Assembly (NCBI GenBank): GCA_009840595.1
Contig: VXNK01000165.1
Coordinates: 1-45,000, forward strand
Reading direction: 5' to 3'
Origin: Rhodospirillaceae bacterium
GTDB lineage: Bacteria; Pseudomonadota; Alphaproteobacteria; Bin65
DNA: 45,000 bases
In this document: positions 1-45,000 of the stretch, one piece after another
Numbering within the stretch: the stretch's first letter is position 1
Layout: every line of letters starts with the position of its first letter
Position numbers and translations under genes: made by a program
The notes under the pieces: model-generated
The model's database searches: none
Told to the model about the DNA's origin: nothing
The model's input: the letters and a program-made list of their open reading frames with translations, nothing else

Positions 1-562
1 TGGCTTCGCGGTCGAGCGCGCCTTTAATTGCGGCACGGTCGACGCGGCGCGCGCCGCCGGAAACGATTGTTCGGCCGTGGCGCGCCGCCGCTGCGCCGAG
101 TTTCCCGCTGAACGCCAGTTCCTCCTCATTGGCGCCGCGCGACCCGACGACGGCAAGGCCGCTGCGCTTCGGATTCAGGAGCGCCGCACGGCCGCAGCCG
201 AACAGGACGGGAGGCGACTTGCGCCCAAGGCGTTTTTCGAGACGGGCCGGATAGCCCGGATCCGGCCGGGCCAGGAGCCACAGACCGGCGCGCTGCCACT
301 TCTCCGCCGCCAGGCCGAGCGCCGCGCCGCGGCCGAGAAGACCGTCCAGCCTTCCCGGGGTGACTGTCCGATCCACCCAGCCCGACAGCAATTCTTCGGG
401 ATCGCCCGTCATCAGGGCGGCGGGGTCGAGATTGCACTCCTCGAGCCATGACGCCAGCCGCGCCCACTCGCCGGCCGAAAGCGGCTTCGCGCCGTCCCTG
501 TCCGCCCTGCCGAGCGAGACCGTCAGCAGAAGCACCGCCTGGGTCCGGAGGTTCGCGATCAT
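1..562 (-). CDS. DprA/Smf-like DNA-processing protein (SLOG fold), 3' end outside window
   Basis: Translating the minus strand from the ATG at 562 gives an open frame of 187 residues that runs off the window edge. Residues about 120-187 carry DprA features: a PPVLF segment, the Rossmann-like strand VVGSRGAN (about 138-145) and SGGARRVDRAAIKGAL (about 168-183), matching the family's SGGARGID...GAL nucleotide-binding loop. The usual RG is RR here and the usual His after AA is Ile. The N-terminal 100 residues are a helical region without a motif I recognise. Classical DprA loads RecA on incoming single-stranded DNA. The start lies one base after the stop of the helicase gene, so the two are almost certainly co-transcribed and translationally coupled. 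That linkage points to an accessory DNA-handling or defence role rather than housekeeping competence; this is inference. Confidence 0.8.
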   Translation of the reverse strand, partial: MIANLRTQAVLLLTVSLGRADRDGAKPLSAGEWARLASWLEECNLDPAALMTGDPEELLSGWVDRTVTPGRLDGLLGRGAALGLAAEKWQRAGLWLLARPDPGYPARLEKRLGRKSPPVLFGCGRAALLNPKRSGLAVVGSRGANEEELAFSGKLGAAAARHGRTIVSGGARRVDRAAIKGALDREA

Positions 563-563
563 G

Positions 564-2642
564 TCAGCCCGCCATGCTTGCACTCGCCAGGGCCAGCGGC
601 CAGACCGGCCCGCTGCCGGCGCGCCTGAGCAGCACGGAAATCACCGTCAACGTCCATCCCGAATCCGCAACATCGTCGACGAGCAGCACCGGACCGGGGC
701 GAATTGGGCCCTCGATCGCGAAAACGCCGTCGAGATTGCGGCATTGATGATGGCGATTGTGCTGCATCTTCTGTTCTTCGTTGTCGCGCAGCTTGACCAC
801 CGCTTCCTCGAACGGCAAGTCCAATGCCCGGGCGAGTCGGGCGGCATAGTCGGACACCAGCCGGGGGCGTTTTCGGGACGGAACGCAGGCGACCCAGGCC
901 GGCCAGGGCGCCGGCCGCCAGCGCTCGCGCAGCATCTCGGCGGCGACATCGACCAACTCGTCGCGAAAGCGGCCCTTCTGCTTGTCTTCCGCGACCGCGC
1001 GGCCCCAGGGCGGATCGCCCCAGCGGGACAGGACGCGCCCGGTTTCGGCGCGCCAGTCCGCAGGCAGGCTTCCAGCCAGATCGTATTCTGCAAAGGCATC
1101 CTTTGGAGCTTGCGTTTTGCAGCGCAAGGGCTGTTCGGATCGGGCGAGAAAGCGCGATGCGGTCGGCGCGGTCGCACGATCGTACGACGGCGATATGACC
1201 GGGCGGCCCAGGCACGAAGCGCACTTTCCGCATGGTCCGGGCGCCGGATCGTCCAACGCGCGGGCGAGATATGCCATCAGACAGCCGCGGTGGTCGATGT
1301 AGCGCTGCACCTCGTCCCACTCCATTTCGCGCTGGCCGGTCAAGCGGCGGATACGTTCGCGGTCCATGCTGTAGGGAACCGGGGTGCGCCGCCACTGCGA
1401 GCCGACCTTGACCGCCGGCGCCGGGCTTTCGACGGAGAGAAATTTCAACGCCTTCTCGATCTGGCCGTAGCGCAGGTTGATCGCCGTTTCCAACTCCCGG
1501 ATGCTCAGCCCGTCGCTGTCTTCGAGTGCGTCCAGTATCGAGGTCACCCACCCTTCGTCCGGAAAGGCCGTGCGCCGGAAAAATTCGTGGATGCGGCCGT
1601 CTTCCTCGCCCGACAGCACGACCCCGACCGCGCGGTCGATCGCGCGGCCGGCGCGCCCGACCTGCTGATAGTAGCCGATGATCGATCCGGGCGCCTGGAA
1701 GTGCACGACGAAACCGAGATCGGGCTTGTCGTAGCCCATGCCGAGGGCGGTCGTCGCGACCAGGGCCTTGATGCGGTTTTCCAGCAACCGGTCTTCGAGG
1801 CGGCGGCGGCGGTCGTCCGCAACGTCCGAATGGTAGGCCTCCGCGGCAACGCCGTTCCGGGCCAGCCATCCCGAAACCCGGTAAGCATCGCGTTTGGTGA
1901 GGGTGTAGATAATCCCCGTGCCGGGCAGCGCGCCGACATGCTCGTCGAGCCAGGCCAGTCGTTCAGCCTGAGACGGCATGCGGATGTTCTGCAGCTCAAG
2001 GCTGCGGCGGCGCAGGCTCCCGCGCTGTATGCCGATATCGCCGAGCTGTGCCCTTACGTCCGCGATCACGCGGTCGTTCGCGGTCGCGGTCGTCCCAAGG
2101 ATCGGCACATTGCCGGGCATGAGCCGCAGGAAGTTCACCAGGCGCCGGTAGTCGGGCCGGAAGTCGTGACCCCAGTCGGAAATGCAATGCGCCTCGTCGA
2201 CCGCGAGCAGGCCGATACGCCCCGCCATCGGCATGAGCGTGTTCTCGAGGAAATCCTCGTTGGCCAGCCGCTCGGGAGATATCAGAAGGATGTCGACACG
2301 GTCCTCCTGCAGCGCCCGATCGATTTCCGCCCACTCTTCGCGATTTGTCGAATTTATCGTGCGCGCCCGCAGGTGCAGGCGTTCGGCGGCCTGGATCTGA
2401 TTTCGCATCAGCGCCAGAAGCGGCGAGACGATCAGCGTAGGTCCGCGCCCCCGATCCCGCAGCAGCCGCGTCGCGATGAAATAGACGAAGCTCTTTCCCC
2501 ACCCGGTCCTCTGGACGACGAGCAGGCGCTCGCGCCGGTTCGCCAGCGCGTCGATGGCCTCGAACTGGCCGTCCCGAAATTCGGTCGTTTCGTCGTCCAG
2601 GGCCTTCCGTAGAAGAGCGAGCGATTCCGCGTAGCTGGCCAA
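564..2642 (-). CDS. RecQ-family ATP-dependent DNA helicase with C-terminal phosphoribosyltransferase-like domain
   Basis: This is a superfamily 2 helicase of about 692 residues. Motifs in order: Walker A RTGWGKS (about 45-51, an unusual variant of TGGGKS), DEAH in AVDEAHCISDWGHDFRP (149-152), TTATA, and QQVGRAGRA (motif VI). These are followed by a RecQ-type zinc patch with CGKCASC. The last ~60 residues contain VLLVDDVADSGWT, the PRPP-loop motif of phosphoribosyltransferases, a fusion I recall from some long RecQ proteins. The frame stays open to an ATG at 2795, but those extra 51 residues are Arg/Pro-rich and look non-coding. I chose the TTG at 2642 because GGGAGA stands about 9 bases before it. 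It is followed by the DprA-like gene with one base between stop and start. It should unwind DNA; what the transferase-like tail binds is unknown. Confidence 0.85.
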   Translation of the reverse strand: MASYAESLALLRKALDDETTEFRDGQFEAIDALANRRERLLVVQRTGWGKSFVYFIATRLLRDRGRGPTLIVSPLLALMRNQIQAAERLHLRARTINSTNREEWAEIDRALQEDRVDILLISPERLANEDFLENTLMPMAGRIGLLAVDEAHCISDWGHDFRPDYRRLVNFLRLMPGNVPILGTTATANDRVIADVRAQLGDIGIQRGSLRRRSLELQNIRMPSQAERLAWLDEHVGALPGTGIIYTLTKRDAYRVSGWLARNGVAAEAYHSDVADDRRRRLEDRLLENRIKALVATTALGMGYDKPDLGFVVHFQAPGSIIGYYQQVGRAGRAIDRAVGVVLSGEEDGRIHEFFRRTAFPDEGWVTSILDALEDSDGLSIRELETAINLRYGQIEKALKFLSVESPAPAVKVGSQWRRTPVPYSMDRERIRRLTGQREMEWDEVQRYIDHRGCLMAYLARALDDPAPGPCGKCASCLGRPVISPSYDRATAPTASRFLARSEQPLRCKTQAPKDAFAEYDLAGSLPADWRAETGRVLSRWGDPPWGRAVAEDKQKGRFRDELVDVAAEMLRERWRPAPWPAWVACVPSRKRPRLVSDYAARLARALDLPFEEAVVKLRDNEEQKMQHNRHHQCRNLDGVFAIEGPIRPGPVLLVDDVADSGWTLTVISVLLRRAGSGPVWPLALASASMAG

Positions 2643-2890
2643 TCCCGCATTTCTCCCTTCGTTTTTCCGGTGCTCCGGCGCACGCGGTTCCGGGGTGCTT
2701 CGACCGGGCAATAACGCCGGGCGCGTCGCGCGGCAAGGTCGAGGTCGCCGGGCGCCCGACAGGCGGAACGAACGGAAGCGATGCACCGGCCGCACCGCAG
2801 GCCGCGGCCGGAACCGTCGGGCCGACGAAACCTCCGCGGCCTGAAATGCCCGAAACCGAAACGCCCATCCTCACCCTCTTGAAATTCCAT

Positions 2891-2912
2891 ATGACAGCAT
2901 ATATGCTATCAT
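2891..2912. promoter_or_regulatory. Near-perfect 22-bp palindrome, probable autoregulatory operator of the PIN/antitoxin pair
   Basis: The halves ATGACAGCATA and TATGCTATCAT pair with a single mismatch. The element is AT-rich in a GC-rich setting and ends 3 bases before the PIN start codon. Toxin-antitoxin operons are usually repressed by their DNA-binding antitoxin at such a site; assignment to this pair is by position. Confidence 0.6.
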
Positions 2913-2915
2913 GTC

Positions 2916-3359
2916 ATGGTGCGCAGAATCGTTGTCGATACGAACATTCTCGTCTCCGCGATCCTGTCGCCCGACGGCGCCGCGCGGGAGGTTCTCCGGC
3001 GATGCCTGACGGGCAAATACCGGCCCTTGGTCGGCAATGCCCTGTTTCTGGAGTATGAGGATGTCCTGTCGAGGGAACAGCTCTTCGCCGCGGCGCCGGT
3101 CGGTCCGGAAGACCGGGAGGCCCTGCTCGATGCGTTTCTCGGAGCGTGCCAATGGATCGAGATCGCTTTTCTCTGGCGCCCGAACCTGCCGGACGAGGCC
3201 GACAACCACCTCATCGAACTCGCGGTTGCCGGCAACGCAACCGCGATCGTTACCCACAACGCCAGGGATCTGGCGACAGGAGAACTGGCGTTCGACAGCT
3301 TTCGCGTCGTCGCGCCGGGCGACCTGCTGACGGAGGAGAGGCTGACATGGCTACCCTGA
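2916..3359 (+). CDS. PIN-domain toxin (putative toxin-antitoxin component, COG1569-like)
   Basis: This 147-residue protein is a single PIN domain, a Mg-dependent ribonuclease fold. Visible acidic positions are D8 in VVDTNILVS, Glu in the LFLEYEDVL helix, Asp in DEADNHLIELA and the C-terminal THNARDL strand. This matches the PIN_3 family annotated as toxins that cleave RNA; the target here is unknown. The ATG at 2916 follows a palindrome. The gene overlaps the next one by 13 bases, so toxin precedes antitoxin, the reverse of the classical order. It lies divergently from the helicase/DprA genes. Confidence 0.85.
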   Translation: MVRRIVVDTNILVSAILSPDGAAREVLRRCLTGKYRPLVGNALFLEYEDVLSREQLFAAAPVGPEDREALLDAFLGACQWIEIAFLWRPNLPDEADNHLIELAVAGNATAIVTHNARDLATGELAFDSFRVVAPGDLLTEERLTWLP

Positions 3360-3580
3360 CCATCCGGCTGCCCGACGCCCATCGCGACCGGCTGGCGGCG
3401 ATGGCCGCGCGCCGCGGCCTGAGCCTGAACAAGCTGATGGAGGAACTGTCTGTGCGGGCGCTGGCCGAACACGATACCGAACTGCGCTTCCGGATGCGCG
3501 CCGCGCGCGGCAACGCCGAACGCGGCCTGGCCGTGCTCGACGAACTGGACCGGCGGCACGGCGGGCTCGCAGAGCCCTGA
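3347..3580 (+). CDS. Small ribbon-helix-helix-type antitoxin (HicB/CopG-like)
   Basis: A 77-residue protein. It begins MATLTIRLPDAHRDRL, a typical ribbon-helix-helix beta strand, followed by the helices AAMAARRGLSLNKLMEEL, as in small CopG/HicB-like DNA-binding antitoxins. The C-terminal half (RFRMRAARGNAERGLAVLDEL) is charged and helical and probably wraps the toxin. The ATG lies inside the end of the PIN gene (13-base overlap), so translation is coupled. It is expected to neutralise the PIN nuclease and bind the palindrome at 2891-2912; both roles are inferred. Confidence 0.8.
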   Translation: MATLTIRLPDAHRDRLAAMAARRGLSLNKLMEELSVRALAEHDTELRFRMRAARGNAERGLAVLDELDRRHGGLAEP

Positions 3581-3590
3581 TACGACGGCA

Positions 3591-3626
3591 GCCCGCCGGC
3601 CTCCGCCGGCCCGGTGGACGGCGGGC
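3591..3626 (+). terminator. GC-rich inverted repeat after the toxin-antitoxin pair
   Basis: GCCCGCCG (3591-3598) pairs with CGGCGGGC (3619-3626) just after the antitoxin stop. There is no following T-run, so it may only be a transcript-end hairpin or a chance GC-rich pairing. Confidence 0.25.
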
Positions 3627-3657
3627 CGCCGCCGGAGCCTTCGAGGCGGCTTGGCTC

Positions 3658-3686
3658 TTGCCAATCGGTGCCGCTGCCGTTACATC
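3658..3686 (+). promoter_or_regulatory. Candidate promoter for the riboswitch-metY transcript
   Basis: TTGCCA (3658-3663, five of six consensus bases), a 17-base spacer, then TACATC (3681-3686, a weak -10). The predicted start at about 3692-3694 coincides with the 5' edge of the riboswitch, which supports it; the -10 alone would not. Confidence 0.4.
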
Positions 3687-3690
3687 CTGC

Positions 3691-3752
3691 ACCGCTGCGC
3701 CGATTTGAGCACCAGCTTGCGGGCGCATAACAAATGCAGCTAAAGCGGCGCC
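3691..3752 (+). promoter_or_regulatory. SAM-II riboswitch aptamer upstream of metY
   Basis: This has the compact H-type pseudoknot of the SAM-II class. P1 is TGCGCC (3696-3701) with GGCGCA (3722-3727). The loop begins GATTTGA and contains GCTTGC. The pseudoknot forms from ATTTG in the loop (3703-3707) with CAAAT (3731-3735), followed by the conserved GCTAAAGCGG (3739-3748). SAM-II switches are known from alphaproteobacteria upstream of methionine genes and shut them off when S-adenosylmethionine is plentiful. Here the aptamer is about 180 bases before the metY start and is followed at once by an intrinsic terminator, so control is probably at transcription rather than at ribosome access. Confidence 0.85.
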
Positions 3753-3763
3753 GTGTCTCTGGC

Positions 3764-3795
3764 CCCGCTGGCAGGAACGCTGAAGCGGGTTTTTT
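3764..3795 (+). terminator. Rho-independent terminator, expression platform of the SAM-II riboswitch
   Basis: CCCGCT (3764-3769), a 14-base loop, AGCGGG (3784-3789), then six Ts (3790-3795). The left arm can instead pair with AGCGG at 3744-3748, the 3' edge of the aptamer. This gives mutually exclusive terminator and antiterminator forms. Confidence 0.7.
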
Positions 3796-3929
3796 GTTGC
3801 CCGTTTTTCCCTTTTCTGCCCGCGCCCGGCCGACCGGCGCCGCCGGCTGAATTTGCCGGATTCAAGACCGGCTTCGAGAACTGCGCCCGGGTTCCCGCCG
3901 GGCCGCGCAACAGGCCAGGAAAAGGATTC

Positions 3930-5216
<1,287 letters not shown>

Positions 5217-5248
5217 GGCTGCTTTCGGCGACGCCCGCCAATAGTCGT

Positions 5249-5394
5249 CGTCATATCGACCGGAGCGGTCCGCGGGGCTTGCCCTGAGCGAAGTCGAAGG
5301 GGCCGCGGAGCGGAGATATCTTTCCCGCGCGGTGCACGGTCCGAAGCATCGTGCGGAAAGATTTCTCCGCTCGCTTTGCTCGGTCGAAATGACG
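5249..5394. repeat. Long imperfect inverted-repeat element (intergenic hairpin)
   Basis: It fills most of the 312-base gap 5217-5528. Outer arms CGTCATATCGACCG (from 5249) and CGGTCGAAATGACG (to 5394) pair, and an inner pair near 5305-5327 and 5352-5373 (GAGCGGAGATATC / GATTTCTCCGCTC) extends the stem. The middle carries the CTTGCCCTGAGCGAAGTCGA motif, familiar from dispersed intergenic repeats in many GC-rich proteobacteria. One arm recurs alone at 15579-15592. It is probably a non-autonomous repeat; it may also act as an mRNA-end hairpin for metY. Confidence 0.6.
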
Positions 5395-5528
5395 ATGGAG
5401 AACGGGCTGGAGCCGGCTCCGGCAGGGCTTGCGCCTCTTCCGCACATTTCCGGATGGAGCGGCCCGTTCAGTGCGAATTGCCGGAGCGCGGAAATCGGCG
5501 GGCCGGAACCGCAGAGAAAGTTCGCGCC

Positions 5529-6329
5529 ATGCAATTGAAGCTCTACCAGGTCGACGCCTTCACCGAGCGGACCTTCGGCGGCAACCCGGCAGCCGTGGTG
5601 CCGCTCGACGACTGGCTGCCCGACGCGACGATGCAGGCCATCGCGCTGGAGAACAACCTGTCGGAAACCGCCTTCTTCGTGCCCCGCGATGACGGCGGAT
5701 TCGACCTGCGCTGGTTCACGCCGCTGATCGAGGCCGACCTGTGCGGCCACGCCACGCTGGGCACGGCCTGGGTCCTGTTCAACCGGCTCGGCCACGCCGG
5801 CGGGACCATAACCTTCCACACCCGCAGCGGGCCGCTGACCGTGACGCGCGACGGCGACCGGCTGGCGATGGATTTCCCGGCCCAGCCGCCGGCGCCGATC
5901 GGGTCCGCGGCGGGGATCGGCGACGTTGCCGGCGCCATCGGGGTTCGACCGGAGGCGGTGCTCGCCGCGCCCTACGCCCTGGCGGTGCTGGACAGCGAGG
6001 AGACCGTACGCGCCGTCCGGCCGGATTTCCGCCGGGTCGCCGCGCTCGACATCCCCGAGCTGATCATCACCGCGCCGGGCGCGGAGGGCGGGGACTGCGA
6101 TTTCGTCTCGCGCTTCTTCGCGCCGACGGGCGGGATCGACGAGGATCCCGTGACCGGTTCCGCCCATTGCATCCTGATTCCCTACTGGGCCGAACGGCTC
6201 GGCAAGACGGAGATGTTCGCCCGCCAGGTCTCGGCGCGCGGCGGCGCGCTGTGGTGCGCGCTCAGGGGCGACCGGGTCTCGATCGCCGGCTACGCCGCAC
6301 CCTATCTCGAGGGAACCATCGCGGTTTGA
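5529..6329 (+). CDS. PhzF-family isomerase (phenazine-biosynthesis-like)
   Basis: 266 residues with the diaminopimelate-epimerase-like fold of PhzF. The N-terminal half has YQVDAFTERTFGGNPAAVV and NNLSETAFF (the catalytic Glu of PhzF is in the SET position), plus CGHATLG. The C-terminal half has DEDPVTGSAHC, the second family signature. Most family members are not phenazine enzymes and their substrate is unknown; no phz genes lie nearby. The ATG at 5529 follows GAGAAAG. The stop overlaps the start of the downstream transporter gene, so the two are translated together. The operon continues with a dehydratase and an AlaX protein, which hints at handling of amino-acid-like metabolites. Confidence 0.88.
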   Translation: MQLKLYQVDAFTERTFGGNPAAVVPLDDWLPDATMQAIALENNLSETAFFVPRDDGGFDLRWFTPLIEADLCGHATLGTAWVLFNRLGHAGGTITFHTRSGPLTVTRDGDRLAMDFPAQPPAPIGSAAGIGDVAGAIGVRPEAVLAAPYALAVLDSEETVRAVRPDFRRVAALDIPELIITAPGAEGGDCDFVSRFFAPTGGIDEDPVTGSAHCILIPYWAERLGKTEMFARQVSARGGALWCALRGDRVSIAGYAAPYLEGTIAV

Positions 6330-7261
6330 CCGCCGGCCCCACGACGGGCGCAGCGGCCGGCGGCGCCAACCGCGGCATTCCTCCGGTCGCGCTGGCGGCG
6401 GCGTTCGCGACGCTGATCTTCTGGTCCGGGACGGTCGTGGCCAACCGGGCCGCGGTCGAGAGCATCGACGGGCTGACGGCGGGCGCCCTGCGCTCGATGC
6501 TGGCCGGCTTCATCGGCCTCGGCATCGCCCTGGCGTTTCGGCTGCCCTTCCCGAAAGCGGCGCGCCACCGCTGCCTGCTGGTCGTTTCGGGCTGGATCAA
6601 CTTCGCCATCTGGCCGACGGTGCTCAGCCTCGGCGTCGCGCTCGCCAACGCCAGCCACGCGGCGCTCATCATGGCGTTGCTGCCCGTCACCACCGGCCTG
6701 ATCGCCGCCATCGTCAACCGGGTCCGGCCGCAGCCGGGCTGGTGGTCCGGCGCGGCCATAGCGATCGCCGGCACGGTTCTGCTGATCCTCCTGACGCAGC
6801 CGGCCGGCGACCTCGCCCTGTCGCCGACCTGGCTGATCGGCGATCTGGTCGTCCTGGCCGGCGTGCTGCTGTGCTCGGCGGGCTATGTCGGCGGCGCGAA
6901 GCTGGGACCGATCGTCGGCAGCTGGAGCGCGACCTTCTACGGCCTCGGCACCGCCCTGATGCTGACCGTTCCGGCCATCCTGATCCTCCATCCCTACACC
7001 GACTGGACGGCGGTGACGGCCGACAGCTGGCTCGCCATGGGCTGGCTCACCCTGTGTTCGTCGCTCGCCGGCTACGCCCTGTGGTTCCTGGCCATGGACC
7101 GGGGCGGCATCGCGCGGATCGCCGTGTTCCAGTTTCTCCAGCCGGTCTTGTCCGTCGCCGCCGCCGCCGTCATTCTGGGCGAGCGGATCACCTGGACCAT
7201 CGTCGCCGCCGGGCTGCTCATCCTGATCGGCACCTGGATCGCCCAGAAATACGCCCACTGA
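6326..7261 (+). CDS. EamA/DMT-family membrane transporter
   Basis: About 311 residues, with roughly ten hydrophobic segments arranged as two EamA repeats; for example ALAAAFATLIFWSGTVVANR opens repeat one and LVVLAGVLLCSAGYVGGAKLG opens repeat two. The C-terminal GERITWTIVAAGLLILIGTW is typical of drug/metabolite exporters. No ATG fits: the frame starts best at TTG 6326, which overlaps the PhzF stop as TTGA. The protein should sit in the inner membrane; the substrate is unknown, and linkage to PhzF and a threonine dehydratase-like enzyme suggests an amino-acid-like metabolite. Confidence 0.87.
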   Translation: MTAGPTTGAAAGGANRGIPPVALAAAFATLIFWSGTVVANRAAVESIDGLTAGALRSMLAGFIGLGIALAFRLPFPKAARHRCLLVVSGWINFAIWPTVLSLGVALANASHAALIMALLPVTTGLIAAIVNRVRPQPGWWSGAAIAIAGTVLLILLTQPAGDLALSPTWLIGDLVVLAGVLLCSAGYVGGAKLGPIVGSWSATFYGLGTALMLTVPAILILHPYTDWTAVTADSWLAMGWLTLCSSLAGYALWFLAMDRGGIARIAVFQFLQPVLSVAAAAVILGERITWTIVAAGLLILIGTWIAQKYAH

Positions 7262-7285
7262 CGGCTTTCCCCGCAGGAGACAGCG

Positions 7286-8254
7286 ATGAACCTCCCGGAC
7301 CTTGCGGCCATCGAAGCGGCGACCGAAACCGTCCGCGCCGCCATGCCGCCGACGCCGGCCCATTGCTGGCCGCTGCTGTGCGCGCGCACCGGCGCCGAGG
7401 TCTGGGTCAAGCACGAGAACCACACGCCGATCGGCGCCTTCAAGCTCCGCGGCGGCCTGGTCTACATGGACCGGCTGCGCCGCGCCGAGCCGGCGGTCGA
7501 AGGCGTGATCGCGGCGACCCGCGGCAACCACGGCCAGGCGATCGCCACCGCCGCGCGGCGCAACGGCCTCACGCCGGTCATCGTCGTGCCCGAGGGCAAC
7601 AGCCGCGAGAAGAACGCCGCGATGCAGGCCCAGGGCGCCGAACTGGTCGTCCACGGCAGCGACTTCCAGGAGGCGCTGGAGCACGCCGAGGCGCTGGCCG
7701 GGGAACGCGGCCTGCACATGGTCTCCTCCTTCGCCGCGCCGCTGGTCCACGGCACCGCGACCTACGCCCTGGAGTTCTTCCGCGCCGCGCCCGATCTCGA
7801 TGCCGTCTACGTTCCCATCGGGCTCGGCTCCGGCATCTGCGGCGCGATCGCGGCGCGCGACGCGCTCGGCCTCGCCACCGAAATCGTCGGCGTGTGCGCG
7901 GAGAACGCCGCCTGCTACGCCCTCTCCTTCGCAGCCGGCAAGCCGGTCCCGACCAATTCGGCCGATACGATGGCCGACGGCATGGCCTGCCGCGTGCCGG
8001 CGCCCGACGCGGTCGCGGTTGTCAACCGCGGCGCCGCCCGGATCGTCACGGTGAGCGAAGCGGAGATCGAAGCCGCCATGCGGGCCTACTACACCGACAC
8101 CCACAATATCGCCGAGGGCGCCGGCGCGGCGGCGCTGGCCGCGCTGGTCAAGGAGCGCGAGGCGATGGCGGGCCGCAGGGCCGGCCTCGTGCTCAGCGGC
8201 GGCAACATCGACCGCGAGGTCTATCTGCGCGTGCTGGGCGGCGGCGACGCGTGA
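7286..8254 (+). CDS. Threonine/serine dehydratase-like PLP enzyme (fold type II)
   Basis: 322 residues. The PLP lysine is in PIGAFKLRGG, close to the TGSFKLRGA of threonine dehydratases. ATRGNHGQAIATAAR is the substrate/asparagine loop, GLGSGICG the phosphate-binding glycine loop, and LSGGNID the C-terminal PLP-contact motif. There is no ACT domain, so it is a catabolic-type or small-substrate ammonia-lyase (threonine, serine or hydroxyaspartate type) and not the feedback-controlled IlvA. It follows the DMT gene by 24 bases, with AGGAGA ahead of the ATG. It should release ammonia from a hydroxy-amino acid to give a 2-oxoacid; which substrate cannot be told. Confidence 0.85.
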   Translation: MNLPDLAAIEAATETVRAAMPPTPAHCWPLLCARTGAEVWVKHENHTPIGAFKLRGGLVYMDRLRRAEPAVEGVIAATRGNHGQAIATAARRNGLTPVIVVPEGNSREKNAAMQAQGAELVVHGSDFQEALEHAEALAGERGLHMVSSFAAPLVHGTATYALEFFRAAPDLDAVYVPIGLGSGICGAIAARDALGLATEIVGVCAENAACYALSFAAGKPVPTNSADTMADGMACRVPAPDAVAVVNRGAARIVTVSEAEIEAAMRAYYTDTHNIAEGAGAAALAALVKEREAMAGRRAGLVLSGGNIDREVYLRVLGGGDA

Positions 8255-8270
8255 CGATGAAGAGGATTCC

Positions 8271-8993
8271 ATGACCGAAGAACTGTTCCGCGGCGACGCC
8301 TATCTGAAGACCTGCGAAGCCACGGTGCTGCGCGCCGGGCCGGAGGGGATCGTGCTCGACCGCACGGTGTTCTACCCGCTGGGCGGCGGCCAGCCCGGCG
8401 ATACGGGGGCGCTGGCGCTGCCCGGCGGCGGCGAAACCGCGATAGCCGACACAGGCAAGGACCGCGAAACCGGCGAACACCGCCATATTCCGGCGGCGGG
8501 CGCGGCGCTGCCGACGGTGGGCGACGCCGTGACCTGCGCTATCGACTGGGACCGGCGCTATCGCCACATGCGCGTGCATACGGCGATGCACCTGATGTGC
8601 GCCGTGATCGACGGCGACGTCACCGGCGGCCAGGTCGGCGACGGCAAGGGCCGGCTGGATTTCGACCTGCCGGACACGGCCCTCGACAAGGCCGCGATCG
8701 AGGCCGCGCTCAACGAGCTGATCGGGGCCGATCTGCCGGTCGGCGCCGAATGGATTTTGGACGAGGAACTGGCCGCCCGGCCGGACCTGGTGCGCACCCT
8801 CTCGGTCAAGCCGCCGATGGGCGCCGGCCGGGTGCGTCTGCTGCGCATCGGCGACGCGGCGAATACGGTCGATCTCCAGCCCTGCGGCGGCACCCACGTC
8901 GCGCGCACCGGCGAGATCGGCCCCGTCGCCATCGGCAAGATCGAAAACAAGGGCCGCCGCAACCGGCGGGTGAACCTGCGGCTGGCGGGATAA
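8271..8993 (+). CDS. AlaX-type alanyl-tRNA editing hydrolase
   Basis: A 240-residue stand-alone editing domain related to the AlaRS editing region. The zinc ligands are visible as HTAMH (HxxxH) and CGGTH (CxxxH). FYPLGGGQPGDTG near the N-terminus is a strong family marker. AlaX proteins hydrolyse Ser-tRNA(Ala) or Gly-tRNA(Ala) in trans. It starts 16 bases after the dehydratase and closes a four-gene operon. Pairing with a serine/threonine-type dehydratase fits a theme of serine handling, though that is inference. Its stop is 30 bases from the end of the convergent thioesterase gene. Confidence 0.9.
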   Translation: MTEELFRGDAYLKTCEATVLRAGPEGIVLDRTVFYPLGGGQPGDTGALALPGGGETAIADTGKDRETGEHRHIPAAGAALPTVGDAVTCAIDWDRRYRHMRVHTAMHLMCAVIDGDVTGGQVGDGKGRLDFDLPDTALDKAAIEAALNELIGADLPVGAEWILDEELAARPDLVRTLSVKPPMGAGRVRLLRIGDAANTVDLQPCGGTHVARTGEIGPVAIGKIENKGRRNRRVNLRLAG

Positions 8994-9023
8994 GGCGGCG
9001 CGGGGGCCGGCGCCGCAAAGGGC

Positions 9024-9443
9024 TCAGTCGACGAAGCGCGCCCTGGCCTCCTCGGGAACCGGGATGGCGCGGAACCCCGCCGGCCGGTCGGGCGCGGGCG
9101 TGACCCAGACCCGCTTCTCGAAGCCTTCCAGCGCCGGGCGGCCGTCGGCATGGCTGAGGGCGTGGGCGACCGTGAAGACCTTGCCGGCCCATTCGCTGAC
9201 ATGGCTGGCCATGGTCAGCCGGTTGCCCAGCCGGCAGGCGTTGCGGAAGGTCGCGCCGGTCTCGAGCAGCGGCATGCCGCTGACGCCGAAGTCGCGCTCC
9301 ATCTCGGGGTAGGACAGCGCGTTGGCCGAAAACAGCCGCTCGGTCGCCTGGTCGAACCAGGTGTAGAAATACGGGTAGAAGACGATGCCGGCGGCGTCGC
9401 AATGCGCCCATTCCACGACGAATTCGGTCCGGTATTCCCGCAT
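9024..9443 (-). CDS. Acyl-CoA thioesterase, 4-hydroxybenzoyl-CoA thioesterase-type hotdog fold
   Basis: 139 residues forming a single hotdog domain. VEWAHCDAAGIVFYPYFYTW matches the 4HBT signature; the Asp of CDAAG is the catalytic acid. It is expected to hydrolyse an acyl- or aryl-CoA thioester in the cytoplasm. It lies 35 bases downstream of ssb on the same strand and may be carried on that transcript. The substrate is open: hydroxybenzoyl-CoA is possible given the aromatic-CoA-type enzyme at 38 kb, but many close relatives act on fatty acyl-CoA. Confidence 0.85.
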   Translation of the reverse strand: MREYRTEFVVEWAHCDAAGIVFYPYFYTWFDQATERLFSANALSYPEMERDFGVSGMPLLETGATFRNACRLGNRLTMASHVSEWAGKVFTVAHALSHADGRPALEGFEKRVWVTPAPDRPAGFRAIPVPEEARARFVD

Positions 9444-9478
9444 CGGTCAGCCCTTCGCCCGCACGGCCGCCGGCCGCC

Positions 9479-10009
9479 CTAGAACGGGATTTCGTCGTCG
9501 AAATCCGCCCCGGATGTCTGGGGGACGCCGGCGCCTTCCCGCCCGCCGTAGCCGCCGCTGTCCTGCTGCCCGCCGTAGCCGCCGCCCCCGCCGCGGCCGC
9601 CGCCGGAGTCGTAGGTGCCGCCCCGGTCATAGGACTCGCTCATGCCGCCGCCGTCGCGCCGGCTGTCCAGCATGGTCATCTCGCCGCGATAGGGCCGGAT
9701 CACGACCTCGGTCGTATAGCGCTCCTGCCCGGTCTGGTTGTCTTCCCACTTCCGGGTCTGGAGCTGGCCCTCGATATAGACCTTCGAGCCCTTGCGCAGA
9801 TATTGCTCGGCGATTTCGGCGGTGCGCCCGAAAATGACGACGCGGTGCCACTCGGTGCGCTCCTGCATCTCGCCGGAGTTGCGGTCTTTCCAGCGTTCGG
9901 AGGTCGCGACGGAGAAGTTGGCGACCTTGTCGCCGCTCTGCATGGTGCGGACTTCGGGATCGCGGCCCAGGTTGCCGATCAGGATGACCTTGTTGACGCT
10001 GCCTGCCAT
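9479..10009 (-). CDS. ssb: Single-stranded DNA-binding protein
   Basis: 176 residues. An N-terminal OB fold ([53 protein letters not shown]) is followed by a Gly/Ser/Asp-rich disordered linker and the acidic C-terminal tip DFDDEIPF, which recruits replication and repair proteins. It coats single-stranded DNA as a tetramer. The ATG at 10009 is preceded by GGGGA; the longer upstream frame is leader. A GTTC-N7-GTTC box abuts the start and suggests SOS control. Confidence 0.95.
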
Positions 10010-10012
10010 GAT

Positions 10013-10027
10013 GTTCCCCGTTCGTTC
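10013..10027. promoter_or_regulatory. Candidate LexA (SOS) box at ssb
   Basis: GTTC (10013-10016), seven bases, GTTC (10024-10027): an exact match to the alphaproteobacterial LexA direct repeat. It starts four bases upstream of the ssb ATG and overlaps its ribosome-binding region, an unusually close position, which lowers confidence. Confidence 0.4.
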
Positions 10028-10063
10028 GGCTATCAGCCGTCTATAAATCACATAGCCCGCGTC

Positions 10064-10083
10064 GGCAAGCGTTATAGCTTGCC
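10064..10083. promoter_or_regulatory. Perfect 7-bp inverted repeat between divergent ssb and GFA genes
   Basis: GGCAAGC (10064-10070), six AT-rich bases, GCTTGCC (10077-10083). It sits in the 136-base divergent region and looks like a dimeric repressor site; no candidate regulator gene is adjacent. Confidence 0.35.
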
Positions 10084-10145
10084 CGGCGGCCAATCCGATA
10101 GTGTCGAACCGGAAAATTCGAAAATCCCGATCCGGAAGGCCCGCC

Positions 10146-10622
10146 ATGAAGCTCGAAGGCTCCTGCCATTGCCGCGCGGTGACGTTCAGCGTCGAGAGCC
10201 GCACGCCCCGCCCGTTCAACTACTGCTACTGCTCGATCTGCCGCAAGACGACCGGCGGCGGCGGCTTCGCCATCAACATCATGGGCGACACGCCGAGCCT
10301 GCGCATCGAGGGCGGCGAGCATCTCGCGGTCTACCAGGCGACCATCGACGGCCGGACGAGCACGGCGATGCGGCATTTCTGCAAGCGCTGCGGCAGCCAT
10401 CTCTGGCTGTGGGACCCGCGCTGGCCGGACCTCGTCCATCCGCTGGCCTCGGCGATCGACACCGAACTCCCGGCGGCGCCGGAGCGCGTCCATCTCATGC
10501 TCGGCGCGAAACCCGGCTGGTGCCCGGTCCCGGACGAGTCGGCGCAGGAGCGGCACTTCGACGGCTATCCGGAGGAAGCCATCGAGGACTGGCACCGGAC
10601 GCGGGGGCTGCTGGCGGAATAG
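10146..10622 (+). CDS. GFA/CENP-V family zinc protein
   Basis: 158 residues with the family's cysteine pattern: GSCHCRAV near the N-terminus, CYCSICRK, and CKRCGSHLW after the central strands, together binding two zinc ions. The family is named for the glutathione-dependent formaldehyde-activating enzyme, but most members have no proven substrate. It is transcribed divergently from ssb. A weak hairpin follows the stop. Confidence 0.85.
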
Positions 10623-10624
10623 AC

Positions 10625-10647
10625 GGCCTTTCTCCGGGAGAAAAGCC
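10625..10647 (+). terminator. Hairpin after the GFA gene
   Basis: GGCCTTTCTCC and GGAGAAAAGCC pair with one mismatch directly after the stop codon. No T-run follows, so it is a weak terminator candidate. Confidence 0.3.
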
Positions 10648-10747
10648 GGAGGTGTGACGGTCTGCCCCTGCACCGTTTTCCATGATGTCGTATCCGTAGC
10701 GGCAAGAACTCCGCCCTCCCTGTGCGCGTCAATTCAAGGAGCTTCGA

Positions 10748-12253
10748 ATGCACCCTGCGGTTCAGGCCAGACTCGACAGAACACTGGGCCAGGCCGCTCA
10801 GCGCCACAGGGCGCCCGTGGTGCGCGGCTTCGGCGCCTTTCTCTGGGACAAGCGCTGGTTCTTCATCGCGCTGGCCGTCGGCGCCGTGATGATGAGCTTT
10901 TCGCCGCCGGAAGGGCTGGACCGCCGCGGCCTCATCCTGATTGCGATGTCCGTCGTCGCGATCATCCTGTTCGTCACCGAGCCGGTGCCGCTGCCCACGG
11001 TCGCCCTGATGATCATTCTCGGTCAGGTCGTGCTGCTCGGCATCGATTCGACCTCCGTGGCCGAAAGCCTGATGAGCGATTCCGTCCTGTTCATCATGGG
11101 GTCGCTGATGCTGGCGGTCGCGGTCGTCAAGCAAAAGCTGGACAAGCGGATCGCCTACTGGATCGTCCGCATGACCGGCACCGGCACGGTCAACGTCTGC
11201 GTCGGCATTTCGGTCGTTTCGGGCATTCTCGCCTCTTTCATCGGCGAGCATACCGTGGCCGCGATGATGCTGCCCGTCGCCATCACGCTCATAACGCTGA
11301 CGTCGGAGGATTCGCGGAAAGTGCGCGGCCTCGCCGCGGTGCTGCTGTTTTCGATTTCCTACGGCTGCTCGATCGCCGGCATCGGGACGCCGTCCGGCGG
11401 CGCCCGCAACGCGATCATGATCGGCTACTGGAAGGAGTTCTTCTTCGATCCGACGAACCCGGAAACAGCCAAGTTCATCGTCGATTACCTGACATGGATG
11501 CTCTACTGCTATCCGATATTCCTGATCCAGCTCCCCTTCGTTACGCTGATCCTGTTTTACACCTTCAAGCCGGAGCACCGGAACATCTCCCGGGCCGTCG
11601 TCAAGCTGCGGGAGCAGATCAGGGCCCAGGGGCCGATGAAATCGGCCGACTGGGTCTCGATCGTAGCCTTTGCGGTGATCCTGTCCGGCTGGCTGACCTT
11701 TTCCGATACGCTCGGGCTCGGCACCGTCGCGATCTTCGGCGCGGTCGCCTTTCTGGTCATCGGGCTGGTGCGCTGGGAGGACTTGAATTCCGGCGTCAAC
11801 TGGGGCGTCGTGCTCCTCTACGCAGCCGCCATTTCGCTCGGCGTCCAGATGAAGGACAGCGGCGCGGCGCTCTGGGTCGCCAACAACTTCCTCGACCTGC
11901 TGTCCCCCCTCGGCATCGAAGGCGGCATACCGCTCTGGGCGGCAGTATCGGCGCTCACGACCGGCGTGACCAACACCATGTCCAACGGCGCAGCCGTCGC
12001 GGTCATCGGACCCATCACCCTGAAGATGGCGGCGGCGGCCGGCGAAAGCCCGCTTCTCATCGGCTTCATCACCGCGATTTCGTCCGCCTTCGCCTATCTC
12101 ACGGTCATCGGCACGCCGGCCTGCACCATCGTCTACGCATCCGGCTATCTGAAGACCACGGATTTTCTCCGCGTCGGCTATCGCATGGTCATCGTATCGA
12201 CGGTCCTGCTGATTATCTCGGCTTCCCTTTTCTGGCCCCTGATCGGGTTGTAG
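10748..12253 (+). CDS. SLC13/DASS-family anion:sodium symporter-like permease
   Basis: 501 residues with about eleven hydrophobic segments. Two hairpin-loop motifs typical of the divalent-anion symporters are recognisable though altered: GIGTPSGGARN in the first half and TNTMSNGAA in the second, in place of the classic Ser-Asn-Thr loops. The family carries dicarboxylates, sulfate or taurine-like anions into the cell with Na+. The gene is followed after one base by a double universal stress protein, so the pair forms an operon; the Usp may sense or modulate transport. The substrate cannot be assigned. Confidence 0.85.
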   Translation: MHPAVQARLDRTLGQAAQRHRAPVVRGFGAFLWDKRWFFIALAVGAVMMSFSPPEGLDRRGLILIAMSVVAIILFVTEPVPLPTVALMIILGQVVLLGIDSTSVAESLMSDSVLFIMGSLMLAVAVVKQKLDKRIAYWIVRMTGTGTVNVCVGISVVSGILASFIGEHTVAAMMLPVAITLITLTSEDSRKVRGLAAVLLFSISYGCSIAGIGTPSGGARNAIMIGYWKEFFFDPTNPETAKFIVDYLTWMLYCYPIFLIQLPFVTLILFYTFKPEHRNISRAVVKLREQIRAQGPMKSADWVSIVAFAVILSGWLTFSDTLGLGTVAIFGAVAFLVIGLVRWEDLNSGVNWGVVLLYAAAISLGVQMKDSGAALWVANNFLDLLSPLGIEGGIPLWAAVSALTTGVTNTMSNGAAVAVIGPITLKMAAAAGESPLLIGFITAISSAFAYLTVIGTPACTIVYASGYLKTTDFLRVGYRMVIVSTVLLIISASLFWPLIGL

Positions 12254-12254
12254 G

Positions 12255-13277
12255 ATGGCGGGCGAGGCATCGCGGAAGCCTCCGGAAACCGGGGAGCCGG
12301 CACTGCGCGATTCGGAAAGCCCGACGGACGTTCCCGAAACCGGCGGCCCGCCGCGGTTCAGCATTCTCGTCTGCATCGACGGGACCGACGCCTCCTACCT
12401 GGCGCTGCGCCATGCCGTGCGCATCGGCTCGGCAACGGACGCCGACCTGACGCTGCTCTATGTCCGGCCCATCGACCGGGACCTGCAGACCGGCGGCATG
12501 CAAATCTCGGTCGTGCGCGAGAACCTTCTCGACTGGGGCCTCGAAATGCCGGGCGCCACGGCCCTGCGCCGCGGCCGCGAACTGCTCGTCGAACTCGGAT
12601 GGCTGGACAAGGACTGGCAGACGGAGTTCGCCCATGTCGACGTGCAGGGCGATCCGCTCGGCGACAACGCCATCGTCTATTCCAGCCCGAAAGGCCGCTC
12701 GGTCGTGCTGCGGCTCCTGATCGCCCCATCCGTCGCGGCCGGAATTCTCGACGAGGCGAAGCTCGGCGAGTTCGACCTGCTGATCGTCGGCATGTCGGAA
12801 GGAGAAAAAGGCTCCGGACCGGGTTACGTTTCGCGCAAAATTGCAAGACGGGTTGCCCGGGAGCATACCGGCGCCGTTCTCGTCACGAGGGCGCGGGAGG
12901 ACGGCGACGGCCATCTCGTCTGCGTCGCCAGCTACGAGGGCTCCATCGTCGCGGCGCAAAAACATGCGGAGATTGCGAGCCTCTGCGCCGCCCCGGTCTT
13001 CCTGCTGTCGGTCGCGCGGACGGTGGATTTTCTTCCGGATTCGAAGAAGAGCGCCGCGACCGCCAAGGAGCGGATCGAAAAGGCGGGGATCCCCGTATCC
13101 GGCACGACGGCGCTGGTCGGCGATCCCGTTGCCCTGATCGTCGAGCAGGGCCGGCCGCACTCCTTGATCGTCGTATCGCGGTTCCAGAAACGGACCGGCT
13201 GGCGCCAGATCTTCTCCAACAGCATCGCGTTCAAAGTGCTGAAGCACGCCGAAAACTCGGTCATGATCACCCGGTAA
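12255..13277 (+). CDS. Tandem universal stress protein (UspA superfamily)
   Basis: 340 residues. Domain one starts at FSILVCIDGTDASYLALRHAV (from about residue 35) and the C-terminal domain ends with VLKHAENSVMITR, the last strand of the Usp fold. The ATP-binding Gly-rich loop common in UspA is not visible: the matching place reads VSRFQKRTGWRQIFSNS, so it may not bind ATP the same way. The first ~34 residues are Pro/Glu-rich and probably disordered. It starts one base after the SLC13 stop and is presumably co-made with that transporter; Usp-transporter pairs are known in ion and amino-acid uptake. Confidence 0.8.
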   Translation: MAGEASRKPPETGEPALRDSESPTDVPETGGPPRFSILVCIDGTDASYLALRHAVRIGSATDADLTLLYVRPIDRDLQTGGMQISVVRENLLDWGLEMPGATALRRGRELLVELGWLDKDWQTEFAHVDVQGDPLGDNAIVYSSPKGRSVVLRLLIAPSVAAGILDEAKLGEFDLLIVGMSEGEKGSGPGYVSRKIARRVAREHTGAVLVTRAREDGDGHLVCVASYEGSIVAAQKHAEIASLCAAPVFLLSVARTVDFLPDSKKSAATAKERIEKAGIPVSGTTALVGDPVALIVEQGRPHSLIVVSRFQKRTGWRQIFSNSIAFKVLKHAENSVMITR

Positions 13278-13478
13278 GGCCCGCGAATCGCGGCTCGACG
13301 GCAATGCGGTTCAGCGCTCCGGCGCGGGCATGCCGGTTTTCGACGTCCCCGCGCTCGTTTCCTGCCGCCCGACTTTCACGACGCTCGAAACCGGCGGCCC
13401 CGTCGCCGCCGGCATGCCCTCGGGCGTCGGCTGTTTCAGCAACCCGGTCGAGGATGGCGAACAGACGTGCCGAACCGG

Positions 13479-14258
13479 TCAGGCGATCTCCGACAATCGG
13501 GGAAGGGCGGCCCGGCCGCGTTCGCGCATGGCGGCTTCGCGAGGCCGGTCGCGCTGCGCTTCGGCGGTCGCCCGGTAGGACGGCCGCGCCGTAATGCGCG
13601 CCCACCACCTGTCGACCGCGGGGCGCCCGGCGAGCCAGAGGCCGCCCAACTGGTGCAGCCGTTCGACGAAGGGCGTGATGGCCGCGTCGGCCAGCGACCA
13701 GCGCGGGCCGGCGAGCCAGTCGCTCCGCTGCACCGCGTCGTCGATCGCCGCGACCATGCCGGCCAGCCTTTTCGCGGCCGGCACGACTTCCGGCGCATCC
13801 AGGCCCCGTTCGACGACGCTGATCCGGCGGGCGCGGCGCTCCGGGTCCGGTATGGCGTCGTAATAGGCCTGCAGGTCCTCCGGCGATTTTTCCAGCACCT
13901 TGTGGCGGACAAAGACGGCGTAGGTCAGCGCGCCCAGCGCCGGCAGGTAGCTTTCGTCGGCGCGCTTCATCCACAGGCGGGCGCCGGCGCAGTCGCCGGG
14001 CGCGTCCGGCATCAGGCCGGGACCGGAAAAGGCGTCGTCGAGATAGTGCATGATGATGCTCGATTCGACGAAGACCAGCCCGTCGTGAACGAGCGTCGGC
14101 ACCACGCCCTGTGGATTGAGGGCGCGGTAGGCCGGCGTGTTCAGCGCGCCGGCGTCGCGGTCGAGCACGCGCGAAACGTAGTCGACGCCCTTTTCCTCGG
14201 CGGCCAGGCGCGCCTTCAGACCGCAGGTCGCTGTCGGGAAATAGTAGAGTTCGAGCAT
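13479..14258 (-). CDS. Glutathione S-transferase family protein
   Basis: 259 residues. The N-terminal thioredoxin-like domain has [21 protein letters not shown], the cis-proline segment [13 protein letters not shown] and the glutathione-binding [13 protein letters not shown]. An all-helical C-terminal domain has [15 protein letters not shown], with the usual N-capping SLADxxxxP box. It is cytoplasmic and probably conjugates or isomerises an electrophile with glutathione. Directly upstream on the same strand are the last 64 codons of a lost FAD monooxygenase, a common neighbour of GST genes in aromatic catabolism. The last ~25 residues ([14 protein letters not shown]) are charged and variable. 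Confidence 0.85.
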
Positions 14259-14267
14259 GGTCGTTTC

Positions 14268-14462
14268 TCACCTCGCCGCGGCGCTGCCGGTGATCGTTGC
14301 GGGAATTCCGGCGGGGTCCGGGGGCATCGGATCGCCGCGCCACGCAACATCCCGGTCCGGGCGCACCAGCATATAGCGGGATTCGTGCAGGTCCGCGATT
14401 CCGGCGTCCGCAATCGTTTCGATTTCGAAGGGGATACCCGCCCCGGCGGGACGATCGGCTCT
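14268..14462 (-). pseudogene. 3' remnant of an FAD-dependent aromatic monooxygenase
   Basis: The minus strand keeps an open frame of 64 codons up to the TGA at 14268-14270. It reads [17 protein letters not shown], then [17 protein letters not shown] and a short tail. The phrase LVRPDxxVAWRG is the C-terminal signature of PheA/TfdB-type FAD hydroxylases. An in-frame TGA bounds it upstream and no FAD-binding region is found in the 170 bases before the next gene, so only the extreme C-terminus survives. It ends 9 bases before the GST start, which suggests the two once formed an operon. Bases 14463-14632 hold no gene I can see. Confidence 0.7.
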
Positions 14463-14632
14463 TCACCGTTCCAATCGGCCGCAGAAGGCGCTACAGCGTG
14501 GCTTCCCTTTCGATGATGTCCGGCCCGTTTGGCTCGTCGGTCGCACGCCGAGCGGCACGACAGGCCGTCGGTCTCTCTTATGGTGCCCGGACCGGATTGC
14601 ACGCCCGACAACGGACAAGGCGCGAGGCAGTC

Positions 14633-15526
14633 ATGCATCCGATCGGCGGCGCGCGGCTTTGGACGCCGCTCCTGCCTTTTATCGTTGCGGCGTGGGTCCT
14701 GGCGGTCCCTGTGCGGACCGCCGCCGCTGCCGAAGACCCCCGCGAAACCCGGGCCGCCCTCCCCGCGGCGGGAGCGAACGCCGTCGTGAGCGCCCCCTAC
14801 CTGAGCGCAGGCGCGGCCCTGATCCGCTCGCGGGACACCCGGTTTGTCGACGGCGCAGACGCCGGCCATGCCGCGCTCTACGGAAACCGGCAACGCTTCG
14901 ACGCCGGCGCCTTCGGCAACGGTCTGCAGTTTCATCTGGCGGCGGGCGTCCGCTTGCCATACCGGATGCGCGCGCAACTGGAATTCGGCTGGGCGCGCGA
15001 CCTCGGCTGGCGGGGCAACACCAACTACCGGGACTCCGGCGGGCGTCAGCCGTCGGCGGCAAAGCTGAGCATCCGGCAGGTCCTCCTCGCCGGGTTCCAC
15101 GATTTCCCGGGATGGGAGATCGCCCCGGGCCGCCGGGCGCGACCCTTTCTGGGCGCCGGGCTCGGGATCACCGACTACCGCTTGGGCGGCTACCTCCAGC
15201 GCTTTCCCGAACCGGACGATCCGCAGGGCCCCCTGCGCCGGGGTCCGGGCGGCGAGATCCCCTTCACCGCCCTCCCCGGCGGACGCGGGCGCAACTTCAC
15301 CTGGATGCTGACCGCCGGGATTGCGATCGCGGTCAGCGGCAGTATCCACGTCGACGTGAGCTACCGGTATACCGATGCGGGAGAAATCCGGACCGATGCC
15401 GGCGACATCGCCATCGTGCGCTACCGCGAGGACGGCACCCGGAGAGAAATCCCGGTTCGGATCAACGAGACCGCCGCCGACTACCGCACCCATTCCCTGC
15501 TCATGGCGCTGCGGTTCGAATTCTAG
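14633..15526 (+). CDS. Outer-membrane beta-barrel protein of unknown function
   Basis: 297 residues. A signal peptide is clear: a basic start, the hydrophobic core [15 protein letters not shown] and a TAAAA-ED cleavage region. The mature part has alternating polar/hydrophobic strands, Gly and aromatic girdle residues ([29 protein letters not shown]) and ends in MALRFEF, a C-terminal Phe as needed for outer-membrane barrel assembly. It resembles small opacity/OmpW-like porins, but I do not recognise a specific family. The ATG at 14633 has GAGG at good distance; the frame continues upstream without coding character. Confidence 0.75.
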
Positions 15527-15578
15527 CCCCCCCGGGGAGCAGCGGTTCCGCCGCGCACCAGGGGGCGGGAAAACGGTC

Positions 15579-15592
15579 GGTCGAAATGACGG
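15579..15592. repeat. Partial copy of the 5.3-kb intergenic repeat arm
   Basis: GGTCGAAATGACGG repeats the right arm of the hairpin element at 5249-5394. Only one arm is present, and a related fragment (GGTCGAAACC) follows about 30 bases later. Confidence 0.4.
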
Positions 15593-15630
15593 GTTGGGGA
15601 ACGGCCGGTCGAAACCCCGGTCCGGAATCC

Positions 15631-15651
15631 GGCAGGCCGGCACCCGCCTGC
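15631..15651. repeat. Inverted repeat ahead of uvrA
   Basis: GGCAGGC (15631-15637) pairs with GCCTGCC (15645-15651) in the 217-base gap before uvrA. No T-run follows; role unknown. Confidence 0.3.
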
Positions 15652-15743
15652 CGACGAATTCCGAGTCGCTTTCCCGGCCTTCCCGCCCCATATTGGCGGC
15701 ACGCGGACGGGCCGACGGCCGAGTTGAAATTCCCTTCCAGAAC

Positions 15744-18683
<2,940 letters not shown>

Positions 18684-18760
18684 GTTTCCAGGAAGCGCAA
18701 AGACCGAATTATCACCCCGGCCGACCCGTCGGAGACAGCGCACGTCCGCAGCGTTATCCC

Positions 18761-18915
18761 TCCCCCTCTTCAGAGGGGGAGGTCAGGTGGGGGTGGCGCG
18801 TCGTCCGTTTCCATAGCGGGACGCGCAACGCCGCAAGGCGAGTCGATTGGCTGCCGAAGGCACCCCCATCGACCTCGCTTGCGCTCGGCCACTTCCCCCT
18901 CTGAAGAGGGGGAAG
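18761..18915. repeat. Two facing palindromic hairpins (dispersed intergenic repeat)
   Basis: A perfect 20-base palindrome at 18761-18780 (CCCCCTCT, two bases, AGAGGGGG core) and a perfect 24-base palindrome at 18892-18915 with the same core face each other across about 110 bases. Inner flanks GGTGGGGGTG and CACCCCCATCGACC are also complementary. The whole could fold into a cruciform-like structure. This fills most of the uvrA-brnA gap; it looks like a mobile-repeat relic rather than a terminator, as no T-run follows either hairpin on the coding side. Confidence 0.6.
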
Positions 18916-18939
18916 AAAAATTCCGGGCCGCGGGCGACG

Positions 18940-19206
18940 CTACCGTCCGTCCGACCCGCGCTGCGCCTTTACATAGCTTTCGAGCACGCGGTTGATCCGC
19001 GTCTGGTAGCCCCGGCCCGGCGCCCGGAAATGGTCGAGCACCGAACGCTTGACCCGGAGCGTGATCCGCTCGGTACGGTCGGGCCGGACCAGTTCGGCCT
19101 CGTGCCAGAACGCGGCGTCCAGTTCCGGAATGTCGCTGAAGTCGATATCCCGGTCGTCCACGGACGCGATCTCATCCGGCGTCAGGGGCCGTTTGTATCT
19201 GTTCAT
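18940..19206 (-). CDS. brnA: BrnA-family antitoxin (orphan)
   Basis: 88 residues. The N-terminal part (KRPLTPDEIASVDDRDIDFSDIPEL, then DAAFWHEAELVRP) and the C-terminal DNA-binding part (ERITLRVKRSVLDHFRAPGRGYQTRINRVLESYV) match BrnA antitoxins, which neutralise BrnT ribonucleases and repress their own promoter. The start ATG at 19206 overlaps the stop of the broken brnT frame (ATGA), the normal brnTA arrangement. Because its toxin is ruined, it may now only be a DNA-binding relic or an anti-toxin against BrnT from elsewhere. Confidence 0.85.
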   Translation of the reverse strand: MNRYKRPLTPDEIASVDDRDIDFSDIPELDAAFWHEAELVRPDRTERITLRVKRSVLDHFRAPGRGYQTRINRVLESYVKAQRGSDGR

Positions 19207-19327
19207 GCCAGATCTGCCTCTCCTTGCGGGGCGCCGGCCGTGTCGAAAATCCGCAGCGTGGTTTCGAAGTAGATCCGTGCCTGGCAAAGTTGGCCCGACT
19301 CTTGGCCTCGTCTCATTCGAACGCCAT
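19203..19327 (-). pseudogene. brnT: Decayed brnT toxin gene
   Basis: From the ATG at 19327 the minus strand reads MAFE, then TGA (19315-19313) where BrnT proteins have Trp, then DEAKSRANFARHG, matching the conserved BrnT start FEWDxxKxxxNxxKHG. A frame change then leads to YFETTLRIFD, the next conserved BrnT block, but the rest (usually about 50 residues, including the catalytic end) is missing and replaced by TAGAPQGEADLA with a stop overlapping brnA. So it has a nonsense codon, a one-base frameshift and an internal deletion. At most about 40 of ~90 codons remain. Confidence 0.75.
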
Positions 19328-19346
19328 CGGGTAATATATGTACAGA

Positions 19347-19358
19347 TTGTCGTGACAA
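19347..19358. promoter_or_regulatory. Inverted repeat upstream of the brnT relic, likely former brnTA operator
   Basis: TTGTC (19347-19351) and GACAA (19354-19358) flank two bases. On the minus strand TTGTCA followed 16 bases later by TATTAC could be a promoter, placed just before the relic start. The stretch is AT-rich against GC-rich neighbours. Confidence 0.35.
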
Positions 19359-19393
19359 AAGAGGCAACGACGGGCCGCAGTCCGGTTTGAATT

Positions 19394-20698
19394 CTATGCC
19401 GGAGCAGGAACCGATTCGTCTCTTTGGCCGGTGGCGCGTGTCTCCGCCCCGTCTGAAACTTCGTTCACGATTTTGCGGAGAATGCTTCGAACGTCTTTCG
19501 GGCAACCGACATTGATCGTCGCGATATCCAGCCGAAGACTATCCGCTCCTGCCGCTGTCCATCGGCGGACGACGCCTTCGGCAAGGCCGATGTCCCCTTG
19601 CCAAGGGTAAAGCAGGATCGCGCGGGCGGCCCCGTAGGCGCGGCCGTAGACAAGCATCTGGTAGATGTCGCCCGGCGCGATACCGAAATCGTCCCGCGCC
19701 GGATCGAGCGCCTTCCACTTGGTGTCAAGAACGATGCGCCCGCCCGGCGGTTCGATCACGGCGTCAGGCCGCAGAGCGAAGAGTAATTTGTCGTCTTTTT
19801 CGTCCTTCAGCGCATGTTCACCACGCGCTTGCAGGCGAACCCGGCGAGGTGAGAGCGCGCGTTGCAGGCTGCGGCCGATAAACGCCTCGAACAGGTCGTT
19901 CATCGGGAACAGCAGGGCGAAGCCCGCCGGTCGTCCCGCGGCGGTGTCCTGCCACTCGCCTTTGAGAAACAGCCGGGCGAGCCGGTACAGGTCGTGGAAG
20001 GCGGTGTTGGTGCGGTCGAGCCGGACGGGTTCTTCGAGCGGCCGAACCGAGTCGCCGGTGAATTCGAAGCGGGCCGCCAGCTCGGCCAGCAGCCGGGCGT
20101 TGGCAGCAGAGCGCGTCATGCGCGCCAGCCGCAACACGGCGGCTTTGAGCACGCGGTTCAGGGGCGTGTCCTCGGACAGTTCGTCGAACCGGCAGGCGAG
20201 GCGGTCGGGCCGGACGGCGTGACGGGTGAACTGCCGCACGACATCGAGGCGCCCGCGCAACAGCCTCAGGTCTTCCTCGCAGGCGATATAGCGCCGGGGC
20301 AGGCCGCGCCGCACGGCGGCAAGCAAACGGGCCGCGAACAGGCGGATCAGGAGTTCCAGAAGATCGTGCGTCTGCCGCGCCATGCCGGTAAGCGCGTCGT
20401 CCGCCACCCGCAAGTCGTGCGCCACCGCCAGCATATGGACGAGTGCCTTGCGCACCGCGTCGTTTTCGCCGTCGATCTTGGGCAGGATTTCGAGGGTGCG
20501 GCCCGGAACGGCGAGGACGCCCACGACCTGTTGCGCCTTCAGGCCGCGCCGGGTGCGGACCAGCACGCCAGTTTCGCCCAGCTTCAGCCGGCGGCCGGCG
20601 CGTTCGGCGAGCGCATGAAACCGGTTGGCCTCGGGTTCGGTCAGGCCTTTGTCGCCGACTCGTAATTCTTGCCATTCACGGCATTTCAGGAGGTCCAC
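19394..20698 (-). CDS. mcrC: McrC-family nuclease subunit of a modification-dependent restriction system
   Basis: 434 residues. The N-terminal part (GVLVRTRRGLKAQQVVGVLAV, LEILPKI) and the central helices are typical of McrC, which docks on the McrB ring. The PD-(D/E)xK nuclease core is visible at about residues 305-330 as LRPDAVIE, then VLDTKWK, with IYQMLVYGRAYG after it. It cuts DNA near modified cytosines when McrB hydrolyses GTP. The start is a GTG at 20698, seven bases after the mcrB stop. The C-terminal ~25 residues are non-conserved. It lies downstream of mcrB and is co-transcribed. Confidence 0.9.
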   Translation of the reverse strand: MDLLKCREWQELRVGDKGLTEPEANRFHALAERAGRRLKLGETGVLVRTRRGLKAQQVVGVLAVPGRTLEILPKIDGENDAVRKALVHMLAVAHDLRVADDALTGMARQTHDLLELLIRLFAARLLAAVRRGLPRRYIACEEDLRLLRGRLDVVRQFTRHAVRPDRLACRFDELSEDTPLNRVLKAAVLRLARMTRSAANARLLAELAARFEFTGDSVRPLEEPVRLDRTNTAFHDLYRLARLFLKGEWQDTAAGRPAGFALLFPMNDLFEAFIGRSLQRALSPRRVRLQARGEHALKDEKDDKLLFALRPDAVIEPPGGRIVLDTKWKALDPARDDFGIAPGDIYQMLVYGRAYGAARAILLYPWQGDIGLAEGVVRRWTAAGADSLRLDIATINVGCPKDVRSILRKIVNEVSDGAETRATGQRDESVPAPA

Positions 20699-20705
20699 GG
20701 CCGAG

Positions 20706-23138
20706 TCAACTCGCGCCGCTTTCGCCGGTGCTTTCTGCTACCTCCGGTTTCCCTTCGATCAGACGCTTGTATGCGTTGTCTGCGTAAGGCGGCTCAACCG
20801 GGGTCCAGCGATAGCGCGGCTCGCCAGCATCGTCTTCGATACCCTGCGGCTTTCCCAAAGGCTCCTTGTTTATGAATTCCCGGCCTCCACCAAGCACCGC
20901 CTGAACCTTGCGCCAGTCGTCGTGGAAATACTCGGCGAGCATCGGGACGATCTTGCGCCGCATGATCCGGTCGACATCGGCCTTGCTACGCGCGCCCATC
21001 AGCCAGGCATGGCCGATCAGATGATCTCGGCCCATCAACCATTCCAGCCGCGCGTTCATAGTTTCGAGCACTCTGGGCAAGTAGATGCCGTCCACGATGC
21101 TTAGCTCTCCGGAAGCGGGCGCCAGTTCCTTGAAATCGAAGCGTCGGCGCAGCGCCGTGTCGAGCAGCGCGATCGACCGGTCGGCCGTGTTCATCGTGCC
21201 GAGAATGTAAAGGTTGGACGGAAGAGTGAAGGGCTTGCCGGAATACGGCAGGGTCACAGAAATTTCGTTTGGCGCTCCCGACCGCTTGTCCTCCTCGACC
21301 AGCGTGATCGCCTCGCCGAACACCTTGGAGATATTGCCCCGGTTGATCTCATCGATGACCAGGACGTGAGGTTGAGGACCTTCGGAACTTTCCGCCTGAC
21401 CGGCATAGCGGCGGAGTCGCTCCAACCCATGACTTCCAAGGCTCATCCGATAAATTGTTTGCGGAGTGATTCGATATTCGTACAACTCCGAAATCGGCAT
21501 ACCTTCGCTATCGCTCCATAGCCATTGAACATCGCGGCGGTGCGGATAGGAGCCGTCATCTCTCTCAACGTGCCGATAGGGTCCCGTAATCCTGCCCACA
21601 GCACGAAATCGTTGTTGAGGTGCAGGAACGATCACAAAATCGCCAACAGATAAGCGGTTTCGAAAACTGTTTATAAACTCTACATTCGGATTCTTGCCGG
21701 TTGCATCTGGCTCTTTCTTCTTCCAACGGTGCAATATTTCTTCGAATTTATCGAATTTTGAATCGGACCAGTTTACCTCGCGTGCCACATCGAGCAAAAT
21801 ATAGTCGTTATTTATGCATTCTTCAAAAATTCCCCGATCACTTTCGTATACTGGGTTTCCGAGTCCCATCTTGAAAACGCTGTTCTGACCGAAATCGGAA
21901 TGCATCACCGAAGAACCGGACACCTTCCGGGCGCGCTCGGCAATGCGTTTGAGCACTCCGTCCTCAGGATCGAGACGGAAACCTGCACTGCTACCATCGT
22001 CCGTGTCGGTCGAAACAGTTTGAGGGCGCAGTCCCTCGACGAATTCCTCATAACCGTACGACTGGTGAAACGTCACGAATTCGACACGACCTTCTTCAAC
22101 GAGTCTACGATAGCGGTCGCGAACCTCCTTCTCATCCGGCGGTGCGGTTCCATCACAAATCTCGACACAGCACCGAAACGTGGCATAGGTCTTACCTGTA
22201 CCTGGTGGACCGTAAAGGATTGTGTTGAGAGAACGATGCCTAGCTGATCCACCATCCCCTGATTGTATTGGCTTTGGCGATTTATTTGATTCTCTCGTTT
22301 CGGGGGAATTTCTATTTCCAGATTTCCAAACGCTCTTTAAGGGTTCGTGATAGAAACTGACTTCACCATCGGAAATTTCTTCCCGAACACGCTTCCGTAC
22401 CTCCAAAAGAGCTTGATCGATACGAACCGAATCGCTTCTTTTGTCGATACTAATAGTCTCATTCCATTTTTTTGCAAAGTGCTCTATAATTTGTAGCTTG
22501 TGATCGTTACTGACGATTGGTTCATACGATTCCGGAAACAGGAAAAACATTATGATAGATCGAATAGAGCGATTTTTCCCTATGTTATTCCTATCCACGC
22601 CATATAGCCATTCAGCAAATCGCCACGGATCATCCAGAATATCTAACCGTTTATCGGCGGGAAACGAGAACCAATTTTCCATGACAACATAAAAGTGACA
22701 AATTTCCACATCTATCCACTGATAGAATGGTTTACCCGGTGACGCTATCCCGGCAGACAAAACTTCATCCGACGTCCAAAGCGTGTCTGATAGATTTGCG
22801 CCAGATAATTTCCATAGATTAGATATACGTTCCAATTTTAACTCGGGTCGTATGCTATGTCGAGGAGCAATCAGAAAATAGAGCCAAACCACTTCGGAAA
22901 GAGTACGCTTCGCTATCTGACTTTGGGGTACTAAATTCCTTATTACGGAATCCCAGTAGTCCTCGCCGGAACGTCGGCCTTTCTGCTCAACATTATCATA
23001 ATGCTCGCGCAGAATAGAAAAATTCTCCTGCGTCCATAAATTTTCCTCGGAAAAGATCGATTTGCCATCCAACAGGCAGCGTTCTTTCCACTGTTCGGCA
23101 GCTTCGAGAATAATTTCCGATCCCGGTATCCGGGCCAT
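20706..23138 (-). CDS. mcrB: McrB-family AAA+ GTPase with PUA/EVE-like insert
   Basis: 810 residues from the ATG at 23138 (AAGGGGAG seven bases ahead; another ATG at 23162 is less well placed). Residues 1-260 are a helical region with no motif I recognise. The AAA+ core has Walker A YGPPGTGKT (about 309-317), Walker B VLVIDEINRGN (about 592-602) and the McrB signature GTMNTADRSIALLDTALRRRF (split: GTMNTADRS, then ALRRRF). Between Walker A and B sits a ~140-residue insert (about 420-560: FKMGLGN, GIFEECINNDYILLD, RLSVGDFVIVPAP) resembling EVE/PUA modified-base readers. The motor drives DNA translocation toward McrC cleavage. Its coding DNA, above all 21.5-23.0 kb, is far more AT-rich than neighbours, a sign of recent acquisition. 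Confidence 0.9.
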   Translation of the reverse strand: MARIPGSEIILEAAEQWKERCLLDGKSIFSEENLWTQENFSILREHYDNVEQKGRRSGEDYWDSVIRNLVPQSQIAKRTLSEVVWLYFLIAPRHSIRPELKLERISNLWKLSGANLSDTLWTSDEVLSAGIASPGKPFYQWIDVEICHFYVVMENWFSFPADKRLDILDDPWRFAEWLYGVDRNNIGKNRSIRSIIMFFLFPESYEPIVSNDHKLQIIEHFAKKWNETISIDKRSDSVRIDQALLEVRKRVREEISDGEVSFYHEPLKSVWKSGNRNSPETRESNKSPKPIQSGDGGSARHRSLNTILYGPPGTGKTYATFRCCVEICDGTAPPDEKEVRDRYRRLVEEGRVEFVTFHQSYGYEEFVEGLRPQTVSTDTDDGSSAGFRLDPEDGVLKRIAERARKVSGSSVMHSDFGQNSVFKMGLGNPVYESDRGIFEECINNDYILLDVAREVNWSDSKFDKFEEILHRWKKKEPDATGKNPNVEFINSFRNRLSVGDFVIVPAPQQRFRAVGRITGPYRHVERDDGSYPHRRDVQWLWSDSEGMPISELYEYRITPQTIYRMSLGSHGLERLRRYAGQAESSEGPQPHVLVIDEINRGNISKVFGEAITLVEEDKRSGAPNEISVTLPYSGKPFTLPSNLYILGTMNTADRSIALLDTALRRRFDFKELAPASGELSIVDGIYLPRVLETMNARLEWLMGRDHLIGHAWLMGARSKADVDRIMRRKIVPMLAEYFHDDWRKVQAVLGGGREFINKEPLGKPQGIEDDAGEPRYRWTPVEPPYADNAYKRLIEGKPEVAESTGESGAS

Positions 23139-23250
23139 TGCCCCACTCCCCTTCTCGAACATTTGCTACCGGCGCAAATTCCGTCCGGCGGCACGCGGCC
23201 ATTTCCATAGCACACTCCTCGGACGCCGCCATATCGGCGGCCCTGAGTCC

Positions 23251-24036
23251 CTACACCAACTCGATCGGCCCCCGCGGGGCGCCCGCGGCGCGGAGGATGG
23301 AGTACCAGGTCGAGCCGAGCATTTCGGTGCCGGAGACGCCGACGGCGGGCTGGCGCTTTTCGGTGCGCAGCAGGCCGCCGGACGCGTCCCAGGCTTCGAC
23401 CTCGGCGACCGCGACGTCCAGCGCCGGATCGGCTATCAGCCGGGCCTCGCAGGCGTCGAGCCCGGTCGAGACCAGGGCGCAGGTCACCATCGTGTTGACG
23501 TTGCGCGGATAGAGCTTCGCGACGCCGCGCACCGGGCCTTCGTAGACGACGGTCTCGCCGTCGATGCGCGCCGGATCGAAGCCGCTCTCGGAGAAATCGA
23601 GATTGTCCGGATGCTTGCGGAAGGTGATGCGCACCCGCTGCCACCGGCCGCGCCGCATCGACAGGTCGTCGCCGCCCGTCAGCGCGCCCGCCGGCACGAG
23701 CAGCCTGGTCCCGCGCGCCGCCGCCGCGGCCTCCAGCCGTTCGCGTACGGCATCGTCGGCCAGCGCCGTCACCGACAGCGGCATGTAGTCGGCGCAGTGC
23801 AGAAAGCCTTCGCCGTAGCGCGCCGAGATCGACGGATGGGCGCATTCGACGATCAGGCCGGGATCGCGGGTACCGGCCTGCTCCAGATCGTCCAGCCGCA
23901 GGGCCGGATCGAGGTCCGCGAGCGCCGCCGCGCTGCGGTTATGGACGAAGGCGGTCTCGAAGCGCCCGCCGCTCTCCGCGATCCGTGCGGCGATGAACCG
24001 GCCGATATAGCCGTAGCCGACGATGCCGATGCGCAT
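23251..24036 (-). CDS. Aspartate dehydrogenase-like protein (NadX family)
   Basis: 261 residues. The N-terminal Rossmann strand is MRIGIVGYGYIGRFIAARI. The C-terminal catalytic/dimer domain has VPAGALTGGDDL, KLYPRNVNTMVTCAL and SGTEMLGSTWYSILRA, typical of NadX. Known members oxidise L-aspartate to iminoaspartate with NAD(P)+, feeding NAD synthesis. Here it is the last gene of an operon with an MDR oxidoreductase, a ferredoxin and a P450, 26 bases after the P450, with no nad genes near; so it may act on another amino acid or aminated product of that pathway. I chose the ATG at 24036, where the Rossmann fold begins. Confidence 0.82.
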   Translation of the reverse strand: MRIGIVGYGYIGRFIAARIAESGGRFETAFVHNRSAAALADLDPALRLDDLEQAGTRDPGLIVECAHPSISARYGEGFLHCADYMPLSVTALADDAVRERLEAAAAARGTRLLVPAGALTGGDDLSMRRGRWQRVRITFRKHPDNLDFSESGFDPARIDGETVVYEGPVRGVAKLYPRNVNTMVTCALVSTGLDACEARLIADPALDVAVAEVEAWDASGGLLRTEKRQPAVGVSGTEMLGSTWYSILRAAGAPRGPIELV

Positions 24037-24062
24037 GGCGGCCGCCCGCGGTCTCCCCGGCC

Positions 24063-25388
24063 CTACCCGAACGCGACCGGCAGGGTCCGCGGCCCGCGCA
24101 CGGTGCCGTCGGACCATGTCACGTCGCCGACCACGCGGTAGTCCGGGATCCGCTTCAGCCATTCCTCGATGGCGACCCGCAGCTCCATGCGCGCCAGGTT
24201 CGAGCCGACGCAGCGGTGGATGCCGAGGCCGAAGGCGCCGTGGCGGTTCTCCTGCCGGTCGAGCACGACCCTGTCGGCGTCCGGGAACATGGCCGGGTCG
24301 CGGTTGGCCGCCGGGAAGGACAGCAGCACCATCTCGCCCTTCTTCATCGGGCAGCCGCCCATCTCCACGTCCTTCTTGATCTCGCGCGCCATGGTGACCG
24401 GCGAATAGGCGCGCAGCAGCTCCTCGATCGCCGTCGGCATCAGGTCCGGCTCTTCGATCAGGCGCCGCCGGTCGTCCGGGTGCTGGCCGAGATGCATGAT
24501 CGCGGCGCCGATCGAGCTCCAGGTCGTATCGATGCCGGCGATCATCAGCAGGTTGAGCGTGCCCAGCACATGGTTTTCCTCGAACGGCACGCCGTTCAGC
24601 GAGCCGTCCATCATCACCCGGATCAGGTCGGGCTCCGGCCCGTCGGGCTCAGCTTCGGTCCGGCCTTCCTTGCGCAAGGCGATATGGTGGCGGAAATAGT
24701 CGCGCATCGCCTTGGTCGCGTTCTTGCCGATCTCGTCGTCGACGATGCCGATCTCCAGGATCTCGTGGATCCACCGGATGAACAGGTCGCTGTCCTTCAC
24801 CGGCACGCCGAGCATGTAGGCGATGATGCGCACGGGAATGTGCCGGGCGTACTGCTGGGCGGCGTCGCAGCGCCCGTCGGCGATGAATTCCTCGATCAGC
24901 CCGGTGCAGATCCGGCGCGCCATCGGCTCCAGCTTGCCGACCTCCTGCGGCGTGAAGAAGGGCAGCAGCACCTGCTTGTGCGCCTTGTGCTCCGGCGGGT
25001 CGGAGGTGATCGGCGGTGCCGGCAGCGGCGGATCCTCGTATTTCTTGTGGCGCAGGACGATGCGGCGCGACGTGAAGTGTTCGGTGTCGTAGGCGATCGC
25101 CTTGACGTCCGCGTAGCGGGTCGGCAGCCAGGCGCCCTCGAAGCGCTCGGTGCGCGCGATCGGGCCCTTGCGCAGCTCGTCCCAGATCGGGAAGGGGTTG
25201 TCGCGCCAGCGCGGGTCGAGATGATCCCAGTCGGTGCGCCAGTCCGTGACCGGCGGCCGTTCCAGCGACGGAACCGCCGGCGGGCCGCCGGCTTCGCCGG
25301 TTACCGGGCAGGCGCCCGTTTCGGCCTCCCCGCAGGCTTCCGGGGCGAGTTCCGGGCTAGCCTCCGGGCCGGGCTTGCTGTCGCTCAT
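24063..25388 (-). CDS. Cytochrome P450 monooxygenase
   Basis: 441 residues, soluble bacterial class. The heme-thiolate signature is FGLGIHRCVGSNLARME, with Cys at about 393. The I-helix has MIAGIDTTWSS, the oxygen-activating AGxDT. The K-helix ExxR is EELLR in AIEELLRAYSP. The first ~45 residues are Glu/Pro/Gly-rich and probably disordered, so the true start may be further in. It hydroxylates an organic substrate using electrons from the small ferredoxin encoded immediately upstream, whose stop overlaps this start as ATGA. The family within the P450s and the substrate cannot be assigned. Confidence 0.93.
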   Translation of the reverse strand: MSDSKPGPEASPELAPEACGEAETGACPVTGEAGGPPAVPSLERPPVTDWRTDWDHLDPRWRDNPFPIWDELRKGPIARTERFEGAWLPTRYADVKAIAYDTEHFTSRRIVLRHKKYEDPPLPAPPITSDPPEHKAHKQVLLPFFTPQEVGKLEPMARRICTGLIEEFIADGRCDAAQQYARHIPVRIIAYMLGVPVKDSDLFIRWIHEILEIGIVDDEIGKNATKAMRDYFRHHIALRKEGRTEAEPDGPEPDLIRVMMDGSLNGVPFEENHVLGTLNLLMIAGIDTTWSSIGAAIMHLGQHPDDRRRLIEEPDLMPTAIEELLRAYSPVTMAREIKKDVEMGGCPMKKGEMVLLSFPAANRDPAMFPDADRVVLDRQENRHGAFGLGIHRCVGSNLARMELRVAIEEWLKRIPDYRVVGDVTWSDGTVRGPRTLPVAFG

Positions 25389-25588
25389 TCCGCGTCCTCC
25401 ACGATCTCGACGGCGTATTCCGGGCAGTTGGCCACGGCGAGGCGCGCTTTTTCCTCCAGGCCGGGCGGCACCGCGCCGTCGCCTATTGCCGCGGCATTGC
25501 CGAAATCGTCCAGCGTGAACAGTTCGGGCGCCAGCGCATGGCAGCGGCTGTGGCCCTCGCAGCGTTCCGGATCGACCCGCACCTTCAT
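25385..25588 (-). CDS. Small ferredoxin for the P450 (3Fe-4S or 4Fe-4S type)
   Basis: 67 residues. Cluster ligands are CEGHSRC near the N-terminus and NCPEYA near the C-terminus; His fills the place of one cysteine, as in P450-partner [3Fe-4S] ferredoxins of this size. It should pass electrons from a reductase to the P450. The start ATG at 25588 follows AGGCGGG; the stop overlaps the P450 start. No ferredoxin reductase gene lies in the window. It could also serve the Rieske oxygenase on the other side of the divergent region, which is speculation. Confidence 0.9.
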   Translation of the reverse strand: MKVRVDPERCEGHSRCHALAPELFTLDDFGNAAAIGDGAVPPGLEEKARLAVANCPEYAVEIVEDAE

Positions 25589-25604
25589 GGCCCGCCTCCT
25601 TCGG

Positions 25605-26549
25605 TCAGGACGCCAAGCGCTGCGTGTCCAGCACCAGCCGGCCGCGCGTGTTTTCGCCGGCTTCGAGGATGCGGTGCGCCTCGGCCGCCCGGTCGAGCGG
25701 CAGGACCCGGCTGACCAGCGGCCGGAGATGGCCGGCTTCCGCAAGACCGACCACCGCGGCGAGGATGTCGCGATTGTCCAGGATCATGGCCTGACACACC
25801 TCGATATCCAGCCCGGCAGAGCGATCCTCGAACGGCTCGGCGATTAGCCACACCAGCATGCCGCCGGGCCGCAACACGCCGTAGGAGCGATTATGGACCG
25901 CGCCGCCGACCAGGTCGATAACGACGTCCAGGCCGGACACCGCCGTCTCGAAGGCCACCTCGTCGTAGGGCACGATCCGGTCGCAGCCCAGCGCGGCGAC
26001 ATGGTCGCGGTTGCGCGCGCTGCAGGTGCCGGCCACCTCGGCGCCCAGATGCTTGCACAGCTGCACGGCCATGCCGCCGATGGCGCCGGCCGCCGCGTGC
26101 ACCAGCACCCGGTCGCCGGCCTTGACCCCGGCGGTTTCCACCACGGCGATCCAGGCGCAGACGCCGGCATGCATGACGGCGGCGGCCTCGACGAAGCCGA
26201 AGCCCTCGGGCATCGGCACCACATCGTCCGCCGGGCGGGCGGCGAGCTGGGCGTAGGAGCCCTGGTCGACATGCTGGCAGGTGAAACAGACCCGGTCGCC
26301 GACGGCGAAGCGGTCGACGCCGGCGCCCACCGCCCGCACGATCCCGGCGCCGTCGCGGCCCGGCACCTTGGGCGGGCGCACCGGGAACATCCCGGTCAGC
26401 AGGCCCTTGCGCAGCTTCCAGTCGCCCGGCACCACGCTCACGGCATGGACCTCGATCAGCACGTCGCCCGGCCCCGGTTCGGGATCGGGCATCTCGACCA
26501 GCTTCAGTTCCTCCGGGCCGCCGAAGCGGTCGAAACGGATCGCCTTCAC
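25605..26549 (-). CDS. MDR-family NADPH:quinone reductase / zeta-crystallin-like oxidoreductase
   Basis: 314 residues. The N-terminal GroES-like half has VKAIRFDRFGGPEELKLVE and PKVPGRDGAGIVRAVGAGV. The nucleotide-binding half has VLVHAAAGAIGGMAVQLCKHLGAEV. Zinc-binding cysteines of alcohol dehydrogenases are absent, so this is the zinc-free quinone/enone reductase branch. The start is a GTG at 26549 with AGGAGG five bases before it. It leads the operon MDR-ferredoxin-P450-NadX-like and probably reduces a double bond or quinone in the same pathway. Confidence 0.87.
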   Translation of the reverse strand: MKAIRFDRFGGPEELKLVEMPDPEPGPGDVLIEVHAVSVVPGDWKLRKGLLTGMFPVRPPKVPGRDGAGIVRAVGAGVDRFAVGDRVCFTCQHVDQGSYAQLAARPADDVVPMPEGFGFVEAAAVMHAGVCAWIAVVETAGVKAGDRVLVHAAAGAIGGMAVQLCKHLGAEVAGTCSARNRDHVAALGCDRIVPYDEVAFETAVSGLDVVIDLVGGAVHNRSYGVLRPGGMLVWLIAEPFEDRSAGLDIEVCQAMILDNRDILAAVVGLAEAGHLRPLVSRVLPLDRAAEAHRILEAGENTRGRLVLDTQRLAS

Positions 26550-26638
26550 CCACGCCTCCTGCCAGAGGGCCGGCTCTTGCGCCGGCCTTTGCGCCCTTCC
26601 GTATGCCTGCCCGCCTGGAGTTGGCCGCACGGCGCGGG

Positions 26639-26666
26639 GACCTTGCGAGAAGGCGGGGGCAAGGTC
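26639..26666. promoter_or_regulatory. Perfect 8-bp inverted repeat in the divergent control region
   Basis: GACCTTGC (26639-26646), 12 bases, GCAAGGTC (26659-26666). It lies between the minus-strand P450 operon and the plus-strand amidase operon, so one regulator bound here could control both. No regulator gene is in the neighbourhood. Confidence 0.45.
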
Positions 26667-26705
26667 AATATTGCGCCGTTCGCTTCCCCCGTTTCGAGGC
26701 CGCGC

Positions 26706-26906
26706 ATGACAGGCAATGTTCCGCAAGGGCCGGAGGACGGCGTGCCCGGCGACGGCGCGCCCCGGGACGGCACGACAGACCGGCGGGAGATCGAAGAGGA
26801 GCTGGCGCGCTTCGCCGCCGCCCTGGCGGATATCGGGCCCGCCGATCCGGCCGTCGAACCGGGCGCCGATCTGCGGCGCCGGCTGGTCCGCGCCGCCGGG
26901 ACGTGA
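26706..26906 (+). CDS. Small acidic protein coupled to the downstream amidase
   Basis: 66 residues, with a Gly/Pro/Asp-rich first third followed by a helix (REIEEELARFAAALADI) and a charged tail ending RRRLVRAAGT. Its stop overlaps the GTG start of the amidase (GTGA), so the two are made together. By size and position it resembles the GatC/AtzG class of tiny subunits that stabilise an amidase, but I see no clear sequence match. The start ATG at 26706 is the first in frame after the divergent control region. Confidence 0.55.
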   Translation: MTGNVPQGPEDGVPGDGAPRDGTTDRREIEEELARFAAALADIGPADPAVEPGADLRRRLVRAAGT

Positions 26907-28357
26907 GCGGGAACCCGGCCGATCTGACGCTGTCGGCCGCCGCCGCCCTGCTCGGGGCCGGCCGGATTTCCTCCGCCGAGCTGGTCGCGGCCTGCCTCGA
27001 CCGGATCGAGCGGCAACAGCCGCTGCTCAACACCTTCCTGACCGTCGATGCCGAGGGCGCGCGCGCCGCCGCAGCGGCGTCGGACCGGCGCCGGGCGCGC
27101 GGCGAAGTCCGCGGGCCGCTCGACGGCATCCCGGTGGCGCACAAGGACCTGTTCGACCGGGCCGGCCGGGTGACGACAGCCGGCAGCATCCTGCTGAACG
27201 ACCGTGTGGCGGAACGGACGGCGACGGTGCTCGCGAGGCTGGACGCCGCCGGGGCCGTCGAAACCGGCACGCTCGGCGCCTCGGAGTTCGCCGCCGGCGC
27301 GACCGGCCACAACCGCCACCGCGGCGACTGCCGCAATCCGTGGGACCCCGGGCGCATCCCCGGCGGCTCCTCCGGCGCCTCGGCCGCCGCGGTCGCGGCC
27401 CGGCAGGTTTTCGCCTCCCTCGGCACGGACACCGGCGGCTCGGTCCGCATGCCGGCGCATTTCTGTGGCACGGTCGGCCTGCGCCCGACCCAGGGCCGGG
27501 TGAGCCGTCACGGCATCTTTCCGCGCAGCTGGTCGATGGATACCGCCGGCCCGCTCGCCCGGACCGCCGAAGACGCCGCCCTCCTGCTCCAGGCGGTCGC
27601 CGGGCCCGACCCCGCCGACCCGACGGCCGAGGCCGTCCCGGTCCCCGATTACCGTGCGGCGCTCGGCAACCCGGTGGACGGGCTGCGGATCGGCGTGCCG
27701 ACGCACTACTTCCTCGACGAGGTCGACAGCGGCATCCGCGCCCTGCTGGACGCGGCGCTGGACGCGTTCGCCGGCCTCGGCGTTACGGTCGCGCCGGTCG
27801 ATGTGCCGGACCCGTCCGTGCCGTTCCGGCTGGCCGTGATCGTCCTCAAGGCGGAGGCGGCGGCGGTCCACGAACACTGGATGCGCAACCGGCCGGACGA
27901 TTACGACCACGGTATCAGGGAAGGCATGGAAACCGGCATGTCGATCCCTGCGGTCGACTATCTGCGCGCCCTGCGCGAGCGCGGGCCGGCCCTCGAGCGC
28001 TGGCTCGCCGGCCCCCTGTCGCAGGCCGATGCTTTGTTCGCGCCGGTGGTCGACGATCCGACCCCGACACTGGCCGAGAGCGCCGTCGCCGGCGCCGGCG
28101 GGGCCGCGCGGGTCATGGCCCGGTTCGGCCGCTGCACCCGGCCGTTCAGCTTCCTCGGCCTGCCGGCGCTCTCCGTCCCCTGCGGCTTCCAGCCCGGCGG
28201 GCTTCCGGCGGGCTTCCAGCTGATCGGCAAACCCTTTGCGGAAGCGACCCTGCTGCGCCTGGGCCACGCCTATCAGCAGGCGACCGGCTGGCACGAACAG
28301 GCGCCCGCGCTCGCTGCGGGCGATGCGGCCGCAACAGACGAGGCGAGGCCCCGATGA
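26903..28357 (+). CDS. Amidase signature family hydrolase
   Basis: 484 residues. The Ser-cisSer-Lys triad is visible: Lys81 in VAHKDLF, the GGSSGAS loop (about 154-160) and nucleophile Ser180 in DTGGSVRMPA. It hydrolyses a C-N amide bond in the cytoplasm; substrate range in this family runs from aryl amides to carbamoyl compounds. A GTG start overlaps the upstream small gene by four bases, and the stop overlaps the next gene as ATGA, giving a tightly coupled three-gene operon with an enoyl-CoA hydratase-like protein. The C-terminal ~20 residues are Ala-rich. Confidence 0.9.
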   Translation: MSGNPADLTLSAAAALLGAGRISSAELVAACLDRIERQQPLLNTFLTVDAEGARAAAAASDRRRARGEVRGPLDGIPVAHKDLFDRAGRVTTAGSILLNDRVAERTATVLARLDAAGAVETGTLGASEFAAGATGHNRHRGDCRNPWDPGRIPGGSSGASAAAVAARQVFASLGTDTGGSVRMPAHFCGTVGLRPTQGRVSRHGIFPRSWSMDTAGPLARTAEDAALLLQAVAGPDPADPTAEAVPVPDYRAALGNPVDGLRIGVPTHYFLDEVDSGIRALLDAALDAFAGLGVTVAPVDVPDPSVPFRLAVIVLKAEAAAVHEHWMRNRPDDYDHGIREGMETGMSIPAVDYLRALRERGPALERWLAGPLSQADALFAPVVDDPTPTLAESAVAGAGGAARVMARFGRCTRPFSFLGLPALSVPCGFQPGGLPAGFQLIGKPFAEATLLRLGHAYQQATGWHEQAPALAAGDAAATDEARPR

Positions 28358-29175
28358 CATCGAACCCGACCGCAGCGCCGAAAAGCGGGTCCGCCGGCGC
28401 AGTCCGCCTGCACGCCGAAGGCCCGGTCCGGTGGCTGGCCTTCGACCGGCCGGCCAAACACAATGCGCTGTCCCTCGGCATGATCGAGGCAGCGCGCGCC
28501 GCCGTGCGCGACTTTTGCGCCGACGACGAGGCGCGTGTCCTGGTGCTGGCCGGCGGCGGCGACCGCGCCTTCGTCTCCGGTGCCGACATTGCGGAATTCG
28601 AAAAGGAGCGGGACGCGGCCGGGACCGAACGGCGCTTTGCGGCGCTGGGTGCCGAAATGTTCGAGGCCGTGGCGGATTGCCCGAAGCCGACGATCGCGAT
28701 GATCCACGGCTATTGTTTCGGCGGCGGAGTCGCCCTCGCCGCGGCCTGCGACCTGCGCTACGCGTCCGACGACGCGCAGTTCTCGATCCCGGCAGCCCGG
28801 CTGGGGCTCGCCTATTCGCTGACCTTTGCGAAATGGATCGCGGACCTGGTCGGCCCGGCCGCCGCGCGGGAAATCCTCTATACCGGCCGGCGCTACGACA
28901 GTGCGGAGGCGGAACGGATCGGCCTGGTCAACCGGGTGTATCCGAAAGCGGCGCTCAGGACCGAAGTCGCGGACATTGCGGACACGATCGCCGGCAATGC
29001 GCCCTTGTCCGTGCGCGCAACCAAGGCGACAATCCGCTATCATTCGGGAGATACCGCGGACGGCGGCCGCCAGGCCTGCGAGGACGCGATCGCGGCCTGT
29101 TCCGAGAGCCGCGATTTCGCCGAAGGCCGGGCCGCTTTCGCGGAGAAACGTCGGCCCGTTTTCGAGGGCCGGTAG
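28354..29175 (+). CDS. Enoyl-CoA hydratase/isomerase family protein with atypical active site
   Basis: 273 residues of the crotonase fold. The oxyanion-hole segments are AFVSGADIAEF and HGYCFGGGVALAAACD. At the place of the first catalytic Glu of true hydratases (usually PE before the xLG turn) it reads SIPAARLGLAYS, and the second Glu is not evident, so simple hydration of enoyl-CoA is unlikely; isomerase, C-C hydrolase or other crotonase chemistry is more probable. Starts inside the amidase stop (ATGA). Confidence 0.85.
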   Translation: MTSNPTAAPKSGSAGAVRLHAEGPVRWLAFDRPAKHNALSLGMIEAARAAVRDFCADDEARVLVLAGGGDRAFVSGADIAEFEKERDAAGTERRFAALGAEMFEAVADCPKPTIAMIHGYCFGGGVALAAACDLRYASDDAQFSIPAARLGLAYSLTFAKWIADLVGPAAAREILYTGRRYDSAEAERIGLVNRVYPKAALRTEVADIADTIAGNAPLSVRATKATIRYHSGDTADGGRQACEDAIAACSESRDFAEGRAAFAEKRRPVFEGR

Positions 29176-29228
29176 CGTTACACCGGATGCCGCGAACGGG
29201 CGTCGACAGATACGGGCAGGGTGTCGGC

Positions 29229-30566
29229 ATGAACCGGGAAACCGACTTTATCGGCCTGACGGCGCGGGAGATCGCCGACGGCGTGAACGACGGCCGCTGG
29301 TCCGCCGAAGCGGCGACACGCGCCTTTCTCGACCGGTGCAGCGCGCTGGAAGACCGGCTCCGGGCGTGGGCCGCGCTCGACCCCGACCTGGCGATCGAAC
29401 AGGCGCGCGCCATCGACCGCACCATCGACAGGGGGAACCGGCACCAGCCGCTGGCCGGCGTGCCGGTCGGCGTCAAGGATATATTCGCAACCGCCGATCT
29501 GCCGACCGAATACGGCAGCCCGATTTACACGGGCAACCGGCCGCAGGTCGACGCTGCATGCGTTGCGCTGTCCCGCGCGTCGGGCGCCGTCATCCTCGGC
29601 AAGACGGCGACGACCGAATTCGCCGCCAACAACCCGACGGCGACGCGCAACCCGCACGATACCGGCCGGACGCCCGGCGGCTCCTCCAGCGGCTCCGCTG
29701 CGGCGGTTGCGGCCGGCGCCGCGTCTGTGGCGATCGGCACCCAGACCGCCGGATCGGTCATCCGGCCGGCCTCCTATTGCGGCGTCGTCGCCTACAAGCC
29801 GACCTTCGGCTACTCGCCGCGGGCCGGGTTGAAGCCGTCGGCAAATTCGCTGGACACCCTGGGCTTTTTCGCCCGCAACGTCGGCGACGTCGCCCTGTTT
29901 TCTTCGCTTTCCAGCGGCCGGAAGCCCTTTCCCAAATACGACGATCCCGACCCGGCGCCGCGTTTCGCCCTGTGCCGGACCGCCGAATGGTCCGCAATGG
30001 AAAGCGGCACGCAGGAAGCGCTCGAATCCTGCGTCGACGCGATCCGCAGCGCCGGCGCGATCGTGAGCGATATCTCCCTGCCGGAGACGTTCAACGGCCT
30101 CGCCGACGCCCACTGGACGATCATGGCCTACGAGACTACCCGCTCGCTGACCTGGGAGCGGATCAACCATCCGGACCTGCTTTCGGAGAAGCTGCAGGCG
30201 ATTTTCGAACTCGGCGAAAGCATATCGGACGAGGATTACGGCAAGGCGCGCGTCCTCGGGAGCCAGTGCCGCTCCCGGCTCGACGATATGCTGGGCAAGG
30301 CGGAAATCGACGTGCTGCTCGGCCCCGCCGCGCCCGGCGAGGCGCCGGAAGGGCTCGAAAGCACCGGCGACCCGATTCTGAACCGGGTCTGGACCTTCCT
30401 GCACGTCCCCTGCATGTCCCTGCCGTTGCTCACCGGCCCGGCCGGGATGCCGCTCGGCCTCCAGGCGATCGCCCGGTCCGGCCGGGACTGGCAGCTCATG
30501 CGCGCGGCGGCCTGGCTCGAAGACCGCCTCCCCTACACCGGCGCGCCGGACGACCCGATCGCCTGA
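29229..30566 (+). CDS. Second amidase signature family hydrolase
   Basis: 445 residues. Triad elements are Lys83 in VGVKDIF, the GGSSSGS loop (about 150-156) and Ser176 in TQTAGSVIRPAS. It differs clearly from the amidase at 26.9 kb (shorter, different loops), so this is not a recent duplication. The ATG at 29229 follows GGGCAGGG. The gap of 53 bases from the enoyl-CoA hydratase-like gene allows co-transcription. Family members close in motif include aspartyl/glutamyl-tRNA amidotransferase-like and aryl-amidase enzymes; the substrate is unknown. Confidence 0.88.
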   Translation: MNRETDFIGLTAREIADGVNDGRWSAEAATRAFLDRCSALEDRLRAWAALDPDLAIEQARAIDRTIDRGNRHQPLAGVPVGVKDIFATADLPTEYGSPIYTGNRPQVDAACVALSRASGAVILGKTATTEFAANNPTATRNPHDTGRTPGGSSSGSAAAVAAGAASVAIGTQTAGSVIRPASYCGVVAYKPTFGYSPRAGLKPSANSLDTLGFFARNVGDVALFSSLSSGRKPFPKYDDPDPAPRFALCRTAEWSAMESGTQEALESCVDAIRSAGAIVSDISLPETFNGLADAHWTIMAYETTRSLTWERINHPDLLSEKLQAIFELGESISDEDYGKARVLGSQCRSRLDDMLGKAEIDVLLGPAAPGEAPEGLESTGDPILNRVWTFLHVPCMSLPLLTGPAGMPLGLQAIARSGRDWQLMRAAAWLEDRLPYTGAPDDPIA

Positions 30567-30602
30567 GCGCACTCGCCCGGCGGCCGGCGGCCGGACTCCG
30601 CG

Positions 30603-30644
30603 GCGCCTTTTCCGCCGCGCCTTTTCCGCTCCGCCTTTTCCGCT
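30603..30644 (+). repeat. Three tandem 14-bp repeats
   Basis: GCGCCTTTTCCGCC, GCGCCTTTTCCGCT and CCGCCTTTTCCGCT follow one another in the 125-base gap before the Rieske gene. They may be a slippage product or repeated binding sites. Confidence 0.55.
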
Positions 30645-30691
30645 CGGACGCGCCGGTGTACCCTGCGCGCGGCAGAACGAAAGGGGCCGCC

Positions 30692-32044
30692 ATGTGGACG
30701 ACCGAACGGATCGCGGACCTTGTGCAGTCCGGCCGGGTGCACCGGGACGCCTACACCGATCCGGGCATCTTCGACTTGGAGATGGAGCGGATCTTCGGCC
30801 GGGCCTGGCTGCTGCTCGGCCATGACAGCCAGGTTCCGCGCGCCGGCGATTTCGTGACGACGCAGATGGGCCGGCAGCCGGTCCTCATGGTGCGCCAGCG
30901 CGACGGCGGCGTGGCGGTGCTGTTCAACCGCTGCGCCCATCGCGGTTCGACCGTGTGCAGCGCCGCCAAGGGCACGGTCACGCAGTTCGTCTGCCCGTAT
31001 CACGGCTGGACCTACGGGCTGGACGGCGCGCTGCTCGCCGTGCCGTCGCCGGAGGGCTACGCCGAGGAGCGCAGCCCGCAGCGCCGCCTGGGCCTCGCCG
31101 AGGTGCCGCGTGCGGAGGTCTATCGCGGCTTCGTCTTCGCCAGCCTGGCCGCGGACGGCCCGTCTCTGCGCGATTTTCTCGGCCCGCTGATCTCCTCCTT
31201 CGACGACCTGGTCGACCGGGCGCCGGAGGGCGAAGTGGAGGTTGCCGGCGGCGTCTCGCGCCACGCCTATGACGGCAACTGGAAATTCGTGCTGGAGAAC
31301 CATCTGGACACGATCCATCCGCGCTACGTCCACGCCTCCTCGATCGCCGCCGCCAACGAGCAGGACGACCGCAGCCCGACCGACGGGGCCGGCGAGGTCG
31401 GCGTGCGCCAGATGCGCCAGAACGGCGCGCCCAACGAACTGTGGGAAGGCATCGGCCTGTGGGTCGCCGGCGGCGGCCACGGCTACATGGCCGACTATCA
31501 CGACGACGAGAAGCTGGTCGCGGCCTCGGACGACCCGGTCCATGTCGAATACCAGAAGCGGATGGAGGCGGCCTACGGGCCGGAACGCGCGCGCGAGATC
31601 CTGGCGGTGACGCGCTGGAACTCCATCGTCTTCCCGAACGTCTCGTTCATGAGCCAGTTCGGCCAGCTGCGCATCGTCCGGCCGCTCGCCGCCGGCCGCA
31701 CGGTGCTCGATACCTACGTCTTCCGCCTCAAGGGCGCGCCGGAAGCGATGTTCCGCCGGGCGGTCGCCTTCGCCAACGTGGTCAACGGCACCGGCTCGCC
31801 GGTCCTGACCGACGACCTGGAGGTCTACGAACGGCTCCAGACCGGCCTCGGTGCCGACGGCAACGAATGGGTCGACACCGGCCGCGGCTTCGGCCGCGAC
31901 GTGCGCGACGGCGATAACGGCCTCGACCGCGGCGGCACCGGGACCAGCGAAATCGCCGTGCGCAACCAGTTCCGCGCCTGGGCCGAATATATGACCGGGG
32001 CCGGCGCCGCCGATGCCGCGGACATGGCCGTGGCGGCGGAATGA
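30692..32044 (+). CDS. Rieske-type ring-hydroxylating dioxygenase, alpha subunit
   Basis: 450 residues. The Rieske [2Fe-2S] centre is CAHRG, then CPYHGW 17 residues on. The mononuclear iron site is in NWKFVLENHLDTIHPRYVH: the bridging Asp and two His (HxxxxH) are intact. The enzyme activates O2 to dihydroxylate or demethylate an aromatic or related compound. The beta-subunit gene overlaps the stop by four bases. No reductase or Rieske ferredoxin gene follows, so electrons must come from elsewhere, perhaps the ferredoxin at 25.4 kb. The ATG at 30692 has AAAGGGG ahead. Confidence 0.93.
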   Translation: MWTTERIADLVQSGRVHRDAYTDPGIFDLEMERIFGRAWLLLGHDSQVPRAGDFVTTQMGRQPVLMVRQRDGGVAVLFNRCAHRGSTVCSAAKGTVTQFVCPYHGWTYGLDGALLAVPSPEGYAEERSPQRRLGLAEVPRAEVYRGFVFASLAADGPSLRDFLGPLISSFDDLVDRAPEGEVEVAGGVSRHAYDGNWKFVLENHLDTIHPRYVHASSIAAANEQDDRSPTDGAGEVGVRQMRQNGAPNELWEGIGLWVAGGGHGYMADYHDDEKLVAASDDPVHVEYQKRMEAAYGPERAREILAVTRWNSIVFPNVSFMSQFGQLRIVRPLAAGRTVLDTYVFRLKGAPEAMFRRAVAFANVVNGTGSPVLTDDLEVYERLQTGLGADGNEWVDTGRGFGRDVRDGDNGLDRGGTGTSEIAVRNQFRAWAEYMTGAGAADAADMAVAAE

Positions 32045-32553
32045 CCGGCAGTTCCGCGCCTGCCGCGGCTCTCGACCCCGCTTCCGACAGGGCGGCGGTC
32101 GAAGCCTTCCTGATCCACGAGGCCGACCTGATCGACCGGCGCGACTTCGAGGCGTGGCTGGCGCTCTACACCGACGACTGCCGCTACTGGGTGCCGCTGG
32201 AGGAAGACCAGGCCGATCCGCAGCACACGGTCTCGCTGATCTACGACGACCGCAAGCTGCTCGAAACCCGGGTGCGCCGGCTCGGCCATCCGCGCATCCA
32301 CGCCCAGGCGCCGCCCTCGCGCACCGTCCACATCATCGCCAACGTCGCGGTCGCGCGGGAACCGGAAGACGGGCTGATCGTCGTGCATTCCAACCAGACG
32401 GTCGCCGAATACCGGCAGAACCGCACCCGCCTGTTCGCCGGCCGCTGCACCCACCGGCTCGTCCCGGAAAACGGCGGCTACCGCATCGCCTTCAAGCGCA
32501 TCGACCTGATCGATTCCGAGGGCGAGAACCGTGGCATCCCGATCGTTCTGTAG
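32041..32553 (+). CDS. Ring-hydroxylating dioxygenase, beta subunit
   Basis: 170 residues of the cone-shaped SnoaL/NTF2-like fold. HEADLIDRRDFEAWLALYTDDCRYWVP (split here: HEADLIDRRDFEAW, then LYTDDCRYWVP) and HTVSLIYDDRKLLETRV are standard beta-subunit landmarks. It has no metal and builds the alpha3beta3 hexamer. The start overlaps the alpha stop (ATGA), which fixes stoichiometric expression. Confidence 0.92.
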   Translation: MTGSSAPAAALDPASDRAAVEAFLIHEADLIDRRDFEAWLALYTDDCRYWVPLEEDQADPQHTVSLIYDDRKLLETRVRRLGHPRIHAQAPPSRTVHIIANVAVAREPEDGLIVVHSNQTVAEYRQNRTRLFAGRCTHRLVPENGGYRIAFKRIDLIDSEGENRGIPIVL

Positions 32554-32574
32554 GGCTGTAGGGCGGGGCGGCCG

Positions 32575-33378
32575 ATGAAGGTGCGCGTCAACGGCTGCAA
32601 TTTCAATTGCCGGATCGAGGGCGACGGCCCCGGCATCGTGTTCATCCACGGCGAAATCCACGGCCTCGACTATTGGGCGCCGCAGATCGAGGCCTTCTCC
32701 GACCGTTACACCTGCCTGGCCTACGACCGGCGCGGCCATGCCGGCACCGGCATGACGGACTACGGCTTCTCGGTCGAGAACCAGACCGTCGACCTGCTCG
32801 GCCTCATCGATCATTTCGGGCTGGAAAGGCCGCTCCTGGTCGCGCTCGCCTTCGGCACGACCATCGCCGCCAACCTCGCCGTCAACCATCCGGACCGCGT
32901 CTCCGGCCTCGCCCTGATCGCCTGGGGCGAACTGTACGAGGCCCGGTCCTACCTGGAACGCTGGCAGGTCGCGGGCCGGGCCGCCGCCGACGCCCTCGAA
33001 GCCGGCGGCCGGGACGGGCTGGTCGCCTTCCTGCGCGAACACGGCGGCACCCGGTATTTCAAGGTGATTCCGCCGGAGGGCCACCCGTTCCGCGAGCCGG
33101 TCATCCAGCTTCTCGCCAACCATCCGGTCGCGGAATACCGCACCGGGATGCTCGAAATGGCGGCCTCGGTTCCGGACGTCATTCCGCGGCTCGAAGCGCT
33201 GGACATTCCGGTCATGGGGATCAACGGCACCGCCGACCCCTTCATCGAGGATCCGGCGCGTCTCGCCGGCGTGCGCAATTTCCGCCAGGTCGAACCGGTC
33301 GAAGGCGCCGGCCGGTTCCTGCACTGGGAATATCCCGAAATTTTCAACGACCGGCTCGCAACCTTCTTCGGGCTTTAG
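32575..33378 (+). CDS. Alpha/beta-hydrolase fold protein lacking the catalytic serine
   Basis: 267 residues. GIVFIHGEIHGLDYW is the HG oxyanion motif of strand 3 and CLAYDRRGHAGTG follows as usual. The nucleophile elbow, normally GxSxG, reads ALAFG in LVALAFGTTIAAN, so the Ser is Ala. The acid (GTADPF) and His (FLHWEYPEIF) remain. It may therefore be a binding protein, a lyase or cofactor-free oxygenase-like variant rather than an esterase. It is 21 bases after the Rieske beta gene, in the place where ring-cleavage pathways put a C-C hydrolase. Confidence 0.82.
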   Translation: MKVRVNGCNFNCRIEGDGPGIVFIHGEIHGLDYWAPQIEAFSDRYTCLAYDRRGHAGTGMTDYGFSVENQTVDLLGLIDHFGLERPLLVALAFGTTIAANLAVNHPDRVSGLALIAWGELYEARSYLERWQVAGRAAADALEAGGRDGLVAFLREHGGTRYFKVIPPEGHPFREPVIQLLANHPVAEYRTGMLEMAASVPDVIPRLEALDIPVMGINGTADPFIEDPARLAGVRNFRQVEPVEGAGRFLHWEYPEIFNDRLATFFGL

Positions 33379-33682
33379 AGCCTGTCCGGCCTCGACGGAG
33401 CCGCCCGGGCAGCGGCGTGCGGCTGAAACCTGCCGAAGGGGCAGACCCTCGGCTTGCCGGACCGGGCGTTTCATAAGACAAATTTCCTGTTTTTGAGCGG
33501 CTGCTCATTTCTCCCTTTTCGGTTTTCCCGGAAATGCGCCGTTTTCCGGCCGCCGGCTTCTTTAGACAGATCGGTCTGTATATAGTGTTTTTGTCACCGC
33601 GCCGGCCGGCTGTCGAGCCCACCCCGGGGCATCCCGGCCGTCCTGCAGGCCAGGCCCGGCGGCGCAGGGCAGCCGTTTCCGG
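33379..33682. other. Convergent intergenic region without a gene
   Basis: The hydrolase (plus) and TauD-like gene (minus) end facing each other across 304 bases. No open frame of coding character was found on either strand. It holds a TetR-like palindrome (33566-33579) and an AT-richer stretch around 33475-33595; no intrinsic terminator with a T-run is evident. Confidence 0.5.
33566..33579. promoter_or_regulatory. TetR-type palindrome in a convergent intergenic region
   Basis: ACAGATC and GGTCTGT form a 14-base palindrome with one mismatched pair, followed by TATATAG. The form is common for TetR-family operators at promoters, yet no gene starts here. Confidence 0.45.
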
Positions 33683-34738
33683 CTAACCCCCGTAGACCAG
33701 CCGGATCTGCTGCCGGGTCCGTTCGAGGTTGACGCCCGAGGCCCATTGCGCCGAGTAGGGCGTGGCCGGGCGGAAACCCGGGATGCGGAGCCACAGGCGC
33801 CACAGAACGCGCTTGCGTTCGGGCTCCGGCCAGTCCTCGAAGGCGGTCCGCGTGTGCAGCGCGGTGTAATTGTTGAGGAACTGGATGTCGCCGCGCTCGA
33901 ACTGCATCGCGGCATGGTGCTCTTCGGCCAGGTCCGACATGACGTCGATGGCCTCCTGCTGCCGGGCCGTCATGTCCGGCGCGTCCGGCAGGGCATGGCC
34001 CTTGATCATGTGTTGCGGCCCGAAGGCGATGCACAACCGCCCATCGAGGGCGTTGAACACCGGGCTCTCGTAGTACGGCCGCTCGCCGGCCTCCATCTCG
34101 CCGTGCTTGGTCCAGCAATAGGGCCCGCTCAGCACGTCGAGCAGATCCGGGCGCCGCTGCAGCACTTCGTTATACAGCCGGAGCGAACTGACGACCTTGG
34201 ACAGACCGCCCGATTTCGGCGTGTGGACGCACAGCAGGCCGACGGCGTCGGTCTGGTCGCAGTGAAAGTCCATCGTCGCGCTGGTCTGGTAGCCGCGGTG
34301 CTTCGGATGGTCGTAGTCGCGCCCGGCGTCCAGCACATGGCCGATCATGTCGCCTTCGGGATTGTTGGACTGGGCGGTGCCCATATGCAGGCCCATCGCC
34401 CAGTAGACGACCATGGCCTCCAGCGGCGACAGGTCGTCCATCGGCAGGCCGCGGTAGAGCGCGATCCCCGGCCCGTCGCGCAGCAGGCCGAGCATGGCCT
34501 CGACCGTATCGGCGAAGGGGCCGAGATCGAAGTCCGACCGGTCCGCCGCGAGCAGCCGGTTCGGATCGCCGTCCAGCCGGGCGGCGGCGGCGCGGGCCAT
34601 GTCGACCAGGTGGGCCGCTTCGGCGGCGCTCGCCCCGAGGCGCCAGTCGGTTCGCGCGGTCAGGTCCGCGCCGGTCCAGTCCGCCGGGTCGACCGCTGGC
34701 CGGCCGATTGCCGCTTCCTGCCTCGAGACGACGTTCAT
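33683..34738 (-). CDS. TauD/TfdA-family 2-oxoglutarate/Fe(II) dioxygenase
   Basis: 351 residues. The facial triad is visible as FHCDQTD (HxD) and the distal His in NNYTALHTRTAF; the 2-oxoglutarate-binding Arg is in RVLWRLWLRIPG. Such enzymes hydroxylate an organic acid, sulfonate or ether while decarboxylating 2-oxoglutarate. The ATG at 34738 overlaps the stop of the NmrA-like gene (ATGA), so both are one operon. TauD itself is shorter (about 280), and this length fits the wider TfdA-like family, often of unknown substrate. Confidence 0.88.
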   Translation of the reverse strand: MNVVSRQEAAIGRPAVDPADWTGADLTARTDWRLGASAAEAAHLVDMARAAAARLDGDPNRLLAADRSDFDLGPFADTVEAMLGLLRDGPGIALYRGLPMDDLSPLEAMVVYWAMGLHMGTAQSNNPEGDMIGHVLDAGRDYDHPKHRGYQTSATMDFHCDQTDAVGLLCVHTPKSGGLSKVVSSLRLYNEVLQRRPDLLDVLSGPYCWTKHGEMEAGERPYYESPVFNALDGRLCIAFGPQHMIKGHALPDAPDMTARQQEAIDVMSDLAEEHHAAMQFERGDIQFLNNYTALHTRTAFEDWPEPERKRVLWRLWLRIPGFRPATPYSAQWASGVNLERTRQQIRLVYGG

Positions 34739-35598
34739 CCTGCCATACCCTTCAGGACCGCGCCGATTTCTTCGGTTCCGCGCCACATCTCCTCGTCGCC
34801 GGCATAGGCGACCCGGCCGTCGTTCAGGCCTTCGAAAAACTCGCCGTAGAGCCGCTTGCGGTCCGCCGACCAGCCCAGGCCGTCCCAGATTTCATCCCAT
34901 CCGGCGCGCGGCAGCGGTGCGACGGCGATCGGTCGTCCCAGGACCGCGCCGAGGGCGGCGGCGACATCGTCCGGCGATACCGCGCGCGGACCGGTCACGG
35001 CGACGATTCTGCGGCCGCGGACCGGATCGAGCAGCGCCCGGGCGGCGGCGCGGCCGATATCGCCCGTGCTGACATGCTCGACCGCCAGACCGGTCGGCGC
35101 GATGAAGCTCGGCAGCGTGCCGTTCGCCCTGGCGGGCGCCAGAACGGCGGCCCAATTCTCCATGAAATAGGCGGCGCGCAGGCCGGTATGGGCGATTCCC
35201 GCTTCAGCGAACTTCCGCTCCATGCGGTGCAGGCCGACAATCTGGCCGGTGCCGGATCCGCGATGGGCCCCGATGGAAGACAACAGCACGACATGGGGCA
35301 CGGCATTGGCCCGGACAGCCGCGATCATATTGGCCTCGATCGGGATGCGTTCGGCGAGCAGGTCGGCCGCCGTCGCCAGCGGCGGCGTCATCAGATAGGC
35401 TCCCGCCGCGCCGGCCAGCGCCGCGGTCATGGCCTCTGCATCCAGGAAATCGGCGATCGCCGCTTCGGCGCCCCTCGCCCGCCATGCGTCGGCGGCCTCC
35501 TGCCGCCGGACGACGACCCGGACCGGCTCGCCCCCGGCGAGCAGCGCTTCGGCCGCCGCGGCGCCGGTCCTTCCTGTTGCACCGGCGATCACATACAT
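34735..35598 (-). CDS. NmrA-like NAD(P)-binding protein (atypical short-chain dehydrogenase)
   Basis: 287 residues. The N-terminal MYVIAGATGRTGAAAAEALL is the Rossmann GxTGxTG motif; VVLLSSIGAHRG and GLRAAYFMENW are NmrA-family landmarks. The Tyr-Lys catalytic pair of true dehydrogenases is not evident, so it may be an NADP sensor or a quinone reductase like QorB. It leads the two-gene operon with the TauD-like dioxygenase and diverges from the dehalogenase gene across 113 bases. Confidence 0.85.
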   Translation of the reverse strand: MYVIAGATGRTGAAAAEALLAGGEPVRVVVRRQEAADAWRARGAEAAIADFLDAEAMTAALAGAAGAYLMTPPLATAADLLAERIPIEANMIAAVRANAVPHVVLLSSIGAHRGSGTGQIVGLHRMERKFAEAGIAHTGLRAAYFMENWAAVLAPARANGTLPSFIAPTGLAVEHVSTGDIGRAAARALLDPVRGRRIVAVTGPRAVSPDDVAAALGAVLGRPIAVAPLPRAGWDEIWDGLGWSADRKRLYGEFFEGLNDGRVAYAGDEEMWRGTEEIGAVLKGMAG

Positions 35599-35711
35599 CG
35601 GTTACCCCAACGGAAGCCTCGCCGGTTCTCTAACGCCTTCGCAATGGGCTTGCAACGCCGGCCGCGGCGCGGCACATGGCCGGCGCAGCCCTCCTTCGAC
35701 GAGCAGGTCCC

Positions 35712-36437
35712 ATGCGCCTTTCCGATTTCAAAGCCCTCACCTTCGATTGCTACGGCACCCTGATCGACTGGGAGTCCGGCATGGTCGCCGGCCTGAAGCC
35801 GCTGACCGACCGGGCGGACCGGGCGCTCGGCCGGGACGACATTCTCGAAGCCCATGCGTACCACGAGTCGACGGCCCAGCGGACGACGCCGGCCAAGCCC
35901 TATCCGGAGCTTCTGGCCGTCGTGTACAAGCGGCTGGCCGAGGAATGGGGCGTTCCCGCGCGCTGGGAGGACTGCCTCGCCTACGGCGCGTCGGTGAAGG
36001 ACTGGCCGGCCTTCGAGGACAGCGCCGCGTCGCTGCGCTATCTCAGGCAGCACTACAGGCTGATCGTGCTGTCCAACGTCGACAACGCCAGCTTCGCCCA
36101 CAGCAACCGCAAGTTGGAGGTCGGGTTCGACGCGGTCTACACCGCCGCCGACATCGGCTCCTACAAGCCGGCGCCGCGCAATTTCGAATATATGCTCGAA
36201 CAGCTCGCCCGGCACGGCCTCGGCAAGGCGGATATCCTGCACACCGCCGAAAGCCTGTTTCACGACCACGGGCCGGCCAACGATTTCGGCCTGGCCAACT
36301 GCTGGATCCACCGGCGGCACGACCGCGAGGGCACCGGCGCGACGGTGGCGATGGCCGACCCGCCGCGCACCGATTTCCGGTTCACCTCCCTGGCGGCGAT
36401 GGTGGCGGCGCACAAGGCGGAGCTGGCGGCCGCGTAA
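35712..36437 (+). CDS. Haloacid dehalogenase type II (HAD superfamily)
   Basis: 241 residues. HAD motif 1 is FDCYGTLIDWESG with the nucleophilic Asp; motif 2 is VLSNVDN; motif 3 is SYKPAPRNF; motif 4 lies in HTAESLFHDHGPAND. The DxYGTLxD form marks the L-2-haloacid dehalogenase subfamily, which swaps halide for hydroxyl at C2. Many relatives have other phosphatase or hydrolase roles, so the substrate is not certain. The ATG at 35712 follows GAGCAGG. Confidence 0.85.
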   Translation: MRLSDFKALTFDCYGTLIDWESGMVAGLKPLTDRADRALGRDDILEAHAYHESTAQRTTPAKPYPELLAVVYKRLAEEWGVPARWEDCLAYGASVKDWPAFEDSAASLRYLRQHYRLIVLSNVDNASFAHSNRKLEVGFDAVYTAADIGSYKPAPRNFEYMLEQLARHGLGKADILHTAESLFHDHGPANDFGLANCWIHRRHDREGTGATVAMADPPRTDFRFTSLAAMVAAHKAELAAA

Positions 36438-36479
36438 CCCGCCTGTCTAACCCGTCTGCGCAATCCCTCCGGGCAGCGG

Positions 36480-37628
36480 TCAGGCGGCGCTGCCGAACAG
36501 GGCGCGCGAAATCACGATATTCTGGATTTCGTTGGCGCCGTCGAGATACTGGGCGATCTTGGCGCCGGCCAGGTGGCGCGCAACCGGATGGTCGTGGGTC
36601 AGGCCCCAGGCGCCCATGACCTGCATGCAGTCGTTGAGCCGGTCGAAGGCGACCCGCGTGGCGTATTTCTTGGCATGGGCGGCGAGCACCCTGCCTTCCG
36701 GATCGCCGGCGGCGAGCGCCGCGCCGGCCTTCGCGGCGAGCGCCGAGGCCGCTTCGAGCTCGCTGGCGGCGTCGGCCAGGATCCACTGGATGCCCTGCTT
36801 CTCCGTGTTGCGCGTGCCGAACAGGGCGCGCTGCGACGCGAAGGCGATGGCCGCGTCGAGGCCGGCGCGCAGCATGCCGCAGGCGCTGTAGGCGACGTTG
36901 ACCCGCGCCAGATCGATGCCCTGCATCGCCACCGAAAAGCCCCGCCCCACCGGGATGAAGAGGGCGGAATCGGGGAGTTCGAGCCCGTCGAAGCGGAATC
37001 CGCCCGCCCCCAGGGCGTGGCCGCCGAGCATGGCGTAGGCCGGCAGGCGCTCGACGCCGGGCGCGTCCGCCGCCGCCAGGAAACAGGCGACGCCCCTGTG
37101 GCCGGCCACCGGATCGGTCTGGGCATAGATGCTCAGCAGGTCGGCGTGGGAGCCGCTGGTCACCCAGGCCTTCTCGCCGTCGATGCGCCAGCCGATTTCC
37201 GTCTTCGTCGCAATCGTCTGCACGTTGGCGGCGTCGCTGCCGCCCTGCGGCTCGGTCAGGAGGAAGGCGCCGATGCGCCGCCCGGCGATCAGGTCCGGCA
37301 GATGCGCTTCGCGATGATGCGGCGCGCCGTTGCGCGCAATGTTGCCGGCCAGGTTGTTGTGGACGACGAGGCTGAAGGCGAAGGCGAGATCGGCGGCGGC
37401 CAGAACCTCCATGATGCGGGCCATCGCGAACAGGTCGAGGCCGGCCCCGCCCTGCTCCTCGGGCACCAGCAGGCCCATCAGCCCGGCGTCGGCCGCGGCC
37501 TCCAGCGCCTCGCGCGGCGCGCGCCGGTCGCGTTCCCAGGCCGCGGCATGGGGCGCGACCGCCTCGGCGGCGAATCGCCGGGCGGTCTCGATATAGCGGT
37601 CGGCCTTATCGGCGGAAGCGTCGGACAT
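36480..37628 (-). CDS. Acyl-CoA dehydrogenase
   Basis: 382 residues from the ATG at 37628 (GGAG eight bases ahead; a GTG three codons earlier is possible). FAD and substrate motifs include LTEPQGGSDAANVQT, DGEKAWVTSGSHADLLS and FGTRNTEKQGIQWILAD. The catalytic base Glu is in YLDGANEIQNIVISR near the C-terminus. It introduces an alpha-beta double bond in an acyl-CoA and passes electrons to ETF. It stands 42 bases from the convergent dehalogenase stop. The acyl chain type cannot be read off. Confidence 0.92.
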   Translation of the reverse strand: MSDASADKADRYIETARRFAAEAVAPHAAAWERDRRAPREALEAAADAGLMGLLVPEEQGGAGLDLFAMARIMEVLAAADLAFAFSLVVHNNLAGNIARNGAPHHREAHLPDLIAGRRIGAFLLTEPQGGSDAANVQTIATKTEIGWRIDGEKAWVTSGSHADLLSIYAQTDPVAGHRGVACFLAAADAPGVERLPAYAMLGGHALGAGGFRFDGLELPDSALFIPVGRGFSVAMQGIDLARVNVAYSACGMLRAGLDAAIAFASQRALFGTRNTEKQGIQWILADAASELEAASALAAKAGAALAAGDPEGRVLAAHAKKYATRVAFDRLNDCMQVMGAWGLTHDHPVARHLAGAKIAQYLDGANEIQNIVISRALFGSAA

Positions 37629-37746
37629 GGCGGTCACTCCGGAGTGGCGGAACGGCGCTGCGCAACAAACCGCGAAACCGGACCCGGTTCAAGGCGCCTG
37701 CCCGGCCGGGCGCGATCCGGGCGTCGTCAGAACGGCCCTGTCGCGT

Positions 37747-38118
37747 TTACGACGGCGTCATCAGGCCGATGACCGCGCCGCTCGGATCCTGGACGATGGC
37801 GATGCGGCCGACGTTCGGGACGTCGAAGGCTTCCTGGAGTACTGTGCCGCCCGCGCCGGCCACCCTCGCGGCCGCGGCGTCGACATCGTCCACGGCGATA
37901 TAGGCCATCCAGTGGTTCGGCATGTCCGGCGCGCCGGTCTTCGCCTTGTCCATGATGCCGGCAACCATCTTGTCGCCGGATCTGGCGACCGTGTAGGTGA
38001 AATTCGGCATCGGGACATCGTCATAGGTCCAGCCGCAGACCTCGGCGAAGAACGCCTTGCAGTCCTCGACGTCGCCGGTAAGCAGTTCGTTCCAGTAGAA
38101 GGCGCCGTGATCGGCCAT
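37747..38118 (-). CDS. VOC-superfamily (glyoxalase/bleomycin-resistance-like) protein
   Basis: 123 residues, two beta-alpha-beta-beta-beta modules. FYWNELLTGDVEDCKAFFAEV opens module one (written as FYWNELLTGD then CKAFFAEV) and PNHWMAYIAVDDVDAAAARV opens module two. VOC proteins bind a divalent metal and act as lyases, isomerases or dioxygenases, or just bind drugs. Its start faces the molybdenum hydroxylase operon across 209 bases; it lies 118 bases upstream of the acyl-CoA dehydrogenase on the same strand. Confidence 0.85.
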   Translation of the reverse strand: MADHGAFYWNELLTGDVEDCKAFFAEVCGWTYDDVPMPNFTYTVARSGDKMVAGIMDKAKTGAPDMPNHWMAYIAVDDVDAAAARVAGAGGTVLQEAFDVPNVGRIAIVQDPSGAVIGLMTPS

Positions 38119-38264
38119 GGGACGGTCTCCTTGCGTCGGGCGGCAACCGCTTATCCCGCGCGCCGGGCCCGGCCCAATGTCGATATCGTCACAGGCCCGC
38201 CGCCATCCTTCGCCGGAAACGGGCCCCCGGGGCGCAAAAACTGGCCCACAAAATGATTGAGATT

Positions 38265-38293
38265 ACAAATTATTTGTGTTACTGATTATTTGT
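38265..38293. promoter_or_regulatory. Palindromic operator ahead of the molybdenum hydroxylase operon
   Basis: ACAAAT (38265-38270), one base, ATTTGT (38272-38277) is a perfect inverted repeat; another ATTTGT half-site follows at 38288-38293, 16 bases on. The block is AT-rich in a GC-rich region and lies 35-65 bases before the first structural gene, where a repressor or activator would act. Confidence 0.5.
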
Positions 38294-38327
38294 CTTGCAA
38301 CGCAAATGGGCGACGGGAGCCGGACCG

Positions 38328-38843
38328 ATGGCCAAACGGATCGTCAGCTTCACCCTGAACGGCCGGGCGCATGACGGCGTGGTGCCGGACAATACCCTGC
38401 TGCTCGACTATCTGCGCGAAGGGCTGGGGCTGACCGGCACCAAGACCGGCTGCGACGGCGGCGAATGCGGCGCCTGCACGGTGCTGGTCGACGGCCGCGC
38501 GCAGCTTTCCTGCCTCACCCTGGTCGGCCAGGTCGCCGGCACGTCGGTCGAGACCGTCGAGAGCCTGGCGCACAACGGCCGGCTGTCGGACGTGCAGGAA
38601 GGCTTCCACATGAAGCTGGGCGCGCAATGCGGCGCCTGCACGCCGGGCTTCGTCATGGCGACCGAGGCGCTGCTGCGCCGGAACCCGGCGCCGGACGACG
38701 ACGACATCCGCGAGGCGCTGGGCAGCAACATCTGCCGCTGCACCGGCTACATCAAGATTCTGGATGCGGTGCACCATGCCGCGGCGCGCCGGCGCGGCGA
38801 GGAACCGGCGCCCTACCCGCCCCTTCCTGAAAAAGCCGCCTAG
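38328..38843 (+). CDS. hcrC: Molybdenum hydroxylase [2Fe-2S] subunit, 4-hydroxybenzoyl-CoA reductase gamma type
   Basis: 171 residues. The plant-type [2Fe-2S] ligands are CDGGECGACTVLVDG and a later Cys in LSCLT; the second, helical [2Fe-2S] domain has QCGACTPGF and NICRCTGY. This is the small electron-transfer subunit of xanthine-oxidase-family enzymes. The start ATG at 38328 follows GGGAG. It precedes the large subunit by 15 bases. The subtype is assigned from the FAD subunit at 41.2 kb. Confidence 0.88.
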   Translation: MAKRIVSFTLNGRAHDGVVPDNTLLLDYLREGLGLTGTKTGCDGGECGACTVLVDGRAQLSCLTLVGQVAGTSVETVESLAHNGRLSDVQEGFHMKLGAQCGACTPGFVMATEALLRRNPAPDDDDIREALGSNICRCTGYIKILDAVHHAAARRRGEEPAPYPPLPEKAA

Positions 38844-38858
38844 CGCGGAGGCAGAGCG

Positions 38859-41222
38859 ATGAACGAACAGGTCAAACCCGTCGATGCCGCCGCGGCCGAA
38901 CCGGTGCGCTCCATCGGCGAATACGTCCCGATGGTCGACGGGCCGGAGAAGGTCTCGGGCGCGGCGAAATACACCGCCGATTTCGTCGAGGGCGAGGCGC
39001 TGGAGGCTGCGATCCTGCGCAGCCCCTACGCCCATGCCGAAGTGCTTGAGGTCGATACTTCGGAAGCCGAGGCGATGCCGGGCGTGCGCGCCGTCGTGAC
39101 CGGCGCGGACTGCGACAAGACCTTCGGCGTGCTGCCGATCGCGCGCGGCGAATACCCGCTGGCGCGCGACCGGGTCCGCTACAAGGGCGAGCCGGTCGCC
39201 GCCGTCGCGGCCGACGACATCCACACCGCCAAGGCGGCGGTGAAGAAGATCAGGATGAAGGTCAAGGAGCTGCCGGCCTATTTCCGCTGCAAGGACGCCT
39301 ATGCCGAGGGCGCCGTCGACCTGCACGAGCACCGGCCCGGCAACCTGGAGCGCGACGTGTTCTTCGAGCTCGGCGACGTCGACGACGCCTTTGCCGGCTC
39401 GGACCTGGTGATGGAGCGGAGCTTCCACGCCGCCGAGGTCTGTCAGGCCCAGATGGAGATGCACAGCGCGCTGGTGTCCTACGATCCGCTGCGCGACCGG
39501 CTGACCTGCCAGTGCTCGACCCAGGTGCCCTATTACGTCCACCTGATGCTGGCCAAGGTGACCGGCATGGACCAGGGCCGCATCCGGGTCATCAAGCCCC
39601 ATGTCGGCGGCGGCTTCGGCGCCCGGACCGAGACGTTGCAGCCGGAGTTGATCGCCGCCCTGCTCGCCCGCAAGATCGGCGGCGCGGTCCGGCTGCTGAC
39701 GACCCGCGAGGAGACCTTCATCACCCATCGCGGCCGGCCGGAGACCGACCTGCGCCTCAAGATCGGCATGACCAAGGACGGCCGGATCACCGGTGTCGAG
39801 CTGGAGAACGACCAGCGCGGCGGCGCCCATTCCAGCTACGGCATCGTCACGATCCTCTACGCCGGCTCGCTGCTCTACGCGATCTACGACCTTCAGAACG
39901 TCCGCTATATCGGCCGGCGGGTGCTCACCAACACGCCGCCCTGCGGCGCTTTCCGCGGCCACGGCACGGTCAATACGCGCTTCGTGTTCGAGTCGCTGCT
40001 CGACGAGATGGCGGAGGAACTGGGCCTCGACCCGATCGCGGTGCGGCGCCGCAACTATATCGAGGCGCCGGCGTTCACCCAGAACGACCTGATGATCAAT
40101 TCCTACGGCCTGCCCGAATGCGTCGACTGGGTCGAACAGGCGAGCGGCTGGAAGGAAAAGCGCGCAAAGGGCCTGCCCGATCCCGGGCCGGGAAAGAAAA
40201 AGGGCATCGGCTTCGCCTGCTCCCACTATATCTCCGGCGCGTCGAAGCCGGTGAACTGGACCGGCGAGCCGCACGCGACCGTCAACCTGAAGCTGGACTG
40301 GGACGGCGCGATCACCGTGCTGACCGGCGCCGCCGAAATCGGCCAGGGTTCCTCGACGCTGGTAGCGCAGATCACGGCGGACGTGCTCGGCCTGCCGATC
40401 GACCGCATCCGGGTGATCGCGGCTGACAGCGAGGTTACGCCCAAGGACAACGGCTCCTATTCCTCGCGCGTCACCTTCTATGTCGGCAACGCAACGCTCG
40501 AAGCGGCCGTGAATTTGCGCAAGATCCTGGTCGAGGCGGCGGCGCGCAAGCTGGAAGCCAATCCCGAGGACATCGAGGTGCTGGGCGAATATTACCGCGC
40601 CGGCAGCCAGGATACCGGCATCCCCTTCCAGGAAGTGGTCATGGAGGCGCTGCGCGACACCGGCACGATCACGACCAAGGGCATCTACAACACGATCCCC
40701 GAGAGCTGGGGCGGCAAGAAATACCGCGGCGCGGCGATCGGCGGGACGATGGGCTTCTCCTACGCCGCCCAAGCGGTCGAAGTGACGGTTGACGAGACGA
40801 CCGGCGAGGTCACGGTGGACGATGTCTGGGTCGCCCACGATTGCGGCAAGGCGCTCAACCGGCTGACGGTCGAAGGCCAGGTCGAGGGTTCGGTCTGGAT
40901 GGGCATGGGCCAGGCGCTGAGCGAGGAGACCGGCTACTACAACGGCCTCAACCTCGCCAACAACCTGCTCGACTATCGCATCCCGACAATCCAGGATTCG
41001 CCGCCGATCCACACCCATATCGTCGAATCGAACGATCCCCACGGCCCCTACGGCGCCAAGGAGGCCGGCGAAGGCTCGCTCAGCGGCTTCATCCCGGCGG
41101 TCGCCAACGCGATCCACGACGCCACCGGCATTCGCTTCCCCGATACGCCGATCACGCCGGACAAGGTCTTCCTCGCGCTGGAGAAGGCCGCCCGGTTCGG
41201 TGCGAAGAAGAGGGCCGCCTGA
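38859..41222 (+). CDS. hcrA: Molybdopterin-binding large subunit, 4-hydroxybenzoyl-CoA reductase alpha type
   Basis: 787 residues. The N-terminal part has [17 protein letters not shown] and [14 protein letters not shown]. The cofactor-binding regions include [24 protein letters not shown] and [16 protein letters not shown]. The catalytic Glu is in [15 protein letters not shown] near the C-terminus. It carries the Mo-pterin cofactor and the substrate site. Known relatives reductively remove the 4-hydroxyl group from 4-hydroxybenzoyl-CoA; others in the wider family hydroxylate N-heterocycles. The stop overlaps the FAD subunit start by one base. Confidence 0.85.
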
Positions 41223-42235
41223 TGGACGCGCTGCACGCATTCGAGGTCATCCGGCCGGCGACGGTCGAGGAGGCGCTGGCCGCCCGGCAGGCCCATCCGG
41301 AGAGCCGGATGATCGGCGGCGGCACCGATATCCTGGTCAACATCCGGCGCGGGATCGAGACGCCGCCGGTGCTGATCGACACCAACGACCTGGCCGATCT
41401 CAAGAGCATCGAGGTGAGCGAAAACGGCCTCGTCATCGGCGCGTCTGTGCGGCTGTACGAGGTCGCGGAACATCCGGAGGTCCGTCGGCTCTATCCGGCG
41501 GTCGCCCAGGCCGCCGGCTCGATCGCCGGGCCGACCCAGCGCAACATGGGCACGGTCGGCGGTAATATCTGCCTCGATACCCGCTGCATCTACTACAACC
41601 AGTCCGAATGGTGGCGCGAGGCCAACGACCACTGCCTGAAGACCGAGCTGGGCGAGATGTGCCACGTCGCGCCGAAGTCGAAGGGCGTCTGCTTCGCGAC
41701 CTATTCCGGCGACCTCGCCCCGGCGATGCTGCTGTTCGGCGGCGAGATCGACCTGCTCGGCCCCGACGGCGCGCGCACGGTTTCCATGCGCGACTTTTTC
41801 ATCGGCTATTCGCGGCAGGACGGTTCGACCGGCGACGGCATCGACTATATGGCGATCCGGCCCGGCGAGTTCGTGCTGCGCATCCGCGCCGCCGCCCCGG
41901 GTAATCTGGTCTCGGGCTACGACAAGGTGCGCATCCGGCGCTCGATCGAATATCCGGTGGCCGGCTGCGCGGCGGCGGTGGCGCGCGACGGCGACCGGCT
42001 CGCCGACCTGCGCATCGCGATTACCGGGACGAACCCGCGCCCGGTGTTCCTGGAAGGCGCCGCGGACCTGGCCAGCGGCGCTTTAGACGACGCGACGGTC
42101 CAGGGCATCGACGACCTGTGCAAGGATCAGCTCATGTCGATGAAGACCACCTTCACCCCCGGCCACTACCGTCGCCGCGTCGCGACGAAGATGGCGATCC
42201 GGCTGGTGCGGGAGCTGTTCGAAGCGGCGGCCTGA
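41222..42235 (+). CDS. hcrB: FAD-binding subunit with extra [4Fe-4S] insert, 4-hydroxybenzoyl-CoA reductase beta type
   Basis: 337 residues. FAD-binding motifs are IGGGTDILVN and the RNMGTVGGNIC segment. After the latter, cysteines at 122, 138, 147 and 157 (TRCIYYNQ, DHCLK, EMCHVA, GVCFAT) form the insert that in the known 4-hydroxybenzoyl-CoA reductase holds an additional [4Fe-4S] cluster; ordinary CoxM-type subunits lack it. That cluster lets electrons flow toward the Mo site, i.e. in the reducing direction. No CoA ligase or benzoyl-CoA reductase genes are in the window, so the true substrate is open. Confidence 0.85.
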   Translation: MDALHAFEVIRPATVEEALAARQAHPESRMIGGGTDILVNIRRGIETPPVLIDTNDLADLKSIEVSENGLVIGASVRLYEVAEHPEVRRLYPAVAQAAGSIAGPTQRNMGTVGGNICLDTRCIYYNQSEWWREANDHCLKTELGEMCHVAPKSKGVCFATYSGDLAPAMLLFGGEIDLLGPDGARTVSMRDFFIGYSRQDGSTGDGIDYMAIRPGEFVLRIRAAAPGNLVSGYDKVRIRRSIEYPVAGCAAAVARDGDRLADLRIAITGTNPRPVFLEGAADLASGALDDATVQGIDDLCKDQLMSMKTTFTPGHYRRRVATKMAIRLVRELFEAAA

Positions 42236-42254
42236 GAAACAACCGTAATTTCCT

Positions 42255-42283
42255 TTGACTCCGGCGCCGCGCTGTCCGATTAG
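42255..42283 (+). promoter_or_regulatory. Weak promoter candidate before the ABC importer
   Basis: TTGACT (42255-42260), 17 bases, GATTAG (42278-42283). The -35 is good, the -10 poor. It lies in the 204-base gap before the ATPase gene. Confidence 0.25.
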
Positions 42284-42439
42284 GCGTGGCCGCACCGGCC
42301 AGCAGAGACGCCGGCTTCCGGGAAGGCGACCGTGCTGGCGCTGCGCCCCGAAAGCCGTTACCACGTTGACGTATTCGCCTGGCGGTCACGCATGATACAG
42401 TCGCGAATGTTCCTTGATTTTGCCCGCATAACGTAACCG

Positions 42440-43513
42440 ATGGCCGCCATAGAATTGACCGAAGTGACCAAGTCTTGGGGCAGGACAGTCGCCGTCGGCA
42501 ATATTTCGTTCACGGTAGACAGCGGTACTTTCGTCGTCCTGCTCGGGCCTTCCGGGTGCGGGAAGTCGACCACACTGCGGATGATCGCCGGTCTTGAGGA
42601 GATGACGTCCGGAAAGGTGATGATCGACGGCCGCGACATGTCCCATGCGCCGCCGTCGGCACGCCGGGTATCCATGGTGTTCCAGTCCTACGCGTTGTTT
42701 CCGCATCTGGATACCCGCCAGAACATCCTGTTCGGGCTCAAGGTCCGCAGGGTCGAGCGGGCGGAGCAGGAGCGCCGCCTGGCGCAGGTCGCCGAAATGG
42801 TCGGACTGGACCGGCTTCTGGACCGCAAGCCGTCGCAACTGTCAGGGGGGCAGCGCCAGCGGGTGGCCCTGGCCCGGGCCATCGTCGCCGAGAATTCCAT
42901 CTGCCTGATGGACGAACCGCTCTCCAATCTGGATGCGAAATTGCGGCACGAAATGCGGGTGGAGATTCGCGCGCTCCAGGAGCGCCTCGGGATGACGGTC
43001 GTTTACGTCACCCACGATCAGACCGAGGCGATGAGCATGGCCGACAAGGTTATCCTCATGCGCGAAGGCCGGATCGAGCAAACCGGCACGCCGGACCGCC
43101 TCTACGACCGCCCGTCGACGAAGTTCTGCGCGGAATTCATCGGCACGCCGCCCATGAACATCCTGAGGCTTTCCGACGCCGGGGGCGCCGCCGTCATTGC
43201 CGGGAGCGACGGACCTGCCGTCGTCGCCGGTTCGGGCGACGGCTACGAACTGGGCGTGCGCCCGGAGCATATCGGGGTTGCGGCGTCGGGCGGCGTTCCG
43301 GCAACCGTCGACTCTTGCGACTATCTGGGTGCCGATACGATCGTTTCTGCGCAAATCGGTGCGCAGGAGGTGTTGGTACGGACGCCCGGAAGGTTCGGAT
43401 TTGCTCCCGGGGCAACCATCGGACTGACCTGGTCGGCGGACGATACCCACATCTTCAATTCCGGGAATGGCCGCCGTGAGCAGGGCGCCGCGGCGCTTTC
43501 GGTCACCGCTTGA
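42440..43513 (+). CDS. ABC importer ATPase, MalK/UgpC type
   Basis: 357 residues. Walker A is GPSGCGKST, Q-loop MVFQSYALFPH, signature LSGGQRQRVALARA, Walker B ICLMDEPLSNLDA and the switch His in VTHDQTEAM. The C-terminal ~120 residues form the TOBE/regulatory part (LGVRPEHIG) found in carbohydrate-type importers. It powers uptake of a sugar, polyol or glycerol-3-phosphate-like solute. Unusually the ATPase gene comes first, followed by the binding-protein gene 93 bases on and then, presumably, the permeases past the window. Confidence 0.92.
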   Translation: MAAIELTEVTKSWGRTVAVGNISFTVDSGTFVVLLGPSGCGKSTTLRMIAGLEEMTSGKVMIDGRDMSHAPPSARRVSMVFQSYALFPHLDTRQNILFGLKVRRVERAEQERRLAQVAEMVGLDRLLDRKPSQLSGGQRQRVALARAIVAENSICLMDEPLSNLDAKLRHEMRVEIRALQERLGMTVVYVTHDQTEAMSMADKVILMREGRIEQTGTPDRLYDRPSTKFCAEFIGTPPMNILRLSDAGGAAVIAGSDGPAVVAGSGDGYELGVRPEHIGVAASGGVPATVDSCDYLGADTIVSAQIGAQEVLVRTPGRFGFAPGATIGLTWSADDTHIFNSGNGRREQGAAALSVTA

Positions 43514-43606
43514 CCGATTCGGCGCACGCCCGGACCGCACGATGCAAAAATTGACCGAACGGAAACCGGCATCCCGGCTTTCGTTAACCACGACGAGGAG
43601 AAGGAA

Positions 43607-44893
43607 ATGTTCCGAAAATTGAAAACCCTGATCGGCGGCGCTGCGCTTGCGCTCGGCCTTTCGATGAACGCACCGGGCGCCGGCGCGGTCGAGTTGACCA
43701 TGTACTACCCGGTCGCCGTGGGCGGTCCGTTGACAAAGATCGTCGACGGTCTGGTTGCCGACTTCATGAAGGCCAACCCGGGCATCAAGGTCAACGCCAT
43801 CTACGCCGGCAACTACAACGATGCGCGGATCAAGGCGCTGGCGGCCCTCAAGAGTGGAAAACCGGCCCAGCTGTCGGTCATGTTTTCGATCGACATTTAT
43901 GAACTTATCGAACAGGGCGCCATCGTCGCTTTCGACGATATCGTCGAAACGCCGGAGGAAAAGGCCTGGCTGAAGAAGTTCTACCCGTCCCTGATGGAAA
44001 ACGGCATGACCCAGGGCAAGGTCTGGGGCATCCCGTTCCAGCGTTCGACGATCGTCATGTATTACAACAAGGACGCTTTCCGCGACGCCGGCCTCGATCC
44101 CGCAAAAGCCCCGGCGACCTGGGACGAGCTGGTTTCGATGGGCAAGAAGCTGGTGAAAAAGAGCGGCGGCCAGACCGTGCGCTGGGGCGCCATGATCCCG
44201 TCCACCGGCTATCCATACTGGATGTTCGGCGCCCTGACCAAGCAGAACGGCCAGGTCCTGATGAACGCCGACGGCAACAAGACCTTCTTCGACGCGCCGG
44301 CTACCGTTGAAGCGCTGCAGTTCTGGCGCGATCTTGGCAACAAGCACGGCGTCATGCCGTCGGGCACCATCGAGTGGGGAACGCTCCGCAAGAATTTCCT
44401 CGAAGGCAAGACCGCCATCATGTGGCATTCGACGGGCAATCTCACCGTGGTCAAGAACAAGGCCAAGTTCGACTTCGGCGTTGCCATGCTGCCGGCCAAG
44501 AAGAGCCGCGGAACGCCGACCGGCGGCGGCAACTTCTACATTTTCAAGAAAAGCTCACCGGCCGAGCGCAAGGCGGCCATGAAGCTCATCCGGTTCCTGA
44601 CCGAACCTGGGCGGACAGCGGAATGGAGCATGAAAACGGGCTACATCGGCACGCGTCCGGACGCGTATCAGACGGAAGCCCTGAAAAAATACGTCGCCGG
44701 CTTCCCGCCCGCCGCGGTGGCCCGCGACCAGCTCAAATTCGCGACTGCGGAGCTTTCGACCTACCAGACCGGTCGTGTCCGGAAGCTGCTGGACGACGCC
44801 ATTCAGGCAGCCCTGGTCGGCAAGAAATCGCCTCAGGACGCTCTCGGCTCGGCCCAGAAACAGGCGGACAGGCTGTTGAAGCGTTATCGCTAG
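43607..44893 (+). CDS. ABC importer periplasmic solute-binding protein (family 1, UgpB-like)
   Basis: 428 residues. A signal peptide is clear: MFRKLKTLIGG, then the hydrophobic ALALGLSMNAPGAGA before VE. The mature protein opens VELTMYYPVAVGGPLTKIVDG with the family's early ELxxYYPV strand (written in two parts: VELTMYYPVAVGG, PLTKIVDG). YNDARIKALAAL, GIPFQRSTIVMYYNKDAF and TWDELVSMGKKL are typical of UgpB/MalE-like proteins. A GAGGAGAAGG site precedes the ATG. The ligand may be glycerol-3-phosphate or a related sugar compound; this cannot be decided here. Confidence 0.92.
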   Translation: MFRKLKTLIGGAALALGLSMNAPGAGAVELTMYYPVAVGGPLTKIVDGLVADFMKANPGIKVNAIYAGNYNDARIKALAALKSGKPAQLSVMFSIDIYELIEQGAIVAFDDIVETPEEKAWLKKFYPSLMENGMTQGKVWGIPFQRSTIVMYYNKDAFRDAGLDPAKAPATWDELVSMGKKLVKKSGGQTVRWGAMIPSTGYPYWMFGALTKQNGQVLMNADGNKTFFDAPATVEALQFWRDLGNKHGVMPSGTIEWGTLRKNFLEGKTAIMWHSTGNLTVVKNKAKFDFGVAMLPAKKSRGTPTGGGNFYIFKKSSPAERKAAMKLIRFLTEPGRTAEWSMKTGYIGTRPDAYQTEALKKYVAGFPPAAVARDQLKFATAELSTYQTGRVRKLLDDAIQAALVGKKSPQDALGSAQKQADRLLKRYR

Positions 44894-44894
44894 A

Positions 44895-44936
44895 ATGACT
44901 GTCGCAGCGGCCCCCACAAACCCGAGCCCCGGTTAA
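44895..44936 (+). other. Start of a probable ABC permease gene running into corrupted sequence
   Basis: An ATG one base after the binding-protein stop opens MTVAAAPTNPSPG and hits TAA at 44934-44936. A permease is expected here. The following bases contain runs (nine Cs, several A runs) unlike the rest, so the reading is probably broken by sequence error at a contig or read end. Confidence 0.35.
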
Positions 44937-45000
44937 GGCCCCCCCCCGTAGAACCCCCCACAGGTGTTACCAAACCAAAACGGGGAGTAAAAAACACAAC

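Follow-up and report, generated by a model that had tools for sequence, protein, structure and literature searches.

Upstream of metY, in a 45 kb stretch of DNA that was analysed in full (the window), a putative S-adenosylmethionine (SAM) aptamer is followed closely by a transcription terminator, which raises the question of whether the two act together as a SAM-dependent switch and, if so, whether such an arrangement is exceptional for SAM-II. We favour a SAM-II riboswitch that represses metY via transcription attenuation, a reading to which we assign a probability of roughly 0.8. The features referred to below are as follows:

3658-3685, + strand: candidate promoter read from the sequence; −35 box TTGCCA (3658-3663), −10 box TTACAT (3680-3685), 16-base spacer
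3687-3764, + strand: SAM-II aptamer (RF00521, SAM_alpha); whole model (1-79), 36.8 bits
3696-3727, + strand: stem P1; 3696-3701 with 3722-3727, from the covariance-model alignment
3709-3751, + strand: pseudoknot P2; 3709-3713 with 3747-3751, mismatch A3711/C3749, aligned to the SAM-II consensus
3744-3769, + strand: antiterminator hairpin predicted by folding; AGCGG 3744-3748 with CCGCT 3765-3769, inner GCCG 3750-3753 with TGGC 3760-3763
3764-3795, + strand: intrinsic terminator; CCCGCT 3764-3769 with AGCGGG 3784-3789 (six G+C-rich pairs), then T6 3790-3795
3930-5216, + strand: metY, O-acetylhomoserine aminocarboxypropyltransferase, 428 aa; TIGR01326, 609 bits (cut-off 495)

The SAM-II aptamer and its conservation

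The preliminary description had proposed a SAM-II aptamer, and this was borne out by the Rfam covariance models: when the whole 45 kb was searched with all families, RF00521 was the only one to reach the curators' threshold, matching 3687-3764 with an E-value of 7.8e-5 and a score that exceeds the cut-off of 36 bits by only 0.8 bits. A search for a second RNA family nearby (e.g. SAM-V), conducted at permissive settings, gave nothing significant except SAM-II. Stem P1 and the conserved core segments GATTT, CTTGC and GCTAA are all present, and the gene downstream, metY, belongs to methionine metabolism, as expected for SAM-II. In an alignment of eight leaders, five of the six P1 pairs are standard in every leader and invariant throughout. 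P2 is present, with four of its five positions paired (C3713-G3747, C3712-G3748, C3710-G3750 and G3709-C3751); to call it full, as had been done, is slightly too strong, given that A3711 stands opposite C3749. This mismatch (A/C, once T/C) recurs in seven of the eight leaders, the eighth (L011) having a G-C pair.

SAM-II precedes metY in each same-genus genome from which the search recovered a locus, with scores of 36.8-40.8 bits, and the same element precedes metY in public contigs (L026-L031). Within the genus, the aptamer, the terminator and the −35/−10 pair are conserved together upstream of the gene; in the eight aligned leaders, the aptamer core is invariant and the flanking bases are variable. 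Among metY relatives more widely, SAM-II was found at cut-off in only 8 of the 60 scanned (of 80 in all), from which the association with metY appears to be lineage-limited.

Promoter and coding sequence

The position of the candidate −35 and −10 boxes predicts a transcription start at ~3692, a few bases 5' of P1, in agreement with the earlier proposal of a promoter that sets the start at the aptamer edge. Both boxes align across the same-genus leaders, although a simple promoter scan based on the strict consensus gave no match here. The start codon of metY is ATG 3930, and ~180 bases separate the aptamer from the ribosome-binding region before it; direct masking of that region by P2 is, therefore, unlikely. 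An upstream extension of the frame to GTG 3753, which would carry a leader peptide across the terminator, was considered and rejected, as the genus alignment contains indels there.

Terminator and putative antiterminator

A hairpin with six Ts had been described just after the aptamer, and both arms and the T-run lie at 3764-3795, 21 bases past the GCTA core; the positions given for AGCGG (3744-3748) and for the two copies of CCGCT (3765-3769 and 3692-3696) were likewise all correct. Folding agrees, extending the CCCGCT/AGCGGG stem with an inner CAG/CTG helix (−13.9 kcal/mol). Since 14 bases separate the two arms, and the loop limit of our simple terminator scan was 8 bases, the hairpin was missed by that scan. 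In the leader alignment, the stem is kept across the genus, with the T-run shortened to TTTG in two leaders (L006 and L011).

The 3' strand of the aptamer is complementary to the left arm of the terminator over five pairs, a complementarity retained in the genus, and the AGCGG/CCGCT hairpin that results on folding is mutually exclusive with the terminator. Alignment of the leaders had been suggested as a way of looking for covariation. Across the eight leaders, 39 of the 40 cells for the outer five antiterminator pairs hold a standard pair, but most of these cells never vary and so say little. A C-to-T substitution at 3766 in L009 retains both the terminator pair (as U-G) and the antiterminator pair (as G-U). 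A change in L011 weakens both helices. At the window locus alone, the complementarity is within chance expectation: shuffling the left arm still gives a five-base match in 26% of cases, and the real arm has no advantage over shuffled ones in duplex energy. The leader shows no excess of fold stability over its shuffled versions (z = +1.09). In such G+C-rich sequence, fold z-scores are uninformative, for the leader and for the terminator segment alike. The minimum-energy fold of 3692-3796 already includes the terminator without ligand, such that termination could be the default state. The energies of the alternatives are comparable (−24.4 kcal/mol for P1 plus antiterminator; −24.4 to −28.5 kcal/mol for P1 plus terminator), and ligand could, therefore, tip the balance.

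SAM-II loci across the Alphaproteobacteria

The stronger evidence for the antiterminator comes from a swap test across the class. SAM-II matches were found in 207 of 387 genomes drawn from the Alphaproteobacteria, and 99 loci from 45 families were taken forward; these were drawn from the highest scorers and hence do not sample SAM-II at random. A single fixed rule gives a terminator in 71 of these 99 (38 families), compared with 66 of 294 dinucleotide-shuffled controls. The left arm begins at a median distance from GCTA of 20 bases (quartiles 17 and 22.5), close to the 21 bases in the window. For 74 non-redundant loci, pairing of the aptamer end with its own left arm has a mean of −8.35 kcal/mol, compared with −7.36 for arms swapped between loci and, when the arms were shuffled, −5.65; the own-arm value was never reached in 20,000 permutations, a result that is inflated by relatedness among the loci. 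Restricting the test to a single locus from each of 38 families (40 draws) left the effect in place, with a median z of −2.7 and a median p of 0.004, and the antiterminator model has, thus, been given a comparative test across these families. The usual pattern in the class consists of P2 CCGACC/GGTCGG with a terminator of the form CCCCGACC...GGTCGGGG-T; hence, the right arm of the terminator repeats the 3' strand of P2. AGCGG and AGCGGG in the window are the same device in another sequence.

Proposed mechanism and alternatives

Beyond the family match, terminator, conservation and complementarity observed here, the model infers that the aptamer binds SAM, that switching takes place and that it acts in the OFF direction. 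At low SAM, AGCGG 3744-3748, which overlaps the 3' strand of P2, would pair with 3765-3769, the terminator's left arm; formation of the terminator would, thus, be blocked, and RNA polymerase would read through into metY. With SAM bound, P2 would retain the AGCGG strand, leaving the left arm to pair with 3784-3789, and transcription would end at the T-run.

The ligand-free fold could also be read as a SAM-II aptamer joined to a constitutive terminator, which would lower metY transcription and yield a short leader RNA at any SAM level, with SAM acting at some other step (stability or translation). Sinorhizobium meliloti metA provides a precedent: its terminator, located after SAM-II, limits expression in both media, and a riboswitch-driven antiterminator could not be predicted (PMC9373788). 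However, complementarity of the antiterminator type persists in the genus and characterises SAM-II loci across the class, and the ~180 bases between the aptamer and the ribosome-binding region make little room for direct masking by P2, such that we regard constitutive termination as unlikely. It is very unlikely that the aptamer is a degenerate, near-threshold relic that has lost SAM binding: its score and the mismatch in P2 would fit, but the core is invariant in the eight leaders while the surrounding bases vary, and the low score is common to the whole genus.

The preliminary description had also envisaged a three-way switch, in which AGCGG pairs either with 3765-3769 or with CCGCT 3692-3696 in front of the aptamer. 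The first pairing is supported and kept in relatives, the more diverged of which lack the second partner. In the window genome, CCGCT 3692-3696 can pair with either AGCGG, and in the fold of 3687-3796, it is paired with the right arm of the terminator while the antiterminator hairpin is kept, which counts in favour of a working role with 3744-3748 or 3784-3788 as its partner. Nevertheless, this segment lacks conservation (of the eight leaders, two retain the 3692-3748 pair and four the 3694-3746 pair), and it lies at the predicted transcription start, where it may be partly untranscribed; a role for it is, accordingly, very unlikely, and we have rejected it as a component of the mechanism.

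Attenuation as set out above might be elaborated in a way that we consider unlikely: the aptamer of this genus would work with a P2 weakened by its conserved central mismatch, and AAG in the GCTAAAG core, immediately 5' of P2, would form part of the antiterminator, so that ligand-contacting bases would join the OFF/ON exchange, with the 5' leader perhaps adding a third, ON-favouring helix.

Comparison with known SAM-II systems

A terminator platform had been put forward as notable for SAM-II, a view contradicted both by the 71 of 99 class loci and by the literature (PMC1273637, PMC2258182, PMC9373788 and PMC9481103); if SAM-II is more familiar as a switch that conceals ribosome-binding sites, the probable reason is the Sargasso Sea RNA, a much-studied example of that type. 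Corbino et al. (2005) described SAM-II (the metA motif) with a promoter a few bases before P1 and an intrinsic terminator that lies past P2 and ahead of the ORF (PMC1273637). The window locus shares P1 and P2, the conserved core, a promoter just before P1, a terminator before the ORF and a methionine gene downstream; it differs in its short P2 with an A/C mismatch and in a score near the cut-off. In S. meliloti, the Rho-independent terminator after the metZ SAM-II aptamer is predicted to form upon SAM binding, and a terminated sRNA of ~100 nt is commoner under high SAM (Scheuer et al., 2022; PMC9373788). Here too, the aptamer is followed by a Rho-independent terminator and a sulfhydrylase gene, although the gene is of the metY (O-acetylhomoserine) rather than the metZ type and the terminator sequence differs. 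Tandem SAM-II elements have been published (44 examples), and where SAM-II stands in tandem with SAM-V, a terminator always follows the SAM-II member (PMC9481103); the window locus resembles both in having a SAM-II unit that is predicted to work through a terminator, but its copy is single. The locus is, therefore, real and ordinary, its use of a terminator being the usual SAM-II arrangement in Alphaproteobacteria. It contributes a well-conserved metY case to those SAM-II riboswitches for which action via a terminator is predicted, and leaves the general view unchanged, termination already being the commonest predicted SAM-II platform in this class.

A tandem pair occurs elsewhere in the same genome: two SAM-II aptamers (31.2 and 33.8 bits, both below the Rfam cut-off) lie before metZ (O-succinylhomoserine sulfhydrylase; TIGR01325, 560.6 bits) at 24184-24371 of contig C108 (1501-1688 of L003), and five other genomes of the genus also have two SAM-II matches there. 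The first aptamer is followed by a terminator, and the second by a hairpin (CCACGGA/TCCGTGG) that lacks a T-run. In another alphaproteobacterium, there is an apparent tandem SAM-II before metY (L084, 1059-1260), the second core of which, GATTTGATGGGCAGCTTGC...GCTAAAGCGCCACGG, was seen by eye and not reported at cut-off.

Other genes in the window

Upstream of the promoter, 2916-3580 encodes a PIN-domain protein (PF13470) and then a small ribbon-helix-helix-like protein (PF01402, just below cut-off), likely a toxin-antitoxin pair with the toxin-like gene first. On the − strand, 564-2795 encodes a DEAD-box/helicase C-terminal protein; towards the C-terminus of this protein there is also a weak match to phosphoribosyltransferase (below cut-off at 19.2 bits), a combination that would be unusual if real.
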